DNA of 64,000 bases from Furfurilactobacillus milii (GTDB lineage Bacteria > Bacillota > Bacilli > Lactobacillales > Lactobacillaceae): positions 1 through 64,000 of the forward strand of contig NZ_JAIWJF010000001.1 of assembly GCF_021654115.1 (NCBI RefSeq). Reading direction: 5' to 3'. Position 1 is the stretch's first letter, and every line of letters starts with the position of its first letter. The notes under the pieces were generated by a model. That model had not been told where the DNA came from, ran no database searches, and was given only the letters and a program-made list of their open reading frames with translations. Position numbers and translations under genes: made by a program. Positions 1 through 64,000 of the stretch are shown one piece after another.

Positions 1-150
1 AGCTCTTGTTTTGTTGTTACTTGGTTATAAAGTGAATTGACTTCACAATTGTAATTGCTTCGAACTTTCGTTCAAAGACCCTACACATTTGATTCGTCGA
101 AACGTTGTTCAGTTTTCAAAGATCTACATCGCTGCCATGCGACAACTTAA
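1..150 (-). other. pre-16S rRNA leader (rrn operon continues off the left edge)
   Basis: On the minus strand this is the transcribed leader of an rRNA operon. It lies directly downstream of two tandem rRNA-type promoters and contains, at 107-124, a GATCTTTGAAAACTGAAC segment of the kind found in lactobacilli before 16S rRNA and in rRNA spacers (boxA-like antitermination and processing region). No part of the mature 16S sequence is visible, so the gene itself begins to the left of position 1. Inferred from promoter arrangement and leader similarity. Confidence 0.7.
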
Positions 151-152
151 TT

Positions 153-181
153 AGTATAACATGCTGTTTCTAATCGGTCAA
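153..181 (-). promoter_or_regulatory. rrn promoter P2
   Basis: Minus strand: -35 TTGACC (176-181), 17-base spacer, -10 TATACT (153-158). It shares its -35 and spacing with the promoter about 95 bases upstream, which is the usual tandem P1-P2 layout of Firmicutes rRNA operons. Confidence 0.75.
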
Positions 182-248
182 GCAAGAAATTAAACATTTT
201 TTTGAAATCCGTTTAGCAACTTGACGACCTCTCGTAGCAGCAAGTAAT

Positions 249-277
249 ACTATATCAACAAGATGGAGATCGGTCAA
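249..277 (-). promoter_or_regulatory. rrn promoter P1 with A/T-rich UP-like element
   Basis: Minus strand: -35 TTGACC (272-277), 17-base spacer, -10 TATAGT (249-254). A run of A and T immediately upstream (278-298) resembles the UP element that boosts rRNA promoters. From here to the lepB terminator (about 300-396) nothing else is seen. Confidence 0.75.
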
Positions 278-396
278 GCGTTTTATTTAAAAAAATTCAA
301 GCCAACTCATTAACGTTCGTTTCTTTCATTATATGTGCTAGCCACCTTTCAATTAAATTCATCCGTCAAGCTCACACTCAAACATCTTGACCTTTT

Positions 397-446
397 CAAA
401 ACAACAGTAGCATCCCTCCAAAAACGTATTGGAAAGATGCTACTGT
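397..446 (-). terminator. terminator of lepB
   Basis: ACAGTAGCATC (404-414) pairs perfectly with GATGCTACTGT (436-446). A short inner CCAA/TTGG stem is possible. On the minus strand the hairpin is followed by a T-rich tail (TTGTTTTG). It lies just downstream of the signal peptidase gene. Confidence 0.75.
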
Positions 447-484
447 GATTCAATGCCAAGCAAATATTCTGAACATTAATCATT

Positions 485-1084
485 CTATTTTGTTGACCAG
501 TGCTTGTAGGCTTCGTTGATATTAAAACGTTGACTTGCGGTGCTCGTCCAAAACGGCACCTTCACCACTCCGGCAACTTTATCTTTCTGGACAAAGCCCC
601 AGTAACGGCTGTCATTAGACACCGAACGATGGTCACCTAGCACAAAATACATATTCTTGGGGACGGTTGCAGACTTTACCTGCCAATCATGTTGTTCACC
701 CAGCGAAGATAGTGTCCAATTACCAGTACCCTGGTTGCGTTCGTTATGGCTAATATAGTTTTGATTAATTTGGCGACCATTTACGTAAATGACACCATTT
801 TGGCTTTGCACTTTGTCGCCCGGCATACCGATAACCCGTTTGACATAATCGATCTTCGAGGTGGCATTTGGATCCTCACCTTGCGCATTAAAAATAATTA
901 CCGAGTTATGACGAATCGGTGCCAGGTTTAGCATTGCTACCTGCTCACGATCCACTAAATTGGGTTGCATTGATGGACCAGCCACATGGGCAAACTGAAA
1001 AACCGTCGACTTTATCACTACCGCTACAATCACCCCAATAAGTAATGCTACGAGAACATTTACAATACTCTTCAAAGTTTTCAT
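485..1084 (-). CDS. lepB: signal peptidase I
   Basis: Membrane-anchored serine protease that removes signal peptides from exported proteins. The 199-residue protein has one N-terminal transmembrane helix (about residues 8-28). The catalytic serine lies in GPSMQP, and the lysine box in VKRVIGMPGD supplies the general base. The later LGDHRSVSNDSRYWG block is the conserved box D/E region, so all four catalytic-domain boxes are present. Length is normal for short Gram-positive SipS/LepB enzymes. The open frame extends one TTG codon upstream; the ATG at 1084 is preferred although its ribosome site is weak. It stands alone between pcp and the rRNA promoters and has its own terminator. The large secreted adhesins nearby are plausible substrates, but nothing links them specifically. 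Confidence 0.93.
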   Translation of the reverse strand: MKTLKSIVNVLVALLIGVIVAVVIKSTVFQFAHVAGPSMQPNLVDREQVAMLNLAPIRHNSVIIFNAQGEDPNATSKIDYVKRVIGMPGDKVQSQNGVIYVNGRQINQNYISHNERNQGTGNWTLSSLGEQHDWQVKSATVPKNMYFVLGDHRSVSNDSRYWGFVQKDKVAGVVKVPFWTSTASQRFNINEAYKHWSTK

Positions 1085-1196
1085 CAATTACGTACCAACC
1101 GTCTACTATTTTTAAATCTCTACAGACATTTATTTTAGTCCACTTCAATCACAATACAATTCTAAATAACGTCAGAACCGGACATGTTCGTAACGC

Positions 1197-1832
1197 CTAC
1201 TCAATGCTGTCCACGTCAGAGCGTCCATCCATCTCAACCATTGTTTTAATCGCCTCAACAACTCCGCAAATATCATCATCTAGTGACTGTGATGGCATAT
1301 TCGGACGATTGACAACCTGTGTCGGCAAAAAAGGAATATGCATAAAGCCGGCTTTTAATTCTGGAAATTCTGTTGCTCGCCTATATTGCACCTCATACAT
1401 AATGTGATTGCAAACATACGTCCCAGCTGACAGCGAAATACTACTTGGCAGACCCTCTTTGCGAATCGCACGTGTCATTGCGTTTACGGGCAGCTGGGTG
1501 AAATAAGCTGTCGCCCCATCCGCTTCGATCGGTTGATTAATTGGCCGATAATTATCATTATCAGCGATACGACCGTCATCCAAGTTAATTGCAATGCGTT
1601 CAGGAGTGATGCCAAACCGACCACCTGCTTGCCCAACGTTAAGAACATAATCCGGATGAGCGCTGACGATTTCCTGATGAACAACTTCACCGCAACGCTT
1701 AAACGCTGTCGGAATTTCCAATTTCAAAATGGTCGCATCCGCGATGCTATCAGGCAACCGTTTGACCGTTTCGAAGGCTGGGTTAATTTTATCAGTACTA
1801 AAAGGATCAAATCCTGTTACTAAAATTTTCAT
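1197..1832 (-). CDS. pcp: pyrrolidone-carboxylate peptidase (pyroglutamyl peptidase I)
   Basis: Cytosolic cysteine peptidase (family C15) that removes N-terminal pyroglutamate from peptides. The 211-residue length is typical. The N-terminus [11 protein letters not shown] is the family signature, the catalytic glutamate region is around [12 protein letters not shown], and the catalytic cysteine is in [11 protein letters not shown]; the partner histidine follows near HIPFLP. A GGATG ribosome site precedes the ATG. It is monocistronic here; the region upstream (1833-1945) is short and A/T rich. Peptide salvage fits the amino-acid auxotrophy common in lactobacilli, which is inference. Confidence 0.93.
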
Positions 1833-1945
1833 TCTACATCCCCACTATCCAATGAAATGCTAACGCTTGCTAAAATTATACCGTTTCACATTCGAAAAGG
1901 TTCCTTTAATTGGATTACTTTTTGGAGTCATAGTTTTGAACACAA

Positions 1946-1983
1946 AAACAGGAAGCTGAACTAGTCCGTCCAGCTTCCTGTTT
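1946..1983 (-). terminator. terminator of the metal-stress genes
   Basis: AAACAGGAAGCTG and CAGCTTCCTGTTT form a perfect 13-bp stem around a 12-base loop. It lies about 220 bases past the dps stop codon and upstream of pcp. The stretch 1984-2206 holds no convincing gene or RNA; an open run of about 45 codons on the plus strand there has no start or similarity I recognise. Confidence 0.7.
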
Positions 1984-2206
1984 CAATTAGCAATTCATGT
2001 TGTATAGATGACAACTAACCATTATCTAAACTTACGCCGTCTGTGCCTACGCCGATAAAACCAAAACTGAGATTTTTGGAAGCTATTATTGGATAGCTCG
2101 TTCTCCCGAAACGCACACTATGGAAACTATCGGTGTATTCGGAATCTTTACGGCATTGTAGTCAATCAGTACGATGAGCCATTTCGTAACAGCTTAATTG
2201 CTTGTG

Positions 2207-2746
2207 TTAGTCCTCATCGTCTTCCAGACCGGTTCTAGCATCGTTGCCCAAATATGCCTGTAAATTGGCAATGGCCCTGTTGTTTTCAAAGAGCAAAGTG
2301 GTTAAATATTGTGCTAACGCAGGGCGATCTTCTTTTTCTGAGAGCTTAATTGCTCGCGTCACAAATAAATTATTCGTTTCGAAGTCATTAACAATGTTAT
2401 TAACCAACCATGAGGCAGTTTGATATTTATTTTGACCAGCTTCTTCTAACATCGTGTATTCGGTGAATGCTGAAGTCGTGCTTGGAACAATTTCGCCCTC
2501 GGCTAAAAGTCGATCTCCCAATTCATCGCGCTGCTTTTGAGCTGCTATCAGCAGTTGACCAAATTGCGGCTGTAAAGAAAAACGTTCAGGCCCCTTAACG
2601 TACCACTTCGCTTGCTGTAGCTTGTTTTCTAGCACCACTAAATTGGCAATGATATGTCCTGCCATCGCACCAGCCGTCGGTGTGTGATGATCAATGTCTG
2701 ATTGCTTTAATTCTGCTTGATAACGATCTTCTACTGTTGTTGTCAT
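2207..2746 (-). CDS. Dps-like ferritin family protein
   Basis: Small ferritin-like protein of the Dps (DNA protection during starvation) family. Such proteins form 12-subunit cages that oxidise and store iron and limit Fenton damage. The segment NLVVLENKLQQAKWYVKGP matches the helix that carries part of the Dps ferroxidase site, where most members have a histidine at the HWYVKGP position; here KWYVKGP replaces that histidine, so ferroxidase activity may be altered. The protein is 179 residues and ends in an acidic tail (EDDED). The frame also has an ATG at 2755, but AAGGG touches that codon; it is correctly spaced for the ATG at 2746. The gene lies 21 bases (from 2746) after the HMA chaperone gene and is probably co-transcribed with it. 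Confidence 0.8.
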   Translation of the reverse strand: MTTTVEDRYQAELKQSDIDHHTPTAGAMAGHIIANLVVLENKLQQAKWYVKGPERFSLQPQFGQLLIAAQKQRDELGDRLLAEGEIVPSTTSAFTEYTMLEEAGQNKYQTASWLVNNIVNDFETNNLFVTRAIKLSEKEDRPALAQYLTTLLFENNRAIANLQAYLGNDARTGLEDDED

Positions 2747-2767
2747 ATTTGCCATCCCTTATTTAAT

Positions 2768-3001
2768 TTATTGTTGTGCAACTTTCACTTTTACGTTTTG
2801 AACTTCGTAACCTAACTTTGTCACAACGTCCGCCAATACATCGGCACTCACAACGTTTTCATCAAAATTGACCTTAACTTTAGCTGCATTGAACAGCACT
2901 TTTACGTCCTCAACACCGGCCTGTTTGGCCAATGCACCCTGAATCTTTTGCATGCATGATGGGCATGACAACGCGTTTAACTGCATAATTGCTTTACTCA
3001 T
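2768..3001 (-). CDS. heavy-metal-associated (HMA) domain metallochaperone
   Basis: A 77-residue single-domain protein with the ferredoxin-like beta-alpha-beta fold of CopZ/Atx1 chaperones. The metal site is NALSCPSCMQKI, a CxxC loop at residues 14-17, although the usual MxC methionine position is a leucine. Such proteins carry Cu(I), or sometimes Zn, to P1B ATPases. It follows the P-type ATPase gene but has its own promoter with an FNR-type box, so it can be made independently, and a GGAGGT ribosome site sits 7 bases before the ATG. The metal is not certain. Confidence 0.88.
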   Translation of the reverse strand: MSKAIMQLNALSCPSCMQKIQGALAKQAGVEDVKVLFNAAKVKVNFDENVVSADVLADVVTKLGYEVQNVKVKVAQQ

Positions 3002-3034
3002 TTCGATAACCTCCGTTTGTGTTTGATTACTAAC

Positions 3035-3076
3035 AGTCTAGCTGGAGAACGATGATTAATAATTGACGCTCATCAA
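3035..3076 (-). promoter_or_regulatory. FNR/CRP-type box and promoter of the HMA-dps transcript
   Basis: Minus strand: TTGATGAGCGTCAA (3063-3076) matches the FNR/Flp consensus TTGAT-N4-ATCAA with one mismatch. Twenty-two bases further on is a -10 TAGACT (3035-3040), with no good -35. The box centre falls at about -41.5 from the expected start site, the class II activator position. The same layout recurs at the ATPase promoter. Confidence 0.65.
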
Positions 3077-3086
3077 GTTTGTCACA

Positions 3087-5000
3087 CTAATTAATTATGA
3101 GCGGTGATTTGATTTGTTTTACAGAGCTCTGCGTGGCTGTTGTCGCTTTCGGTGCATATCGAATCAGCCGCATCGCGTTAAGAACAACGACTAAAATGCT
3201 GGCTTCGTGAACAAACATGCCACTGGCCATATAAATATAGCCAAAAATTAGACCAATTAGTAAGAAGGCCACTGTACCAATTGCAATAATGATGTTTTCC
3301 CGAGTATTGCGAACCGTTTTTTTGGCCAGTCCGTATGCGTGGATCAATTCGCCAAATGAGGACTGCATCAACACGATATCAGATGTTTCAACCGCTACAT
3401 CTGTACCGCCGCCCATTGCGATGCCAATGTCGGCCGTTGCAATCGACGGGCTGTCGTTAATGCCATCGCCGACAAAAGCCACCGTGTGGTTTTCTTTTTG
3501 CAACTGTTTAACAAACGTCACTTTGTCTTCAGGCAACAGGTTTGCGTGCACCTCATCTATGCCCAATTGACTGCCAACCGCCCGTGCGGTCAGGTCGTTA
3601 TCCCCCGTCAGCATCACGAGCCGTTTGATGCCCATTGTCTTGAGCTGGCGGAGATCTTCCTTGACCCCATCACGAATAACATCTGCAATCCCGATAATGG
3701 CCTCCAGCGTGCCGTCAACCGCCACCAGAACTGTTGAACTCCCTTGATGTTGAACCGTCGCTAATGTTTGTTGCTGATTATTGTTTAAAATGATATTTTC
3801 AGCGTTCATTAAAGTTTGATTGCCAACCGCAACGTGATGACCATCCACCTCAGCCACCATCCCCTGACCCTTAATCGTATTGATTGCGTTGACAGTTATG
3901 CCAGTCGTCGGCAAAGCGTGGTCAGTTACATAATTCACGATTGCACGGCCAAGTGGATGATCCGACTCGTGCTCCATTGCGGCGGCATATGACAAAGCAT
4001 GGTCATCCTCGTACGTTTGAATACTGGCAACTTCGGTTTTGCCCTTCGTCAACGTACCTGTTTTATCAAACACCAGAGTGTCAACCTTGCTAAACGTATC
4101 GACCACTTCGCCGCCTTTGATTAGGACACCATTCTTGGCACCGTTACCGATACCAGCAACGTTTGAAACGGGCGCACCAATCACAAGTGCACCAGGGCAG
4201 CCAAGAACCAGTACTGTAATCGCCAGTTTGAAGTCGCGGAAGAATATCCCCACTAGCAGTGCAAGAATCAACACAGCAGGCGTGTAATACGTGGAAAAGC
4301 GGTCAATAAACTTCTCTACATGGGATTTGGTATCCTGTGCATCTTCAACTAATTCGATAATTTTGGCAAACGTAGTATCGTCGCCGACTTTAGTTGCTTC
4401 TACCTGAATGGTCCCGTTATCGACCATCGTTCCGGAATAGACCAATTCACCTAGATGCTTAGTAACCAATTTTGATTCACCCGTAACACTGGCCTCATTC
4501 AAGTAACCACTGCCGCTGATAATTTTGCCATCCACCGGCACCTGTGCACCTGTTTTGACCAGCACAACGTCACCTTCATCAACAAAATCGACATCCGTTT
4601 CTTTCGTACTACCGTCTTCTTGGAGAACCTGTGCAGTCGTTGGTGCCATTTCAGTGAGTGACTTGATTGACTTTCGCGTTCGCGCTAACGTTTTTTCTTC
4701 CAGGAACGTGCCGAATAAGAATAGAAAGGTCACAATTGCGGATTCATCAAATTCCCGAATGACAAACGCACCGATGACCGCAATGCTCACCAATAATTCA
4801 ATACTGATCGTTTTAACTCTCAGTGCTTCCCAAGCTCTGATGATAATCAGCGTGGCCGCGATGATTGAAGCAAGGATAAAGGCTGATGTGTCTAACCATG
4901 TTTGACCCGTGAAGCGGCCAATAAAACCGAGGATGATCAAACCTGCTGTTATCCCTGTAATTTGATTCGTATGGTGCTGAATCCAGCGTTGAAATTTCAT
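3087..5000 (-). CDS. P1B-type heavy-metal-translocating ATPase
   Basis: Membrane pump of 637 residues that moves a transition-metal ion out of the cytosol at the cost of ATP. In order it shows N-terminal membrane helices with no HMA domain, the actuator motif TGES, the membrane motif GCPGALVIGAPVS, the phosphorylation site DKTGT, the nucleotide-binding HP (ESDHPLG), the hinge GDGINDSP, and two C-terminal helices. The transmembrane metal motif is CPG, not the usual CPC or SPC, so the ion cannot be read from it. The start at 5000 is chosen because AAAAGGGG lies 7 bases upstream; ten extra codons are open before it. HMA chaperone and Dps follow, suggesting copper, zinc/cadmium or iron homeostasis. 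Confidence 0.92.
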   Translation of the reverse strand: MKFQRWIQHHTNQITGITAGLIILGFIGRFTGQTWLDTSAFILASIIAATLIIIRAWEALRVKTISIELLVSIAVIGAFVIREFDESAIVTFLFLFGTFLEEKTLARTRKSIKSLTEMAPTTAQVLQEDGSTKETDVDFVDEGDVVLVKTGAQVPVDGKIISGSGYLNEASVTGESKLVTKHLGELVYSGTMVDNGTIQVEATKVGDDTTFAKIIELVEDAQDTKSHVEKFIDRFSTYYTPAVLILALLVGIFFRDFKLAITVLVLGCPGALVIGAPVSNVAGIGNGAKNGVLIKGGEVVDTFSKVDTLVFDKTGTLTKGKTEVASIQTYEDDHALSYAAAMEHESDHPLGRAIVNYVTDHALPTTGITVNAINTIKGQGMVAEVDGHHVAVGNQTLMNAENIILNNNQQQTLATVQHQGSSTVLVAVDGTLEAIIGIADVIRDGVKEDLRQLKTMGIKRLVMLTGDNDLTARAVGSQLGIDEVHANLLPEDKVTFVKQLQKENHTVAFVGDGINDSPSIATADIGIAMGGGTDVAVETSDIVLMQSSFGELIHAYGLAKKTVRNTRENIIIAIGTVAFLLIGLIFGYIYMASGMFVHEASILVVVLNAMRLIRYAPKATTATQSSVKQIKSPLIIN

Positions 5001-5032
5001 AACGTAACCCCTTTTCGTTTGATAATGCATTC

Positions 5033-5074
5033 AGTATAGGTGGGATTGCGTCATAGATAATTGACGGTCATCAA
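5033..5074 (-). promoter_or_regulatory. FNR/CRP-type box and promoter of the P1B ATPase
   Basis: Minus strand: TTGATGACCGTCAA (5061-5074), one mismatch from TTGAT-N4-ATCAA, then 22 bases to a -10 TATACT (5033-5038). No good -35 is present, which fits activator dependence. Box-to--10 distance is identical to that at 3035-3076. A predicted transcript start near 5026 gives a leader of about 26 bases with its AAAAGGGG ribosome site. Confidence 0.65.
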
Positions 5075-5082
5075 GAACGACA

Positions 5083-5121
5083 AAAAAGACTAAATCCGAA
5101 ATTAATCGAATTTAGTCTTTC
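5083..5121 (-). terminator. terminator of the lectin adhesin gene
   Basis: An AAGACTAAAT...CGA arm pairs with TCG-AATTTAGTCTT around a short A/T loop, with A and T runs on both sides, so it could work in either direction. It sits 19 bases beyond the adhesin stop codon. Confidence 0.75.
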
Positions 5122-5139
5122 AGTCATTCATTTTAATGA

Positions 5140-8100
5140 TTAGTGTTGCTTACGACGAAGACCAAACAATGAGAGTAAACCAGTTAATAAGGCTAAACCA
5201 GTACCCATTGCTGCTGTTGTAGCAAGTTCGCCAGTATGTGGCAACTCAGCTGCAGCAGGCTGATCAGTTTCATCAGTCGTTTTCGTTGTTGGTGCAGTAG
5301 CTTTCTTAACAACAGTTGCCGGCACACTCTGTTGAGCAACTGGTGCTAAAGTTTGTGTCGTTGCTGCAGGTGCCACCGTGGTCCGTGTTGCAGCGGTTGA
5401 TGTTTGATCAACTGCGTCAGCAACTAAATGAACTGTCTGTGGTGTGACATCATTCAACAAAATCCAGTCGCTTTGGCCTGGTGCCAAATGATAGCCTGCA
5501 GGAACCATGTTGCCAATGTAAACCCAGTTGCCAGTGTAACCCTGAATCTCAGTGGTTGTGATAATTTGACCATTATCGTCATCCGTCATAAGCAGTTCGA
5601 TTGGGTCCCAAGGACGATCTGATGACACAGGCGTTGTCGGTTGGGCAGTGGCCGTTGGTGTGAGCACGGGCTGCGTCGGCACGTTTGACGTTACGTTTGC
5701 GACCGTTACTGGCTGTGCAGGTTCAGTCGGTGTCGTTGGTTCAGCTGGCACATCAGGTGTTTGGGCCGGTGTGGTTGGCTGATCAACTGGCGTTGGAGTT
5801 TCGGCAACATTGACCGGTTTCTCCGGCGTTGTAACTGGTACTTCGGTAGTTGTGACCGGCTTCTCCGGTGTTGTTACTGGTGTTTCCGGAGTTGTAGCTG
5901 GTTTCTCTGGCGTCGTTACTGGTGTTTCTGGAGTTGTAGCCGGTTTCTCTGGTATCGTTGCTGGCTTTTCCGGAGTTGTGGCCGGTTTCTCTGGTGTCGT
6001 TGCTGGCTTTTCCGGAGTTGTAGCGGGTTTCTCTGGCGTCGTTGCTGGCTTTTCCGGAGTTGTAGCTGGTTTCTCTGGTGTCGTTGCTGGCTTTTCCGGA
6101 GTTGTAGCCGGTTTCTCTGGCGTCGTTACTGGTGTTTCTGGAGTTGTAGCCTGCCGAGGAATCACATTAACAAAAGTCTCTGCATACACTGACCTAGTAC
6201 GAGAATCAACCAGCGGAGCATCGTTTGCAACGGAATCAGTGCTTACAGGCTCATCTATCAAGTCTAGATTGATAGCCTTTGTTGCATAGGGTGCACTATA
6301 TGAAACTATCACCGGCATATCACTGGCAGGTGTTTTAGTTGAAATAGGCTGTGACACCAGCGTCACATTTTTAACTGTCATCTCAGCCTTGTCATACGTT
6401 GTCCCACCAGCAAAGCTATCAGCTAAACTCCACTTATCTCCAACATGCAAAGTAATTTTATTGAGTTTAATTTCAACAACATGGGTTTTTGCTGTAACAG
6501 ACTGCCCATTTTTAGGTGTAAATGTTACATCGTAAATTCCAGGAGTAGATAAATCTACTTTACTATCAACAGTGACATCATTAAGCATTTCGTCCGGTAC
6601 TCTCAGTCTGCGACCAGTTTCGTCAATCAGAGAAAGCAGATTTTGTACAGGTGCATACTTTTGATTATCTAAAAGCATCCCTGGCTCAACAGCTGCGGTC
6701 ATAACATCTTGAACAGTAACAACACTCTGTCGAATATACTTAACCTCAACCATTTGAGTCAAACCTGTGTCACCCATCACTACATCGTTGAGATTATAAG
6801 TTCCAGTCACAGAAACAATTCCTGTTTCGGCATCGAGCTTGTACGTGTTGCCATCTTTCATTTCCAGTTTATACGTGGCATCAGATGTGTTAACTGTTTC
6901 AGGCAAATTGATCGTATAACTGCCTAACAGAGTTCCACCGGCAACGGAAATATCATGGTCTTTGTTCAGTTTCCCATCAGTACTAACTATTGAAATATTC
7001 AATGCGACAGGCTTTGCAGTCAACGTCACACTTGTTTCAGGTGTTAAGTTATATTTGTTATTTGCATCTGCCACAATCTGTGGAAATGCAACATATTTAT
7101 CAGAAAGCAGATAATTATCTGCTATTGTTCCCAAATCAGCTTTTTCTTGATCAGCAGTATAGGCAACAATAGTTCGATCTTTGGTTCGATCATCGCTTTC
7201 TACAATGGTTGAGATCCCAATCTTCTTAGCTGAATCGGGCGTCAATGATTTTGATTCGTCGTTATCCTTAAGAGAGTTATCAAACGAAACCAGGGTGCTT
7301 GCTGTTTGACCGTTTGTTACGACTGTTAATTTTGGTGTTGGCACATAGTAAGCCTCGAAAACATATTCCGAAGTCTTCTTTGGATCATTAATTGAATACG
7401 TTTGTACGTTTGGATCTACTGGAATATAACTAATTTTAGTATTTCCACTAGTTCCATCTGTAGCTGGCGCCATGACGTTTTGTGGCTCATTATAAGAAAT
7501 AGAATCGTTGTAATGAACTACTTTATTAACAAAGTTTGAGTCTGCGTCGATTTCTTTACCAGTGGTTGCATCAATAAGCTTAACGGTTGCTGTTGCTTGC
7601 AAAGGTGCATACCAAACTGGAACTGAAGATCCGTTTAATTGCACCTCCGCGGACACTGTGCCATCAGCATGATTTTGCAAAGTATAACCTAATCCAGTTT
7701 TACCCAATTTCTCGGCAATGGCGGGATAATTTGCAGCCTCATTTACTGAAACTAGCGTGTATCCCTCAGGAGCCTTATCCAGATTCCCTGAGTCCATGAC
7801 GTTCTCTTGCCCAGTTACACCAGATAAATTTATGATTGGTAATTTTGCAATAAGACCATCTGGTTTTCCAGTGGTTGCATTATAAGGGATAAGCTGTGTT
7901 GTATCTTTATCAGAAACTGTGTAAGTGAAAATAACGTCATCATTCAATACGCCTGCAGTTCCTGAAACATTAGTCGGAATACCGTCAACAGCAAGCTTAT
8001 ATCCCTGTAGTTCTACCGGCCCTATCGCGTACGACTGCCCAACTTTGTATGACTTTTGAAAGGAAGTTGGGATGTATGAATCGCTACCTTCTGGCTTCGC

Positions 8101-10098
8101 TTCATCCTTTGTAACTAGCTCGTCATTGTCATACGCTGTATGTGAAATCAAGGATTTCGTTCCATCAGGGTTGAGAACTTCATATTTAACATTAACAACT
8201 GCTTCACTAACATATCTAAATGATTCATAGTTCATGTTCTGAATATTGTATGAAGCTCCGGTCGACGCCGCCATTGCAAATGATAATGGCGCGTACGTTC
8301 CATCTGCATTTTTAGTCAACCAGGGTGTTACATCGATTGACCAAGTAGTTAAATCTTGAATTCCAGGCACGGTTACAACTTTGCCATCACTTCCCACTAC
8401 TGGGTTACCAGCGGCATCTAATTTATCAGAAGGGCCGCCATAAGTAACTGTCATAATGTGTTCAGTTTTAACCGCCTGAGTTCCATCTGCATTTAATATT
8501 TCTTTACCATTGGCATCTTTTTGCGGAATTTCTAGCGGCTCGTAAACCATATGAATAGGAATTGTTGTACCGTTGGTGACCGATGGCGTCAGTACTCGTT
8601 TAGGACCGGCATGCTGATCTGTTGTTGCAATTTTGCTATCTCCGATTGCTGCCGTATATATACCGCCTAATTCCTTCGTATCGTCTCGATGATTCAAGGC
8701 TTGATAATCCAGGGCATCATTCGCGGGATTCACTGCTTCATCGTTATAAAACCCTTGGGGATAGACAGTTCCATTAGGCCCACCATAAGTTGCAGCTACT
8801 CCTTGGCTATTTGTATATTCAAAGGCTCCGTACGCGTGTTGCTCTCGAAAATACTCATTCATTCCATCAAAATTCATGGAAATTTTTTTATCCGTGATGT
8901 CCTTAATATGCTCGTTATAAAAGTCATTGGCTGATTTATAGTCTGTTCCGAAGTACCAAATGTCATCAGCCAGTCTCTGTCCACTACGATCTCTGCTTGG
9001 ATCTGGATAAAATTCTGGGTGAACATTAGTGTCATCACCATTGTAGTAATTGTCAATTTTAAAGCCGAATGAGTTTGGTAAACCCGCTATTCCCAGTTCT
9101 CCACCAGTTCCACCTACCATGTTATTATTCCCAGGGTGAAATATGAAAGATATCCCATCGGCGTTAGATGACTGTCCATCTAAGGACATACTAACTCCGC
9201 CGTTAACGGTAAAACCATAGTTCGGATTTAATTGGTTTAACAAGGTTATATTCCCGGATTGACCGCCCTTACTAGTCAATGTCACTTTACCATCGGCATA
9301 TCGAGCGTCACCGTTTACTTTGAAAAAACTGTCAAAATTGCTTGGACTGATAGTAACCGTTTGCCCGTCAGGGGCAATTGTTGTCTTATCAACTGAAGTT
9401 TTGGGTTTAGACTGCGTGTTTGTGGAATCAACGGCGCTTGCCACATTTTCAGAGGATGTATCCACTGAAAATTCAAGGTTCGGCGCTTTAGCAACCGAAG
9501 TGTCAGATGATGACACTTGATTTGTAGATTGTGATCCCACATCTTTAGCAACAAAATCAGAAGCTTGAGAGTCTTTGGTGTTGTATGAAGTCACTGACTG
9601 CACAGTACTTTGACTACTCTGTGAGGCCTGGCTTGCCACAGAAGTTACTGATTGTGCATCAGACTTTACTGAACTTGAACCATCTGCTGAATCTTGAGAC
9701 TGTTGGTCGCTGACCTTTGTGTCAGATTTATCAGCTGAAGCGGTAGAGGTTGTGCCGCTTTCGACTTCATTCGTAGTGTTTTTTGCCGCGTCTGAATTTG
9801 AGGCTGTATCGCTTTTAGCAGAGCTGGCAACACTTGCAGCTTCACTAGCCGTTGAGGCTTTTTCGCTACCAGCTGATGTTTGCGAAGCCGCAGCACTTGA
9901 GGCCTGACTGGCCGGAGCACTAGCCGGCTTTTCAACTGGTGCCTGATCTGTCGTCGTTACATCAGCAGCGTGAGCAGTGGTCGTCATTGCGCCCACGCCA
10001 AAAAAGGCAAGTGCAACTGCGGCGAATACCCAGTTCTTGCCATCTTTATACATCCGATAATGCAGCTTCGTTTCTGGTTGCATGTGTTTATAACTCAT
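5140..10098 (-). CDS. LPXTG-anchored mucus adhesin with L-type lectin domain
   Basis: Cell-wall protein of 1652 residues. A KxYKxGKxW-type signal (HYRMYKDGKNWVFAAVALAFF) ends near AHAAD. A Ser/Ala/Thr-rich segment (about 45-235) follows, then a legume-lectin-like (L-type lectin) domain at about 240-625, MucBP-like beta modules through about 1310, a stalk of some 16 heptads such as TTPEKPA (about 1310-1435), one more MucBP-like module and the sorting signal LPHTG (about 1620) with hydrophobic stretch and RRKQH tail. Sortase would link it to peptidoglycan. It probably binds glycans on host mucus or plant material. No sortase gene is in the window. The first ATG is kept because GAGGGG lies 11 bases upstream; an ATG five codons later is possible. 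A leader of about 370 bases precedes it. Confidence 0.92.
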   Translation of the reverse strand: MSYKHMQPETKLHYRMYKDGKNWVFAAVALAFFGVGAMTTTAHAADVTTTDQAPVEKPASAPASQASSAAASQTSAGSEKASTASEAASVASSAKSDTASNSDAAKNTTNEVESGTTSTASADKSDTKVSDQQSQDSADGSSSVKSDAQSVTSVASQASQSSQSTVQSVTSYNTKDSQASDFVAKDVGSQSTNQVSSSDTSVAKAPNLEFSVDTSSENVASAVDSTNTQSKPKTSVDKTTIAPDGQTVTISPSNFDSFFKVNGDARYADGKVTLTSKGGQSGNITLLNQLNPNYGFTVNGGVSMSLDGQSSNADGISFIFHPGNNNMVGGTGGELGIAGLPNSFGFKIDNYYNGDDTNVHPEFYPDPSRDRSGQRLADDIWYFGTDYKSANDFYNEHIKDITDKKISMNFDGMNEYFREQHAYGAFEYTNSQGVAATYGGPNGTVYPQGFYNDEAVNPANDALDYQALNHRDDTKELGGIYTAAIGDSKIATTDQHAGPKRVLTPSVTNGTTIPIHMVYEPLEIPQKDANGKEILNADGTQAVKTEHIMTVTYGGPSDKLDAAGNPVVGSDGKVVTVPGIQDLTTWSIDVTPWLTKNADGTYAPLSFAMAASTGASYNIQNMNYESFRYVSEAVVNVKYEVLNPDGTKSLISHTAYDNDELVTKDEAKPEGSDSYIPTSFQKSYKVGQSYAIGPVELQGYKLAVDGIPTNVSGTAGVLNDDVIFTYTVSDKDTTQLIPYNATTGKPDGLIAKLPIINLSGVTGQENVMDSGNLDKAPEGYTLVSVNEAANYPAIAEKLGKTGLGYTLQNHADGTVSAEVQLNGSSVPVWYAPLQATATVKLIDATTGKEIDADSNFVNKVVHYNDSISYNEPQNVMAPATDGTSGNTKISYIPVDPNVQTYSINDPKKTSEYVFEAYYVPTPKLTVVTNGQTASTLVSFDNSLKDNDESKSLTPDSAKKIGISTIVESDDRTKDRTIVAYTADQEKADLGTIADNYLLSDKYVAFPQIVADANNKYNLTPETSVTLTAKPVALNISIVSTDGKLNKDHDISVAGGTLLGSYTINLPETVNTSDATYKLEMKDGNTYKLDAETGIVSVTGTYNLNDVVMGDTGLTQMVEVKYIRQSVVTVQDVMTAAVEPGMLLDNQKYAPVQNLLSLIDETGRRLRVPDEMLNDVTVDSKVDLSTPGIYDVTFTPKNGQSVTAKTHVVEIKLNKITLHVGDKWSLADSFAGGTTYDKAEMTVKNVTLVSQPISTKTPASDMPVIVSYSAPYATKAINLDLIDEPVSTDSVANDAPLVDSRTRSVYAETFVNVIPRQATTPETPVTTPEKPATTPEKPATTPEKPATTPEKPATTPEKPATTPEKPATTPEKPATTPEKPATIPEKPATTPETPVTTPEKPATTPETPVTTPEKPVTTTEVPVTTPEKPVNVAETPTPVDQPTTPAQTPDVPAEPTTPTEPAQPVTVANVTSNVPTQPVLTPTATAQPTTPVSSDRPWDPIELLMTDDDNGQIITTTEIQGYTGNWVYIGNMVPAGYHLAPGQSDWILLNDVTPQTVHLVADAVDQTSTAATRTTVAPAATTQTLAPVAQQSVPATVVKKATAPTTKTTDETDQPAAAELPHTGELATTAAMGTGLALLTGLLSLFGLRRKQH
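5805..6160 (-). repeat. 42-bp tandem repeats encoding the PEKP stalk
   Basis: Near-identical units encode pairs of heptads (TTPEKPA TTPEKPA), giving a 42-base period with small third-position differences, plus variant units TTPETPV, TIPEKPA and TTTEVPV at the edges. Such in-frame repeats commonly expand or contract by slippage or recombination, changing stalk length without breaking the frame. Confidence 0.85.
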
Positions 10099-10434
10099 TC
10101 GTTTAAATACCCCTCAATTTAAAACCCTGTTGTATTTTTAATCGTCATTAAATCTCTTGGCGGTTGTTCAATTTGCATGGGAAAGAGGTCTGCGATGGTT
10201 GTTTGCAAACGAAGAAAGTCATGCATAATCGATTACATTTATATCATTAAACCGTGTAAGCGTTTTAGTAGCTTAACCTTTTAGTAATCAAATTTATTCT
10301 GTGGGTATTTATACCATAGAAACGTCGCCTTTAAAAGGCATATAGGTTGCGCTTTTTGCCGCTTTTGGAACAACCAATGTTTCATCTTTACATTTTTCAC
10401 CATGTCTGGAAATGTGCTTTCATCGCGTAATAAA

Positions 10435-10480
10435 TGCAATCGTTTGCCTTTACTAGTAATCATTTTTGTAACTATACCAA
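10435..10480 (-). promoter_or_regulatory. extended -10 promoter and downstream LacI-type operator, lectin adhesin
   Basis: Minus strand: AAATTGGTATAGT contains an extended -10 (TGG-TATAGT, 10471-10479) with no clear -35. Exactly 24 bases after the -10 lies CAAACGATTGCA (10435-10446), inside a GCAA-ACGA-TTGC dyad with a central CG, as in LacI/CcpA-family operators. Its place just after the predicted start suits a roadblock repressor. The remaining leader, 10099-10434, contains a second cre-like half site (TGTAAGCGTTTT, near 10255) and no convincing gene. Confidence 0.55.
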
Positions 10481-10523
10481 TTTAGCCAAAAAATATTTAA
10501 ATAGCTAAAATAATTTGCGCGTA

Positions 10524-10560
10524 CAAAAAAACGATTACGAGTTTCCTCGCAATCGTTTTC
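10524..10560 (-). terminator. terminator of the Cna_B adhesin gene
   Basis: AAAACGATTACGAG and CTCGCAATCGTTTT pair around a TTTC loop with one mismatch. On the minus strand a T-run follows. It lies 18 bases past the stop codon of the 2803-residue adhesin. Confidence 0.8.
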
Positions 10561-10577
10561 AAGTAATACCTATTCGA

Positions 10578-13500
10578 TTAAGCTTCTTGTTTGCGCACAT
10601 AGTAGGCAAATCCTGCAATAACACTGAGCAGAACTAAACCAAGCATCGCTAGTAATAAAGCTGATTTTTCACCAGTCTCTGGTAATCCAGTCACACCATG
10701 TCCTTCTTGTTTAGCAGGTTGACCCGCAGGACGACCGTTGGAAACAAGTTTTTGTGATGCTACAGACGTAACAGCGACAGCCTCATAAGAACCATTTTGT
10801 GCTGATACAATCGGCGTTTCAGGTTTAACTGGACGCGCTGGTTGATTTGGTATTGTTGGTGTCATTGGCTTGTTTGGTACGTTTGGCATTACTGGTACAT
10901 TCGGTACAGTTGGTGTCGTAGGAACGTTTGGTACTTCAGGGGTTGTTGGTACGTTCGGAATATTCGGCGTCGTTGGTGTATTCGGAATTTTTGGTACATT
11001 CGGTGTCGTCGGTGTGGTCGGGATATTCGGAATGTTTGGTGTCGTTGGAGGTGTAACTGGTGGTACCTGTACGTCTTGGAACTTAGCCGCGACAGCCACA
11101 GGTTCATCAGTTGCATGATCCAGAACAACAACTTTCAACAACTCAGTGCTCAATTGATAACCAGTTGGGGCGACCGTTTCCTTGAAGTAGTAAGTACCAG
11201 GCCTCAAGTCAGTAACGGTTAACGTCCCATTGGCATCCGTCGTCAAGCCTGTCTTAATAACATTCTTGTCGGCATCGAGCAGATCAAACGTTGCATTGGC
11301 CAACACGTGACCATCTTCGGCAGCAACTTTCGTCAGTTTAATACTGCCTTGGTAATCAACCTGTGAAGCAGTTACGTTACTTTGACCACCACGAGTGGTG
11401 TCCGCAATAACAAACTTCGTTTCATCAACATTGTCGTTGATCAGGTAACCATCAGGTGCAGTGATTTCCTTCAAGTAGTAAGTACCAGGTGCTAGTCCAG
11501 TAATCGTGAAGTTACCGTTTGCGTCAGTAGTAAGTTGGCTAACTTGCTTGCCATCCATTGTGACTTCAACACTCTTCTTATCACTGTCAAGCAATTGATA
11601 GACAGCACCGGCAAGCTTATCACCCTTACTGTTTGTCTTGGTGAACTTCATTGATCCTTGATAGTTCGTTTGATCACCAGCAAATGTAACGACTGGCGCG
11701 TCATTAGCTGGCATTACCATGAAGTATAACCGATTACTAAAATCACGACCATCTGGAGCAGACTTAACGTGACCATCTTTCTCAGTGACAGCTTCAGCAC
11801 CATCAACTCGATAAAATTCCAAGCCATGTGGTTTTCTCAAATCAGCATTCAAACCTTTAATCAAGTTTGTTGGTTGAAGATCCGGCGTATCATCACGAAG
11901 AATGTAACCAGGCGCATGAGCAATTTCTTTGAAATAGTAGTTACCAGGCTTCAAACCATAAATGAAGATTTGACCATTGTCATTAGTTGTAAACTCTGTA
12001 TTGCCGTCAATGGAAACGCGTTCTTGAGTACCGTCGTCATTGACATACCAGAGTTCAAACTTCGTGTTAGCTAACATTGTTCGCGTACCGACATCGTGCA
12101 CGTCCGTTTGACCATACTTAGTCATTTTAACGGCACCTTGCCAGTTTGCAAAGTCTGGCAGCTTATCCACAAGATCTTGGTTACTCTTTCCAATAGTAAA
12201 GTGAATCAAGTTAGTGTTTAAAACATAACCGTTTGGTGCTTTCATTTCTTTGAAGTAGTAATCGCCAACGGAAAGAAATTGTGTTTTAACCAAACCGTTT
12301 ATATCAGACGTAATTGTCTGAACAAATGTATCGTTTGAATCGTAAACATTGAAGATTGCACCAGGTAACGGCGTACCTGTTGCAAAATCAGTCTTAGTTA
12401 GGTAAGCGTAACCTTGGTAGTCAATTTGATTAAGTGACAGTTTCGACTGATTATCGATGAATCCATCACCATTAACAACAAACTTAATTACGTCCGAATT
12501 AATAAGATAATCCTTCGGTGCCTTAATTTCAGTCAGCGTGTAATTGCCGGCAGTCAGACCATCAAAAACAATTTGACCATTTTGAGTCTTGTATTGCTTA
12601 GCCGTTTGGCCGTTGTCACTAGTCAATTCATACTGTGCATCATCAAGCATTTGGTGTTTCATATTGTACTTAGTGAACACAAGACGATTTTGAACATTAA
12701 CCAAAGTGGCTTTAGCTGAATCATCCAACCAGGCCGTGTTTTGACCTTGAAGATCATTCACAACTACTTTGATTGGTGTTACATCAAGCACATAACCAGG
12801 CAATGTTTGTCTTTCAACAAAGTAGTAAGTGCCAGGTTTTAAATCTTGAGTGGTAACAACCCCATTGTCGTTAGAAATTAAGCCACGTTCAACAATGTCG
12901 TTGTTTGAATCCAGTAAATCAAACTTCACACCAGCAAGTTTTTTACCGTTAACGTCTGTCTTCGTCAATTGTGCATGACCTTGGTAATCAATCTGACTTA
13001 GGCTTGCGACTGAAATTTTGCCTTTTTCATTAACTGTAAATTGGACAGCATCATTGTTAGTTGCATAGCCCTCTGGTGCAGTTAGCTCCCTTAATTGATA
13101 TTTACCAGTTTTTAGCCCGATGAGAGTAAATTGTCCCTGGTCATTTGTAACCCAGTTTCCATCACCGTCTAATGAATTTTTGACTAAAACATAATTGTTG
13201 TCATCAGTCTCCGAAAGATCTTCGAAAAACAATTGGTAAACTGCCTTAGGGCCAACCTTTCCGTCAGCGCTATTTAAATACTTAGTAAACGTAATTTGGT
13301 TCTTAACGTTTGTAAATGTTGGTGTTAATTCACAAGCTGCAAGAGTCGCATTCCGAACATCATTGGAAATTGTTAACGTATAGGTTGTTTCGTCGACCAA
13401 ATATCCATCAGGTGCAGAAATCTCTTGTAGCTTGTAGTCACCTCCGCCAAGATCATCAAAACTAATTACACCATTTTCGTCAGTAACTTTTTGTTTTGTC

Positions 13501-16500
13501 GTTCCATCTGGCAAAGTTAATTGATACTTAACACCTTTAAGAGGATTACCGGTAACTTTATCGGTTTTCGTTAACTTAATTTGTCCTCGATAGTCGATCA
13601 ATGTGAATTCATTAGTACTATCTTTGTCAGCGTCAATATGGAAATAAATAGGAGTACTGTTCAAAATGTAACCGGCAGGGGCAGCAACTTCTTGTAACGT
13701 ATAGTCGCCAGCTGTCAAATCATCAATGACAATCTGACCATTGCCGTCCGTCGTCCAAACATCATTCGATGTCTGTTTGCCATTAGCATCCGTGGTCAAT
13801 GTTTTAATAACCTTACCGGAAGCATCTTTCAAAACGAAAGTTGCGCCAACAACCTTGCTATTATCGTTACCAACCTTTGTCAGAACAACATGGTCAGTAT
13901 AGTTGATAACATGGTCGGTTTTGTCTACAGAATTTGTATATTTTACATTATCGAGACCATCTGCGGAGTTCGTGTTAATTGTAAATGAAACAATGTCGGC
14001 ATTAGCATCTGGATTGTAGTAGCCATTTGGTGAAGTTGCTTCACGAACGCAATAGGTCCAGCCAGCATTTAAACCGGTGAAACGAACTAATCCGTTTTCA
14101 TCAGAGTTAGTCTTGGTAACATAGACACTCTTTTTCGCTGCATCTAAATAATAGAGATCAAATTCAGCGCCAGCAATTGCCTTGTCGTCAGTGCCAACCT
14201 TGTGTAATTCAAATGTACCTTTGCTGTTACTTTGCGTGTCAGAAACAGTGATTTTTTGTTCGTCCGCAAACGAATTATCACCATCAGACTTCGGAATAAT
14301 TATTTCCTTAGATTGAGGATCTGTCTTGTTCAAGATGTACCCATCAGGAGCTTGTGTTTCCTTAAATCTATAATAGTTAGGCAATAAACCATCAACTGTG
14401 ATTGTACCCTTTGCATCGGTAATCAAATCTCTATAGTTTCTATTGCTACTATCTGTGTAATCAGTCCAAGTTTTACCATCGTTAGATACTTGAAAATTGA
14501 AGTGGGCGCCTTCAAGTGCATTGCCCTGATCATCTGTTTTGGTCAAAGTTGCTGAACCAAGATGATTCCAAATCGTACCCGTTTGAATCTGGTTAGTTAC
14601 ATCCCCGTCAAGCATATCAACGCTGATATTACGCATTGTATGTGAAGCATCTGGATGGTTCACAAGGTTTTTTGTGTCATCTGGATCTGCAATCTTCATC
14701 CAACTACCATCTAAATCAACTGGAGTAATGTAGTTTTTTGAAGGGTTCATTTCTTGAATGTAATATTGGATTGCGCTCTTGTCCAAGTGATAACCAGGAA
14801 TATTTTTAAAGACAACTAAACCATTTTTATCAGTCGTTGCAGTTCTAATTAAGTTCAAGTTTCCCATCGTATCCTTCTCGTAAAGATTGAAGATAATTCC
14901 TTCAAGAAGTTTTCCACCGGTTACTTCCTTTGTTAAATGGAGGTCGTAAAAGTAACCGATTGCGCTGGCTTGACTTTTTGTAACGTTAAAACTGTCTGCA
15001 TCCGTGTCACCAGGATTGCCTGGTGTAACGTTTTGACCATTTAAGTTGGCGTTGTTCGTAAAGTTTGTTTTTCCATCCTTGGTGTTAGCATAGTTGAAAT
15101 ACAAACGTGATTGATACTGCAATACATACGCACGACCGATAGCTTTTAAGAAATTAATTTTCAACGTTTCCTGTCCACTACCTAAATCATGTTGAATTTC
15201 AAATGTATAAGCATAACCTTTAGAAATCAAATCTTGCTTATCCTGATCTGACAAAGTGTCGAAATCCTTGAAAATTTGGACACCCTTTAATTCTTTAGTC
15301 AGGTCCGGATTCAAGATTGTTTGACGAACGGTTCCACTATTAGCCTTAGTCACATCACCAACAGAATTATCGTACACATTGTATTTTCCTTGACTGCCAC
15401 CTTCAGTTGAAGTCGTAACAGTCTTCAAAATAGTCTCATAAATATGAATCGTATTTGGATCAATTCGTTGATTTTCCGAAGGTGTATCGGAGAAAACAGC
15501 ATTGTTAATGGTCGACTGGCTGCGATTAATGTCAATCGTCCAAGTAGCCCTGTTATCCTTTTTAATGTCAACCGGTGCTTGGCCTTGCTTACTGATATAG
15601 GCATTACCAACATACGTTTCTACATCAGCATGAACTGTCAAACGTCCACCCGGTGTATCAGAATAATGGGTAAATGCATCATTATTGTACATATTAGTAA
15701 CTTGAATACCATCAACACTTGTTTGGTACTCAATTTGAAAGGCCATTTGAGTTCGATTATCGTTGTTAGCGTCTGTCAACTTTGGTAATGGATTTTCTAC
15801 CGTACCGAAATCGATATACATAACCTCTGTCGCATTAAGCAATGAATAGTTGTAGTAACCTGGTCCGCCATTGTTGTAGTTCAAGTATTGAGTAAAGTTC
15901 AAATCTTCAGCTAAACTAAATGGCTTAAATGTACCTGCAACCTTGTCCCAAATCTGATCAACATGAAACTTACCAGTAGTTGGGTCATACTTTCCATGAT
16001 ATATCTTTAATTGTGCATATGGTGGATTTTTAATACCAGGGTTAAATTGACCGTTACCGCCAATTGAGCCTTGCGTAATCGTAATGCTGTTAGGCAACAA
16101 TTGTTGATTTCCTTGAATTGGATCCATCAAGTAGTAATGATCATAATTTTCTGTATCGTAATTGGAAACAATATTCCAATGGATTTCCTTAGTGATTGGA
16201 TCGTAGGCGCCACCTTTTTTACCTTGATAGGCTTCTTCATCCTTAGCTTGGTAATCCGTCGTAGCGTGATCATGAATCTCATTCTTGTTAACATCTTTCC
16301 AAGTTGCGTCAACAGTGTTTGCAAATGTGTTCTGTTTATCTGGCACTGGTGTTGTTACATGTGCCACATCGTAAAGTGTGTAGTAATTGATGTTGAATTG
16401 ATCACTCGTCTGTGTGTATTTCCCTAAAAATTCAACTGTGAAATTAGCATATTTAATGTCACCTTTTACGGCGTCGTGTTTCGTTGTAACTAGGGTTGTT

Positions 16501-18989
16501 AATTTATAATCTCTACCTTCAAGCAGGACATCACCGGTTGTTGTATCTTTTAACACAATTGCTGGTTTTGCATTTGCATTGTTTGAGTTCAGTGCGTCTT
16601 GTATTGAAGTAAATGGTAAGCTCAGCCCACCATTATCAGCATTATCCGTTAAAACGTAATTGTTCAGTTGATAATTACTTTTATTGATATCGATGTTCCA
16701 ACGAATTGTTTTGAACCCAACGTCAATATCAGTGTGATTTTTAACTAGATTAAAACTTTTACCATACTGTGTCTTTGGTTGTTGAGTTTCATACCCGTTA
16801 ACTTTAGCTTGATTAATAATTTTTACCGTTTGGTTTTTATCATCTGCCGTGGAAATAACCTTTTGGTGCTGATCAATTTGCGTCTTGTAGACCAAATTGA
16901 CTGGTGAATGGAAGTTTTCCCTCAGAAAAGTCACAACGAATCCACTACCGTCAGTATTAGTCGTCAAAGTATAATCCGTTCCTGGCACTAAATACGTGTT
17001 CGAAGGCGTGTACATGTCATCAGCATTCTTGGCGTTTTGATGATACGTCATCAGTACAATTGCTAATGAACCTGGTACGAACGTTTGTGGTTTAACTACG
17101 ACATCTGTATACGTGAGCTTATCACCGGTTAAAGTATCCTGACCATGGTTGAATCCAACAGTCCATGAATATATATGATGTTCAGCATCAAGTGTCTTTG
17201 GACCAATCTTATAAAAAAGTCCTTCATAATGTGCATTCAACGTTGTACTAGCGTGGATTTTTGTCGTGCCCTGTTCCTTAGCAGTTTGGTCAACGTTGTT
17301 AGTCAAATTCAAAGTGGCCGTCCTAATATTGCCCTTTGAATCCTCTGGTTTATTAATATCAGTTACATAAACCAATTTATAAACAGAGTTGATTGGATGA
17401 AGAAATTTAACATTTCCCTTTTCATCAACTGTGTAGTCCGTACCTTCAATCAGTTGTTTTCCTAAAACATCCTGACCGTTAACATCACGTACAATGTGAC
17501 CATTGAGGTCCTCCTGAATGCTATAAATCTTTACAGGTGACGCTTGATTGTAAGTGACTTGTGAATCAAAGGTTTCTATTATTTGTGCGTTCGTTAGTGT
17601 TTGCATGTTGCGGTTCATGTAAACGCTCCACGTCACCTTGTCTGGATCAAGATTTTTATCCAGTTGACCGCTTTTCGAAATGCTTTGTTTTACGGCAGGA
17701 TGAATCGTAATTTTATCTGTATCATTTTTTCCTGGTAACGTTAAATGATCGCCAGGTTGCCCAGGGTTTTGGATAATATCCTTATTGAATAAAGCATCAA
17801 ATGACATTTGACCGTCAATATACTGGACTGGATTGTCACCTATCTCCCCTGTGACGTGAGGATTGTAAAACGTCAGCGAAATCTTGCCGTCTGTATCAAT
17901 CAAGTAACGCCCATAAGTTTGGCCGCCATCGCTAGCATTATTGTTTTTAATGTCTCCGGATTGCGCCTCAACAATCTTGTACCCATCAGGAAGCTGATAG
18001 GTAAACGTGTCCCCAGTAACTAAATAACGCCAGATTGAATTTGAAATCGAAAACGTCATAGTACCGCTAATACCAGAATTAATCGTCACTTCAGTAGGCT
18101 TTATGGAATTCTTTTTCGTAGTGCCGTCATTATAAGTCAAGTTAAAGTTAACATCTAAGGTCTTAGCCTTATCTGCTTGGCTGGCTTTTGAACCATCTAC
18201 GCCATTTTCATCTAGAATGTACGTCCCCAAATCATGGGCATCATGCACAGGATCTGTATTGGTATCATTAATGGCGTTGCTATTAGCAGAAGGATCAGTG
18301 GCTGATTTATTATCACCATGATCGTATTTGTCCCTAGGCTGTGTTACTACAGGAGTAACGTCTTTAGAACCAGAGCTTTCTTGGCTTGATGTGGCATCTT
18401 GTTTGGACTCGTTAGATGAACCACTTTGTTGACTAGTATCCCCTGGACCGCCACCACCAGAACTGGTGTTGTCCGTAACCGGTTGCGGTGTTGAACTGCT
18501 ATCACTGCTGGCGGAGCTGGCCGAACTAGTAGCAGTGTTGTCAGTCTTAGGCGTTGTTTGCGTCTGCGGCGTTTCTACAGTGCTGGTATCCGTATTGGTC
18601 TTACCCTCAGGTGGCGTAGTAACGCTACTTGAGCTCGCATTGTTTGTGCCCGACGCATCAGTCGAAGAAGGCTTGCTAGTGCTTGTTACAGACCCACTTG
18701 AATTGCTAAAAGGTGCAGCCGACTGAGTACCAGAGGCCCCTGAAGCATTACCCGAAGAGCTAGGTGATCCCGTCGAAGAAGTTGCCTGGTTAGTTGCAGC
18801 GTCTGTCGTATTCTGTTTGGCGCTACTTGCATCACTAGTAGCTGTGCTCGATTGGCTACCCGCCGTGCTACTAGTGGCAGCAACCACTGGCGTCGTATCC
18901 GCCTCAGCACTGATTGTTTTGACGGTTGTGACACTGAAAAAGACACTTGCAATAACTGCTCCCGCTAGCGCGTATAGATGTTTCCTCAA
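10578..18989 (-). CDS. giant LPXTG adhesin with 12 Cna_B/SpaA-type repeats
   Basis: Surface protein of 2803 residues. It has a signal peptide (residues 1-29), a Ser/Thr/Asn-rich stretch to about 235, then five collagen-adhesin-like modules (about 235-1340) marked by repeated xxWxVxxN motifs such as VTWSVYMNRN, IRWNIDINKS and ATWTIDINRS. Twelve Cna_B/SpaA modules follow (about 1343-2640), each with an early lysine (LTKTD, FTKY) and a late glutamate (YxLxEIxAPxGY), the residues that form intramolecular isopeptide bonds. A proline stalk (TPNIPNVPTTP type, about 2645-2720) and the signal LPETG (about 2772) end it. It is expected to be a long, protease-resistant fibre on the cell wall. The start is TTG, eight bases after GGGGGAA. 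Ligand unknown; collagen or another matrix protein is a guess from the family. Confidence 0.92.
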   Translation of the reverse strand: MRKHLYALAGAVIASVFFSVTTVKTISAEADTTPVVAATSSTAGSQSSTATSDASSAKQNTTDAATNQATSSTGSPSSSGNASGASGTQSAAPFSNSSGSVTSTSKPSSTDASGTNNASSSSVTTPPEGKTNTDTSTVETPQTQTTPKTDNTATSSASSASSDSSSTPQPVTDNTSSGGGGPGDTSQQSGSSNESKQDATSSQESSGSKDVTPVVTQPRDKYDHGDNKSATDPSANSNAINDTNTDPVHDAHDLGTYILDENGVDGSKASQADKAKTLDVNFNLTYNDGTTKKNSIKPTEVTINSGISGTMTFSISNSIWRYLVTGDTFTYQLPDGYKIVEAQSGDIKNNNASDGGQTYGRYLIDTDGKISLTFYNPHVTGEIGDNPVQYIDGQMSFDALFNKDIIQNPGQPGDHLTLPGKNDTDKITIHPAVKQSISKSGQLDKNLDPDKVTWSVYMNRNMQTLTNAQIIETFDSQVTYNQASPVKIYSIQEDLNGHIVRDVNGQDVLGKQLIEGTDYTVDEKGNVKFLHPINSVYKLVYVTDINKPEDSKGNIRTATLNLTNNVDQTAKEQGTTKIHASTTLNAHYEGLFYKIGPKTLDAEHHIYSWTVGFNHGQDTLTGDKLTYTDVVVKPQTFVPGSLAIVLMTYHQNAKNADDMYTPSNTYLVPGTDYTLTTNTDGSGFVVTFLRENFHSPVNLVYKTQIDQHQKVISTADDKNQTVKIINQAKVNGYETQQPKTQYGKSFNLVKNHTDIDVGFKTIRWNIDINKSNYQLNNYVLTDNADNGGLSLPFTSIQDALNSNNANAKPAIVLKDTTTGDVLLEGRDYKLTTLVTTKHDAVKGDIKYANFTVEFLGKYTQTSDQFNINYYTLYDVAHVTTPVPDKQNTFANTVDATWKDVNKNEIHDHATTDYQAKDEEAYQGKKGGAYDPITKEIHWNIVSNYDTENYDHYYLMDPIQGNQQLLPNSITITQGSIGGNGQFNPGIKNPPYAQLKIYHGKYDPTTGKFHVDQIWDKVAGTFKPFSLAEDLNFTQYLNYNNGGPGYYNYSLLNATEVMYIDFGTVENPLPKLTDANNDNRTQMAFQIEYQTSVDGIQVTNMYNNDAFTHYSDTPGGRLTVHADVETYVGNAYISKQGQAPVDIKKDNRATWTIDINRSQSTINNAVFSDTPSENQRIDPNTIHIYETILKTVTTSTEGGSQGKYNVYDNSVGDVTKANSGTVRQTILNPDLTKELKGVQIFKDFDTLSDQDKQDLISKGYAYTFEIQHDLGSGQETLKINFLKAIGRAYVLQYQSRLYFNYANTKDGKTNFTNNANLNGQNVTPGNPGDTDADSFNVTKSQASAIGYFYDLHLTKEVTGGKLLEGIIFNLYEKDTMGNLNLIRTATTDKNGLVVFKNIPGYHLDKSAIQYYIQEMNPSKNYITPVDLDGSWMKIADPDDTKNLVNHPDASHTMRNISVDMLDGDVTNQIQTGTIWNHLGSATLTKTDDQGNALEGAHFNFQVSNDGKTWTDYTDSSNRNYRDLITDAKGTITVDGLLPNYYRFKETQAPDGYILNKTDPQSKEIIIPKSDGDNSFADEQKITVSDTQSNSKGTFELHKVGTDDKAIAGAEFDLYYLDAAKKSVYVTKTNSDENGLVRFTGLNAGWTYCVREATSPNGYYNPDANADIVSFTINTNSADGLDNVKYTNSVDKTDHVINYTDHVVLTKVGNDNSKVVGATFVLKDASGKVIKTLTTDANGKQTSNDVWTTDGNGQIVIDDLTAGDYTLQEVAAPAGYILNSTPIYFHIDADKDSTNEFTLIDYRGQIKLTKTDKVTGNPLKGVKYQLTLPDGTTKQKVTDENGVISFDDLGGGDYKLQEISAPDGYLVDETTYTLTISNDVRNATLAACELTPTFTNVKNQITFTKYLNSADGKVGPKAVYQLFFEDLSETDDNNYVLVKNSLDGDGNWVTNDQGQFTLIGLKTGKYQLRELTAPEGYATNNDAVQFTVNEKGKISVASLSQIDYQGHAQLTKTDVNGKKLAGVKFDLLDSNNDIVERGLISNDNGVVTTQDLKPGTYYFVERQTLPGYVLDVTPIKVVVNDLQGQNTAWLDDSAKATLVNVQNRLVFTKYNMKHQMLDDAQYELTSDNGQTAKQYKTQNGQIVFDGLTAGNYTLTEIKAPKDYLINSDVIKFVVNGDGFIDNQSKLSLNQIDYQGYAYLTKTDFATGTPLPGAIFNVYDSNDTFVQTITSDINGLVKTQFLSVGDYYFKEMKAPNGYVLNTNLIHFTIGKSNQDLVDKLPDFANWQGAVKMTKYGQTDVHDVGTRTMLANTKFELWYVNDDGTQERVSIDGNTEFTTNDNGQIFIYGLKPGNYYFKEIAHAPGYILRDDTPDLQPTNLIKGLNADLRKPHGLEFYRVDGAEAVTEKDGHVKSAPDGRDFSNRLYFMVMPANDAPVVTFAGDQTNYQGSMKFTKTNSKGDKLAGAVYQLLDSDKKSVEVTMDGKQVSQLTTDANGNFTITGLAPGTYYLKEITAPDGYLINDNVDETKFVIADTTRGGQSNVTASQVDYQGSIKLTKVAAEDGHVLANATFDLLDADKNVIKTGLTTDANGTLTVTDLRPGTYYFKETVAPTGYQLSTELLKVVVLDHATDEPVAVAAKFQDVQVPPVTPPTTPNIPNIPTTPTTPNVPKIPNTPTTPNIPNVPTTPEVPNVPTTPTVPNVPVMPNVPNKPMTPTIPNQPARPVKPETPIVSAQNGSYEAVAVTSVASQKLVSNGRPAGQPAKQEGHGVTGLPETGEKSALLLAMLGLVLLSVIAGFAYYVRKQEA

Positions 18990-19237
18990 AATAATGTTCC
19001 CCCACGAGTTATAGCTAAATCATTTAGCATAAATAAAAATACTATTAATCAATGTTTTTACTAGTTATTATTTCAATAGGTAAACTAAAAGTTACAGCGT
19101 CATTTATAACATACTTTTCAATGCTTTAAAACCGCGTCACTGTGGGGGTTGACGCCCATATTTTCTTTTAATTATTAGACCGTTCCACTTTAGTAATACG
19201 TTTTACTTAAAACGTTGTTTATGAAACCCTGTTCTTG

Positions 19238-19283
19238 TGCAATCGTTTGTCTTCACGACTTATTGTTTTAGCCACTATACCAA
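19238..19283 (-). promoter_or_regulatory. extended -10 promoter and downstream LacI-type operator, Cna_B adhesin
   Basis: Minus strand: AAATTGGTATAGT (extended -10 at 19274-19282), then exactly 24 bases, then CAAACGATTGCA (19238-19249). Both blocks and the spacing match the lectin adhesin promoter. A cre-like TGTAAGCGATTGAA (near 19301-19315) lies upstream. The rest of the leader down to 18990 shows only A/T-rich sequence and no gene. Confidence 0.55.
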
Positions 19284-19394
19284 TTTCTTGTTCAAAAAAT
19301 TCAATCGCTTACATATTATTAATCTTAAGCAAAATGTAATAGTTATATTTCTACATTCGTAATATTTAACTAGTTCACTATCCCTGAAATTTTA

Positions 19395-19406
19395 GGTTCA
19401 TGAACC
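19395..19406. promoter_or_regulatory. perfect 12-bp palindrome upstream of the DUF2075 gene
   Basis: GGTTCATGAACC lies about 40-50 bases upstream of the probable transcript start of the DUF2075 gene and behind the adhesin promoter. It could be an operator for either direction. It is not a DinR/LexA box, whose half-sites have the opposite order (GAAC-N4-GTTC). Confidence 0.35.
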
Positions 19407-19472
19407 AGTTAACTTATTTTCGAACAGCATTTTCCAAAAATGGTGTACACTATTATGCAATGTCATCTCTTT

Positions 19473-20717
19473 ATGACTGCTAGGAGGTCGAACGTAATCG
19501 TTAAAAATTCTGCCATTCATAAGTTGTCGCCCTTCAAATCCTTATCAATTGAGCAGGGCAAACTAAAAACCAAAATCGAGGACTTCTGTAAGTCGCATAT
19601 TCAAGCCGAGACTAACAAAGCAGCTATCTTTACAATTCATGGCGACGCAGGTACCGGGAAAAGTGTTATTTTAAGTCAGCTATTCAATGATATTCAAACC
19701 GCTGCTCGCACTGATTCAACCAGCCCATTGTTTGACACGACGAATATTTTTCTCGTGAATCATCCAGAAATTCTCAAAGTCTATAAAGAACTAGCCGGTC
19801 AACTCCCTAACTTACGGAAAAAGGATTTTGACCGGCCAACTTCGTTTATTAACCGCTCACATAAGAACGGTCACCACAGCGATATCGTCATTATTGACGA
19901 AGCTCACTTACTGCTGTCCAAACCAGACAGATACAATAACTTTGATCAGCAAAATCAGCTACTAGAGATCCTTAAATTAGCGAAGATTGTTGTCTTAGTG
20001 TTTGATACGCATCAAGTCTTAAAAACCAAAAGCTTTTGGAATGAACAACGTTTGCAACAATTGCTTGCGCCGTACCCACATGCTGATTATCAGCTGCGCC
20101 AGCAATTCCGGATGCACGCAAATCAAGATGTCGTCGATTGGATTGATAATCTGACGGCCCGTCGACTTACACCTGTGCCAGCAAATACCAAAGACTTCGA
20201 ATTGCACATATTCGACGACGCTCAGGCAATGTACGACCGTATCAAACAGGATGATCAACGAGTTGGTCTCTCACGAATCGTCGCGACATCCGGCTATCCT
20301 TCTAGGCTCGATGGCGGCAAACACTATGTAACAGAAGGACGATTTAAATTGCCGTGGGATCAATATAATTACCAAGCCACTTCATGGGCAGAGAAACCCG
20401 AAACCATCAATGAAGTCGGCTCTATTTACACCGTTCAAGGCTTTGACCTCAACTATGTTGGTGTCATTCTTGGCCCGCCATTCGATTACGATCCAATCAC
20501 TCAACGCATGACCGTCAACACAGACCGGGTGACAGATCCCGAGGTTTTCAAACGACGTGATGATTTAACAAACCCACAAGAAATCCAACAAATTAAAGAA
20601 CAGCTGACACTAAACGTGCTCAACGTATTAATGAAACGTGGTGTCTATGGTCTTTATATCTACGCGAGTCAGCCTGCACTTCGGCAACGATTGTTGGAAC
20701 TGACCTCGTCAAAATAA
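19473..20717 (+). CDS. DUF2075 family helicase-like ATPase
   Basis: Protein of about 414 residues in the DUF2075 family, P-loop proteins related to superfamily 1 helicases and the helicase part of Schlafen group III proteins. Walker A is GDAGTGKSV, Walker B is DIVIIDEAHLLL, and later helicase-like motifs are QLRQQFRMH and EVGSIYTVQGFDLNYVGVILG. Cellular role is unknown; some relatives carry a nuclease domain, which is absent here. The ATG at 19473 is the nearest standard start, but the only strong ribosome site, AGGAGG (19482-19487), lies after it and 9 bases before an ATC codon (19497), so the real start may be ATC. It is monocistronic, with a strong terminator. Confidence 0.85.
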   Translation: MTARRSNVIVKNSAIHKLSPFKSLSIEQGKLKTKIEDFCKSHIQAETNKAAIFTIHGDAGTGKSVILSQLFNDIQTAARTDSTSPLFDTTNIFLVNHPEILKVYKELAGQLPNLRKKDFDRPTSFINRSHKNGHHSDIVIIDEAHLLLSKPDRYNNFDQQNQLLEILKLAKIVVLVFDTHQVLKTKSFWNEQRLQQLLAPYPHADYQLRQQFRMHANQDVVDWIDNLTARRLTPVPANTKDFELHIFDDAQAMYDRIKQDDQRVGLSRIVATSGYPSRLDGGKHYVTEGRFKLPWDQYNYQATSWAEKPETINEVGSIYTVQGFDLNYVGVILGPPFDYDPITQRMTVNTDRVTDPEVFKRRDDLTNPQEIQQIKEQLTLNVLNVLMKRGVYGLYIYASQPALRQRLLELTSSK

Positions 20718-20728
20718 GCTAATCAATC

Positions 20729-20774
20729 AAAATAGACGTTTTGCACACGAAAGTTTGTGCAAAACGTCTATTTT
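20729..20774. terminator. bidirectional terminator between DUF2075 gene and c-di-GMP/EPS operon
   Basis: AAAATAGACGTTTTGCACA pairs perfectly over 19 bp with its complement, with A and T tracts at both ends. It can end both the plus-strand DUF2075 transcript and the minus-strand operon. From 20775 to 20939 nothing is seen. Confidence 0.85.
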
Positions 20775-20939
20775 AGTTACATATTGGAGAATCAAATCTG
20801 GACTGGCTTGTCCGGCAACTTTGTCACAGCAATCGTGGATTCCATACATTGCTACGCTATCAACTGAAGCATGCCACTATTGACAGCCACCAGTGCACCA
20901 CTTCAACACCGTTTACCAGACCTTCGAGTCAGACTCTCT

Positions 20940-22094
20940 CTAATCATCTTGCAAATCCGTCGTGATTTCATTACGGCCACGACCTTTGGACTGGTACAGC
21001 ATCCGGTCTGCCCGATCGTAAAGATGATCAGCTTCGTCGTCACCGTCCCTCAGTTGTGCTAAGCCAAATGACATCGTAAATTGAATCTGAGAGTGCTGAT
21101 AGATAACCGTCTTATTCTCGGCGTTAACCTGAATTTCACGGGCCAGCATCTGCGCCATTTCCATCGTCATCCCCGTTAGCAACATTTCAAACTCCTCGCC
21201 GCCAACCCGATAAACGGAAATATCTTTATCGTTGCCCACATACTCTCGAAGCATGGTCCCAACTGTTGTCAGGACGCGATTGCCCCCTAAATGTCCGTAC
21301 GTATCATTAATGCGTTTGAAACGGTCGATATCCATCGCAATGAGAATTAACTGATCATGTTCTTCTCGAGAGCTCTTATACGCATGATTAAACGTGGTCG
21401 CAAACGCAGCATAGTTCGCTAACCCCGTTAGTTCGTCAATGGTTGCTTGGTGAACGCGCTGCACGTATGAGCGATTATCTCGATCCAAAAAGATAATGGC
21501 GAAATACAGGACGATATCCATCACCCAAAAGATTGCAATCTGCTCATACATGTCAGCCAACGTGATTTTCTGTTGAATCGGAAAGTGCATCACGTACACC
21601 AGTAACCAAAAGAGCGGAATGAACACTATGCTGGTCACAATAATCGTCAACATCCGTGACGTCCACAATCGATGACGAACCACACCAAGCAGGCAAATAA
21701 TGACAGCATAGAAAACCAGAAACAGTAGCGAACGTTCCATCTGTGAACCACCGATCAAAATGATCCTAGTTAGAAACTGAAGGCCTAACACGATATACGC
21801 CGTTTGTTGACCAATGAAAAAGACCACATACATTAACAGCAGCATGCGAATGTTAACAAACGCATAGTTGGGGCCCACATGAATCGTAGCGTATTCGAAA
21901 TAGATGCCAAGCAGGCCAAAGTAAATCACACTGAGCACTTTCAACCGGCCTTGCTGATAATTCAACGAAAATTTAGGATCATGTCCAGGGTGAACCCAGA
22001 TGCGACGGACGAGAATTTGGAACAAGAAAATAATTCCCAGTTCAAAGAACAATCCCGTCAACAACGGATTTAGGTTCCAGTGCGTCAATGTCAT
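20940..22094 (-). CDS. membrane diguanylate cyclase (GGDEF domain)
   Basis: Makes cyclic di-GMP from two GTP. Of 384 residues, the first 210 form about six or seven transmembrane helices resembling 5TM-LYT sensor domains. The rest is a GGDEF domain with DELTGLANYAAF, the metal/GTP segment MDIDRFKRINDTYGHLGG and the active-site loop YRVGGEEF. All catalytic hallmarks are present. The RxxD inhibitory site normally five residues before GGEEF is missing (NDKD is one residue off and lacks arginine), so feedback inhibition is not expected. It is the last gene of the EPS operon, 60 bases after the degenerate GGDEF gene. The input signal is unknown. Confidence 0.93.
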   Translation of the reverse strand: MTLTHWNLNPLLTGLFFELGIIFLFQILVRRIWVHPGHDPKFSLNYQQGRLKVLSVIYFGLLGIYFEYATIHVGPNYAFVNIRMLLLMYVVFFIGQQTAYIVLGLQFLTRIILIGGSQMERSLLFLVFYAVIICLLGVVRHRLWTSRMLTIIVTSIVFIPLFWLLVYVMHFPIQQKITLADMYEQIAIFWVMDIVLYFAIIFLDRDNRSYVQRVHQATIDELTGLANYAAFATTFNHAYKSSREEHDQLILIAMDIDRFKRINDTYGHLGGNRVLTTVGTMLREYVGNDKDISVYRVGGEEFEMLLTGMTMEMAQMLAREIQVNAENKTVIYQHSQIQFTMSFGLAQLRDGDDEADHLYDRADRMLYQSKGRGRNEITTDLQDD

Positions 22095-22154
22095 CCCCAG
22101 ATCTCCTTTCGCTTTAATGCAGCGCTTTTTATCGCGTTATCGTTTCAACAATTA

Positions 22155-23018
22155 TTAGACATCGTATTCCGTTTCTTTAATACCAGCATTCATCATGTCA
22201 TAAGGATTGTGCATCGTGTTATCGTCAAACTCAGCCACCCCGATAACAAGTGACAATTCCATCATTTCTAACGCCTTGGCGCTGTTGGCAGCCTTGGTGA
22301 AGTTATCGCGAATCCGCTGAGCGGCGATGCGTGCCCCAGCTGCGTCTGTGAACATCAACGTTCCCCATGTCGGCGTCACGGTGTCCAAAATGTACCCAAT
22401 GTCATTATCGCGGGTTGATTGCACGATCGTGTCAGACACCAACCGAATCAAGGCATCCAACTGTTCGTCGCCCATCATCCGTTCCAGTTCAGAGTAATAA
22501 CGAATCCGAATAATGATTGTCGTCACCGGAATTTTAAACCGGGTGTGCGTTTCAAGATACACATTGGCATCTTCGATATAGGAAACTGTGGTTCGCAAGT
22601 TTGTTTGCGCATCAAACGCCCCACGTTCAACCATGTCAGTCGTCAATTGCTGATTCTGTTGCTGTAACTGGCGCTGCATCGTGGTCATGCCATAAAAGCT
22701 CAGTGACAACAGTAGCGGCATGAGCAGCCAAAAGACTAGTGCTAAGTTAACCGTATGGTGCTGAACCAGATTGAGGTACACCATCACTAATCCCTGAATA
22801 AACATGAACACCAAGTTTAGCGTCAGGCCGGTCGTCAAACTAAAGAAGTAAGTCGTCATCACCAATGCGACAGTGATGCCTAAATAAAGCGTATTTAGCA
22901 ATAGGTTGCTTGGCGTCGCGCCGAAAAAGATGGCGGTAATTGCAATCAATCCCAGGAAGGCCAACAAACAAGCATCGGCCATCAAACTGGCGTTATTTGT
23001 CTGACGATTGTTTTTCAT
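22155..23018 (-). CDS. degenerate GGDEF membrane protein, probable c-di-GMP receptor
   Basis: A 287-residue protein with four or five N-terminal transmembrane helices, a short glutamine-rich coiled segment and a GGDEF fold. Aligned to active cyclases, the catalytic loop is DTVTP in place of GGDEF, so no cyclase activity is expected. The RxxD inhibitory site is kept as RDND, exactly five residues before that loop. This combination is the mark of GGDEF-derived c-di-GMP receptors such as PelD and Listeria PssE. The GT2 synthase here lacks a PilZ domain, so this protein is the best candidate for switching on polymer synthesis. Its start overlaps the BcsB-like gene by 26 bases, with GGGAGG 8 bases upstream. 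Confidence 0.85.
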   Translation of the reverse strand: MKNNRQTNNASLMADACLLAFLGLIAITAIFFGATPSNLLLNTLYLGITVALVMTTYFFSLTTGLTLNLVFMFIQGLVMVYLNLVQHHTVNLALVFWLLMPLLLSLSFYGMTTMQRQLQQQNQQLTTDMVERGAFDAQTNLRTTVSYIEDANVYLETHTRFKIPVTTIIIRIRYYSELERMMGDEQLDALIRLVSDTIVQSTRDNDIGYILDTVTPTWGTLMFTDAAGARIAAQRIRDNFTKAANSAKALEMMELSLVIGVAEFDDNTMHNPYDMMNAGIKETEYDV

Positions 23019-25143
23019 GAGAACGGCCTCCCTTCCCGATTCGTTGACCGTTCTTGTGGAACATTAGGAACAGCGCATACGCGATGATCACAATCATCAA
23101 GAATGCCAAACCAAGGTAAATAGCAAGTGCCGAGTTTTTGTGAATCGTTTGCGTAACAGTCGGTTTAACTTCAGCATTCTTTTGCTTCTTAAACCGGTAA
23201 TTATAGTGATTATTATCTCGGTCCACCAAAATGGCATCCCCAGTGTATTGTTGAATATTACGCTGGAAGTTAATCTGCGTCGAGGCCATTGCGACGTCAC
23301 GACTGTGCGCCGCAGTGACGACGAGCACGCCTAAGCGCTTATTCCATGGTGACCGCAAGAGTTGATTAGCACCGACGGTTTGACCATAGGCCGACTCAAT
23401 GCTGAGTTTCTCGTTCGAAAGGAAACCAGTAAACTTTTTATTGTATTGGAAATAAAGTTTGTCGTTCAATGACTTGATAAATGAATTATCTGCTGGCGTT
23501 CCAAACGCAATGACGTGGTGTTCGCGAAGAACATTCTTAGGCGGCGTCTTCGTGTAAAACTGAATTGACCCAGTATTGCTTTGGGCAAAATTGCCAATCA
23601 AATTAAAGATGTTCGTCATGGTAGTAAAATCACTCGCACTCAGTGTCTTTGGCCGCACGATGGCTAAATTGTTGAACGACTGATTTTTGATAAACAGACT
23701 TGGATAGTTGCTAAAGAGAATATCTGTTACCGGTTTGGACTTGATGTAGGCCCGCGAGTCTGGTTCCACGAACGCCCATGGTGTCTGCGCATTATCGCTA
23801 TCACTTTGATCCTTCATTTCGAGATCAAACGCTACCCGAATGACAAAGCTGTTACCCAAAGATTGACCGTTTGGCAAGTTAACAGTGAGCTGATCATTGT
23901 CGGCATTGGCCGCAGTCAATTTCTTACTGCCAATCGGTTTGCCATTCACATAAACGGTAGCCAGTGAGCGCGTGAAATCAAGGTTCTTTGCGTATCGGAA
24001 GTGCACACGGATTTTGCTCCCGTCCGCATTCGTCCGGTCCGTCGGTAAATTAACGAAATAAGTACTTTCCTGATGCTTCGGACCCGTGATTTGATCACCC
24101 GTCGACGTTAATTTACGACTGCCTTGATACTGCAGATCAGACGTAAATGTTTGGGTAGCTGCGGAGATATTTTTAGTATCCGCGCTGGTTTCCTTCATCA
24201 ACTCAGCGTTAGCAATAAACCGCGCCGCCTTTTCCAGATCTTTGCCGGTTGCAGCGGTGACCAAGAGTACATGCTTATTTCCGTCATAAATTGTTTTAAG
24301 CACCGCGTGTTTGGCAACATCCTGACGACTCACGGCCGCCTGATATTTCTTTGGCAGATGTTGATACGTTGCCATGACAATTTGATAGTCAGCTTTTTTA
24401 GCCTTGCTCGTATCAAACGTGGTCACAGGAATCTGGTTATTCTCAGTAGTGATTACCCGTGCGTAACCGGCCAGAGCGTACATGCTGGCAGTCAGCTCGT
24501 CATTAGTTGCCTGCTTTGGCACAGAAATAACCGAGTTATGATTCACGATGGTATCCGGTCCGCTGAAATGATCGTAGAACGATTTAATAGCAGTTTCCGG
24601 ATCCTTCAACACATACCGAAAGTTGACGTTGGCACCACTGTATAACGTGAACCAGTTAGCTGGCGTTTGCGCTACTTCCGCCTTGCTCCCGTCAGAATTC
24701 AAAATCTGGCCACTGATCTTAATATTGTTCGTGCCACTGAGCAAACGAGTCGGAATGTCGACACTCTTCGTTTGCAAGCCAGCCTTATTTTCGGGCCTGA
24801 ACGAATAAAATTTAACGCCATTAATCGAGACGGTGATGTCAGATGTATCGCCATTAGTTAACTGGCTAACCTGATAGTTTAAATTCAGTGTTGCCTGTTT
24901 AACGTCCCAGTAATCCATCTTGATAAAGTACGTATTGGCGGTAATTGAATTGCCGGACAACGTTGTGGTGCTATTTTGAAATGGCTGCGTGTACGTCTGT
25001 TCATCAGCGGCCTTCGCCGGTGTTATTGTGATGACCAAACTAACCGCGAGTGCGAATAACAGCCACAGCACCGACAATCCCTTACCGGTACCGCTTTGTC
25101 TTGTACCATTTCGCTTGTTTATGAAAAACCTGCTCTCTAACAT
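22993..25143 (-). CDS. BcsB-like exopolysaccharide synthase subunit
   Basis: Secreted, C-terminally membrane-anchored protein of 716 residues resembling the BcsB subunit of cellulose synthase. It has a signal peptide (cleaved near PAKAADEQ), alternating carbohydrate-binding-like and flavodoxin-like beta-rich regions, and one C-terminal transmembrane helix (LAIYLGLAFLMIVIIAYALF) followed by a basic tail. In Gram-negatives BcsB guides the polymer from the synthase across the periplasm; here it would act on the outer face of the membrane. It overlaps the GT2 gene by 62 bases. The ATG at 25143 has only GGTGGG near it; a GTG some 25 codons later has a better ribosome site but would remove the basic n-region, so the longer form is kept. 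Confidence 0.83.
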   Translation of the reverse strand: MLESRFFINKRNGTRQSGTGKGLSVLWLLFALAVSLVITITPAKAADEQTYTQPFQNSTTTLSGNSITANTYFIKMDYWDVKQATLNLNYQVSQLTNGDTSDITVSINGVKFYSFRPENKAGLQTKSVDIPTRLLSGTNNIKISGQILNSDGSKAEVAQTPANWFTLYSGANVNFRYVLKDPETAIKSFYDHFSGPDTIVNHNSVISVPKQATNDELTASMYALAGYARVITTENNQIPVTTFDTSKAKKADYQIVMATYQHLPKKYQAAVSRQDVAKHAVLKTIYDGNKHVLLVTAATGKDLEKAARFIANAELMKETSADTKNISAATQTFTSDLQYQGSRKLTSTGDQITGPKHQESTYFVNLPTDRTNADGSKIRVHFRYAKNLDFTRSLATVYVNGKPIGSKKLTAANADNDQLTVNLPNGQSLGNSFVIRVAFDLEMKDQSDSDNAQTPWAFVEPDSRAYIKSKPVTDILFSNYPSLFIKNQSFNNLAIVRPKTLSASDFTTMTNIFNLIGNFAQSNTGSIQFYTKTPPKNVLREHHVIAFGTPADNSFIKSLNDKLYFQYNKKFTGFLSNEKLSIESAYGQTVGANQLLRSPWNKRLGVLVVTAAHSRDVAMASTQINFQRNIQQYTGDAILVDRDNNHYNYRFKKQKNAEVKPTVTQTIHKNSALAIYLGLAFLMIVIIAYALFLMFHKNGQRIGKGGRSHEKQSSDK

Positions 25144-26353
25144 AACCCACCATCCCGTATGCGGCTACTGCAAGCCACATTTGACTATATGTGATGTACA
25201 TCAAGATAATTATGAGAACGTTGCTAAAGTTCATTTCGCCCTTTTCCGTTGTGATTGTGATGTACGTACTGGCAACGAAGAGAACAATTGCCAGCAACCA
25301 TAACGAATTGCTGAACCCCTGTAAGTTTGAATGAACTTTACCCGCAACCGAGAGGACAAATACGGTGTCGGATAAGACTAACGACGTCATCAGGAGAAAA
25401 TAAATGGACAAAAAGTACAACAGATCGAAACGAATTGGCCGGCCACGTTTGGTAAATAGCAAATGCGTGTTTTTTAGGATGACGTAGATATTTCCCTTAA
25501 CCCAGCGCGTTCGTTGATGGAACCACACGGATAACGTTTGTGGCTCTTGCTCCCAAGTAACTGCTTTAGGCTGAAACTTAATGTGAAAGCCCTTCATGTA
25601 GATCCGAAAACTGATTTCCGTATCTTCAGCGAGTGCTTTCACATCCCAACCACCGACTTCTTCCAACAGTGATCGACGAATGACGTAATTTGTGCCCGGA
25701 ATCGTACATAAATGAAATAACTGTTGTCGCCCGGCCTGCGCCATCCATTGAAAGGACAGCGTCTCGATGTTAATGAAGCGTGTGAGTAACGTTGCATTAC
25801 GATTTCGCGTCCGAAACTTGCCAATCACTGCCCCCAACGTATCATCAGCCATTAACTCGGCAACTAGAATTCGAAGCGCACCACTTTCTGGCGTGTTATC
25901 CGCATCATAAATGGAAATGACATCGCCTTTGGCAGCGGCAAGACCAATATTCAGGGCGTTTGACTTCCCTTTACCACCATTTGTCTTGTCTGTATTGATC
26001 ACGTGAACCTGGCGATGAGGGTAACGCTTTTGTAAACGACCCAGCAATTCTGCCGAATCATCATCCGAATTGTCGTTAATAATGATGATTTCGTAGCGAT
26101 CGTGTGGATAATCGAAGTTCAATAACGACTCAACCGTCTTGACGATAACGATCCCCTCGTTGTGGGCAGGAACCATCACCGACACAAACGGCACTTTTTT
26201 CGGCAGTTCACGCGCGGGCGTTTTTACCTGGCGTAGATAATTGACATATCCTGCAATGACCAAAATGATATTCACGATTAAAATGGTCCAAATTGCCAAG
26301 ATCGCAATAAAGAGAAAAATGTCGAGAATGTTAATGATGGTCCCTCCTTTCAA
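25082..26353 (-). CDS. processive glycosyltransferase family 2 (EPS synthase)
   Basis: Inner-membrane synthase of about 420 residues in the BcsA/PgaC/hyaluronan synthase class, which polymerises sugar nucleotides and extrudes the chain. Motifs are VMVPAHNEG, IINDNSDD, IYDADN (the two substrate-binding aspartates), LAEDTE (catalytic base) and QRTRW (acceptor site), with one N-terminal and three or four C-terminal transmembrane helices. There is no PilZ domain, so c-di-GMP must be sensed by another subunit. The product (cellulose, PNAG or mixed) cannot be told. The frame opens with TTG immediately before AAAGGAGGG, and no ATG or GTG lies at usable distance; ATT at 26335 is 7 bases after AGGAGG, so a non-standard start is likely. 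Confidence 0.9.
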   Translation of the reverse strand: MKGGTIINILDIFLFIAILAIWTILIVNIILVIAGYVNYLRQVKTPARELPKKVPFVSVMVPAHNEGIVIVKTVESLLNFDYPHDRYEIIIINDNSDDDSAELLGRLQKRYPHRQVHVINTDKTNGGKGKSNALNIGLAAAKGDVISIYDADNTPESGALRILVAELMADDTLGAVIGKFRTRNRNATLLTRFINIETLSFQWMAQAGRQQLFHLCTIPGTNYVIRRSLLEEVGGWDVKALAEDTEISFRIYMKGFHIKFQPKAVTWEQEPQTLSVWFHQRTRWVKGNIYVILKNTHLLFTKRGRPIRFDLLYFLSIYFLLMTSLVLSDTVFVLSVAGKVHSNLQGFSNSLWLLAIVLFVASTYITITTEKGEMNFSNVLIIILMYITYSQMWLAVAAYGMVGYVREQVFHKQAKWYKTKRYR

Positions 26354-26383
26354 GATGCCAAACTGACTGCGCGAAGTTTGCCA

Positions 26384-27973
26384 CTACTTCTTTTTAAACA
26401 TGCGCCAGTAAACTTGACGACCAACAATATAAAATGCGAGTAAGACGATTAACGACACAATCATGAAGAAGAACAGGAAGACACCATCTACGCTAAAGAA
26501 TGTGTTTAGCGCCCCTGTCGGCGTAACTGGTGTTGGCTTAGTCTGCTTTGGCGGATTGTACGTTGGTACCACCGTTAACTGCCCGTTTAAGTAATAATTG
26601 CCATTACGATAGTGTGCCCGCTGGTTGGCGACCGTCGTGGTGCCACTAAACTTGCCAGCGCTTGGATCCAACCAACTAACCTTAGCAGCACTCACGCGTT
26701 TGACTAGCCCCGTCAAGTCCTTTTGACTGTCGGGCATTGTCATGGTAATTGCTGTTGGCGATGAAAATGAGAGGTTTGTTTGAGCCAAATTGGTACCGTT
26801 GTGGACAGTCTCTAATGACTGTTCTTTGAGTCCATAAAATGTCCGTTTGTATACACCGGCAGTGTTATCTGCGTCGGCATTTTTAGTTTCAGAAGGGTTG
26901 CCCGTTAAAATGACATTATTGCTATATGACAACGCTGCTGGCCGATAAACCAAGTCTTGATTCCAGTAATTAGGAACGCTCATCCCAACCGGAAACACCT
27001 GCCGGGCAATAAACCGCCGGATCTGCGTTTGCATCAACTGTGTCAGTTCCGACTGAGTACTGGCCTTGGGATAATATACAACGGGCGTTCGCAGAAAGAT
27101 GACGCCGCCATGGTTTTCAACCCACTGCAGCTCACTCGTAAACCGTTTGTATGCCGGCAAATCGGTATTAACGGAAATACTGGTTGTACTGATGGCAAAC
27201 GGAATCCCGTTATTCTCTAAATCCGTAGCCAACTTATGCAACAAGTCCATGTTCGTAAATGGCGTCACGTCTGTAATCGTCAGTAATGGCGCATAAGTTG
27301 ACGTGTGACCAAAGAAACGGGCAATTAACCGACTGGCAACAACGAAACTCAGGCCATTTGGTGTCAGATAAGGTAGGTACGCGCTGTTTCCATTGATGAC
27401 GCCGTATGGTACTTTTTGGGCATTTTGACTTTGCGGCACTAAGGTCCCAAACGTCGTCACTGTCGCTGGTGTCTGTGCCGTCACGGCCAAAGACTCACTG
27501 AAAGATAATAATTGCCGCGCTGATGATGTGTGGTCGCTTAACCAATATTGCTGATGATAGCGTGGACGCAACTTCAAACCGAGCGATTGTTGCTCATCTG
27601 TAGCCATTGACGGTCCAATGTGGAGTTTTAAACCCGTAAACGCCGCCCGATCATGAGCAAAGTGACTCATTGTCAACTTAGCCTGTGACCAATTCACCAT
27701 CGTGATAACCGCTTTAAAATGCAGTCGTTTGATATCACCAGCATGATACTGATCGATGCGAATCGTATGAACTTCTAGGTTCAACGACGTCAGCAATCGC
27801 TGCACCGCATCAATTTTTGTTTGGTCACTCTTGGCGCGATTTTCGCTATCGTAAGCGAGTAATACACGGGGCGCATGGCTGACTTGGCTGGCAGAAACTG
27901 TCACCGGTACTGACGATAGCAGTCCCAAAAATGTCAGGGTTAGTAGCAAAATGGCACCAAAACGTTTCTTCAT
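26384..27973 (-). CDS. DUF2334-like (polysaccharide-deacetylase-fold) membrane-anchored protein
   Basis: A 529-residue protein with a signal peptide (about 1-28), a large extracellular part and a C-terminal transmembrane helix with basic end. The segment LLTITDVTPFTNMDLLHKLA resembles the first metal-binding motif of DUF2334, a family with the polysaccharide deacetylase fold. The later motif usually carrying two histidines reads GGVIFLRTPVV, so a canonical metal site looks incomplete and a binding or structural role is as likely as deacetylation. It overlaps the preceding reading frame by 4 bases (ATGA type) and belongs to the EPS operon. Confidence 0.7.
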   Translation of the reverse strand: MKKRFGAILLLTLTFLGLLSSVPVTVSASQVSHAPRVLLAYDSENRAKSDQTKIDAVQRLLTSLNLEVHTIRIDQYHAGDIKRLHFKAVITMVNWSQAKLTMSHFAHDRAAFTGLKLHIGPSMATDEQQSLGLKLRPRYHQQYWLSDHTSSARQLLSFSESLAVTAQTPATVTTFGTLVPQSQNAQKVPYGVINGNSAYLPYLTPNGLSFVVASRLIARFFGHTSTYAPLLTITDVTPFTNMDLLHKLATDLENNGIPFAISTTSISVNTDLPAYKRFTSELQWVENHGGVIFLRTPVVYYPKASTQSELTQLMQTQIRRFIARQVFPVGMSVPNYWNQDLVYRPAALSYSNNVILTGNPSETKNADADNTAGVYKRTFYGLKEQSLETVHNGTNLAQTNLSFSSPTAITMTMPDSQKDLTGLVKRVSAAKVSWLDPSAGKFSGTTTVANQRAHYRNGNYYLNGQLTVVPTYNPPKQTKPTPVTPTGALNTFFSVDGVFLFFFMIVSLIVLLAFYIVGRQVYWRMFKKK

Positions 27974-28290
27974 CGCTGCCCACCCCGCATTTCAAATACA
28001 TGCCAGAGGCGGTGATTCAACAAATCAGAGACGAGCAATGCTAGCGACAAATCCGTGCACAACGGCACCATAAACAGATGCTTCGCCAAATCCGCGTCTC
28101 CGTCACCAATCACAGATGCGATAAAGGTCATGAAAATAATGGCCATGTTCGCAATGATGAGTGCCAGTCGAACAACCATTTCCGGATCACCATCACGAAT
28201 ACCGTGATAGGCGCCAAACGCGTACACGCCGATAAAAGCGAAGGCAATTAACACATAAAAAGCGAACGTTCGTGGGAAAAATGCACCCAT
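27970..28290 (-). CDS. C-terminal fragment of the broken WsfD-like membrane transferase
   Basis: An open frame of 106 residues with three transmembrane helices, beginning MGAFFPRTFAFYV and containing GDGDADLAKHLF. It is in the same frame as the 370-residue gene upstream. The codons between them read through as TKAAGQPKYAQTHYFTGFSTI with only the single TAA at 28354-28356 in the way, so this is almost certainly the end of one original protein of about 498 residues. Whether it is translated on its own is unclear; no strong ribosome site precedes its ATG. Confidence 0.75.
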   Translation of the reverse strand: MGAFFPRTFAFYVLIAFAFIGVYAFGAYHGIRDGDPEMVVRLALIIANMAIIFMTFIASVIGDGDADLAKHLFMVPLCTDLSLALLVSDLLNHRLWHVFEMRGGQR

Positions 28291-28353
28291 GATGGTGGAA
28301 AATCCCGTAAAATAATGTGTTTGCGCATATTTTGGCTGACCGGCCGCCTTGGT

Positions 28354-29466
28354 TTAATCACTAACTGCCTTAACCTGCGTCAACTGGCCATCCTTAGCAG
28401 CCAAATTCAGCAATGCACCAAATTCTGACGGATGGGTCAGTTCATACTTCAAAATCCACATGAAGCTGAACTTATCCGTAAAGTGCTTTTGCATGTACTT
28501 GCCATTAACGTCAATCGGCGAATAACGATCAAAGTACGTTTGCCCTCGGGTCAACGCAAACTGACTGTCAATGCCACCCTGCATCAGTGCTTTTTCAGGA
28601 TCCTTGGCCTTTAACAACACACCACGAGTCATCGATTGATATTCGTTAATGTTATTAAACGTCTTTGTGATCAGTGCATAGGTTGCTACCCCAGACGCTA
28701 AAATCAGCACAGTGCCTAAAATGACGTACAATTTCTCGGCACGTTTATGAAACACAAACAACAAACTTAGCATCGTCAGTGCAAAGCCTAGTGCCAGCGG
28801 TGCATTTTGCTGTTTGTTTGTAATCAGGACCACCGTGCTGATAAAAAAGAGCAAGACCATCGGCCAGCGTCGTTTGAAACGGTGACGTGCCAATAACAGA
28901 ATCGAAGAAAACGAATAGAGCATGGCAACAAACATTCCTGGTTCTGCGAAGAAAGAATTAAAGTACAGTGTGTACGACGAATCGGCAAAAACAAACACGA
29001 CCATTAACGCAATAATGTAGTTCCGCCACCGTTTCGAAGGAAATGTTAACGCCTCGGTCAAAAGGTAGATGCCGCCTAGAAACAGCACGTAATAAATCAG
29101 TCCCATAAACCGAATGTCAAACACTTTGGTACTATAGGCCAACATGTTTAAGCCAATCGCCGCCTTGATAAATAACGGCTGTGACGAAAATAGCGCCGCT
29201 GATGATTCGTTAAAATATTGCATAATGCCATATTTTTGAACCATGTATGTAAAAAAGTAATATGGTTTACCAGTTAATCGATAGAGACCGTTGACGTAGA
29301 TGGCACGATCAAAATCGCCATTGTTAGCGTAGCCGTTAACCGGTGGAATGAATAACAGGTACGCCACGATCAGCGCTGACAAGATTACCGCCAACGCCGC
29401 TGGTGAAACATGCGACCGAAACCACAACAAGCTCCGTGTCAGGCCATGCCGCAAATGCGCGCCCAT
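28354..29466 (-). CDS. WsfD-like membrane glycan transferase, N-terminal part, interrupted by in-frame stop
   Basis: A 370-residue multi-helix membrane protein resembling GT-C-type hexose transferases of the WsfD family. Helix one is followed by an extracytoplasmic acidic motif, NGDFDR, at about residue 50, and about nine more helices follow. The product ends at KAVSD followed by TAA, while the same frame continues at once into 126 more residues. A change of one base (for example TAT or TAC to TAA) would explain it. AAAGGAG lies 7 bases before the ATG. In the operon it stands between the GH8 gene and the DUF2334 gene. If the stop is real, the polymer locus may be impaired or modified. Confidence 0.78.
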   Translation of the reverse strand: MGAHLRHGLTRSLLWFRSHVSPAALAVILSALIVAYLLFIPPVNGYANNGDFDRAIYVNGLYRLTGKPYYFFTYMVQKYGIMQYFNESSAALFSSQPLFIKAAIGLNMLAYSTKVFDIRFMGLIYYVLFLGGIYLLTEALTFPSKRWRNYIIALMVVFVFADSSYTLYFNSFFAEPGMFVAMLYSFSSILLLARHRFKRRWPMVLLFFISTVVLITNKQQNAPLALGFALTMLSLLFVFHKRAEKLYVILGTVLILASGVATYALITKTFNNINEYQSMTRGVLLKAKDPEKALMQGGIDSQFALTRGQTYFDRYSPIDVNGKYMQKHFTDKFSFMWILKYELTHPSEFGALLNLAAKDGQLTQVKAVSD

Positions 29467-29498
29467 TCAATCACTCCTTTCTCTCAACCACCACATTA

Positions 29499-30590
29499 CT
29501 AGTGGGTGACACCATCCATCGCCACCAGTGCCGTTAAATTATTAAATGAATATGCCGTATTGGTACTTTCATCCCCGAATCCACCAGCCAGTGGTGATGC
29601 AGCATTTTTGACCTGCATCGCCAACAATTGTTGCTGACCGGCGGCTTGAAGTGCCTTTTGACCGCTTGCGTTACCAATCATCATGACTAATGCGTAATTG
29701 GCAGCAGACTGATCAGTTGTTAACGCGTGACCATGCTGGTCATACTGGTTAACCAGCGTCTTATGCTTTGTTTGCTGTAACAGCCACCGTTCACTAGATG
29801 GTTTCAAACGACCAATTTGAGCGACGTGCAGTAACGTCACTAAGCCTTCTGTGGTGTTAATATTACCAGTCGTATATTTGCGTGTGTGATAATTGTACCT
29901 TCGTGCGTAAAATGGCATCTTGCGGCTAATAAAACCGCCTTGAACCAAACGCAACTGCTTTTGATAGGTTTTAGTGTTGCCTTCTAACTGACGCAACGTC
30001 AAAAAATCAAAGTATGACAGCGTACCGGTTTGGGGGCGCTTTTTAGACTGCGGATCGTAAAAGTCTGCAACATGTCCTTGTTTCAAGGCCTGTTTTTGCT
30101 GATGATGCCACAGTGACTTAATTTCACGCTGATAATGCTTCGTTTTAAAGGTTTTATCATACTGGATCAAGGCACCGATAATTCGCAGATCATCAAGCGT
30201 TGCGTTCACATTTGAGCGTTTTTTTGTCCGTGGATTATACCGATAGCTAAACTGGTTATGCGCGTAAAAGGTCGTTTTCGTTTGCTGATAAAACTTAGTA
30301 AATGCTTCTCGCTGATTCGTGAGCGCAAGGTGTTGCAGATACAAGCCGGCAGATTCACTCAATAGTTCATTGCCACTAGCAGTGTCGCCACCTGCACTAA
30401 CCTGATCATTCACATTGGTTTTAACACCCTGCTTGGTAACCAGCTTGATTGTCACAAACTTGGTCAGTGCTTGATGGGCAGATTCCAGCGATTGTGCATC
30501 GGTATCCGCTTGCACGTTTAGCAGTGGGCCACTAACCATCAGTAAAACAAATAAACTAACAAGGATTAGATACCGTCGCCATTGAGTCAT
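29499..30590 (-). CDS. secreted GH8-like glycoside hydrolase (PssZ/BcsZ type)
   Basis: A 363-residue secreted or membrane-tethered protein (signal segment about 1-28). The (alpha/alpha)6 barrel of glycoside hydrolase family 8 is suggested by LLSESAGLYLQHLAL, where the family has its catalytic glutamate (TSEGxGYG), and by NATLDDLRIIGAL, where it has the second acidic residue. Enzymes of this family in EPS operons trim or release the polymer, as BcsZ does for cellulose and PssZ for Listeria EPS. Its ATG overlaps the nox stop codon as ATGA, so its translation is coupled to NADH oxidase. Confidence 0.8.
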   Translation of the reverse strand: MTQWRRYLILVSLFVLLMVSGPLLNVQADTDAQSLESAHQALTKFVTIKLVTKQGVKTNVNDQVSAGGDTASGNELLSESAGLYLQHLALTNQREAFTKFYQQTKTTFYAHNQFSYRYNPRTKKRSNVNATLDDLRIIGALIQYDKTFKTKHYQREIKSLWHHQQKQALKQGHVADFYDPQSKKRPQTGTLSYFDFLTLRQLEGNTKTYQKQLRLVQGGFISRKMPFYARRYNYHTRKYTTGNINTTEGLVTLLHVAQIGRLKPSSERWLLQQTKHKTLVNQYDQHGHALTTDQSAANYALVMMIGNASGQKALQAAGQQQLLAMQVKNAASPLAGGFGDESTNTAYSFNNLTALVAMDGVTH

Positions 30591-31981
30591 ATTTCTGATG
30601 CCGCCTGATCACTATTCTTTGGTTCTTTCCGGCCACGTTGTTGTTCCTGCGCCACGGCAATTTGAGCCACTTGATTCAAATAATTGAACGGTTCATCGTA
30701 ATTTGGCTGAAATAACATGTCAACAAATGCTAAATCATCAATCGTATTCTTATTCTGAATGCAAACAGACAACGTGTTCGCGGACTGAGCAACTTCATGT
30801 TCGCACAACAACTGACCACCCAGAATTCGCCGTGAATCCCGATCATAAACTAACGCAATGGTCAGTTTGGCCGTTGATGGCATGTAAGCGGGACGGTAGT
30901 TGCCTTCATACGTTGCTGTTGCTGCGTCAATTCCCTGCTTTTGTGCGTGAGCGAGCGTGCTCCCCGTCGTTGCCAAAGTACTGCCAAAGATTTCCATCGC
31001 CGACGTCGACTGGGTGCCCATGTATTTCAAAGTTGGCGTCAGCAAGTTCAGGCCAACCAACGTGCCTTGGCGAACAGCCGTGGACGCCAAGGGTGCATAA
31101 AGATTTTCGTTTGTCGGGTTAAAGTGAACCGCACAGGCATCCCCGGCTGCAAAGATATGGGGATCGGAGCTCTGCATGTAATCGTCAGTTAAGATGGCGC
31201 CATTTGGTAACATGTCAACCTGACCACTCAGCAATCCTGTATTAGGCACAAACCCGGTCGCCACAATTGCTAAATCAGTGGGATAATGACCGCTTTCCGT
31301 TTCCACAAGAATACCGTCACCCGCTGGGTCTGCGCTAAAGCCGGTCACACGTTCATGCAGATGCACGTCGACATCATGGTCAACCAGCCGTTGCGTAATA
31401 TTTTCAGATAACATTTGGTCGACAGAGTGAACCAAAATTTGTTTATGATTCTGAAACAGACTAACCACATGTTCTGTGCTAGCATAGCTTTCCGCCAACT
31501 CCACACCAACGTAACCTGCGCCAACAATGGTAATGTGCTTATTTTCCTCAGCCGTTTTATAAATCTGTTTGGCCTGATCGTAATCTTTACACAACAACAC
31601 GCGGCGTGAGTCAATTCCCTTCAGAGGCGGAACAATCACTGTTGATCCAGTCGTCATCACTAGACGATCATAATGAACCGTTTCAACATCCTTATTGATA
31701 AGATCTTCGACGACCACCGTTTGTCGTTTAGCATCAATCTTTAACACATCATGCTTTACATGAACGTGTGCACCTAGTTTACGCAGAGCCTCAGGGCTTG
31801 AATAAAACATGTCCTCCAACCGTTGCACACGGCCGTCCAAATATAATGAAATCCCACATGACAGGAAAGAAATATTGTCATGCCGTTCATAAACCTCAAC
31901 GTCTAAATCCGGATTAGTCACTAACATCTGACTAATCGCAGCGGTACCTGCATGTGTACAACCAACAACAATAACTTTCAT
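30587..31981 (-). CDS. nox: NADH oxidase (Nox-2 type, FAD-dependent)
   Basis: Flavoprotein of 464 residues in the pyridine nucleotide-disulfide reductase class I fold that oxidises NADH with oxygen, normally to water. The FAD-binding N-terminus is VIVVGCTHAG, the redox cysteine is in FLSCGI (residue about 42, the cysteine sulfenic acid position), the NADH site is ITIVGAGYVGVELAE and the second FAD motif is IFAAGDAC. It ends with a charged tail, EQQRGRKEPKN. It is the first gene of the EPS operon, coupled by ATGA overlap to the GH8 gene, which ties oxygen or NADH metabolism to polymer production. GGGGATG lies 7 bases before the ATG. Confidence 0.93.
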   Translation of the reverse strand: MKVIVVGCTHAGTAAISQMLVTNPDLDVEVYERHDNISFLSCGISLYLDGRVQRLEDMFYSSPEALRKLGAHVHVKHDVLKIDAKRQTVVVEDLINKDVETVHYDRLVMTTGSTVIVPPLKGIDSRRVLLCKDYDQAKQIYKTAEENKHITIVGAGYVGVELAESYASTEHVVSLFQNHKQILVHSVDQMLSENITQRLVDHDVDVHLHERVTGFSADPAGDGILVETESGHYPTDLAIVATGFVPNTGLLSGQVDMLPNGAILTDDYMQSSDPHIFAAGDACAVHFNPTNENLYAPLASTAVRQGTLVGLNLLTPTLKYMGTQSTSAMEIFGSTLATTGSTLAHAQKQGIDAATATYEGNYRPAYMPSTAKLTIALVYDRDSRRILGGQLLCEHEVAQSANTLSVCIQNKNTIDDLAFVDMLFQPNYDEPFNYLNQVAQIAVAQEQQRGRKEPKNSDQAASEI

Positions 31982-32249
31982 GAAAGTTCATCCCCAAATT
32001 TTTAATTAGTAACTTATGACTCTCATAAAGAAAATTACGGTAATACGGCTATCATAATCGGCTTACCTTAAAATTAACTTTATAAAATGTTTTATAGCTC
32101 GTTTTTTAAGTCGCAAAAACATCGACGAGCTTGATTAAATCAACGATTCTTAACGCTTGACCACAGTTAACCAGCAACTGTACCATAGGTCAAGTAGTTC
32201 ACCATAATTAAACTCAAGTTTGTCTTTTCATCATTAACTTGAGCGCTAA
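31982..32249 (-). promoter_or_regulatory. structured untranslated region upstream of nox
   Basis: No gene is seen. On the minus strand there is a hairpin CTCAAGTT/AACTTGAG (32213-32243) followed by a weak T-rich stretch, which may end the upstream RNA. A second hairpin has TTGACC and ACAGTT arms pairing with AACTGT and GGTCAA (32155-32193), and small A/T hairpins follow nearer nox. The sequence TTGACC-N17-TTAACT (32165-32193) could be a promoter for nox itself. Whether nox is read from here or through the RNA upstream cannot be decided by eye. Confidence 0.45.
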
Positions 32250-32495
32250 TATGTAGGTCTTACAGGTCGCCTTCGGTTGTCAACACGGAAACACCGGCGT
32301 GGGAGCGGTTCAAGCCTCCACAACCCAGAGTCTTTCACCTCGTCGCCAAGCCTCAAAACCCGAGTCTTCGCGACCGTCCCCGTGCTGTATATCAGGAAAA
32401 CCACCTGATTACAGCACCCTTCACGCCTTAGTTTCCTTGTTGACGCCCTTCGGCTTACATTACAGACTCAGGCTACACCTACCGCTAGTTAGAAA
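32250..32495 (-). ncRNA. structured RNA A (minus strand), homologous in fold to RNA B
   Basis: On the minus strand a multi-branched fold is visible. The closing stem is GTCAACAAGGAAAC (32431-32444) with GTTTCCGTGTTGAC (32279-32292), one mismatch. Hairpin 1 is GTGCTGTA/TACAGCAC (32382-32417). Linker GGGGACG follows, then hairpin 2 GTCGC/GCGAC (32342-32374), the block GAGGTGAAAGACTC (32328-32341) and hairpin 3 GGAG/CTCC. A GCC-GAAG-GGC hairpin lies 5' of the closing stem and CTGTAAG 3' of it. Order and linkers match RNA B on the other strand. It could be the leader of nox and the EPS operon or a separate RNA. Confidence 0.6.
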
Positions 32496-32500
32496 CGGGT

Positions 32501-32529
32501 TTGTTAAAAGGTAACAGCTTATTTATACG
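32501..32529 (+). promoter_or_regulatory. promoter of RNA B and the EAL gene
   Basis: Plus strand: -35 TTGTTA (32501-32506), 17-base spacer, -10 TATACG (32524-32529). The predicted start, near 32536, falls at the 5' end of RNA B. A minus-strand promoter for RNA A must overlap this region; TTACCG-N17-CTTTTA is a weak candidate. Confidence 0.5.
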
Positions 32530-32535
32530 GTAATA

Positions 32536-32750
32536 TGAGTGGAGGCGACCAGAGACAGAGTTCCGTGTCGACAGCACTTAATGGAGCGGGTTTGGCCATT
32601 TAGTGCTGTGGGACGAGTTCTGAGACGAACTTTGGCTCAGAATCGAGGTGGAAGACTCCGGTTTTCAGGAGGCTGAGACAGGTCCTCATGGAACGGCGTC
32701 TCTGGTCGACGCAACGACAGTGATGTCACAAACAAGAACTGTAAGTTCGA
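32536..32750 (+). ncRNA. structured RNA B (plus strand), probable leader of the EAL phosphodiesterase gene
   Basis: Closing stem CGACCAGAGAC (32546-32556) with GTCTCTGGTCG (32698-32708), continued by GTTCC/GGAAC. Hairpin 1 is CAGCACTTAATGG/CCATTTAGTGCTG (32572-32608), linker GGGACG, hairpin 2 TTCTGAG/CTCAGAA (32615-32644), block GAGGTGGAAGACTC (32645-32658), hairpin 3 GAGG/CCTC (32669-32687). After the closing stem come GACA-GTGA-TGTC and GAAC-TGTAA-GTTC hairpins. The EAL start codon is 23 bases further on. The closing stem shares no sequence with that of RNA A yet occupies the same place, which supports a selected fold. Not a c-di-GMP-I or -II riboswitch as I know them. Confidence 0.65.
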
Positions 32751-32772
32751 CCAAATAAAATACAAAGGATGG

Positions 32773-33462
32773 ATGAGCATGTTTCGTTTCTTTATACAAC
32801 CTCAATTGAACATCGCCACCAATTCGATTATTGGTTATGAAATGCTCTTAAAAGAACACACGCCAGACGGTTGGCGGGTCCCAACATCTTTTGACAGCAT
32901 TACACCTCAAAACTGGACAGAATTATTTGTGGCCTCGACTAAACTCTTGTCGCTAAAGATTCATTCCGTGTCCGTCAATCTAGATCGCCGTCAGCTGATG
33001 AATGACGACATTGCCAAATCAGTTATTGATGCCCAGGAACGTATGCGGCCAATGCGGGTCGTCGTTGAACTAACTGAACGGGTTGGTAAGGTGCCTTTCA
33101 CAAACGCCGAGTTGATTCCCCAAATTCAGCAATTTACCAATCGAGGCATGGATTTTAGCCTAGATGACGTTGATAGTGGCGACAATCACTACAACAATAT
33201 TAAAGACCTCCTACCTTATGCCGATGAAATTAAGTTTGCTCTGCAAAACTTCAAGCAGGGACTAATGTCGCCCAATATTCGGCAAGAATTAGACACTTGG
33301 CTTGGCATTACCCATCAGTATAATCAACGTCTAGTATTGGAAGGCATTGAGGACGAAGTTGGCGACGACATCGCCAACGAAATGGGCATTAACATTCGCC
33401 AAGGTTATTATTACGGCAAACCACATTTATTAGCTTTAGGTCAGGATAAATCATTCGCCTAG
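32773..33462 (+). CDS. EAL-domain cyclic-di-GMP phosphodiesterase
   Basis: Cytosolic stand-alone EAL domain of 229 residues that hydrolyses c-di-GMP to pGpG. The signature is GYEMLLKE (EAL to EML, keeping the glutamate). The other metal and catalytic positions are VNLDR (N), VVELTER (E), LDDVDSGDN (DD), IKF (K), LEGIE (E) and QGYYYGKP (Q). All are present, so it should be active. No membrane or sensor domain is fused. It is transcribed away from the EPS operon and behind RNA B, making it the natural off-switch for the diguanylate cyclase. AAAGGA lies 6 bases before the first ATG; a second ATG two codons later is possible. Confidence 0.92.
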   Translation: MSMFRFFIQPQLNIATNSIIGYEMLLKEHTPDGWRVPTSFDSITPQNWTELFVASTKLLSLKIHSVSVNLDRRQLMNDDIAKSVIDAQERMRPMRVVVELTERVGKVPFTNAELIPQIQQFTNRGMDFSLDDVDSGDNHYNNIKDLLPYADEIKFALQNFKQGLMSPNIRQELDTWLGITHQYNQRLVLEGIEDEVGDDIANEMGINIRQGYYYGKPHLLALGQDKSFA

Positions 33463-33591
33463 TTTTGTTAATGCGGCGATCAAATCCGCTGATCTAACAA
33501 AACACAACGCACCTATGTGTATTACTTTAAAAAATAAAACGTTTTTTTACAAAAATTTAGGCTGATAGCGGTCTAATTCGCATGAATATTT

Positions 33592-33634
33592 AAAAAAATC
33601 GCCTTCCTTAAAATTTTAAGGAAGGCGATTTTTT
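33592..33634. terminator. bidirectional terminator between EAL gene and lipoprotein gene
   Basis: AAAAAAATCGCCTTCC and its complement form a near-perfect palindrome with A and T tracts at both ends. It serves the minus-strand ABC-lipoprotein operon and possibly the plus-strand EAL transcript. A weaker TTTGTTA/TAACAAA hairpin lies just after the EAL stop (33464-33502). Confidence 0.85.
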
Positions 33635-33646
33635 GGAACCGTAATA

Positions 33647-34507
33647 TCATTGCTTTACGACAAAGATGTAAATGTCAGCAGGTGACAGTCCAATCGTGAA
33701 CTTAACACCCTTAGAATAGATTGGATCAATGGAACTGGAACCACTCTTAACGCTCTTTGTTTCCTTACCGAATTGTTTCATCACACTCTTAGAATCCGCA
33801 CCGACACCGTTTGTTAAAAGCGCGAAGCTCGTGCCAAACTGCTTTTGGGTAGCCTTTTGCTTAAATGACTTGGTCGGTACGATCATCGTTGCGCCGAGGA
33901 CTTGACCGTTCTGAACGTTCATTCGAATGCGGTAGTCTTTGGTTGAGACAACGTCACTAACGCCATTTGCAGGTGTTTTAACGGGTAACAATTGACCTTT
34001 GGCCTGTTGTTTGGCCGTGGTCATTGCTGCCTGAACATCCCTTTGTAAAGCGCCAACTTGAGCAGCAGCTTCTGGCGTTGGTTGTTTCTTCAAACTTGCC
34101 GCAGCCTTTTGTAGTGCCATTGCTTTGCCTTGATCAGCTTTGCTTAATTTAGAACCCGTTAGTGCTTGATTGAACGATTTTTGCAAGGATTGGTAATCAG
34201 TCAATGACTTGGCTGCTGAGACATGGATCGTCTTGCGCGAACCATTAGCGGCCAACTTAACTGACTGGCGTTTTGTCGTTGTGGGCACCTGAATAACAAA
34301 CGTCCCATTATGCACAGCTAATGATTCTTTTGTGTGGCCGTCGACTTGATAGGTCACCTTACTAGCGTTGGTGTGTCCTTTCACCGCGGCAACCATACCA
34401 TCCTGATGGTACGTTTCATGCGTGGTTGTCAATGATGCGCGCCCACAACCAGCCAAGGCGAGGACGGAAGCCGCAGCAACAACGCCTAATATTGTCTTTC
34501 GTTGCAT
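33647..34507 (-). CDS. lipoprotein of unknown function linked to the ABC exporter
   Basis: A 286-residue exported lipoprotein: lysine/arginine n-region, hydrophobic core, and lipobox LALAGC with the lipidated cysteine at about residue 21. The mature part is rich in lysine, threonine and alanine, with a helical, coiled-coil-like middle (about 100-170) and a beta-rich C-terminus. I do not recognise the family. Its ATG overlaps the stop codon of the second ABC subunit gene (TAATG), so it is made with the exporter and may be an extracellular accessory or substrate-capture protein; that is inference. Confidence 0.75.
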   Translation of the reverse strand: MQRKTILGVVAAASVLALAGCGRASLTTTHETYHQDGMVAAVKGHTNASKVTYQVDGHTKESLAVHNGTFVIQVPTTTKRQSVKLAANGSRKTIHVSAAKSLTDYQSLQKSFNQALTGSKLSKADQGKAMALQKAAASLKKQPTPEAAAQVGALQRDVQAAMTTAKQQAKGQLLPVKTPANGVSDVVSTKDYRIRMNVQNGQVLGATMIVPTKSFKQKATQKQFGTSFALLTNGVGADSKSVMKQFGKETKSVKSGSSSIDPIYSKGVKFTIGLSPADIYIFVVKQ

Positions 34508-36411
34508 TACGATTCCTCCCCTTCACTCATGCTGATGTTGCCGGCAAACTGACTATTGTAGAGGTCAGCGTAAAATCCATTAGCTGCCATCAACGCATCA
34601 TGGTTACCTGTTTCAACAACAGAACCGTGGTTCATAACAATGATGTTGTCGGCGTTTCTAATTGTCGATAACCGGTGCGCAACAACGAAACTCGTTCGAT
34701 TTTGAAGTAACTGTTCCATGGCGTGCTGAATTTGAACTTCAGTCCGCGTATCAACGGAACTCGTCGCTTCATCAAGAATCAGAATTTCGGGATCCGCCAC
34801 AAATGCCCGGGCAATCGTTAATAACTGACGTTGTCCCTGAGAAATGTTCGACGCTTCCTCATTCAATACCGTTTTGTACCCTTCTGGTAACTTACGGACA
34901 AATTCATCGACGTGAGCGGCCTTAGAGGCAGCCATAATCTCGTCGTCCGTGGCGTTTTCACGCCCGTATTTCAAGTTATCCCAAATTGTGCCAGTAAACA
35001 GCCAAGTATCTTGAAGCACCATCGCAAAGTGTGAGCGCAAGTCTTCACGTTGAAGGTCACGGGTATCCGTACCGTTCAAGCGAATCGAACCACCCTTAAC
35101 GTCATAAAAGCGTTCCAATAGGTTAATGATGGTCGTCTTCCCAGCACCGGTTGGCCCAACAATGGCGACCTGTTGGCCCTTCTTAACAGCTAAGTTGTAA
35201 TCAGTCATCAACAGTTCGTCATCGTAACCAAACTGTACGTGATCCAGAGTCAGCAAGTTTGGATCATCAGGCTGTGCAGGTAAGTTTGACTGTGTTTGCT
35301 TCATTTCTTCTTCATCAAGCACGTCGAAGACCCGTTCAGCTGAGGCAATCGTTGACTGAATCGTGTTCAGTAAGTTTGCCAACTGCGAAATTGGTTGTGA
35401 GAATTGCTGCGTGTATTGAAGGAAGGCCTGTACGTTACCAAGGGTGACATTCCCATTAGCAACTTGAATCCCACCAACAATCGCCACAAAGACGTAACCA
35501 ATGTTGTTCAAGAACATCATCAGCGGCATGATAATTCCCGAAATGAACTGCGCCTTCCAAGCCGCTTTATAATACGTTTCGTTCTGCGTTTCAAAGTCCT
35601 TGATGGCATCGTCTTCCTTATTGAAGCTCTTAACCACCTCATGCCGTGAATAGTTTTCTTCAACTTGGTTATTGATCAACCCAAGGCTTTTTTGCTGTTG
35701 ACCAAAGTAGCGTTGTGACTTTGGTGCCACAACACCAACGACGATCAAGCTGAGTGGAATGGTTACCAACGCGATCAGCGTTAATTGCCAACTAATTGTT
35801 AACATCATCCACAAGGTGCCGACAAACGTGACCAAACTGGTAATCGCTTGTGTCAGACTCTGTTGCAGCGTGCTGGCGATATTATCCATATCGTTGACCG
35901 CACGACTCATAATGTCCCCGTTGTTATGCGTGTCGTAATACTTGATTGGCACTAACCGCATCTTGCCTTTAAACTCACGCCGTAATTTGTACACAGTCCG
36001 CTGAGAGATCCGCGTCATAATGTACTGTTGCAGGAAGTTGAACAAGGCAGAAGCCAAATACATAATCAACACAACAACGATAATATTGAAGACTTTTTCG
36101 AAGTTGATTGGATAGTGACTCATGGCGATGCCGGCCTTTTGATGCGCGACACCTGTCATAATTCCTTTGTAGATTTCAGTTGTTGCTTGACCCAAAATCT
36201 TTGGTGTTCGAATTTGGAACACAACCGCCGTGATGGCGAAAACGAGTACCATAATCATGCCAAACCAACGATCTGACATGTATTTCATTAATCGAATAAA
36301 CGTGCCGAAGAAGTTGTTAGGCTTTTCAACTAAACCAGGGCCTGATCCGGGACCGTGTCCGTGACCGCCAGTTGGTCGTGGTGTCTGTGTTTTCTTTGCA
36401 TTATCACTCAT
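34507..36411 (-). CDS. heterodimeric ABC exporter, subunit with canonical ATPase site
   Basis: A 634-residue half-transporter: cytosolic glycine- and histidine-rich N-terminal tail (GGHGHGPGSGPG), six transmembrane helices (about 50-340) and a nucleotide-binding domain with Walker A GPTGAGKTT, signature ISQGQRQ, Walker B LILDEATS including the catalytic glutamate, and H-loop VAHRLS. It pairs with the upstream subunit, which has a degenerate site. This asymmetry is typical of LmrCD, BmrCD and TM287/288 multidrug exporters. It overlaps both neighbours by one base (TAATG), so the three genes are translated together. Substrate unknown. Confidence 0.92.
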   Translation of the reverse strand: MSDNAKKTQTPRPTGGHGHGPGSGPGLVEKPNNFFGTFIRLMKYMSDRWFGMIMVLVFAITAVVFQIRTPKILGQATTEIYKGIMTGVAHQKAGIAMSHYPINFEKVFNIIVVVLIMYLASALFNFLQQYIMTRISQRTVYKLRREFKGKMRLVPIKYYDTHNNGDIMSRAVNDMDNIASTLQQSLTQAITSLVTFVGTLWMMLTISWQLTLIALVTIPLSLIVVGVVAPKSQRYFGQQQKSLGLINNQVEENYSRHEVVKSFNKEDDAIKDFETQNETYYKAAWKAQFISGIIMPLMMFLNNIGYVFVAIVGGIQVANGNVTLGNVQAFLQYTQQFSQPISQLANLLNTIQSTIASAERVFDVLDEEEMKQTQSNLPAQPDDPNLLTLDHVQFGYDDELLMTDYNLAVKKGQQVAIVGPTGAGKTTIINLLERFYDVKGGSIRLNGTDTRDLQREDLRSHFAMVLQDTWLFTGTIWDNLKYGRENATDDEIMAASKAAHVDEFVRKLPEGYKTVLNEEASNISQGQRQLLTIARAFVADPEILILDEATSSVDTRTEVQIQHAMEQLLQNRTSFVVAHRLSTIRNADNIIVMNHGSVVETGNHDALMAANGFYADLYNSQFAGNISMSEGEES

Positions 36412-38144
36412 TACAGACCCGCCTCCCCTTCACGTAACTGAGACCGCATAATTTCTTGATAAACTTTGTTGGACTGTCGCAATTCTTCATGTGTGCCCTT
36501 GCCGACTAGCTTCCCGTTATCAAGCACTAGAATCAGATCCGCATCAGCCACCGTGGCAATCCGTTGCGCGACAATCACAACAATACTCTGTTGAATTCGT
36601 TTGTCCTGCCGCAGTTGACCACGCAATTTGGCATCGGTCTTAAAGTCCAAAGCGGAGAAGGAATCGTCAAATACATACGTACTGGCATCTTTCACCAACG
36701 CACGGGCAATGGCTAACCGTTGACGTTGACCACCAGAGAAGTTTGCACCACCCTGTTCAACATGGGCGTCCAAGCCGCCTTCTTCTTTAACGAAGTCGGT
36801 TGATTGGGCGATATCTAACGCTTGCCAGATTTCGTCATCTGTCGCGTCTTCTTTACCAAACTTCATGTTGTCACGGATAGTACCAGTAAACAATGTTGCC
36901 TTTTGTGGCACCATCGCGACTTCACCATGAAGTGTCTTAACGTCCTGTTGACGAACATCAATACCGTTCACATTGACGCTCCCCTTTTCAACATCAAAGA
37001 AACGAGGAATTAGGTTGACCAGCGTTGTTTTACCAGAACCGGTACCACCGATGATGGCCACCGTCTGGCCAGCCTTGGCACTAAAATCAATGCCACTTAA
37101 AGCGGGCTGTTCGGCGTGGCGGTAACGGAATTCAACGTTATCAAACGCCAGTCGTTTGGCTTCACCAGCAGCTGGAGTAGTAGGTTGCTCTGGATTCTTA
37201 ATGCTGGCATCCAGTGATAGTACTTCCTGAATCCGCGTTGCCGAAGCGGCCGCACGAGGCAGAAAGGCCATGACCATTGCGAGCATCATGAAACTCATCA
37301 AAACTTGCATAGCATACGTCATGAAGGCAATCATGTTCCCGACTTGCATCGCCTGCGAACTGATCAGCTTGCCACCGAACCAAACAATGGCAACGTTTGT
37401 CGCGCTCATAATCAGTGTCATCACAGGATAGGCAAACGCCACAATCGTATTAACCTTAATCGAATTGTCCGTGTAATCTCGGTTGGCTGCTTCAAAACGA
37501 TCCTGTTCAAACTGATCCTGACGGAAGGCCCGAATAACGCGAACACCAGTAAGACCTTCACGAAAAACCAGGTTCAAACGGTCCGTTTTCGTTTGCATGG
37601 CACGGAACCGTGGAATCGCCAAGCCCATAATCAAACCAATACAAATCAGTAAGACAGGAATCGACACCACGAAAATCCATGACAACTGGTGGCTCTTGTT
37701 ATAGGCCAAGAAACTTGCACCAATCAGCATAATCGGTGCCATAATCATCATTCGCAAAGCAATCATGGCAACGTTTTGAATCTGGACCACATCGTTGGTT
37801 GTTCGTGTGATCAATGATGAAGTTTCTACCTTATTAAATTCATCATTGGCAAAGTTCATTACTTTGCTATAGATGTCACTCCGCAAGTTTTGACCTAACT
37901 TTTGTGAAGAACGCGCTGCTAACAACACGTTCAACACTGCGGCCGCCACTGACAGTAACGAAAAACCGATCATTTCAAAACCGATTTTCCATATGTAACT
38001 AATGTCACCCTTTGCCACCCCGTTATTTACAATGTCTGATGTTAAACTGGGCAAGTTTAGGTTGGCTATGACCTGAATAATCATAAAAAATACGGCACCG
38101 AGTACCGCCCATAATGAAATTCGGCCCCTAGCTATTTTTAGCAT
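36411..38144 (-). CDS. heterodimeric ABC exporter, subunit with degenerate ATPase site
   Basis: A 577-residue half-transporter with six transmembrane helices and a nucleotide-binding domain: Walker A GGTGSGKTT, signature FSGGQRQRL, Walker B TYVFDDSFS, where aspartate stands in place of the catalytic glutamate, and an H-loop VAQRIA with glutamine in place of histidine. It therefore supplies the non-hydrolysing site of an LmrC/BmrC/TM287-type heterodimer with the next gene. It is first in a three-gene operon. GAGGAGG lies 9 bases before the ATG. The promoter has an inverted repeat across its spacer, suggesting control by a local-type repressor or MerR-like activator not found nearby. Confidence 0.92.
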   Translation of the reverse strand: MLKIARGRISLWAVLGAVFFMIIQVIANLNLPSLTSDIVNNGVAKGDISYIWKIGFEMIGFSLLSVAAAVLNVLLAARSSQKLGQNLRSDIYSKVMNFANDEFNKVETSSLITRTTNDVVQIQNVAMIALRMMIMAPIMLIGASFLAYNKSHQLSWIFVVSIPVLLICIGLIMGLAIPRFRAMQTKTDRLNLVFREGLTGVRVIRAFRQDQFEQDRFEAANRDYTDNSIKVNTIVAFAYPVMTLIMSATNVAIVWFGGKLISSQAMQVGNMIAFMTYAMQVLMSFMMLAMVMAFLPRAAASATRIQEVLSLDASIKNPEQPTTPAAGEAKRLAFDNVEFRYRHAEQPALSGIDFSAKAGQTVAIIGGTGSGKTTLVNLIPRFFDVEKGSVNVNGIDVRQQDVKTLHGEVAMVPQKATLFTGTIRDNMKFGKEDATDDEIWQALDIAQSTDFVKEEGGLDAHVEQGGANFSGGQRQRLAIARALVKDASTYVFDDSFSALDFKTDAKLRGQLRQDKRIQQSIVVIVAQRIATVADADLILVLDNGKLVGKGTHEELRQSNKVYQEIMRSQLREGEAGL

Positions 38145-38209
38145 TTGGCACGTTCCTCCTCGTTCGTAAGCAAAGATGTGACGATGATTGACACAAAATA
38201 AACCTAGCT

Positions 38210-38240
38210 ATTATACGCCAAAGAAAGGCGTATTCTCTAA
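38210..38240 (-). promoter_or_regulatory. promoter of the ABC exporter operon with inverted repeat operator
   Basis: Minus strand: consensus -10 TATAAT (38210-38215). A perfect inverted repeat, ATACGCC-N7-GGCGTAT (38213-38233), covers the spacer and touches the -10. With a 19-base spacer the -35 would be TTAGAG (38235-38240), an arrangement known for MerR-type multidrug regulators such as BmrR; a TetR-type repressor site is equally possible. Confidence 0.45.
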
Positions 38241-38552
38241 CTTAATTTACTCAAAATAACTGTAAATTAATTCATTTTTATCAATTGACGTTATATCTGC
38301 TATTTTGTCCGTAACAATCTATTTTTCGCACGAAGTAGAGTGAGTATATCACTTACTGTTTCTTATGGAAACTATTTTAAACTGACTTTTTAATAATTCC
38401 CAAGTTTAGTCAAACGATAAATTACTGTTTGTGATTAAGTAATTAATAATTTTATTATAGTGCTTGAAATAGTAATTGCAAGCTTTTGTTTGTTAAGCCA
38501 TGCTTATTTAATCCCGCCAATTACAAAAATCGTTGCATTCGGTATCAAAGAA
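38241..38552. other. A/T-rich intergenic region between exporter and peptidase genes
   Basis: About 310 bases with no coding potential. One imperfect inverted repeat, AGTGA-N5-TCACT (near 38338-38352), may be a protein site. Nothing else recognisable. Confidence 0.4.
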
Positions 38553-38581
38553 TTGACCGTTTTGCCTTCCCAACTTACGCT
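38553..38581 (+). promoter_or_regulatory. promoter of the M20 peptidase gene
   Basis: TTGACC (38553-38558), 17-base spacer, TACGCT (38576-38581). The gene starts 52 bases later behind GAGGAGG. Confidence 0.5.
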
Positions 38582-38633
38582 GTTACCAAACAGATTCAAC
38601 CACCGCCCTGGCTGAGTGTGAGGAGGAAGTAAC

Positions 38634-39785
38634 ATGAATCAAGAAGAAAAATTGAAGCTACTGTCCGACCTTATTGGCGTACCATCTGTCAATGGTCGCG
38701 AACGTGAAGTAGCGCTTATCCTACAATCTTTTCTAAAGAGTCACGGCATTACTGCACATTTAATCGATTATGATACCGACCGTTCAAATTTGATTGCGAG
38801 TTACGGCGACAAAAAGACACCAGTACTCGGTTTTTCGGGCCACATGGACGTCGTAACTGCTAATGAAAAGGAATGGCAATCCTTTCCGTTTGCACTAACT
38901 GCTGTGGGTGACCATCTCATTGGCCGTGGCACAGCTGACCAGAAAGCGGGCGTTGCAGCACAAGCGATTGCGCTAGCCGAATTAGCCGATGCACACGCCA
39001 AACTAAATGGGCAAGTACGACTGCTATTCACGGTTGGCGAAGAAGTTGGTGAATACGGCGCTCAACAACTGACCGAACTTGGCTACGCAGATGATCTGTC
39101 CGGATTAGTGATTAGTGAACCCTCTTCCCAGGACGTTTGGTACGCTAATCAGGGGTCAATTGACTACACTGTCGTATCTACTGGTAAGACCTCCCATAGT
39201 TCGATGCCTGATTTAGGCGTTAACGCACTGGACAACTTGGTTACCTTTTACAATGCGTTACAACAGGCCTTGCAATCGCACCAAGAAGAAAGCCCCATTT
39301 TAGGTAAATTTCACAATAGTGTGACCACTTTCCACGCCGGCGATCAAGTTAACACCATTCCCAACCACGCCGAACTACAAGGTAACGCCCGGACTATCCC
39401 AGAGTTCGATAACACTGCGTTTATTGCTCTTATCACTAACGCTGTTAACCGGTTAAACGAATCATCATCGATGAACCTTGGCCTCACCATTAACTTCAAC
39501 AAGATGCCGGTTGTGAGTGGTAAAGACTCGCCTTTAGTCCATCAAACCGTTGATATTGCTCAAGAAATTACTGGAAAAAATCTGCAGGTAATCGGCATGG
39601 TTGGCACAACGGACTCCTCAGAGTTCATCAAGGCCAAAACTCATTTTCCTATCATTGTTTATGGACCGGGAATCACGCAGCAGGCGCATCAGCCAAACGA
39701 ATTTGTCTCCAAACGTGCCTATTTTCAAAGTATCGATGTGTATCGTGAATTAGCGAAGCGCTTTTTAAATAAAGCGAATGACTAG
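38634..39785 (+). CDS. M20 family metallopeptidase (ArgE/DapE type)
   Basis: A 383-residue cytosolic zinc hydrolase of the acetylornithine deacetylase / succinyl-diaminopimelate desuccinylase family. Metal ligands and base are visible in order: GHMDVV (histidine), GRGTADQKAG (bridging aspartate), GEEVGEYGA (general base and ligand glutamates), SEPSS (glutamate) and QQAHQPNE (last histidine). The dimerisation lid domain occupies about 180-300. Lactobacillus homologues are often called ArgE/DapE without proof of substrate; no lysine or arginine biosynthesis gene is adjacent, so the substrate is open. GAGGAGG is 7 bases before the ATG. Confidence 0.9.
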   Translation: MNQEEKLKLLSDLIGVPSVNGREREVALILQSFLKSHGITAHLIDYDTDRSNLIASYGDKKTPVLGFSGHMDVVTANEKEWQSFPFALTAVGDHLIGRGTADQKAGVAAQAIALAELADAHAKLNGQVRLLFTVGEEVGEYGAQQLTELGYADDLSGLVISEPSSQDVWYANQGSIDYTVVSTGKTSHSSMPDLGVNALDNLVTFYNALQQALQSHQEESPILGKFHNSVTTFHAGDQVNTIPNHAELQGNARTIPEFDNTAFIALITNAVNRLNESSSMNLGLTINFNKMPVVSGKDSPLVHQTVDIAQEITGKNLQVIGMVGTTDSSEFIKAKTHFPIIVYGPGITQQAHQPNEFVSKRAYFQSIDVYRELAKRFLNKAND

Positions 39786-39799
39786 TGCTTATTAAAAAC

Positions 39800-39858
39800 A
39801 AAAAAGCCCGATTATGGGCCAGCTCAATGGTGAGTGGGCTCGTAATCGGACTGCTTTT
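39800..39858. terminator. terminator between M20 peptidase and purB
   Basis: An AAAAGCCCGATTA arm pairs with TAATCGG-CTGCTTTT with small bulges, and an inner GGGCC/GGGCT region is partly paired. A and T tracts on both sides allow use by the two convergent genes. Confidence 0.75.
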
Positions 39859-39899
39859 ATTAATTTCAGGATATCCTCAAACACATCGGAACGCATCGC

Positions 39900-41195
39900 T
39901 TACTTGATGCCAACACGTTTGAAAATTTCATCAACATACCGCAAATGACGTTGCACATCAAACACGGCAGTCACTTCGGCCGGCGTCAAATATTGGTTGA
40001 CAAAAGTACTGGTCATCGCCAGTTGTTGAAATGTTTTATCGGTGGTCATTGCCTTTTGCGCCAATTGTTGCACATGATCATAAGCTGTTTCACGACTGAT
40101 GTCCTTGTCAATTAAGGCTAGTAGTAATTGTTGACTGAACACCAGGCCACCACTGGATTCAATATTGTGAATCATCCGGTCCTCATTGACGACCAAATTT
40201 GTCATGATGCGATTAAAACGGTTCAGCATGTAATCTAACAGCTCAGTCGTGTCCGGTAAAATGATTCGTTCGGCTGAAGAGTGCGAAATATCGCGCTCAT
40301 GCCACAAAGATACATCTTCAAAAGCCGTAATCATATGCCCACGAATTACCCGAGCCAAACCCGTAATGTTTTCTGAGCCAATTGGATTGTGTTTATGAGG
40401 CATCGCTGAAGAACCTTTTTGCCCAACGGAAAACGGCTCAGCAACCTCACCAATTTCCGTCCGCTGTAAACCGCGAATTTCCGTTGCAAAGTTTTCTAAG
40501 CTAGTCGCAATGAGTGCCAATACACTCAAATAGTGTGCGTGAAGATCCCGTGGCAACACCTGACTGGTCACTGGCTGTGGTCGTAGTCCGAGTTGATCAC
40601 AAACATCCTGTTCCACTTGTGGGGGAATATTTGCAAAAGTGCCCACTGCACCACTTAACTCACCCACGGCCATTTCATCAGTCACTGCTTGTAAACGCGT
40701 GATATCACGGTTAATTTCATCTACCCACCGTGCTAATTTAACGCCAAACGACATCGGTTCCGCCTGAATGCCGTGTGTACGTCCCATCATTACCGTGTGA
40801 CGATACCGTTTTGCCTGCTTGATCAATGTGTCTCGTAATGTTTGCAGATCTGTCATCAATAGGGCATTAGCGGCTTTTAACTGCAATGCCTGGGCCGTAT
40901 CCACAACATCCGTGCTCGTCAGGCCATAATGAACCCACTTCCGTTCATCACCCAGCGATTCGGATAACATGCGTGTGAAGGCCACCACATCATGATGAGT
41001 TTCTGCTTCAATTTCCTGCATTCGATCAACGTTTATGACGGCATGCTCACACAAGGCATCAACATCCGCCTGTGGGATCTTACCTAAGTTTGCCCACGCC
41101 TGACACGCAGCCACTTCGACCTTTAGCCATTGTTGTAACTTATTTTTCTGTGACCAAATTTGGCCCATTTCCGGTCGCACGTAGCGATCAATCAT
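39900..41195 (-). CDS. purB: adenylosuccinate lyase
   Basis: A 431-residue enzyme that splits adenylosuccinate to AMP and fumarate and also acts on SAICAR in IMP synthesis. The fumarase/aspartase superfamily signature is [11 protein letters not shown], with the catalytic serine in its flexible loop. Other motifs are [12 protein letters not shown] and [15 protein letters not shown] (catalytic histidine). The start overlaps the end of purA by 4 bases, so the pair performs IMP to AMP from one message. No other pur synthesis gene is present, which fits purine interconversion rather than de novo synthesis at this locus. Confidence 0.96.
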
Positions 41196-42505
41196 GCCAT
41201 TTCCTCAACTTTCATATCAGCTTGCCAAACATCTTTCAAAACCATTGTCTGTTTACGATCTGGTCCAACAGATAATGTCGCTAATGGTAAACCAGTTAAT
41301 GACATGACGCGTTCCACATACTGGCGTGCATTCTTTGGTAAGTCATCCACCGTTTTACAATTTGTGATATCTTCCGTCCAGCCAGGTAAGGTTTCGTACA
41401 CTGGTTTGCAACGCAACAAAGCTTCCCGTCCAGCGGGATAACGATCAATTGTTTCGCCATCCAGCTCATAAGCTGTACAAATTTTTAACTCTGGCAAACC
41501 GGTCAGAACATCTAAACAGTTTAACGCCAAGTAGTTTAAGCCGGATACACGTTTGGCATGTCGCAAAACGACCGTATCCAGCCAACCAATTCGGCGAGGC
41601 CGTTTCGTGACGGTCCCATATTCGTGTCCCACTTCACGGATGTGGTCACCCTTCTCGTCATGTAATTCAGTTGGAAACGGACCATCGCCAACCCGAGACG
41701 TATAGGCCTTTGCCGCACCAATAACGGCTGAAATTCTAGTCGGTCCGATGCCACCACCAATAGTGACACCGCCCGCAACTGGATTAGATGAAGTTACATA
41801 AGGGTAAGTTCCGTGATCAATATCTAGCATTACTCCTTGAGCACCTTCAAATAGCAAACGTTGACCATTGGCCAGCGCATCATCAAGCACTTTTGATGTA
41901 TCAGTTACATATTTGGCGAGCCTTTCGGCGTAACCCTGATAAGCCTGTAGTAATGGTTCAAACGCAATCGGTTCCGCACCATATAATTTGGCCAACAACT
42001 CATTTTTAGCGATGACATTGCGAGCGAGCAATGTTTTAAAAGTTTCTGGTTCCAATAAATCAGCCACTCGAATGCCAATTCGTGAGGCCTTGTCCATATA
42101 TGCAGGGCCAATACCCTTATTTGTCGTGCCAATCTTACTGCCCTTTTTACTGGCCTCTTCTAATTGATCTTGCAAAATATGATATGGAAAAATCACGTGA
42201 GCACGATCAGAAATTCTTAAGTTATCGGTACTAATGCCGCGTTCATGTAAGTAATCAATTTCAGCTAACAATGTTTTGGGATTCAGCACAACACCGTTGC
42301 CAATCAAACATTGTTTATCACTTTCAAAAATTCCTGAAGGCAATAGTTGTAGCTGGTACTTTTCGCCGTTAAAGGTAATGGTGTGTCCCGCATTGTCGCC
42401 ACCTTGGTAACGTGAAATCACGTCAGCCTGCTGACTGACAAAATCGGTAATCTTTCCTTTGCCCTCATCGCCCCATTGACTCCCAACAATCACTACTGCT
42501 GTCAT
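41192..42505 (-). CDS. purA: adenylosuccinate synthetase
   Basis: GTP-dependent enzyme of 437 residues joining IMP and aspartate. Signature [12 protein letters not shown] holds the catalytic aspartate and P-loop; the second signature [17 protein letters not shown] and the base-recognition loop [16 protein letters not shown] are intact. It leads the purA-purB operon. GAGGTGACATA precedes the ATG. A consensus-like PurBox lies inside the promoter spacer, so repression by PurR, relieved by PRPP, is expected. Confidence 0.96.
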
Positions 42506-42524
42506 TATGTCACCTCAAATTTTA

Positions 42525-42573
42525 TTTGTCGAACAACAATGAGAACTATAACAGGTAAAGTTCGGATAATCAA
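42525..42573 (-). promoter_or_regulatory. purA promoter with PurBox
   Basis: Minus strand: -35 TTGATT (42568-42573), 17-base spacer, -10 TATAGT (42545-42550). Between them TTATCCGAACTTT (42557-42569) matches the PurR PurBox AWWWCCGAACWWT. A weaker mate with TCGAAC lies on the opposite strand at 42525-42537, 19 bases away; paired inverted boxes at 16-17 bases are usual in Bacillus subtilis. Confidence 0.65.
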
Positions 42574-42633
42574 CTAAAACTGTATAATCTAATTATTAAT
42601 AATTTTATTGTTCTTGTTTTAGTGAATTTTAAT

Positions 42634-42662
42634 TTGACAGCAAGATTTAAAACGATTATTGT
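42634..42662 (+). promoter_or_regulatory. guaC promoter
   Basis: TTGACA (42634-42639), 17-base spacer, TATTGT (42657-42662), divergent from purA and about 60 bases from its PurBox. Confidence 0.65.
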
Positions 42663-42716
42663 ATCTCGTGTTGACGAACTTTAATCAATAAATGACAGAA
42701 AGAGGTTTTCACCTTC

Positions 42717-43688
42717 ATGGAAATATTTGATTATGAAGACGTTCAGTTAATCCCCAATAAATGTTTGATTGAGAGTCGCTCTCAGGCGGATCCAAGTATT
42801 ACGTTTGGTGGGCATCACTTCAAGCTTCCTGTGGTTCCAGCGAACATGGCAACTGTCATTGATGAACAGTTAGCAACCTGGATGGCCGAACATGATTACT
42901 TTTATATCATGCACCGTTTCGAACCGGAAACAAGATTACCTTTTGTTCGGAAAATGGCTAAGAAACATCTCATTAGTTCGATCAGTGTCGGTGTAAAACC
43001 GAACGAAAAACAATTTATCGATGATTTGACCAGTGAAAAGCTAACACCAGACTTCATCACGATTGATGTCGCTCACGGTCATGCCAACAGCGTTATTGAA
43101 ATGATCCATTATATTAAGAAACGTCTCCCAAAGGCATTCGTGATTGCTGGTAACGTGGCAACACCTGATGCCGTCCGTGAGCTTGAGGATGCTGGCGCCG
43201 ATGCAACAAAAGTTGGCGTTGGCCCTGGTAAAGTTTGCATTACGAAGTTGAAGACTGGTTTTGGTACCGGTGGTTGGCAGCTGGCCGCAGTTCGCTGGTG
43301 CGCAAAGGCCGCGCGCAAGCCAATTATTGCGGACGGTGGCATCCGTCATAACGGTGATGTTGCTAAGTCCATTCGCTTTGGTGCAAGTATGGTAATGATT
43401 GGTTCACTGTTTGCCGGTCATCGTCAGTCACCAGGTCATGACATTATGATCAATCACCGCCACTTCAAGCAATATTATGGTTCGGCATCTGAAAACCAAA
43501 AGGGTGGCCATAAAAACGTTGAAGGTAAAGATATCCTAGTAGATTACCGTGGCGAAATCAGCGATACATTAACTGAAATGACAGAAGATCTCCAATCATC
43601 TATTTCATATGCAGGTGGGAGTGACCTTACAGCACTCAAAACCGTCGATTATGTCATCGTGCGCAACACCATTACAAATGGCGATTAA
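42717..43688 (+). CDS. guaC: GMP reductase
   Basis: A 323-residue NADPH-dependent enzyme that converts GMP to IMP, returning guanine nucleotides to the adenine branch. The IMPDH/GMPR barrel is seen in [19 protein letters not shown] and the catalytic cysteine in [14 protein letters not shown]. There is no CBS domain, and the length matches Firmicutes GuaC rather than IMP dehydrogenase (about 490). It is divergent from purA-purB, which use its IMP product. AGAGG lies 9 bases before the ATG. Confidence 0.95.
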
Positions 43689-43697
43689 TTCAAACAT

Positions 43698-43750
43698 AAA
43701 AAGGGCGTTGCCAATTTCTGAGTAAATACAGAAATTGGCAACGCCCTTTC
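43698..43750. terminator. terminator of guaC (and possibly of xpt-pbuX)
   Basis: AAAAAGGGCGTTGCCAATTT pairs perfectly through CTG/CAG with its complement, giving a stem of more than 20 bp with A and T tracts at both ends. It lies between convergent genes. Confidence 0.88.
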
Positions 43751-43834
43751 AATTCGTCTTTTTTAAATTCGATGTTAGTTGTAAAACACACTACCTAATT
43801 GGAAATAAAATCAATTCACGATTAACACGGAGAC

Positions 43835-45926
<2,092 letters not shown>

Positions 45927-45956
45927 TGTTCGTATGCTAATTAACTTGTGGTTCAT

Positions 45957-45985
45957 AGATTATCACAGGTTTGTCCATCGTGCAA
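45957..45985 (-). promoter_or_regulatory. promoter of the xpt riboswitch transcript
   Basis: Minus strand: TTGCAC (45980-45985), 17-base spacer, TAATCT (45957-45962), about 30 bases before the aptamer. Confidence 0.5.
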
Positions 45986-46019
45986 TCACAGAACTCACTT
46001 TTTCATTTCAAGTGTTGCC

Positions 46020-47000
46020 CTACGAACGTTTGCGGAACCAATGAATTGCTCGAAAATCCATCGCCAATGCCATTACGGCGAGAATTATCAAGACACCGCC
46101 GACAATATCCATACCCGATAGCGAGATGCCAAGAAAAATAATGGAGAAGACCGTCGCTGATAATGGCTCAAACGCATCAAGCAAGCTCGCCGTTGTTGGC
46201 AAAATATGTTTCAAACTAATCGCGAACAAAATGAATGCCAGCAAGGTTCCAATAACAATAATCACGCTCATCAGCAACCAATCTGTCGCAGCTAAATGAA
46301 CTGGATTCGACCAGACAGGTCCAAGCATGTTTAGCGATAAACCAGCGACCAGCAAACCCCATCCGGTTGTGGCAAACGAACCATATTTACGCAATAACGC
46401 TCGTGGCAGTAACGTATTGGTGGCCACGCCAATGGCCGACAATCCGCCCCAGAATAAAACGGCACCAGACACAGCCAATGTGTTGAAATGGCCGTGGGTA
46501 ATAATCAGTAATGTTCCGCCAAACGCCAGTACCATCCCGATAACTTCAGAACGCGTCGGCAACTGATGGTGGAAGAGAATGTAATAAAAAGCAATCACAA
46601 ATGGTCCTAAAAATTGCAATATTGTTGCGATTGATGGATTTCCTGCGTGAACCGCGTTGAAATAAAATAATTGAACTGGAATAAGGCCTAAAAGCCCATA
46701 CATCACTAATTGCAGTGCATCCCGCTTGTTACGCCAAATGGCTACCGATTCCCCCTGTGTCAGACTAACTAAAATCATGATTAGGCCAGCAATCGTCATC
46801 CGCACTTGGCTCACCCACAGTGGCGTAATCGCGTGATTGCGGTGAAATAGTGCACTGGCGGCCACTCCTGAAATCCCCCAGCAAATCCCCGCCGTACATG
46901 CCAAGGCAATGCCCAGCGCCTTTCTAGGACGTGGCGCAGCTTTCGTTTCTGTTGAGCTAGCCGTTACCTTTGCGTCAACATTCGTTGCTTGTGTTTCCAT
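46020..47000 (-). CDS. EamA family (DMT superfamily) transporter
   Basis: A 326-residue membrane protein with ten predicted helices in two EamA repeats (about 28-160 and 175-310), preceded by an unusually long polar N-terminus (about 27 residues rich in Thr, Ala and Lys). Motifs GICWGISGVAASALF and the repeat-end FEPLSATVFSIIFLG are typical. These proteins export amino acids, metabolites or drugs; the substrate cannot be read from sequence. It follows the GNAT gene by one base and shares its transcript. GGAGTG precedes the ATG. Confidence 0.88.
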   Translation of the reverse strand: METQATNVDAKVTASSTETKAAPRPRKALGIALACTAGICWGISGVAASALFHRNHAITPLWVSQVRMTIAGLIMILVSLTQGESVAIWRNKRDALQLVMYGLLGLIPVQLFYFNAVHAGNPSIATILQFLGPFVIAFYYILFHHQLPTRSEVIGMVLAFGGTLLIITHGHFNTLAVSGAVLFWGGLSAIGVATNTLLPRALLRKYGSFATTGWGLLVAGLSLNMLGPVWSNPVHLAATDWLLMSVIIVIGTLLAFILFAISLKHILPTTASLLDAFEPLSATVFSIIFLGISLSGMDIVGGVLIILAVMALAMDFRAIHWFRKRS

Positions 47001-47498
47001 TCAGACACTCCGTTTCAGTTGTTTTTCCATGTTGTACCAAATCTCATCAGCGTGAACTGAATCAGCCACGCCAACGTTAGTGAAACCGTTCTTCTCATAA
47101 AACGGAATGCGGTCTTTTAAGCAAGTTAATGCCATGGATGTCCGTCCTGCCTGTGTCGCAACGTCGGCCAAGGCTGTCAGTAACTTACTGCCGATTCCTT
47201 GTCCACGAACAGTGGGCGCCGTCGCAATTGTGAAAACCAGTTGATGGCCGCCTTGAAGCAAATTTTGCGGTGTCTCCTCATACATCCAGTCCTCAACAAA
47301 ACGTTCCTTCACTGCCGGCCCAACGATAAAGCCTGCCACATCGCTATTGTCAGCACGGGCAACTAAGAAAGTATCAGCCAAAACAGCCAGTCGTTTGCGA
47401 TATGTTTCCAATGACGCAGCTTCTGCCGCGTTAAAGCCAGCCTGTTCAATTGCCTCAATTTGTTCTAGATCATTTACTGTTGCAGGTTCAATCTTCAT
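47001..47498 (-). CDS. GNAT family N-acetyltransferase
   Basis: A 165-residue acetyl-CoA-dependent acetyltransferase. The acetyl-CoA binding loop is VRGQGIGSKLLTALADVA, preceded by the beta4 strand ending in IATAPT and followed by MALTCLKDRIPFYEKNGF, the conserved motif B. Substrate unknown. AAAGGGG is 7 bases before the ATG at 47498; two further codons (TTG AGT) are open upstream. It is the first gene of a pair with the EamA transporter, which could indicate acetylation and export of one compound. Confidence 0.88.
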   Translation of the reverse strand: MKIEPATVNDLEQIEAIEQAGFNAAEAASLETYRKRLAVLADTFLVARADNSDVAGFIVGPAVKERFVEDWMYEETPQNLLQGGHQLVFTIATAPTVRGQGIGSKLLTALADVATQAGRTSMALTCLKDRIPFYEKNGFTNVGVADSVHADEIWYNMEKQLKRSV

Positions 47499-47531
47499 AC
47501 TCAATCCCCTTTGCTCTCTCAGCTCAAACGA

Positions 47532-49325
47532 CTATTGGTTATCGCTAATCACTTGAGTGCCATACTGCAGTAGCTGAGTGGCATAATCACGTCCACCCTG
47601 TTGCTGCCTAATTTGCCGTTTTAAAGTGCTTAACTGATCGGTAATGACACCATCAACGTCCATATTCATGACTTTAATCATCGAATCGCTATTGTTCACA
47701 GTCCACGCAAACACTTTTTTGTGCTCCCGATGAGCGCCACTGACAAATCGATCATTTAACGTCGTGTATTCCATCGTGTAAAAGTCTGCTTTGGTCTGCG
47801 GCACGCCAATAAAGTTAAACGGCAGAATGTATCCCACCGTCAGCGCTGGCCGTTGAGTCTTCAACTGTTCAACAACACCATAGTCCAGTGAATGAATGAT
47901 GTCATGATGAGCAAGTAATGAGTCACCATAACGTTTTATGAACCGGTTAACGAGTTCTTGCCTATTTTGACCAGCATTCAACTTAATTTCAACTAGCAGT
48001 TTTTGATGCATCTGTTGCGCTGCATGAAGATAATCGTCGAAAGAATCAATTTTGGTTTGATGCCCATTTTCATGAATCGTGGTATCTGTTAAACCGGTTA
48101 ACGTTTGTTTGTCGACCTTTTTATTTTGACCAGCTAAGGTACTTAAATTCGGGTCGTGCATGACGACAAACTTATGATCACGCGTCTCTTGAATATCCAT
48201 TTCAACGTATGTTGGGTGCTGTTTGTGTGTTTCCTTTAACGCCTGCACCGTGTTTTGCACGCCATTACTATCATCTACACCTCGGTGGGATAACGTTTGT
48301 GGATTCACGACCAGCAATCCGGCAAAATAGCTGTAACCGTAGCCTGCAAACACAATGGCAACAACGGTAAAAGCGACTGGAACGGCCACTCGCCACCACG
48401 GTTTTGCTGTTACTCGTGGCAAGTCTGGCAACTCATCAAAAGCGTGGACGTCATAATCTTTCATCAGTTGCAAACTCAGATCCAATACCCACACGGTTGC
48501 GAGAATTGAAATCGTGTAGTTAACCAGCGTTAACAAATTAAAGTTAACAATCGCAGCACTCAATGCAGTCGTGCGCCCTTGATCGTCGAACCACCGTTGT
48601 CCAAAATAAAAACCGCCTAACATGATGCCATACAGAACCGAAATACTGGCGATAATGCCAACGATTCTCAATGTGATCCACCAGAATCGTCCCCAAGTCC
48701 GCTGCCAAGATGCGCGCACCGCACGTCGAACTGTTTGTTGTTCAAACATCAGCATTGGAATAACAAGAAATAATCGGTTTCCGAAATAGAAAGCGCCGAC
48801 GTACAGTAACACCAACGCTACCACTAACAATGGTTTGGTCATGATGAACTCAACGATAAAGTCGGGAATTTGAACCTTTGCCAGTAACGGTGTACTGATA
48901 AAGCTGCCCCCAAACGGAACAATTAGCAAAAAGTACAACATGAAAAAGCCAAACGTGCCGGGTGATAAACGTGGTAACCTGTGCCATAACTCAGCAACCA
49001 GCTGGCGGATAGTTGGTCGTTGATCCTTCCGCCGATAAGCCACCATCAACAGTAAATAAGCAAACTGCATGTAAATTGCCAGAACAATCAGCAACAGTAA
49101 CAAAAGTAGGCTAACCATCGCCCATGGATGATCCTTTGCCACTGAGATAGCGTTTGTATAAGACAAATACGGAATATGGCTCCAGCGTAAAATGCCTGCG
49201 CCCAGCCAAGAAAATACCGGAATTAAAATAGCGTATACAATAATTGCTGTAAATGAATAATGCTTAAAGAAGTACCAAAAAGCGCCTAAAAAACGCCAGA
49301 TACTCGTTCGCTTAGTCCCCGTCAT
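47532..49325 (-). CDS. membrane glycerophosphodiester phosphodiesterase
   Basis: A 597-residue protein with an N-terminal membrane domain (about 1-330, eight or so helices, GPDPase_memb type) joined to a C-terminal GDPD barrel outside the membrane. The catalytic residues appear in LSHRGVDD (histidine and arginine), YVEMDIQETRD (metal-binding glutamate and aspartate) and VMHDPNLS (second histidine), and product-end motif KVFAWTVN is present. Such enzymes split glycerophosphodiesters or trim lipoteichoic acid glycerol-phosphate. Its start has AGAGGATG upstream. It is separate from the next operon. Confidence 0.92.
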   Translation of the reverse strand: MTGTKRTSIWRFLGAFWYFFKHYSFTAIIVYAILIPVFSWLGAGILRWSHIPYLSYTNAISVAKDHPWAMVSLLLLLLLIVLAIYMQFAYLLLMVAYRRKDQRPTIRQLVAELWHRLPRLSPGTFGFFMLYFLLIVPFGGSFISTPLLAKVQIPDFIVEFIMTKPLLVVALVLLYVGAFYFGNRLFLVIPMLMFEQQTVRRAVRASWQRTWGRFWWITLRIVGIIASISVLYGIMLGGFYFGQRWFDDQGRTTALSAAIVNFNLLTLVNYTISILATVWVLDLSLQLMKDYDVHAFDELPDLPRVTAKPWWRVAVPVAFTVVAIVFAGYGYSYFAGLLVVNPQTLSHRGVDDSNGVQNTVQALKETHKQHPTYVEMDIQETRDHKFVVMHDPNLSTLAGQNKKVDKQTLTGLTDTTIHENGHQTKIDSFDDYLHAAQQMHQKLLVEIKLNAGQNRQELVNRFIKRYGDSLLAHHDIIHSLDYGVVEQLKTQRPALTVGYILPFNFIGVPQTKADFYTMEYTTLNDRFVSGAHREHKKVFAWTVNNSDSMIKVMNMDVDGVITDQLSTLKRQIRQQQGGRDYATQLLQYGTQVISDNQ

Positions 49326-49442
49326 AAGTACATCCTCTCTGATGAAGTTACTCGTTCTATCATAATCTTTTTCATAACTGATTTATTATTCGTTTTGTGT
49401 GTTAAATACCACTTTACTGCTAATCACACGGTGACAAAAGAA

Positions 49443-49485
49443 AATTCCTCGACCAACTTTATTAGTTGCTCGAGGAATTCTTGTT
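49443..49485 (-). terminator. terminator of the serine hydrolase gene
   Basis: AATTCCTCGA-CAACT pairs with AGTTG-TCGAGGAATT (one mismatch, A/T loop). On the minus strand it is followed by TTTTCTTTTG. Confidence 0.78.
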
Positions 49486-49503
49486 AACCAGTGAATTAGT
49501 TTG

Positions 49504-50655
49504 CTATTTTTTAAATAAATTGAGATACAGTTGCTCTGCAAACGGCTTCACACTGTGTTTGGCACGAAATGAATTACTTAGCATGATCAGACCATTCTGG
49601 CCATCCTTTGAAACGATCGACATTCCTTGATAACCGTAGCCCAGCCCGTGATTAACTGCCGCGCCATACATATTGTACGTACCCCCACCATAAGTGCTGC
49701 GACTGCCAGATTCATATAACTGATTCACTGAGGTTTTTGAGATTAATTTACCTTGCAAAATTTGACTGACCATAACGTACAAATCACGCGCTGACATCGC
49801 GATGCGCCCTGTTCCCAGCTCGTCATGCCACATCGCGTCCGGCGTCACGACTTCCTTACCATAGTCCACGTTGTCTGTTTTAGTGCCCGCGTAAGATACA
49901 GCAACATGTGGGTTGTCAGACGGCATGAACACCGTTTGCCGCAAATTAAAGCGCCGAATAACCTGCTGATTGAACAAGGCTTCGTAAGACTTTCCCGTCA
50001 GTTTAGTCAGTACTCCTGCCAAAATATTGTAGTTCACTTGCGAATAACGCCACTGATTATAAAGCTGTGGATTAAATTTTAAGTGATGCAAATCATAATC
50101 CACAATTTGCTTATCCGTTTGTGGCGTAGTCGGGCCGGGTGGTCCAGGCAAAGTTAATCCAGAAGTTATGTCCAGCATTTGCCGAATTGTAATTTCATTG
50201 CCGTGTGGAACGTCTTTATAAAATTTACTGATGTGGTCAGAAAGAGACAGATGGTTTTGTTGCACTTGCTGCATGACCAATGCCCCAGTAGCTATTTTCT
50301 GGATGGAAGCAATAGCATACGCTGAATTCACATCATTTTGACGTTTACGGGCTGCATTTGCATCCCCATACTGCTTTTCAAACACCACTTTATCGCCACG
50401 AACGACAAGCACAGAGCCGACAAAATCAATTGACTGCATCTTTTTATCCAACGAATCCACCTGCGTCTGGTCAATTGCCGTCGGTATTTTAGCACTCTGC
50501 CATTTCGCAATTGGCTTAACAGCAGGTTTTCGTTTGTACACTGGGTGTGCCACTTTCGTTGATCGTTGCACCTCATGATATAACGTGCTCCACGCTAATG
50601 TGCTGACTAGCAGAACGAGGAGAACTATAAACCAAATTCTTTTTTGTTTGAACAT
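49504..50655 (-). CDS. beta-lactamase-fold serine hydrolase, membrane-anchored
   Basis: A 383-residue class C-like serine hydrolase (PF00144 family) with one N-terminal membrane segment (about 6-24) as signal anchor. The nucleophile motif is AIASIQKIATG (SxxK), and the second motif is YSQVNYNIL (Tyr with Asn). The C-terminal glycine-rich HGLGYGYQGM replaces KTG. Relatives are D-aminopeptidases, esterases, FmtA-like teichoic acid enzymes or penicillin-binding-like proteins; the exact activity is not deducible. GGGGAGG lies 5 bases before the ATG at 50655, so six codons from an earlier GTG are left out. Confidence 0.88.
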   Translation of the reverse strand: MFKQKRIWFIVLLVLLVSTLAWSTLYHEVQRSTKVAHPVYKRKPAVKPIAKWQSAKIPTAIDQTQVDSLDKKMQSIDFVGSVLVVRGDKVVFEKQYGDANAARKRQNDVNSAYAIASIQKIATGALVMQQVQQNHLSLSDHISKFYKDVPHGNEITIRQMLDITSGLTLPGPPGPTTPQTDKQIVDYDLHHLKFNPQLYNQWRYSQVNYNILAGVLTKLTGKSYEALFNQQVIRRFNLRQTVFMPSDNPHVAVSYAGTKTDNVDYGKEVVTPDAMWHDELGTGRIAMSARDLYVMVSQILQGKLISKTSVNQLYESGSRSTYGGGTYNMYGAAVNHGLGYGYQGMSIVSKDGQNGLIMLSNSFRAKHSVKPFAEQLYLNLFKK

Positions 50656-50878
50656 TTTCCTCCCCTTTCTCACTGCGAATCAACATTTTCCTATCGGTTC
50701 ATTATATCAACAGTTCACTGCTATGCCATAATTTTCATACTCCGACAGGAATTCATCGTTAAAATTTTAATTATAAAAAGCATATGTTTTTGCTTATGAA
50801 ATGTTCCTTGTTACGATTCAGATACTATCGACGGGTAGTCATTTTTAATTGATCATGATCGATTCAGAGTGATGCCGA

Positions 50879-50936
50879 GGCCCCAAAACATGTGGGCGTC
50901 AGGTAAACATTTAGCAATGTGTTGCCCACTTGGGCC
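50879..50936 (+). promoter_or_regulatory. long hairpin in the leader of the frameshifted surface protein gene
   Basis: Outer stem GGCCCCAA with TTGGGCC, inner stem GTGGGC with GCCCAC, and apical AACAT with ATGT form one nearly continuous hairpin that ends 4-5 bases before the GAAAGGAG ribosome site. No T-run follows, so it is not a terminator. It could control translation, mRNA decay or folding with temperature. The upstream stretch 50656-50878 has no gene. Confidence 0.5.
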
Positions 50937-50954
50937 GCGAAAGGAGACTACGTC

Positions 50955-53900
50955 ATGTCAAAAACAAAAGCGTCAACGCAATCCCCCAAAAAGGTGTCAA
51001 AAAAATCACCATCTGAATCTCGTGCTAATTTCAAACGCAACCTGCGCCGGTCTATTTATGTATGCGGTGCCACACTAATGCTACTTAGTGCCTCAGTGCC
51101 AAGTGGCGTTGCTTTAGCTGACACCATCAACGAACCACAAACAACTCGTCAGGCTAGAGCTGGTTTAGCTGACGTTAGCTTGCTATCCAATGGTCAAATG
51201 ACCACTAATAAAGCTAACCCACAAGCGAAGAACGCTCAGGGCAATTATGACTTGGATCTTAGTTACACAGGGACTGGTGTCGCCGATGTCGGCTTAGCAA
51301 CGAAAAAAATCATGGTCTTCGGACTAGCCTCTGAACTTCGTGGAAAGGTTGTCGGCGGCGCAAACATTGCTGTAGATGCGGCATTAACGGACATTAACCT
51401 GTCTAAGATTCCAGGTGTTAGTGCCGAAGTTGCGCTGGTTCAAACCGCCCTCTCCGCACTAGGAACCGGATCACCAGAATTAAAAGCCGTTCAAAACGCA
51501 TTGAATCGGTTAACCAGTGCACAACCACTGGGTAATTATCAAGCTAATGTTGCCGGAACTGTATCAAGTGATCGTATTACGGCCGATGTAACAGATGGCT
51601 TGGGCAACTATGTTAAGAGTCAAACTGGCTTAATTATCGCTGACGTGCAAAACGCACTGAACGCATTGCCAGCCTCTAACCCGCTCACAGCAACCTTGCG
51701 TGGGGCATTACAAGCACTACTTAACGTATTAAACCCGATTATCGGGGTATCAAGCAACCTGCTGAATAACTTACTGAACGTTAACTTGCTTGGTCACACT
51801 ACCGCACGTTTGACAACGACTGTAAGTGAACCAACCGCGGCCAACACTAAGGTTTACGGTGTTCTATCCAGTAATGGTGCTGTGGACATTGACCTACTAA
51901 GCAGCGAAGGTGATACTGTTGACCTCCAATTTGCAGTAACACCACAAAATCCGCTGGAAAATTATACTGTCGCAACACCAACGTTGAATCCAGCAACAGC
52001 CGGTGATACCAGCGTTTCTGGGAATGCGACACTGACAGAACCAATTCCTGATGGAACCACGTTTAAAGCGATTGCCACACTGCCTGGTGGTAGCACAGTA
52101 ACAAGCGATGTTGTCGTTAACGGTAATCATGCTTCGTTTAACGTGGACACCGGCAAGTTAACGGCTGGTCAAGAAGTATCAGTCAAGCTGCAGGCAATCA
52201 ATGGCAGCAATACTAAAGATGGCGGCGCAGCAAGCGTGGTCGTCCATGATGTTGACCCGACTAATCCGCTTCAAAATTACACCATTAATGTACCAAACCT
52301 TGACCCTGCCACGGCTGGTGACACTAGTATTTCAGGAAATGTTGCCATTGCAGAGGGTATGCCAAACGGAACCACGTTTAAAGCCATTGCGGCATTACCT
52401 GGTGGCGGCACCGCAGAAGGCACTGTCACGGTTAATAACGGGACCGGAACATTTACCATCAACACTGGCCAATTAAACGCCAATGATGTGCTCTCCGTTA
52501 AGGTCCAAGCTGAAAACGGTGGCTACACTAAGGACGGTTTACCACGTTCTGTAACCGTTCAAGCGGAAGATCCGTTTAAAGACTACACGGTTGCCGCACC
52601 AAGTGTTGACCCAGCAAATGATGGCGATGCAACGATTAAGGGGAACGCTAATTTAAACAAACCTTACCCTTCAGGCACGACGTTTACCGCTATCGCAACA
52701 CTCCCTGGTGGTATTGAGAAAACAGCGGATGTTAATCCAGATGGCAGTTACACAATCAACTCCGGTGGATTAACAGAAGGCGAAGACATTAGCGTTCGTA
52801 TCCAAGCGAAAAATGGCGCTGCCACCAAGAACAGTGCCGGCACTGACATCACCGTCGGCAAGGCCGTGGTCACAAACCCAATTGCTGATTACGACGTTAC
52901 GACACCAACATTGACGACGCCGAAGAACGGTGAGACAAGTGTCTCTGGCACGGCCACATTAACGGAACCAATTCCTGCGGGAACAACGTTTAAAGCGGTC
53001 GCAACCCTGCCGAGTGGCCGACCAGTCACCGGTGACGTTACCGTAAAAGACGGTCAAGCTTCGTTTACCATTGAAACCGGTTCACTGCGGACAGGCCAAG
53101 AAATTTCTGTCAAACTTCAGGCAGTTAACGGCGACAACACAAAAGATGGATCACCTGCAACGACAACTGTTGTGGCCAATGCCTTTGACGATTACACCGT
53201 TAACTCCCCCGAAGTGAACCCAGCCAAGGCTGGCGACACAACCATTACTGGGAACGCTAACTTGAACACACCTTATCCAGATGGTACGACTTTCACAGCC
53301 ATTGCTACTCTTCCCGGTGGTGTTCAACAGACAGCTGAGATCAACCCAGATGGCACCTACACGATCGACTCGGGTACCCTGGCAGCGGGGGAAGCCATTA
53401 GCGTCAAGATTCAAGCTAAAAACGGTGACGCAACCAAAGATAGTACGCCAACGGACATGACTGTTAGCGAAGCCGAAAATCCATTGGCTGACTACGAAGT
53501 GGCAACACCAACATTTGTCACACCTAAGAACGGCGATACCAGTGTTTCAGGGTCAGCTGTACTGACAGCTCCGGTTCCAAAAGGCACCACATTTAAAGCC
53601 ATCCTGACATTACCAGACAACACGACTAAAACGGTTGATGCAAATGTTGATGGCGTCAATGCGACGTTTACAGCTGATACTGGAACATTAACGACCGGCC
53701 AAGTAGTATCTGCCAAACTACAGGCAGTTAACGGTGACAACACAAAGGACGGAGCCGAAGCCTCAACAACTGTTGAAGCAACTAATCCGGCCAATCCATT
53801 GGACGGTTACACCGTTAATGCACCAACTGTTAACCCAGCCAAGGCCGGTGAAATTACCGTAACTGGTAATGCCAACTTCAATACGCCAATTCCTGATGGG

Positions 53901-54221
53901 ACAACATTTGAAGCTATCGCTACCTTGCCTGACGGAAGCACAAAAACAGCGACCGTTAACGGTGATGGTTCCTATTCAATTGATACTGGTACACTAGCCG
54001 CTGGTCAGCAAATCAACGTGAAGATTCAGGCAACCAATGGCGATAACACCAAAGATAGTTTGCCAACAGGTATCGTTGTTGACCAAGCCGACCCAAGTAA
54101 TCCGTTGGACGGCTATACTGTTAATGTCCCAACCGTCGATCCAGCTGTAGAAGGCAACACTTCAATTGACGGTAATGCCAACATCAACCCTGGTTACCCT
54201 GAAGGATGGAACCACGTTTAA
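50955..54221 (+). CDS. large repeat surface protein, N-terminal part (frameshifted in repeat 8)
   Basis: The ORF gives 1088 residues. A long basic n-region and signal peptide (cleaved near ALADT, about residue 60) are followed by an unrecognised domain of about 270 residues rich in Val, Leu, Asn and Ala (about 60-330). Then come ~100-residue repeats of a bacterial Ig-like type, each opening like DGYTVNAPTVNPAKAGD and holding PDGTTFKAIATLPDG and VKLQAVNGDNTKD. Repeats 1-7 are complete. In repeat 8 the frame runs out at YPEGWNHV and a stop. GAAAGGAG is 8 bases before the ATG. The rest of the protein continues in the +1 frame. Confidence 0.85.
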   Translation: MSKTKASTQSPKKVSKKSPSESRANFKRNLRRSIYVCGATLMLLSASVPSGVALADTINEPQTTRQARAGLADVSLLSNGQMTTNKANPQAKNAQGNYDLDLSYTGTGVADVGLATKKIMVFGLASELRGKVVGGANIAVDAALTDINLSKIPGVSAEVALVQTALSALGTGSPELKAVQNALNRLTSAQPLGNYQANVAGTVSSDRITADVTDGLGNYVKSQTGLIIADVQNALNALPASNPLTATLRGALQALLNVLNPIIGVSSNLLNNLLNVNLLGHTTARLTTTVSEPTAANTKVYGVLSSNGAVDIDLLSSEGDTVDLQFAVTPQNPLENYTVATPTLNPATAGDTSVSGNATLTEPIPDGTTFKAIATLPGGSTVTSDVVVNGNHASFNVDTGKLTAGQEVSVKLQAINGSNTKDGGAASVVVHDVDPTNPLQNYTINVPNLDPATAGDTSISGNVAIAEGMPNGTTFKAIAALPGGGTAEGTVTVNNGTGTFTINTGQLNANDVLSVKVQAENGGYTKDGLPRSVTVQAEDPFKDYTVAAPSVDPANDGDATIKGNANLNKPYPSGTTFTAIATLPGGIEKTADVNPDGSYTINSGGLTEGEDISVRIQAKNGAATKNSAGTDITVGKAVVTNPIADYDVTTPTLTTPKNGETSVSGTATLTEPIPAGTTFKAVATLPSGRPVTGDVTVKDGQASFTIETGSLRTGQEISVKLQAVNGDNTKDGSPATTTVVANAFDDYTVNSPEVNPAKAGDTTITGNANLNTPYPDGTTFTAIATLPGGVQQTAEINPDGTYTIDSGTLAAGEAISVKIQAKNGDATKDSTPTDMTVSEAENPLADYEVATPTFVTPKNGDTSVSGSAVLTAPVPKGTTFKAILTLPDNTTKTVDANVDGVNATFTADTGTLTTGQVVSAKLQAVNGDNTKDGAEASTTVEATNPANPLDGYTVNAPTVNPAKAGEITVTGNANFNTPIPDGTTFEAIATLPDGSTKTATVNGDGSYSIDTGTLAAGQQINVKIQATNGDNTKDSLPTGIVVDQADPSNPLDGYTVNVPTVDPAVEGNTSIDGNANINPGYPEGWNHV

Positions 54222-55617
54222 GGCTATTGCTACCTTACCAGATGGTTCAACCAAAACCGTCAACGCAACGGTTAGCGGCGACAAAGCCACGTTCACAGTC
54301 GATACAGGTGCCTTATCTACTGGCCAAATCGTGTCTGTCAAACTGCAAGCTGTAAACGGAGATTATACGAAAGACAGTTCCCCTGCTTCCGTAACAGTTG
54401 AAGCCGGTGACCCAACCAACCCAACAAATCCACTGGATGGTTATAACGTTGGCACACCGACCGTAAACCCCGCTAAGGGCGGCGATACCAGCGTGACTGG
54501 GAACGCCAACATTACGACACCAGTACCAGACGGCACCACATTTACCGCTATCGCAACATTACCAGATGGCTCAACAAAGACTGGTACTGTGAACCCCGAT
54601 GGTTCCTTTAACATCGATACTGGTGCCCTGACACCTGGTCAAACAGTGAGTGTCAAAATTGTCGCTACCAATGGTGAGAACACTAAGGATAGCGCACCCG
54701 TTTCAATCACTGTTAGTCAGCCAAATGCAACAAATCCACTGGATGATTACAACGTGGGAACACCGACCGTCAATCCAGTTAATACCGGTGACACTGCGGT
54801 AACTGGGAATGCCAACATCACAACACCAGTACCAGATGGGACAACGTTTACCGCAGTTGTAACGTTGCCTGATGGCTCAACCAAAACTGCGCCAGTGAAT
54901 GCAGACGGTAGCTTCTCCATTCCAATTGACGGTTTAACTGCTGGTCAAACACTATCCGTTAAGATTGTGGCCGCTAATGGCGACAACACTAAGGACAGTA
55001 CACCAGTGAACGTTACAGTTGGTAGCGGTCAGCCCGGCACACCTGGTAACCCAGGCACTGGGAATAACGGTGGTTCAGGTAACACTGGATCGGGTAACAC
55101 CGGTGGATCTGGAAACACTGGCTCTGGTACTACCGGAACTGGCAACGGTCAAGGATCAAGTGGACAAACATCCTCCGGCAACGGTGGAACAGGCGCAACC
55201 GGATCTGGTTCCACAGGCTCCGGCACTGCTTCTGGCACCGCAGGTCAAACGAGTCGTTCAGGATCAGCCATGACAGGTCAAGGCGGTTCAGGTTCTGGTA
55301 ACACTGGCTCAGGAACAACAGGTTCAAAAACAACCGACTCAAGCATGACTGGTACAACTGGTACCAACGGGGCCGGCTCAAACGGACGCTCTGTAACAAG
55401 TGGTACCGTTAATGGAACACGTGCCATTGCTCCTCAATCAGGTAGTGGCACCACCTCAGGCCGTTCAGGATCTCAAACGACTAGTCAGACGCAACGTGAT
55501 AAATCAGGCGTTCTCCCACTGACAGATCAGCAACGCGCTACTGTTGCTTCAATCCTCGGTGCTAGCTTACTGATTGGCGCAATTGCCGCCGCTTACCGCT
55601 TTATCAGAAAACGGTAG
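54166..55617 (+). CDS. large repeat surface protein, C-terminal part (displaced frame)
   Basis: Continues the same protein from about 54205: the end of repeat 8, repeats 9 and 10, a Gly/Ser/Thr-rich linker (about 54990-55490) and a C-terminal anchor LPLTDQQR, hydrophobic helix and FIRKR tail. The first codons of this open frame (54166-54204) overlap the upstream frame and are not real. It has no ribosome site, so without frame correction it should not be made. LPLTD has the LPXT core of a sortase signal but aspartate in place of glycine. Confidence 0.78.
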   Translation: MTVMPTSTLVTLKDGTTFKAIATLPDGSTKTVNATVSGDKATFTVDTGALSTGQIVSVKLQAVNGDYTKDSSPASVTVEAGDPTNPTNPLDGYNVGTPTVNPAKGGDTSVTGNANITTPVPDGTTFTAIATLPDGSTKTGTVNPDGSFNIDTGALTPGQTVSVKIVATNGENTKDSAPVSITVSQPNATNPLDDYNVGTPTVNPVNTGDTAVTGNANITTPVPDGTTFTAVVTLPDGSTKTAPVNADGSFSIPIDGLTAGQTLSVKIVAANGDNTKDSTPVNVTVGSGQPGTPGNPGTGNNGGSGNTGSGNTGGSGNTGSGTTGTGNGQGSSGQTSSGNGGTGATGSGSTGSGTASGTAGQTSRSGSAMTGQGGSGSGNTGSGTTGSKTTDSSMTGTTGTNGAGSNGRSVTSGTVNGTRAIAPQSGSGTTSGRSGSQTTSQTQRDKSGVLPLTDQQRATVASILGASLLIGAIAAAYRFIRKR

Positions 55618-55670
55618 CCTTAAAACAATAACGAGTTGCAGACATTAATGTATTAATATTCAGAATTTCA

Positions 55671-55727
55671 AAAGCAAGTCATCTCGGCGTTTAGACCACA
55701 TCGCTGAAATGACTTGCTTTATTTTGC
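55671..55727 (+). terminator. terminator of the repeat surface protein gene
   Basis: AAAGCAAGTCAT and ATGACTTGCTTT form a perfect outer stem, with CGGCG/CGCTG continuing it, then TATTTTG. Confidence 0.8.
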
Positions 55728-55786
55728 TAAACCCTAGGAATAAATTGAACGTGCTACATTAAAAAATAAAGGAGCAACTCGACATC

Positions 55787-55972
55787 ATGGAAAAAACAGA
55801 TTGTAAAATGTACGCTTGGGGCAACATATTCAAGCTGACGGTAGAAAATCAGGATAAAGTTTTACCTATCAGTGTTAATGTCTACCCCAAGGTGAATCCA
55901 GAAACCGGTGAGGTCACCTTCTTTGTTGATCCAGAGCAATTCGACAAAATGGCCCAGCACGGGTTGCACTAG
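55787..55972 (+). CDS. small hypothetical protein
   Basis: A 61-residue soluble protein, MEKTDCKMYAWGNIFKL onward, acidic to neutral, with no membrane segment or known motif. An AAAGGAG site lies 12 bases before the ATG, somewhat far. It stands alone after the surface protein terminator. Codon use looks normal for the window. Function unknown. Confidence 0.6.
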   Translation: MEKTDCKMYAWGNIFKLTVENQDKVLPISVNVYPKVNPETGEVTFFVDPEQFDKMAQHGLH

Positions 55973-56127
55973 CATCATCTGTCTAACTAACTCATCAAGA
56001 ATGTTTAACGTCCCCTCAGGATCGCTGCAATCGTGGCAACTACTGGACTACCAAATTTAGTGATTAAAACAAACAGCGCTGTCTTCAACGATTAATACTT
56101 GGTTTTCCATGTTCATCCCCACGATCA

Positions 56128-57819
56128 TTAAAATCTATTACCATGACGCGTTCGCAAACGAGCATGGGCAAACGAACGTTGTCGCCGCCTAATACTCAAG
56201 CTCATCGCAAATACGGTAGCCATTGAAACGAGCACACTAATTCGTTGCAATGCTGTCCCAGCGTAACCAACGGCCACGTTTCCAGAACCCGTGACATTTA
56301 ACTCGGTCATGCCCGTACCACTTTCCTTAGTGGTCACAAACTGATGGTCCAGCGTATTCACCGCCTGCATGCCTTTATAATAAACCAATGGCAGGCTTAT
56401 TTTGGCGTGTCTTTGAGAATCGTGGACAACGTAATGAAATTCAACATGCCCATCAGACGCTTTGGCCGCTGTAACGGTCACATCTTCGTTATTGTAAACG
56501 AGTGTCCGGTGTTTGTTAGACAAAATTTTATTGTATGACAACGTCTTAGGCAGGTATTCATGACCAGCGCCAATGTAATATGAATCGATCTTATTGAAAC
56601 TATTCTCCGCTTCAACTCGTTGTGGAGATGCGGCTACTGTTTTCATGCCTAATTGCAGTCCTAATAATACAAGGACGCTGATGCTCATTGGCACAATAAT
56701 ATTGGTGGCTCTCTTAAATGACAGGCCATATTGCAAATCAGATAAATTGTAACTAACTAATAAACTAATAATCGAAAATAACCGCCATGGAAATTGTAAC
56801 GTATTAAACATTGTGTGATTTAATAAAGCCCACGGGAACACACTCGTGGTCATTACCAACATAGCCACAGCAATAACGGCCAAACGACGGTTGTGGTGCT
56901 GCTTTAGCGCCAATCCTAAACCAACAAGGCTGCCGATAAAAATAACTGGTCCAACATTGACCGTGTTGGCGTGAAAAACCTGGTTTGTCAGCGAATTCAT
57001 CACCAGATTCATGGGAGAGACTGCTTCTTTTGAAATGTAAACCAGCGGCGTTGACGTCACTTGAAAAGTTTGCGACATTAGCTGTTCGCCAACGGGAACT
57101 AGATAGGCTGACAATAAAAGAATCGCTGTTATGGCAGCAGCGCCAACAGCTAAGAGCGTCCGTTTGGTCACAAACGTCTGCCAGTGAGTGAACGCGTAAA
57201 TAACGCAGAACAACCCCATCATTTCGAGTGATAGCATGTGTGAATAGCCCACTGCCGTCATGCTAAGTGCAAGCCACAACCATGCCCGTTTGTCGCCGTG
57301 ATTCAGCTTAACTAGGCTCGCCAAAACCAAGGGGAAGAAAACCATTGCCATTGCCTCACCCATGTCTTGCCGACTAAACAAATCTTGAAGATGATAGGTG
57401 CTTAAGCCATATAGGAGTGCAAACATAACGCTGCGCACACGCGAGAGACCCATTTGACGACCAGCAAACTCTGTCGTCGCAAATGTTGCCCACAAAATTC
57501 CAATCAATGTTCCAAAGTAAACTTGTGCGGAGCTAAAACCGATCAATCTAAACAGCGCTGGCACATACAAAAATAGAGTCGGATAAAACAGACTCGCCGC
57601 ATACCCGTAGCCGCCTGCAAAGTACGTATCAACGCGCGGTAACAAATCACCATGTTTTAACGCTTCATACAGACTTTCAATTCGGTTTTGATGAAAATGA
57701 TAATCTCCTGTCGCAAACACCTGGTTTCCGTGAACCAACGCCGCAAACAACATCATGCTTAAGATTACAAAACCCACTTCAACAAGCAACGTTACCTGCC
57801 ACCCAGATTTTTTAATCAT
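56128..57819 (-). CDS. PTPS-related multi-helix membrane protein (putative GT-C-like)
   Basis: A 563-residue membrane protein resembling the 6-pyruvoyl-tetrahydropterin-synthase-related membrane family, which has a GT-C/YfhO-like layout and no known enzymatic proof. After helix one, the extracellular loop holds GDYHFHQNRI, the acidic/histidine motif typical of the family, followed by about ten helices and a C-terminal extracellular beta domain before a last helix. A role in transferring or modifying cell-surface glycans is inferred. AAAAAGAG touches the first ATG (57828) and is spaced 9 bases from the ATG at 57819, which is therefore preferred. Confidence 0.75.
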   Translation of the reverse strand: MIKKSGWQVTLLVEVGFVILSMMLFAALVHGNQVFATGDYHFHQNRIESLYEALKHGDLLPRVDTYFAGGYGYAASLFYPTLFLYVPALFRLIGFSSAQVYFGTLIGILWATFATTEFAGRQMGLSRVRSVMFALLYGLSTYHLQDLFSRQDMGEAMAMVFFPLVLASLVKLNHGDKRAWLWLALSMTAVGYSHMLSLEMMGLFCVIYAFTHWQTFVTKRTLLAVGAAAITAILLLSAYLVPVGEQLMSQTFQVTSTPLVYISKEAVSPMNLVMNSLTNQVFHANTVNVGPVIFIGSLVGLGLALKQHHNRRLAVIAVAMLVMTTSVFPWALLNHTMFNTLQFPWRLFSIISLLVSYNLSDLQYGLSFKRATNIIVPMSISVLVLLGLQLGMKTVAASPQRVEAENSFNKIDSYYIGAGHEYLPKTLSYNKILSNKHRTLVYNNEDVTVTAAKASDGHVEFHYVVHDSQRHAKISLPLVYYKGMQAVNTLDHQFVTTKESGTGMTELNVTGSGNVAVGYAGTALQRISVLVSMATVFAMSLSIRRRQRSFAHARLRTRHGNRF

Positions 57820-58019
57820 TTCGCTCATCTCTTTTTAAATTGATTTGCCAACTGCGACTTGTATCTAAGCTTAATTTGAGCGCGCCAGGCTTAAAAGTAC
57901 TTAAACCTGAAAGAAACATGAGAGAATCTCAGAAAAATTTACCAAGAGTATAACTACTTTTATTAATCCTCGCGATTTTTTCATATCGTGCTTGCGTATG
58001 TTATCTGTAATCAAATAAA

Positions 58020-58048
58020 TTGACTTGGTGAGTTTTACAAAATATAGT
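58020..58048 (+). promoter_or_regulatory. promoter of the toxin-antitoxin pair
   Basis: TTGACT (58020-58025), 17-base spacer, TATAGT (58043-58048), about 40 bases before the antitoxin start. The rest of 57820-58019 shows nothing. Confidence 0.6.
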
Positions 58049-58089
58049 AAGGACGTAAGATGTAAGACATGATTAACGGAGGCAGTTCA

Positions 58090-58371
58090 ATGACCAAAAA
58101 TAATTTTGAATCCCTTACGACGCGACTCTCCAGCAAAGGCCAGGTAGTCATCCCTGCCGAAGTCAGAAAACAACTCGGGTTATCTGTTGGGGATCAGCTT
58201 TCTGTCGATATTGACAAAAATAATAATATTGTTTTGAAAAGCCGACCGACCCCTCTCGAGTGGCACGACCTCATCAAAAATATTCCTATTGAGGATGTTG
58301 ATATTGATAAAGAGGGTCATTATGATGCTCACAAATCACCACACTTTGACGAATGGATGCGTGAAAAATAA
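58090..58371 (+). CDS. AbrB/MazE-type antitoxin
   Basis: A 93-residue protein with an N-terminal swapped-hairpin AbrB DNA-binding domain (TTRLSSKGQVVIPAEVRKQLGL) and an acidic, probably unstructured C-terminal half that would bind the toxin. It should repress its own operon and neutralise the downstream toxin. GGAGG is 7 bases before the ATG at 58090; an earlier ATG (58069) precedes that site and is rejected. Stop and toxin start overlap by one base (TAATG). Confidence 0.85.
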   Translation: MTKNNFESLTTRLSSKGQVVIPAEVRKQLGLSVGDQLSVDIDKNNNIVLKSRPTPLEWHDLIKNIPIEDVDIDKEGHYDAHKSPHFDEWMREK

Positions 58372-58715
58372 TGACTAACATCCATCCAATGCAGCTCTAC
58401 ATTGCAAACGTCCCTTTCGATGAAGGTCATATTTCAAAAGTTCGGCCAGCATTGGTTATTGAGGTAACCGCTCAGCGAGTGATTGTTTTTAAAATCACCA
58501 GCCAGCATTCTAATAAGTCAGATTTTATACAACGGTTGTATTATCCAATCAAACAATGGCAATTAGCAGGGCTAAATGAGCCATCCTATGTTGATACACA
58601 TCGGGCTTATGCTTTAACGCGTGAACGTGTTTTTGCATATCGTCCAATTGGTGAACTGACCTTGCTAGACGTCGTTAACTTATCTACATTTCTCAAACAG
58701 CAGCACTTTCTTTAG
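58371..58715 (+). CDS. MazF/PemK-type toxin
   Basis: A 114-residue protein of the PemK/MazF family of ribonuclease toxins. The opening MQLYIANVPFDEGHISKVRPALVIE corresponds to the family start (beta strands with a charged loop and the RPALV signature), followed by a conserved TSQ. The canonical arginine and threonine positions can be placed only roughly by eye. Translation is coupled to the antitoxin. It could stabilise the locus or act in stress; which is unknown. Confidence 0.78.
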   Translation: MTNIHPMQLYIANVPFDEGHISKVRPALVIEVTAQRVIVFKITSQHSNKSDFIQRLYYPIKQWQLAGLNEPSYVDTHRAYALTRERVFAYRPIGELTLLDVVNLSTFLKQQHFL

Positions 58716-58766
58716 CGATTTTATTCCTACCATAATCAGCTTTACCAATCCTTACGATTTAACTAC

Positions 58767-58794
58767 TTGTATCCGCCAGTAGAAATGCTAGAAT
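58767..58794 (+). promoter_or_regulatory. promoter of the small membrane protein gene
   Basis: TTGTAT (58767-58772), 16-base spacer, TAGAAT (58789-58794). Just downstream TTAACG-N5-CGTTAA (near 58805-58821) is a possible operator. Confidence 0.4.
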
Positions 58795-58853
58795 TTGGGC
58801 ACAGTTAACGAAATGCGTTAATTGACACGTTTAAAATTTAGGAGGGTTCCTCA

Positions 58854-59039
58854 ATGGGACTATTAATTGGACTGGCCATCTTACTGATTTTTGGGCGGTT
58901 CATCGGCAAGGCTGTTTTCTGGATTTTGGGTACGCTGGTCGTGGTCGCAGGATTTGTTTTCTTCGCCCACATCGCCATTTGGTTAGTGCTCATCTTCTTA
59001 GCCATCGGCGGACTGTCGTTTCTCGGCCGCAGTTTCTAA
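58854..59039 (+). CDS. small hydrophobic membrane protein
   Basis: A 61-residue protein with two or three transmembrane segments (MGLLIGLAILLIFGRFIGK onward). It begins 7 bases after a strong AGGAGGG and is followed by its own terminator, so it is probably real. Similar tiny membrane proteins occur in lactobacilli; no function can be given. Confidence 0.65.
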   Translation: MGLLIGLAILLIFGRFIGKAVFWILGTLVVVAGFVFFAHIAIWLVLIFLAIGGLSFLGRSF

Positions 59040-59064
59040 CACAAAACTGATTTAAACTACAAAT

Positions 59065-59120
59065 ACAACGCCACGGTCTCTGCCAGTCTCTATGCTGGTC
59101 GGAACCGTGACGTTGTTTTT
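59065..59120 (+). terminator. terminator of the small membrane protein gene
   Basis: ACAACG-CACGGT pairs with ACCGTG-CGTTGT, inner CCAG/CTGG, followed by TTTTT. Confidence 0.82.
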
Positions 59121-59208
59121 CGTTAAGATAGATTTCATGCATTTATCGTCCTGCCCACGTACAATAAAGGCATTCGATATTATCAAACTGAAATTGGAGA
59201 ATTAACTT

Positions 59209-59460
59209 ATGATTGAATTTCGCTATGACACACAATGTTTAATTGACGGTCACGACCTTGACGAGGATAAAATTGACGCCTACATTAAAGCTCATTTCAA
59301 AGGTGACAGTTTGATTGCCGTTGGCGATAGCAACCTCATTAAAATTCACTTTCACACCAACGAACCATGGGACATTCTAAAGTACTGCGCCTCACTAGGT
59401 GAAATTTTCGACATTGTCGTTGAGGATATGGATCGGCAATCACGAGGATTGAAGGGATAG
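59209..59460 (+). CDS. stand-alone domain related to FakA/YloV middle region
   Basis: An 83-residue protein matching one domain of the dihydroxyacetone-kinase-like / fatty acid kinase FakA (YloV) family. FRYDTQCLIDGHDLDED and GDSLIAVGDSNLIKIHFHTNEP correspond to the central region of those ~550-residue proteins. Neither the ATP-binding DhaL domain nor the C-terminal DegV-like part is present. Similar small proteins are annotated as kinase to dihydroxyacetone kinase. It is monocistronic between two terminators. It may be a regulatory relic or an independently useful domain. Confidence 0.75.
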   Translation: MIEFRYDTQCLIDGHDLDEDKIDAYIKAHFKGDSLIAVGDSNLIKIHFHTNEPWDILKYCASLGEIFDIVVEDMDRQSRGLKG

Positions 59461-59479
59461 CCGTCAGTTTGAACAGTTG

Positions 59480-59522
59480 AAAATAGCAGTTGCCAGAACT
59501 AAAAACTGACAACTGCTATTTT
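59480..59522. terminator. bidirectional terminator
   Basis: AAAATAGCAGTTG and CAACTGCTATTTT form a perfect 13-bp stem with A and T ends between two convergent genes. Confidence 0.82.
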
Positions 59523-59549
59523 GTGTTTATTAGACCGCCCCAAAACTAA

Positions 59550-59933
59550 CTATTTACGTGAAGCAAAAACTCGTTTGGCTACTGCGACTGCATTTAACAC
59601 CTTTGGAAACCCAACGTATGGCAAGCACTGAATGAAACTTTCGACAACTTCCTGCTTAGTCAGCCCAACGTTAAGGCAGCCATTAATGTGAACCTCTAAT
59701 TGTGCAGCCGTGTCTCCCTGCGTCAATAAACTCGTGACCGTGATCATTTCACGCTGCTTGAGATCAAGCCCTGACCGTGAATAAATGTCACCAAACGCAA
59801 ATTCTTCAATGTACGTCGCAATATCTGGCGCCACATCTGCCAATCCTAACATGACATTTGTCGCCGCTTCTGCATCAACCTCCTGCAATTTTGCTTGGCC
59901 ACGTTTCAAACGACTATTTTCATTTTCTGGCAT
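59550..59933 (-). CDS. carboxymuconolactone decarboxylase family protein
   Basis: A 127-residue all-helical protein of the CMD/AhpD superfamily. The core SGLDLKQREMITVTSLLTQGD and EVHINGCLNVGLTKQEVVE is typical. The CxxC of AhpD peroxidase partners is not present (only one cysteine in HINGC and one in IQCLP), so redox function is doubtful. AAAGGGAG is 9 bases before the ATG at 59933. It is divergent from a MerR regulator, whose operator lies in its promoter, so induction by that regulator is expected. Confidence 0.88.
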   Translation of the reverse strand: MPENENSRLKRGQAKLQEVDAEAATNVMLGLADVAPDIATYIEEFAFGDIYSRSGLDLKQREMITVTSLLTQGDTAAQLEVHINGCLNVGLTKQEVVESFIQCLPYVGFPKVLNAVAVAKRVFASRK

Positions 59934-59967
59934 CAATATAAGCTCCCTTTCCCTTAAGATTGGGATA

Positions 59968-59998
59968 AGCCTACTATCTGGAGTTAACTCCATGTCAA
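59968..59998 (-). promoter_or_regulatory. MerR-type promoter with 19-base spacer and palindrome
   Basis: Minus strand: TTGACA (59993-59998), 19-base spacer, TAGGCT (59968-59973). The spacer holds the perfect palindrome GGAGTTAACTCC (59980-59991). An overlong spacer with a central palindrome is the signature of MerR-activated promoters, and a MerR gene is divergent. Confidence 0.78.
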
Positions 59999-60064
59999 CT
60001 AAAGTTTTACACTTTCTCTAGGATGACAACTGTTCTAGACCAAAATTATCTTAGGTGGGGAAAT

Positions 60065-60433
60065 ATGTACAGTATTGGTGAGTTTTCAAAACTAGTCGGG
60101 ATGCCGACCGACACGTTACGTTATTACGAGAAGCTCGATCTCATCACGCCTGCTCGCTCCCACACCAACAAACGTGAATACTCTGACGCGGATATTCAAT
60201 GGATTGCGTTTATCAAACGACTTAAAAGCACTGGCATGCCAATGAAACAGATTCAAGCCTACGCTCAGTTGCGTGATATTGGTGACGCCACCATCGATGA
60301 ACGGCTGGATCTCTTAGCTAAGCAGCGACTACGTTTGAAAGGCCAACAACAGTTGATTCAGCAACATCTCGATTTTCTAGATCAAAAAATCGACAGTTAC
60401 CACCAACGAAAACAACAGCTCAATCAAAACTAG
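60065..60433 (+). CDS. MerR family transcriptional regulator
   Basis: A 122-residue regulator. The N-terminal winged helix MYSIGEFSKLVGMPTDTLRYYEKLDL is classic MerR, followed by a wing and a C-terminal coiled coil rich in Gln and Leu. It has no cysteines, so it probably senses an organic or electrophilic compound rather than a metal. It belongs with short regulators of the AdhR/NmlR-like type. GGGG sits just before the ATG at 60065; 14 upstream codons are left out. Its target is the divergent CMD-family gene. Confidence 0.88.
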   Translation: MYSIGEFSKLVGMPTDTLRYYEKLDLITPARSHTNKREYSDADIQWIAFIKRLKSTGMPMKQIQAYAQLRDIGDATIDERLDLLAKQRLRLKGQQQLIQQHLDFLDQKIDSYHQRKQQLNQN

Positions 60434-60461
60434 GTATTAAACAAAAACTCTGGGAAATTAC

Positions 60462-60776
60462 ATGCTCATTTTTATGCGCCGTTTGATCGGCATCTATGCA
60501 CTGATTTATCTCATTTTGCCTTGGTTCAATGTCCGCAAAGGCGGTTGGGCCGGCGCCATTACAACGGTTATTGGTTCACTATTCCTGTTGGCCGCAGTGG
60601 GCGATTTTCCCACTAACGCAACGATTCCATTTTTAGTAATCGGCATGGTATTGATTTCAAGCGGTGCATTACTGGCAGGACAGCGAATGTTTGGTGCTGA
60701 TATTCATTGGTCACATCATCTGCTTCGCCTCGCCGTTGAAATCGTCTTGCTTGTCCTGTTTATCATTGCAAGCTAA
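60462..60776 (+). CDS. hypothetical membrane protein
   Basis: A 104-residue protein with four hydrophobic segments (ALIYLILPWF, GAITTVIGSLFLLAAVG, FLVIGMVLISSGALLAG, LAVEIVLLVLFIIAS). It follows the MerR gene by 28 bases and may be on its transcript. The ribosome site is weak (GGGAAA), and an ATG four codons later is possible. Family not recognised. Confidence 0.6.
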   Translation: MLIFMRRLIGIYALIYLILPWFNVRKGGWAGAITTVIGSLFLLAAVGDFPTNATIPFLVIGMVLISSGALLAGQRMFGADIHWSHHLLRLAVEIVLLVLFIIAS

Positions 60777-60780
60777 ATAC

Positions 60781-60826
60781 AAAAAGCTTCTAAACTAGCC
60801 TGATTGACTAGCTTAGAAGTTTTTTT
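60781..60826. terminator. bidirectional terminator overlapping the 3' end of the FeS-like gene
   Basis: AAAAAGCTTCTAAACTAG pairs with CTAGCTTAGAAGTTTTTTT, with one mismatch. It serves the plus-strand membrane protein and includes the stop codon of the convergent gene (60813-60815). Confidence 0.8.
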
Positions 60827-61175
60827 GTTCGTTTAAATTAACTAGATCCAAACTTGATTCCATAATCTGTTGATCACTTTGTAATTCAAACCGATTTTGG
60901 ACAGGCTTGTACGTGATTTTCATGTGCTCGTCTAAGTAGACTTCTGTCACATCGGTAAAGTAAACCGGCCCCAACGACGTTTGGAAATGTTTAGTAAAAG
61001 AACTGGGCACTTTCGTCTTTGGGCAAATGAACAACTGATACATTAACCCATTTTCTTTCAAATACGGTGACAACGGACCAATACCATCATCCAAATCCAG
61101 CAAAAGCGCGTCATCGTCTGTCATTTTTGACGCGAGTTTTGTTTGCGCCTCATCCGAAAATACAAGATCCATCAT
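60813..61175 (-). CDS. iron-sulfur cluster biosynthesis family protein (FeS_biosyn-like)
   Basis: A 120-residue protein of the HesB-like FeS_biosyn family. The fold segments VFSDEAQTKLAS, ALLLDLDDGIGPLS and PVYFTDVTEVYLDEHMKI are recognisable. The three cysteines of A-type Fe-S carriers are missing (only one cysteine, in FICPKT), as in the Lactobacillus/Bacillus YqkB-like branch, so cluster binding is doubtful. AAGGAGGGATAA precedes the ATG. It follows the GNAT gene by 13 bases. Confidence 0.8.
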   Translation of the reverse strand: MMDLVFSDEAQTKLASKMTDDDALLLDLDDGIGPLSPYLKENGLMYQLFICPKTKVPSSFTKHFQTSLGPVYFTDVTEVYLDEHMKITYKPVQNRFELQSDQQIMESSLDLVNLNEQKNF

Positions 61176-61188
61176 TTATCCCTCCTTT

Positions 61189-61722
61189 TTAATCATTATT
61201 AACATTGAATCGCGACCAACGAATCGCATCTACTGAACCACTTACCAAATGAATAGCATTAGGCCAGATTCCTTGCCGTTCAAAACCACAGGCAGCGGCC
61301 ACTTTTAAACTTGACTGATTATGCGTCGCAATTTTCAAATCAATTCTTTTGAGATGCAACTTTTCGAATCCATAACGAACAAGACGGTCAACGCAGCCAC
61401 ACATGATGCCATGACCTTGCGCATCCTCACTCAGCCAGTACCCAATTTCAGCTGTCCGATTGGCCATATCTAATTCAACAAAACTAATCCGGCCCACCAA
61501 CCGGCCTTGCCAATAAATACTAAACTGCTTGGGTTGCTGGCGGTCGGCCAAGAACGCATTACGAGTAATACGTTCTTGGTCCGCTAACGTTGTAACCTTT
61601 AACGCCCAAGGTAACCACTTGCCAAGATACTGCTGGTTTCGTGTGATTAGTTGAAAGTATGCTGGCGCTTCACTTTGCGCTAAAGAACTGAGCTGAAGTT
61701 GGTTTTTCACACGTAACATCAT
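61189..61722 (-). CDS. GNAT acetyltransferase (RimJ/RimL type)
   Basis: A 177-residue N-acetyltransferase. YLGKWLPWA near the N-terminus, EIGYWLSEDAQGHGIMCGCVDRLVRYGF (acetyl-CoA loop QGHGIM) and ATHNQSSLKVAAACGF are the RimL/RimJ subfamily marks. It may modify ribosomal proteins, as in L. brevis-type YdaF homologues, or small amines. It is co-transcribed with the FeS-like gene. Two adjacent ATG codons exist; the first is used. Confidence 0.88.
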   Translation of the reverse strand: MMLRVKNQLQLSSLAQSEAPAYFQLITRNQQYLGKWLPWALKVTTLADQERITRNAFLADRQQPKQFSIYWQGRLVGRISFVELDMANRTAEIGYWLSEDAQGHGIMCGCVDRLVRYGFEKLHLKRIDLKIATHNQSSLKVAAACGFERQGIWPNAIHLVSGSVDAIRWSRFNVNND

Positions 61723-61781
61723 TACTGATCATCTCTTCGTTAATTTACGATTTTTAAAATTTCTTAGACTGAGCCAGATCA

Positions 61782-62471
61782 TTAAATGCTGAGTTGAAGG
61801 CGCTGTTCAAGAAAATCATGACCAGAATCCGTCACCGCCAATGCTCGCGCATCTTTGCCACGAACCAAGTACTCATGGTCCAACAGAAACGTCAGAATGC
61901 CGTGACCAACTGCGCCCCCAACGTGATCTTTACGCTCGCTCCAATCCAGACAAGGTTTACAAAAAGCACGTTTTTTCTTCATCAACTCGTCTAAGTTCAA
62001 ATTAAAAGTGCTTGATAAGAATGTTCGGCCACTTTGTGTCACGTTAAAATTCGCACTTTCCAAAGCGATGGCGCCATTTTCAATTAGTTTATCAGTAATG
62101 GCAACGCCAATTCGACCTGCCACATGATCATAACATGTTCGACAATAATATAACTTTTTATACTTCAAACTCTTGTTTAGAGAAGCGACTTTCTTCTCAG
62201 GCGCAACCGGACTCAGCGTTTCAAACAGCGTTGCGACGTCTGATCGAATCAACGTGTAGTAGTGAAAACGCCCGTACTTCTCTAGTTTTAGCCAGTTAAG
62301 GCCGACCATTTTTTGTAAATGATATGTCGCTGTTTGCGGCGTGATCTTAGCAGCCAAGGCCAGTTCATTGACTGTGTGAGCTCGACCATCCATTAACATA
62401 TCCACCATTTTAACCCGTGCTGAGTTACTAAAAATTTCCACGATTGCTGCTACATCTGGTGCTTCATTCAT
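61782..62471 (-). CDS. ArsR-like winged-helix regulator with cysteine pairs
   Basis: A 229-residue transcriptional regulator. The N-terminal third is an ArsR-type winged helix (FSNSARVKMVDMLMDGRAHTVNELALAAKITPQTATYHLQKMVGL). The C-terminal part holds two CxxC pairs, YYCRTCYDH and AFCKPCLDW, about 70 residues apart, which could bind zinc or sense thiol state. It is divergent from an ABC-2 exporter and probably controls it. GGCGG precedes the ATG at 62471. Confidence 0.82.
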   Translation of the reverse strand: MNEAPDVAAIVEIFSNSARVKMVDMLMDGRAHTVNELALAAKITPQTATYHLQKMVGLNWLKLEKYGRFHYYTLIRSDVATLFETLSPVAPEKKVASLNKSLKYKKLYYCRTCYDHVAGRIGVAITDKLIENGAIALESANFNVTQSGRTFLSSTFNLNLDELMKKKRAFCKPCLDWSERKDHVGGAVGHGILTFLLDHEYLVRGKDARALAVTDSGHDFLEQRLQLSI

Positions 62472-62536
62472 ATTATCACCGCCGAATTCCATATTTCGAA
62501 GACCATCGAGTTGACCTCATGATACATTAAATTTCA

Positions 62537-62557
62537 GTGAGAAACGACATTTTTCAC
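62537..62557. promoter_or_regulatory. inverted repeat between the ArsR-like gene and the ABC exporter
   Basis: GTGAGAAA-N5-TTTTTCAC is a near-perfect dyad (one mismatched pair), 31 bases before the ABC start codon. It is a candidate operator for the divergent regulator. Confidence 0.4.
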
Positions 62558-62587
62558 CAAATTTAGTTAATTCGGAGGTTGATAACC

Positions 62588-63349
62588 ATGAAACCCATTC
62601 TTGAAGTTTCTCATTTATCAAAAAAATATGGTTCCTTTACAGCCGTTAATGACATTTCGTTTCAGTTGCAACGCAACCATTGCATTGCTTTATTAGGCAC
62701 AAATGGTGCAGGCAAGACAACAACCATGAAAATGATCTACGCAGCAGCATCCATTACTCACGGCAGGATCACCGTGGATGGCTTCGACGTTAAAAAGTCT
62801 CCCTCAAACACAAAAAGGGCGCTTGGCATTGTATCCCAAGAGGACTTATTGGATGGTTCACTTACTGTTTACGAAAACATGATTGCTCACGGCCTGTGCT
62901 ATGACATCCCCAAACGTGAGCTGAAAAAGCGAACACAGAACCTGCTAACGTTTGCCGGTTTAGCAAATTACGATGACAAACAAATCAGTGATTTGTCTGG
63001 TGGCATGCGGCGCCGTTTGGTGCTGGCACGCGCTCTTCTCAACCATCCCAAAGTAATCATTCTTGATGAGCCAACAACCGGACTAGACATTCAGTCACGC
63101 CATGTAATTTGGAAGAAATTGGAGCAATTAAAAAACGAAGGTGTTTCACTGTTGCTCACGTCTCACTACATGGATGAAGTTCAACGGTTGGCCGATCAAG
63201 TATTAATTATTCACCGCGGTAAAATTCTCGCTTCTGGTGCCCCAGATTCATTACCGGCGAAGTATGGTTATCAGTCACTAGAAGAGGCCTTTCTGGCACT
63301 TACCGATTTTCATGAGGAGGATGATCACATTGTACAAGCTCTCTCTTAG
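62588..63349 (+). CDS. ABC-2 exporter ATP-binding protein (NodI-like)
   Basis: A 253-residue ATPase: Walker A LGTNGAGKTT, Q-loop IVSQED, signature LSGGMRRRL, Walker B VIILDEPTTGLD and H-loop LTSHYMDE. The length and GMRRR signature fit drug or lipid exporters of the NodI/DrrA type. GGAGG is 9 bases before the ATG at 62588; an in-frame TTG three codons earlier directly follows the ribosome site and is rejected. It overlaps the permease gene by about 20 bases. Substrate unknown. Confidence 0.92.
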   Translation: MKPILEVSHLSKKYGSFTAVNDISFQLQRNHCIALLGTNGAGKTTTMKMIYAAASITHGRITVDGFDVKKSPSNTKRALGIVSQEDLLDGSLTVYENMIAHGLCYDIPKRELKKRTQNLLTFAGLANYDDKQISDLSGGMRRRLVLARALLNHPKVIILDEPTTGLDIQSRHVIWKKLEQLKNEGVSLLLTSHYMDEVQRLADQVLIIHRGKILASGAPDSLPAKYGYQSLEEAFLALTDFHEEDDHIVQALS

Positions 63350-64000
63350 ATCCATCAAACATGTCATTCAACGCAATTACATGAGTTTTCGAAAACTCTT
63401 CAAGGTATCTGTGTTTCCAAACTTGCTTGATCCAATTCTGTATCTGATTGCAATGGGAATTGGCTTAGCAAACTTTGTTGGCAACGTTGAAGGCATGCCC
63501 TACTTTCTGTTTGTAACATCAGGCTTAGTCGCTGCCACCAGCATGAATGCAGCAACCAATGAGGCAACGACAAACGCGTTTATTCAGATGCGGGTTGAAA
63601 AAACTTATTACGCTGTTAGCATGACGCCGGTTAACCTACAAGACATCATCATCGGTCAAGCAATTTGGGCTGGCATTCGTGCTACCATTTTCGGCACGCT
63701 GTTTTTGATTATTGCAGGATTTTTAGGTGCTATCCATAGCTGGCTAGTTATCTTTGTCCCATTTCTTTTATTCCTGAATGGTCTCTTATTCGGGTTACTG
63801 GGCCTGATCTTTACGTTGCTTGTGCCTAATCGCGACTATCTTAATTACTATGCCATGCTGGTCATTCAACCAATGTACATGTTTTCGGATACATTCTTTC
63901 CCGTCGCCAATATGCCACGTTGGCTTCAACCATACTGCTGGCTATCGCCCCTATACCATGCCGTTAAAGTCTGCCGTGGTCTGATGTTAGGCAATCCAAC
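63330..64000 (+). CDS. ABC-2 exporter permease (NodJ-like), cut by the window end
   Basis: Partial: about 223 residues are visible and the frame is open at the right edge. Starting at TTG 63330 it reads YKLSLRSIKHVIQRNYMSF, then a membrane domain with helices, including GLVAATSMNAATNEA, ending near YHAVKVCRGLMLGN, the NodJ/DrrB C-terminal motif. GAGGAGG (63314-63320) is 9 bases before the TTG; an in-frame ATG at 63321 touches it and is less likely. It is the membrane partner of the preceding ATPase. Confidence 0.88.
   Translation, partial: MYKLSLRSIKHVIQRNYMSFRKLFKVSVFPNLLDPILYLIAMGIGLANFVGNVEGMPYFLFVTSGLVAATSMNAATNEATTNAFIQMRVEKTYYAVSMTPVNLQDIIIGQAIWAGIRATIFGTLFLIIAGFLGAIHSWLVIFVPFLLFLNGLLFGLLGLIFTLLVPNRDYLNYYAMLVIQPMYMFSDTFFPVANMPRWLQPYCWLSPLYHAVKVCRGLMLGNP

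Follow-up and report, generated by a model that had tools for sequence, protein, structure and literature searches.

The window (the whole 64,000-nucleotide stretch of Furfurilactobacillus milii DNA analyzed here) carries on its minus strand an EPS cluster (22993-31981) whose products include a BcsB-like protein (PF03170) and a glycosyltransferase of family 2; the cluster resembles a cellulose-synthase-like, c-di-GMP-linked locus and lies opposite a gene for an EAL protein (PF00563; 32773-33462). A single intergenic region in between holds two divergent structured RNAs of one common fold, here called type A and type B (Table 1). Type A points at the oxidoreductase-EPS cluster, and type B ends 59 bp ahead of the EAL gene. 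Both have a folding z-score of -4.2, and none of 200 shuffles was equally stable in either case. Coordinates, folding scores, family covariation, and Rfam scans together uphold the preliminary description of this DNA, which had proposed two homologous, selected, divergent structured RNAs; these have no family in Rfam. The order of parts that it gave (i.e., closing stem, hairpin 1 with GTGCTG/CAGCAC arms, GGGACG, hairpin 2, GAGGTGRAAGACTC, hairpin 3, and closing stem) also stands, except that CTGTAAG, which it had counted as part of the element, must be removed. Conservation in the family ends before this motif, and its occurrence beside both window copies is thus a coincidence.

The Rfam search that had been proposed as a check yielded no match to any known family in the region of the pair, where hits with E values up to 10 were chance matches far below threshold. 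Among all Rfam 15 covariance models, only a purine riboswitch elsewhere in the window exceeded its gathering threshold (RF00167, 66.3 bits, 45845-45942, minus strand), and it is unrelated to the RNA pair.

Table 1. Features of the divergent RNA pair, in window coordinates
Feature	Position	Strand	Basis
Type A structured RNA, whole (193 nt)	32264..32456	-	Model R1, 164.9 bits, model positions 1-196; family covariation
A closing helix P1, 5' strand	32431..32444	-	Counted in type A structure
A hairpin 1 (P3), GTGCTGTAATCAGG...CCTGATATACAGCAC	32382..32417	-	Window sequence, folding, type A structure count
A hairpin 2 (P5), with GAC/GGC A.G mismatch motif	32344..32371	-	Window sequence, type A structure count
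A linker GAGGTGA, hairpin 2 to hairpin 3	32335..32341	-	
A hairpin 3 (P6), A.G mismatch motif as in A hairpin 2	32312..32334	-	Window sequence, type A structure count
A closing helix P1, 3' strand	32281..32294	-	Counted in type A structure
Spacer separating the A and B 5' ends (80 nt)	32457..32536	.	Unconserved among copies and orthologues; no sigma-70-like promoter found
Type B structured RNA, whole (183 nt)	32537..32719	+	Model R2, 195.1 bits, model positions 1-184; family covariation
B closing helix P1, 5' strand	32547..32555	+	Counted in type B structure
B hairpin 1 (P3), CAGCACTTAATGG...CCATTTAGTGCTG	32572..32608	+	Window sequence, folding, type B structure count
B hairpin 2 (P5)	32618..32642	+	Window sequence, type B structure count
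B linker GAGGTGGA	32645..32652	+	
B hairpin 3 (P6)	32654..32674	+	Window sequence, type B structure count
B closing helix P1, 3' strand	32699..32707	+	Counted in type B structure

Fold and covariation

The fold comprises two stacked three-way junctions with six helices in a unit of approximately 180 to 200 nt. The closing helix P1 (14 bp in A) leads into P2, which forms a three-way junction with hairpin P3 and with P4; the latter (GGACGG/CCGGUCC) closes the second three-way junction, from which hairpins P5 and P6 emerge with the linker GCGAGGUGA between them. Both P5 and P6 contain an AGAC/GGCU motif with a conserved A.G mismatch. The two ends of the molecule are joined by an outer AGCY/RGC helix beside tandem purines, for which the support is modest because the helix hardly varies. 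A Shine-Dalgarno-like role for the linker GAGGTGA was considered and rejected, since this linker is kept neither in type B nor in other genera.

Compensatory change, which had been claimed from the observation that the paired parts of the two window copies differ and yet still pair while the linkers stay the same, was proved by families of 39 type A and 28 type B copies. In type A, 94.4% of the cells are paired, compared with 84.0% in shuffled controls and 28 to 38% when the partners are slid, and two-sided changes occur at 37 of 56 pairs; in type B, 95.5% of the cells are paired, with two-sided changes at 31 of 47 pairs. A multi-genus alignment, which was fitted to the model and hence favors it, shows double changes at 51 of 55 pairs. 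The sense fold is more stable than the antisense fold by about 13 kcal/mol (38 of the 39 A copies and all 28 B copies). Family cells are likewise strand asymmetric (135 GU versus 57 AC), and recent changes in B show a strong asymmetry (41 WC-GU versus 7 WC-AC). The corresponding asymmetry in A is weak, with almost no GU preference (47 versus 37), and it is because of this difference that A may act differently from B.

Copy number and layout in the genome

Models built from the 39 type A copies (R1) and the 28 type B copies (R2) identified 139 copies (77 A and 62 B) at 96 loci in the 2.65-Mb genome to which the window belongs. A genome-wide count of the block GAGGTGRAAGACTC gave 21 exact occurrences and another 21 with one mismatch, compared with 3 for a reversed control. 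The copies form 43 pairs (38 A/B and 5 A/A), all of them divergent with 5' ends 53 to 221 nt apart, and 53 single copies (29 A and 24 B). Among the 139 copies there are no tandem or convergent pairs, and none overlaps a predicted gene; all of the loci are intergenic.

Vertical inheritance and selection

When Furfurilactobacillus species are compared, most loci have orthologous counterparts and are inherited vertically, and losses by deletion also occur (e.g., a deletion across a CAG microhomology that took away one B copy except for its 3' tail). In 65 orthologous comparisons, which share a tree and so are not fully independent, include few lone copies, and count only pairs intact in the reference, divergence was 9.0% in the flanks, 8.2% at unpaired RNA positions, and 2.8% at paired positions; double changes were compensatory in 17 cases and broken in 3, with 2.5 doubles expected by chance. 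An unconditioned recount for members of pairs gave rates for A and B, respectively, of 4.9% and 2.8% at paired positions, 9.1% and 6.2% at unpaired positions, and 11.2% and 12.9% in the near flanks, the paired rate being lower than the near-flank rate in 41 of 43 elements. Paired bases thus evolve about two to four times more slowly than the flanks. The fold is maintained by selection at individual inherited loci, a pattern that would not be expected of decaying transposon relics.

Distribution among other bacteria

Among Lactobacillaceae, matches were found in 68 of 301 genomes and in 11 of 40 genera; the named relatives are Furfurilactobacillus rossiae and F. milii. Copies in other genomes were counted with a multi-genus model (R3), which gave 128, 141, and 142 copies in three further Furfurilactobacillus genomes and 28 in a fourth. 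One genome of the same genus (G024, genus g1) has 0 copies, compared with 128 to 142 in sister species, and represents a natural control in the search for a partner or enzyme. Copies were also counted in genera g16 (133 and at least 150 copies), g38 (128), and g4 (33, 141, and at least 150), and in one genome each of g12 (26) and g21 (8). In a sample of 399 genomes of the class Bacilli, no genome other than that of the window matched, which also attests to the specificity of the model. Weak but genuine relatives, each with few copies, are present in two other families of the same order, one of which is probably Aerococcaceae, judging from the match of its RNA to Aerococcus tenax.

The elements in other genera are themselves without a match in Rfam, and a match on the valS side that had been guessed to be a T-box was not supported as such by Rfam. 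With regard to possible ancient fixed positions across genera, a few gene neighbors are shared with the same end and orientation, and others differ. The sole clear tandem array seen consists of three copies of approximately 143 nt with a period of 168 bp (L206:2748-3226, minus strand) and adjoins a plus-strand copy at 3324-3482. Another locus departs from simple pairs in the order A-, A-, B+ (i.e., two same-strand copies and one opposite copy; L198:4921-5643, genus g16).

Transposable vehicles

Outside Furfurilactobacillus, the RNA family has used transposable vehicles. In an Aerococcaceae-like genome (G386; L188 and L228-L235), eight near-identical 1,781-bp ISL3-family elements carry the RNA between the transposase gene (PF01610) and the right end. 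One of these ISL3 copies adjoins a THF riboswitch (RF01831, 71.3 bits; L228:3019-3113, minus strand). A genome of genus g12 (G049; L242-L247, L201, and L202) contains several copies of a unit of about 315 bp that has imperfect inverted repeats at its termini (GTTAGTGTAAAATTTCTCTCGG / GTAAGTGTCAACTTTTTCTCGG); one copy of the unit (L245) is flanked by a 9-bp repeat, AGCAAAAAG. The RNA enclosed in this unit is a shortened form, seemingly without hairpin 3. Finally, a full type A copy (L036/L037:6001-6199, 166.7 bits with R3), located between genes encoding a carboxymuconolactone decarboxylase and a MerR protein, is borne on brewery plasmids of Pediococcus damnosus and Loigolactobacillus backii. 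Dissemination on plasmids or in phages was rejected as an explanation: this segment is the single plasmid-borne case, seven other-genus copies had no plasmid matches, and no phage matched.

The ISL3-family copies and the g12 unit suggest that the RNA could be transposon cargo throughout, that is, carried within insertion sequences or MITEs (ISL3 and IS256-type) that moved by classical DNA transposition and whose ends have decayed in Furfurilactobacillus. Family conservation drops abruptly at both ends of the RNA, however, and in g16 the sequence common to paralogues of 85 to 90% identity coincides with the RNA to within a few bases, with hardly any of the spacer or flanks included. In both Furfurilactobacillus and g16, even 90%-identical paralogues have only the RNA in common, with no larger unit; within Furfurilactobacillus no terminal repeat outside the RNA ends, no outer motif, and no target duplication were found. 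Moreover, decay would not leave paired bases more conserved than the flanks to the extent described above. We therefore consider it unlikely that the copies in Furfurilactobacillus are the remains of such cargo.

Spacers and promoters

The compact fold, the paired ends, and the spacing of the divergent 5' ends would also suit a multicopy family of trans-acting sRNAs, each pair being driven by a bidirectional promoter within its spacer, and a weak -10-like CTATAT does precede A. Such sRNAs would be expected to have their own promoters and terminators; neither a promoter signal nor a terminator was found for the window pair, and no conserved spacer, promoter, or terminator was found in the family. 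The spacer evolves as unconstrained DNA and is not conserved between orthologues. Promoter scores for B equal those of shuffles and those for A are only marginally higher, unlike those of gene starts, which gave a clear signal. In addition, the loops are not variable guides. With spacers unconstrained and promoter scores near those of shuffles, A and B are probably not independent sRNA genes, and a trans-acting sRNA family appears quite unlikely.

Orientation relative to replication

Relative to positive GC skew, 62 of 77 type A copies (81%; binomial P = 6e-8) are oriented in the opposite direction and 50 of 62 type B copies (81%; binomial P = 1e-6) in the same direction. On contig C21, coding direction is mixed and the skew is not, and A still tracks the skew; orientation thus correlates better with replication than with the direction of genes. 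The pair in the window does not follow this bias.

This orientation against the fork would be explained if the fold worked as single-stranded DNA at replication forks, in the manner of IS200/IS605 ends, and the exact ends and weak GU/AC asymmetry of A are in line with such a DNA element. In a pair, however, A and B prefer to fold from opposite DNA strands, so that no single exposed strand holds both preferred folds. Furthermore, the strand asymmetry of B is RNA-like, and the genome lacks a Y1 transposase. A role at the level of DNA is therefore very unlikely.

Gene neighborhoods

The flanking genes of the loci are unrelated and range over housekeeping and transport functions (e.g., gltX/cysS, pgk/tpiA, and groEL, as named from their protein sequences), and the gene 3' of A is more often convergent than codirectional. 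Riboswitches and other cis-acting leaders would be expected to occupy a consistent 5' untranslated position at functionally related genes, and no such consistency was found here. A homologue of the EAL protein in another genus (L207:2643-3520, genome G075) has a family copy 46 bp past its 3' end, in antisense orientation.

The preliminary description had read the window RNAs as a dedicated, riboswitch-like pair sensing a ligand and setting both arms of a c-di-GMP circuit, since B precedes the EAL gene and A faces the oxidoreductase-EPS cluster, but this setting is one instance among 96 loci at unrelated genes with inconsistent leader positions, the copy near the other EAL gene lies at its 3' end in antisense, and no Rfam riboswitch matches, leaving the proposal with a negligible probability. 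As a caution for similar studies, an RNA structure noticed beside a particular gene may be just one copy among a hundred.

Interpretation

These RNAs constitute an undescribed, dispersed family of structured RNA repeats with selected folds, a paired arrangement, and a replication-oriented layout. The recurring unit is the RNA alone, with exact ends; spacers and flanks are private to each locus, and the copies are now mostly inherited in place.

The explanation that we tentatively favor is that of a dispersed RNA repeat that spread in the past in a REPIN-like manner and whose folds are now kept by the host as cis-acting RNA. The ancestral element would have spread as a nonautonomous repeat of the REP/BIME/REPIN type, usually leaving inverted pairs, and a trans-acting enzyme reading the folded single strand would have copied or homogenized it. 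Spreading would have nearly halted in Furfurilactobacillus, and the copies would be retained because the folded RNA acts in cis, inside longer transcripts, without a promoter of its own. As a first guess, the duplicated hairpins with the A.G mismatch (P5 and P6) may serve to bind a protein.

Several observations stand against this REPIN-like account. No mobilizing enzyme was found: the REP transposase family Y1_Tnp (PF01797) has 0 matches in the window's own genome despite its 139 copies and showed no clear correlation over 16 genomes, and the reverse transcriptase family RVT_1 (PF00078) has 0 matches in this genome and in four others (G061, G092, G118, and G142). The lack of outer terminal repeats and target duplications in Furfurilactobacillus and the weak strand asymmetry of A also count against it.

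A broader possibility, which we regard as doubtful, is a genome-wide RNA system of approximately 100 vertically kept, folded loci per genome, mostly divergent pairs and replication oriented, with selection acting on the fold of each, in which a formerly selfish repeat would have been adopted by its hosts as a distributed RNP or as an element that organizes transcripts. If true, such a system would be of a kind not described in bacteria. The family may represent a bacterial case of a host-adopted RNA repeat, and its wide distribution among lactobacilli of food and the gut, which can readily be cultured and edited, makes transcription, protein partners, and mobility directly testable.

Comparison with known systems

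REP units are hairpins of 20 to 40 nt. Like REP/BIME/REPIN sequences, the present family has many intergenic copies, folds as a single strand, prefers gene 3' ends over divergent regions, and forms inverted pairs around a spacer in addition to singles, as seen in the 43 divergent pairs and 53 single copies. It differs in that its unit is approximately 190 nt with two three-way junctions rather than a short palindrome, in its locus-private spacers, in its RNA-like covariation and strand preference, and in the absence from its own genome of a Y1_Tnp gene of the kind represented by RAYT (TnpA-REP).

The HEARO/OMEGA RNAs of IscB or TnpB are likewise structured, high-copy-number RNAs with exact ends, and HEARO is included in Rfam. 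The present family has no Rfam match and forms inverted A/B pairs, and the loci read showed no nuclease gene of the IscB/TnpB type. GEMM and other c-di-GMP riboswitches are similar in being structured RNAs near a c-di-GMP gene; they have another fold, whereas the present RNAs have no Rfam match and occupy about 100 loci beside unrelated genes.

The "mobile/repeat sequence candidates" (MRSC) of an intergenic-region pipeline are described as multicopy, structured, covarying motifs with inconsistent gene orientation, sometimes located beside a transposase (PMC11109978). Our family shares with them the covarying structured motif, several copies per genome, and inconsistent orientation to neighboring genes, and its association with a transposase was observed only in the Aerococcaceae-like genome. 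The example described there, MRSC-65-2, consists of a single long stem and occurs in diverse phyla (PMC11109978). In contrast to this described example, the RNA reported here is built around two junctions, occurs in fixed divergent pairs, and is almost restricted to Lactobacillaceae. No report of the repeat was found in a literature search whose scope excluded subscription-journal papers, preprints, and supplements, and we found no described counterpart of a two-junction RNA with >100 copies per genome, fixed divergent pairs, a selected fold, and replication orientation. Since each known kind tested fails on a defining feature, the family appears to represent a new kind of element, the layout of which is nevertheless analogous to that of BIME/REPIN sequences.
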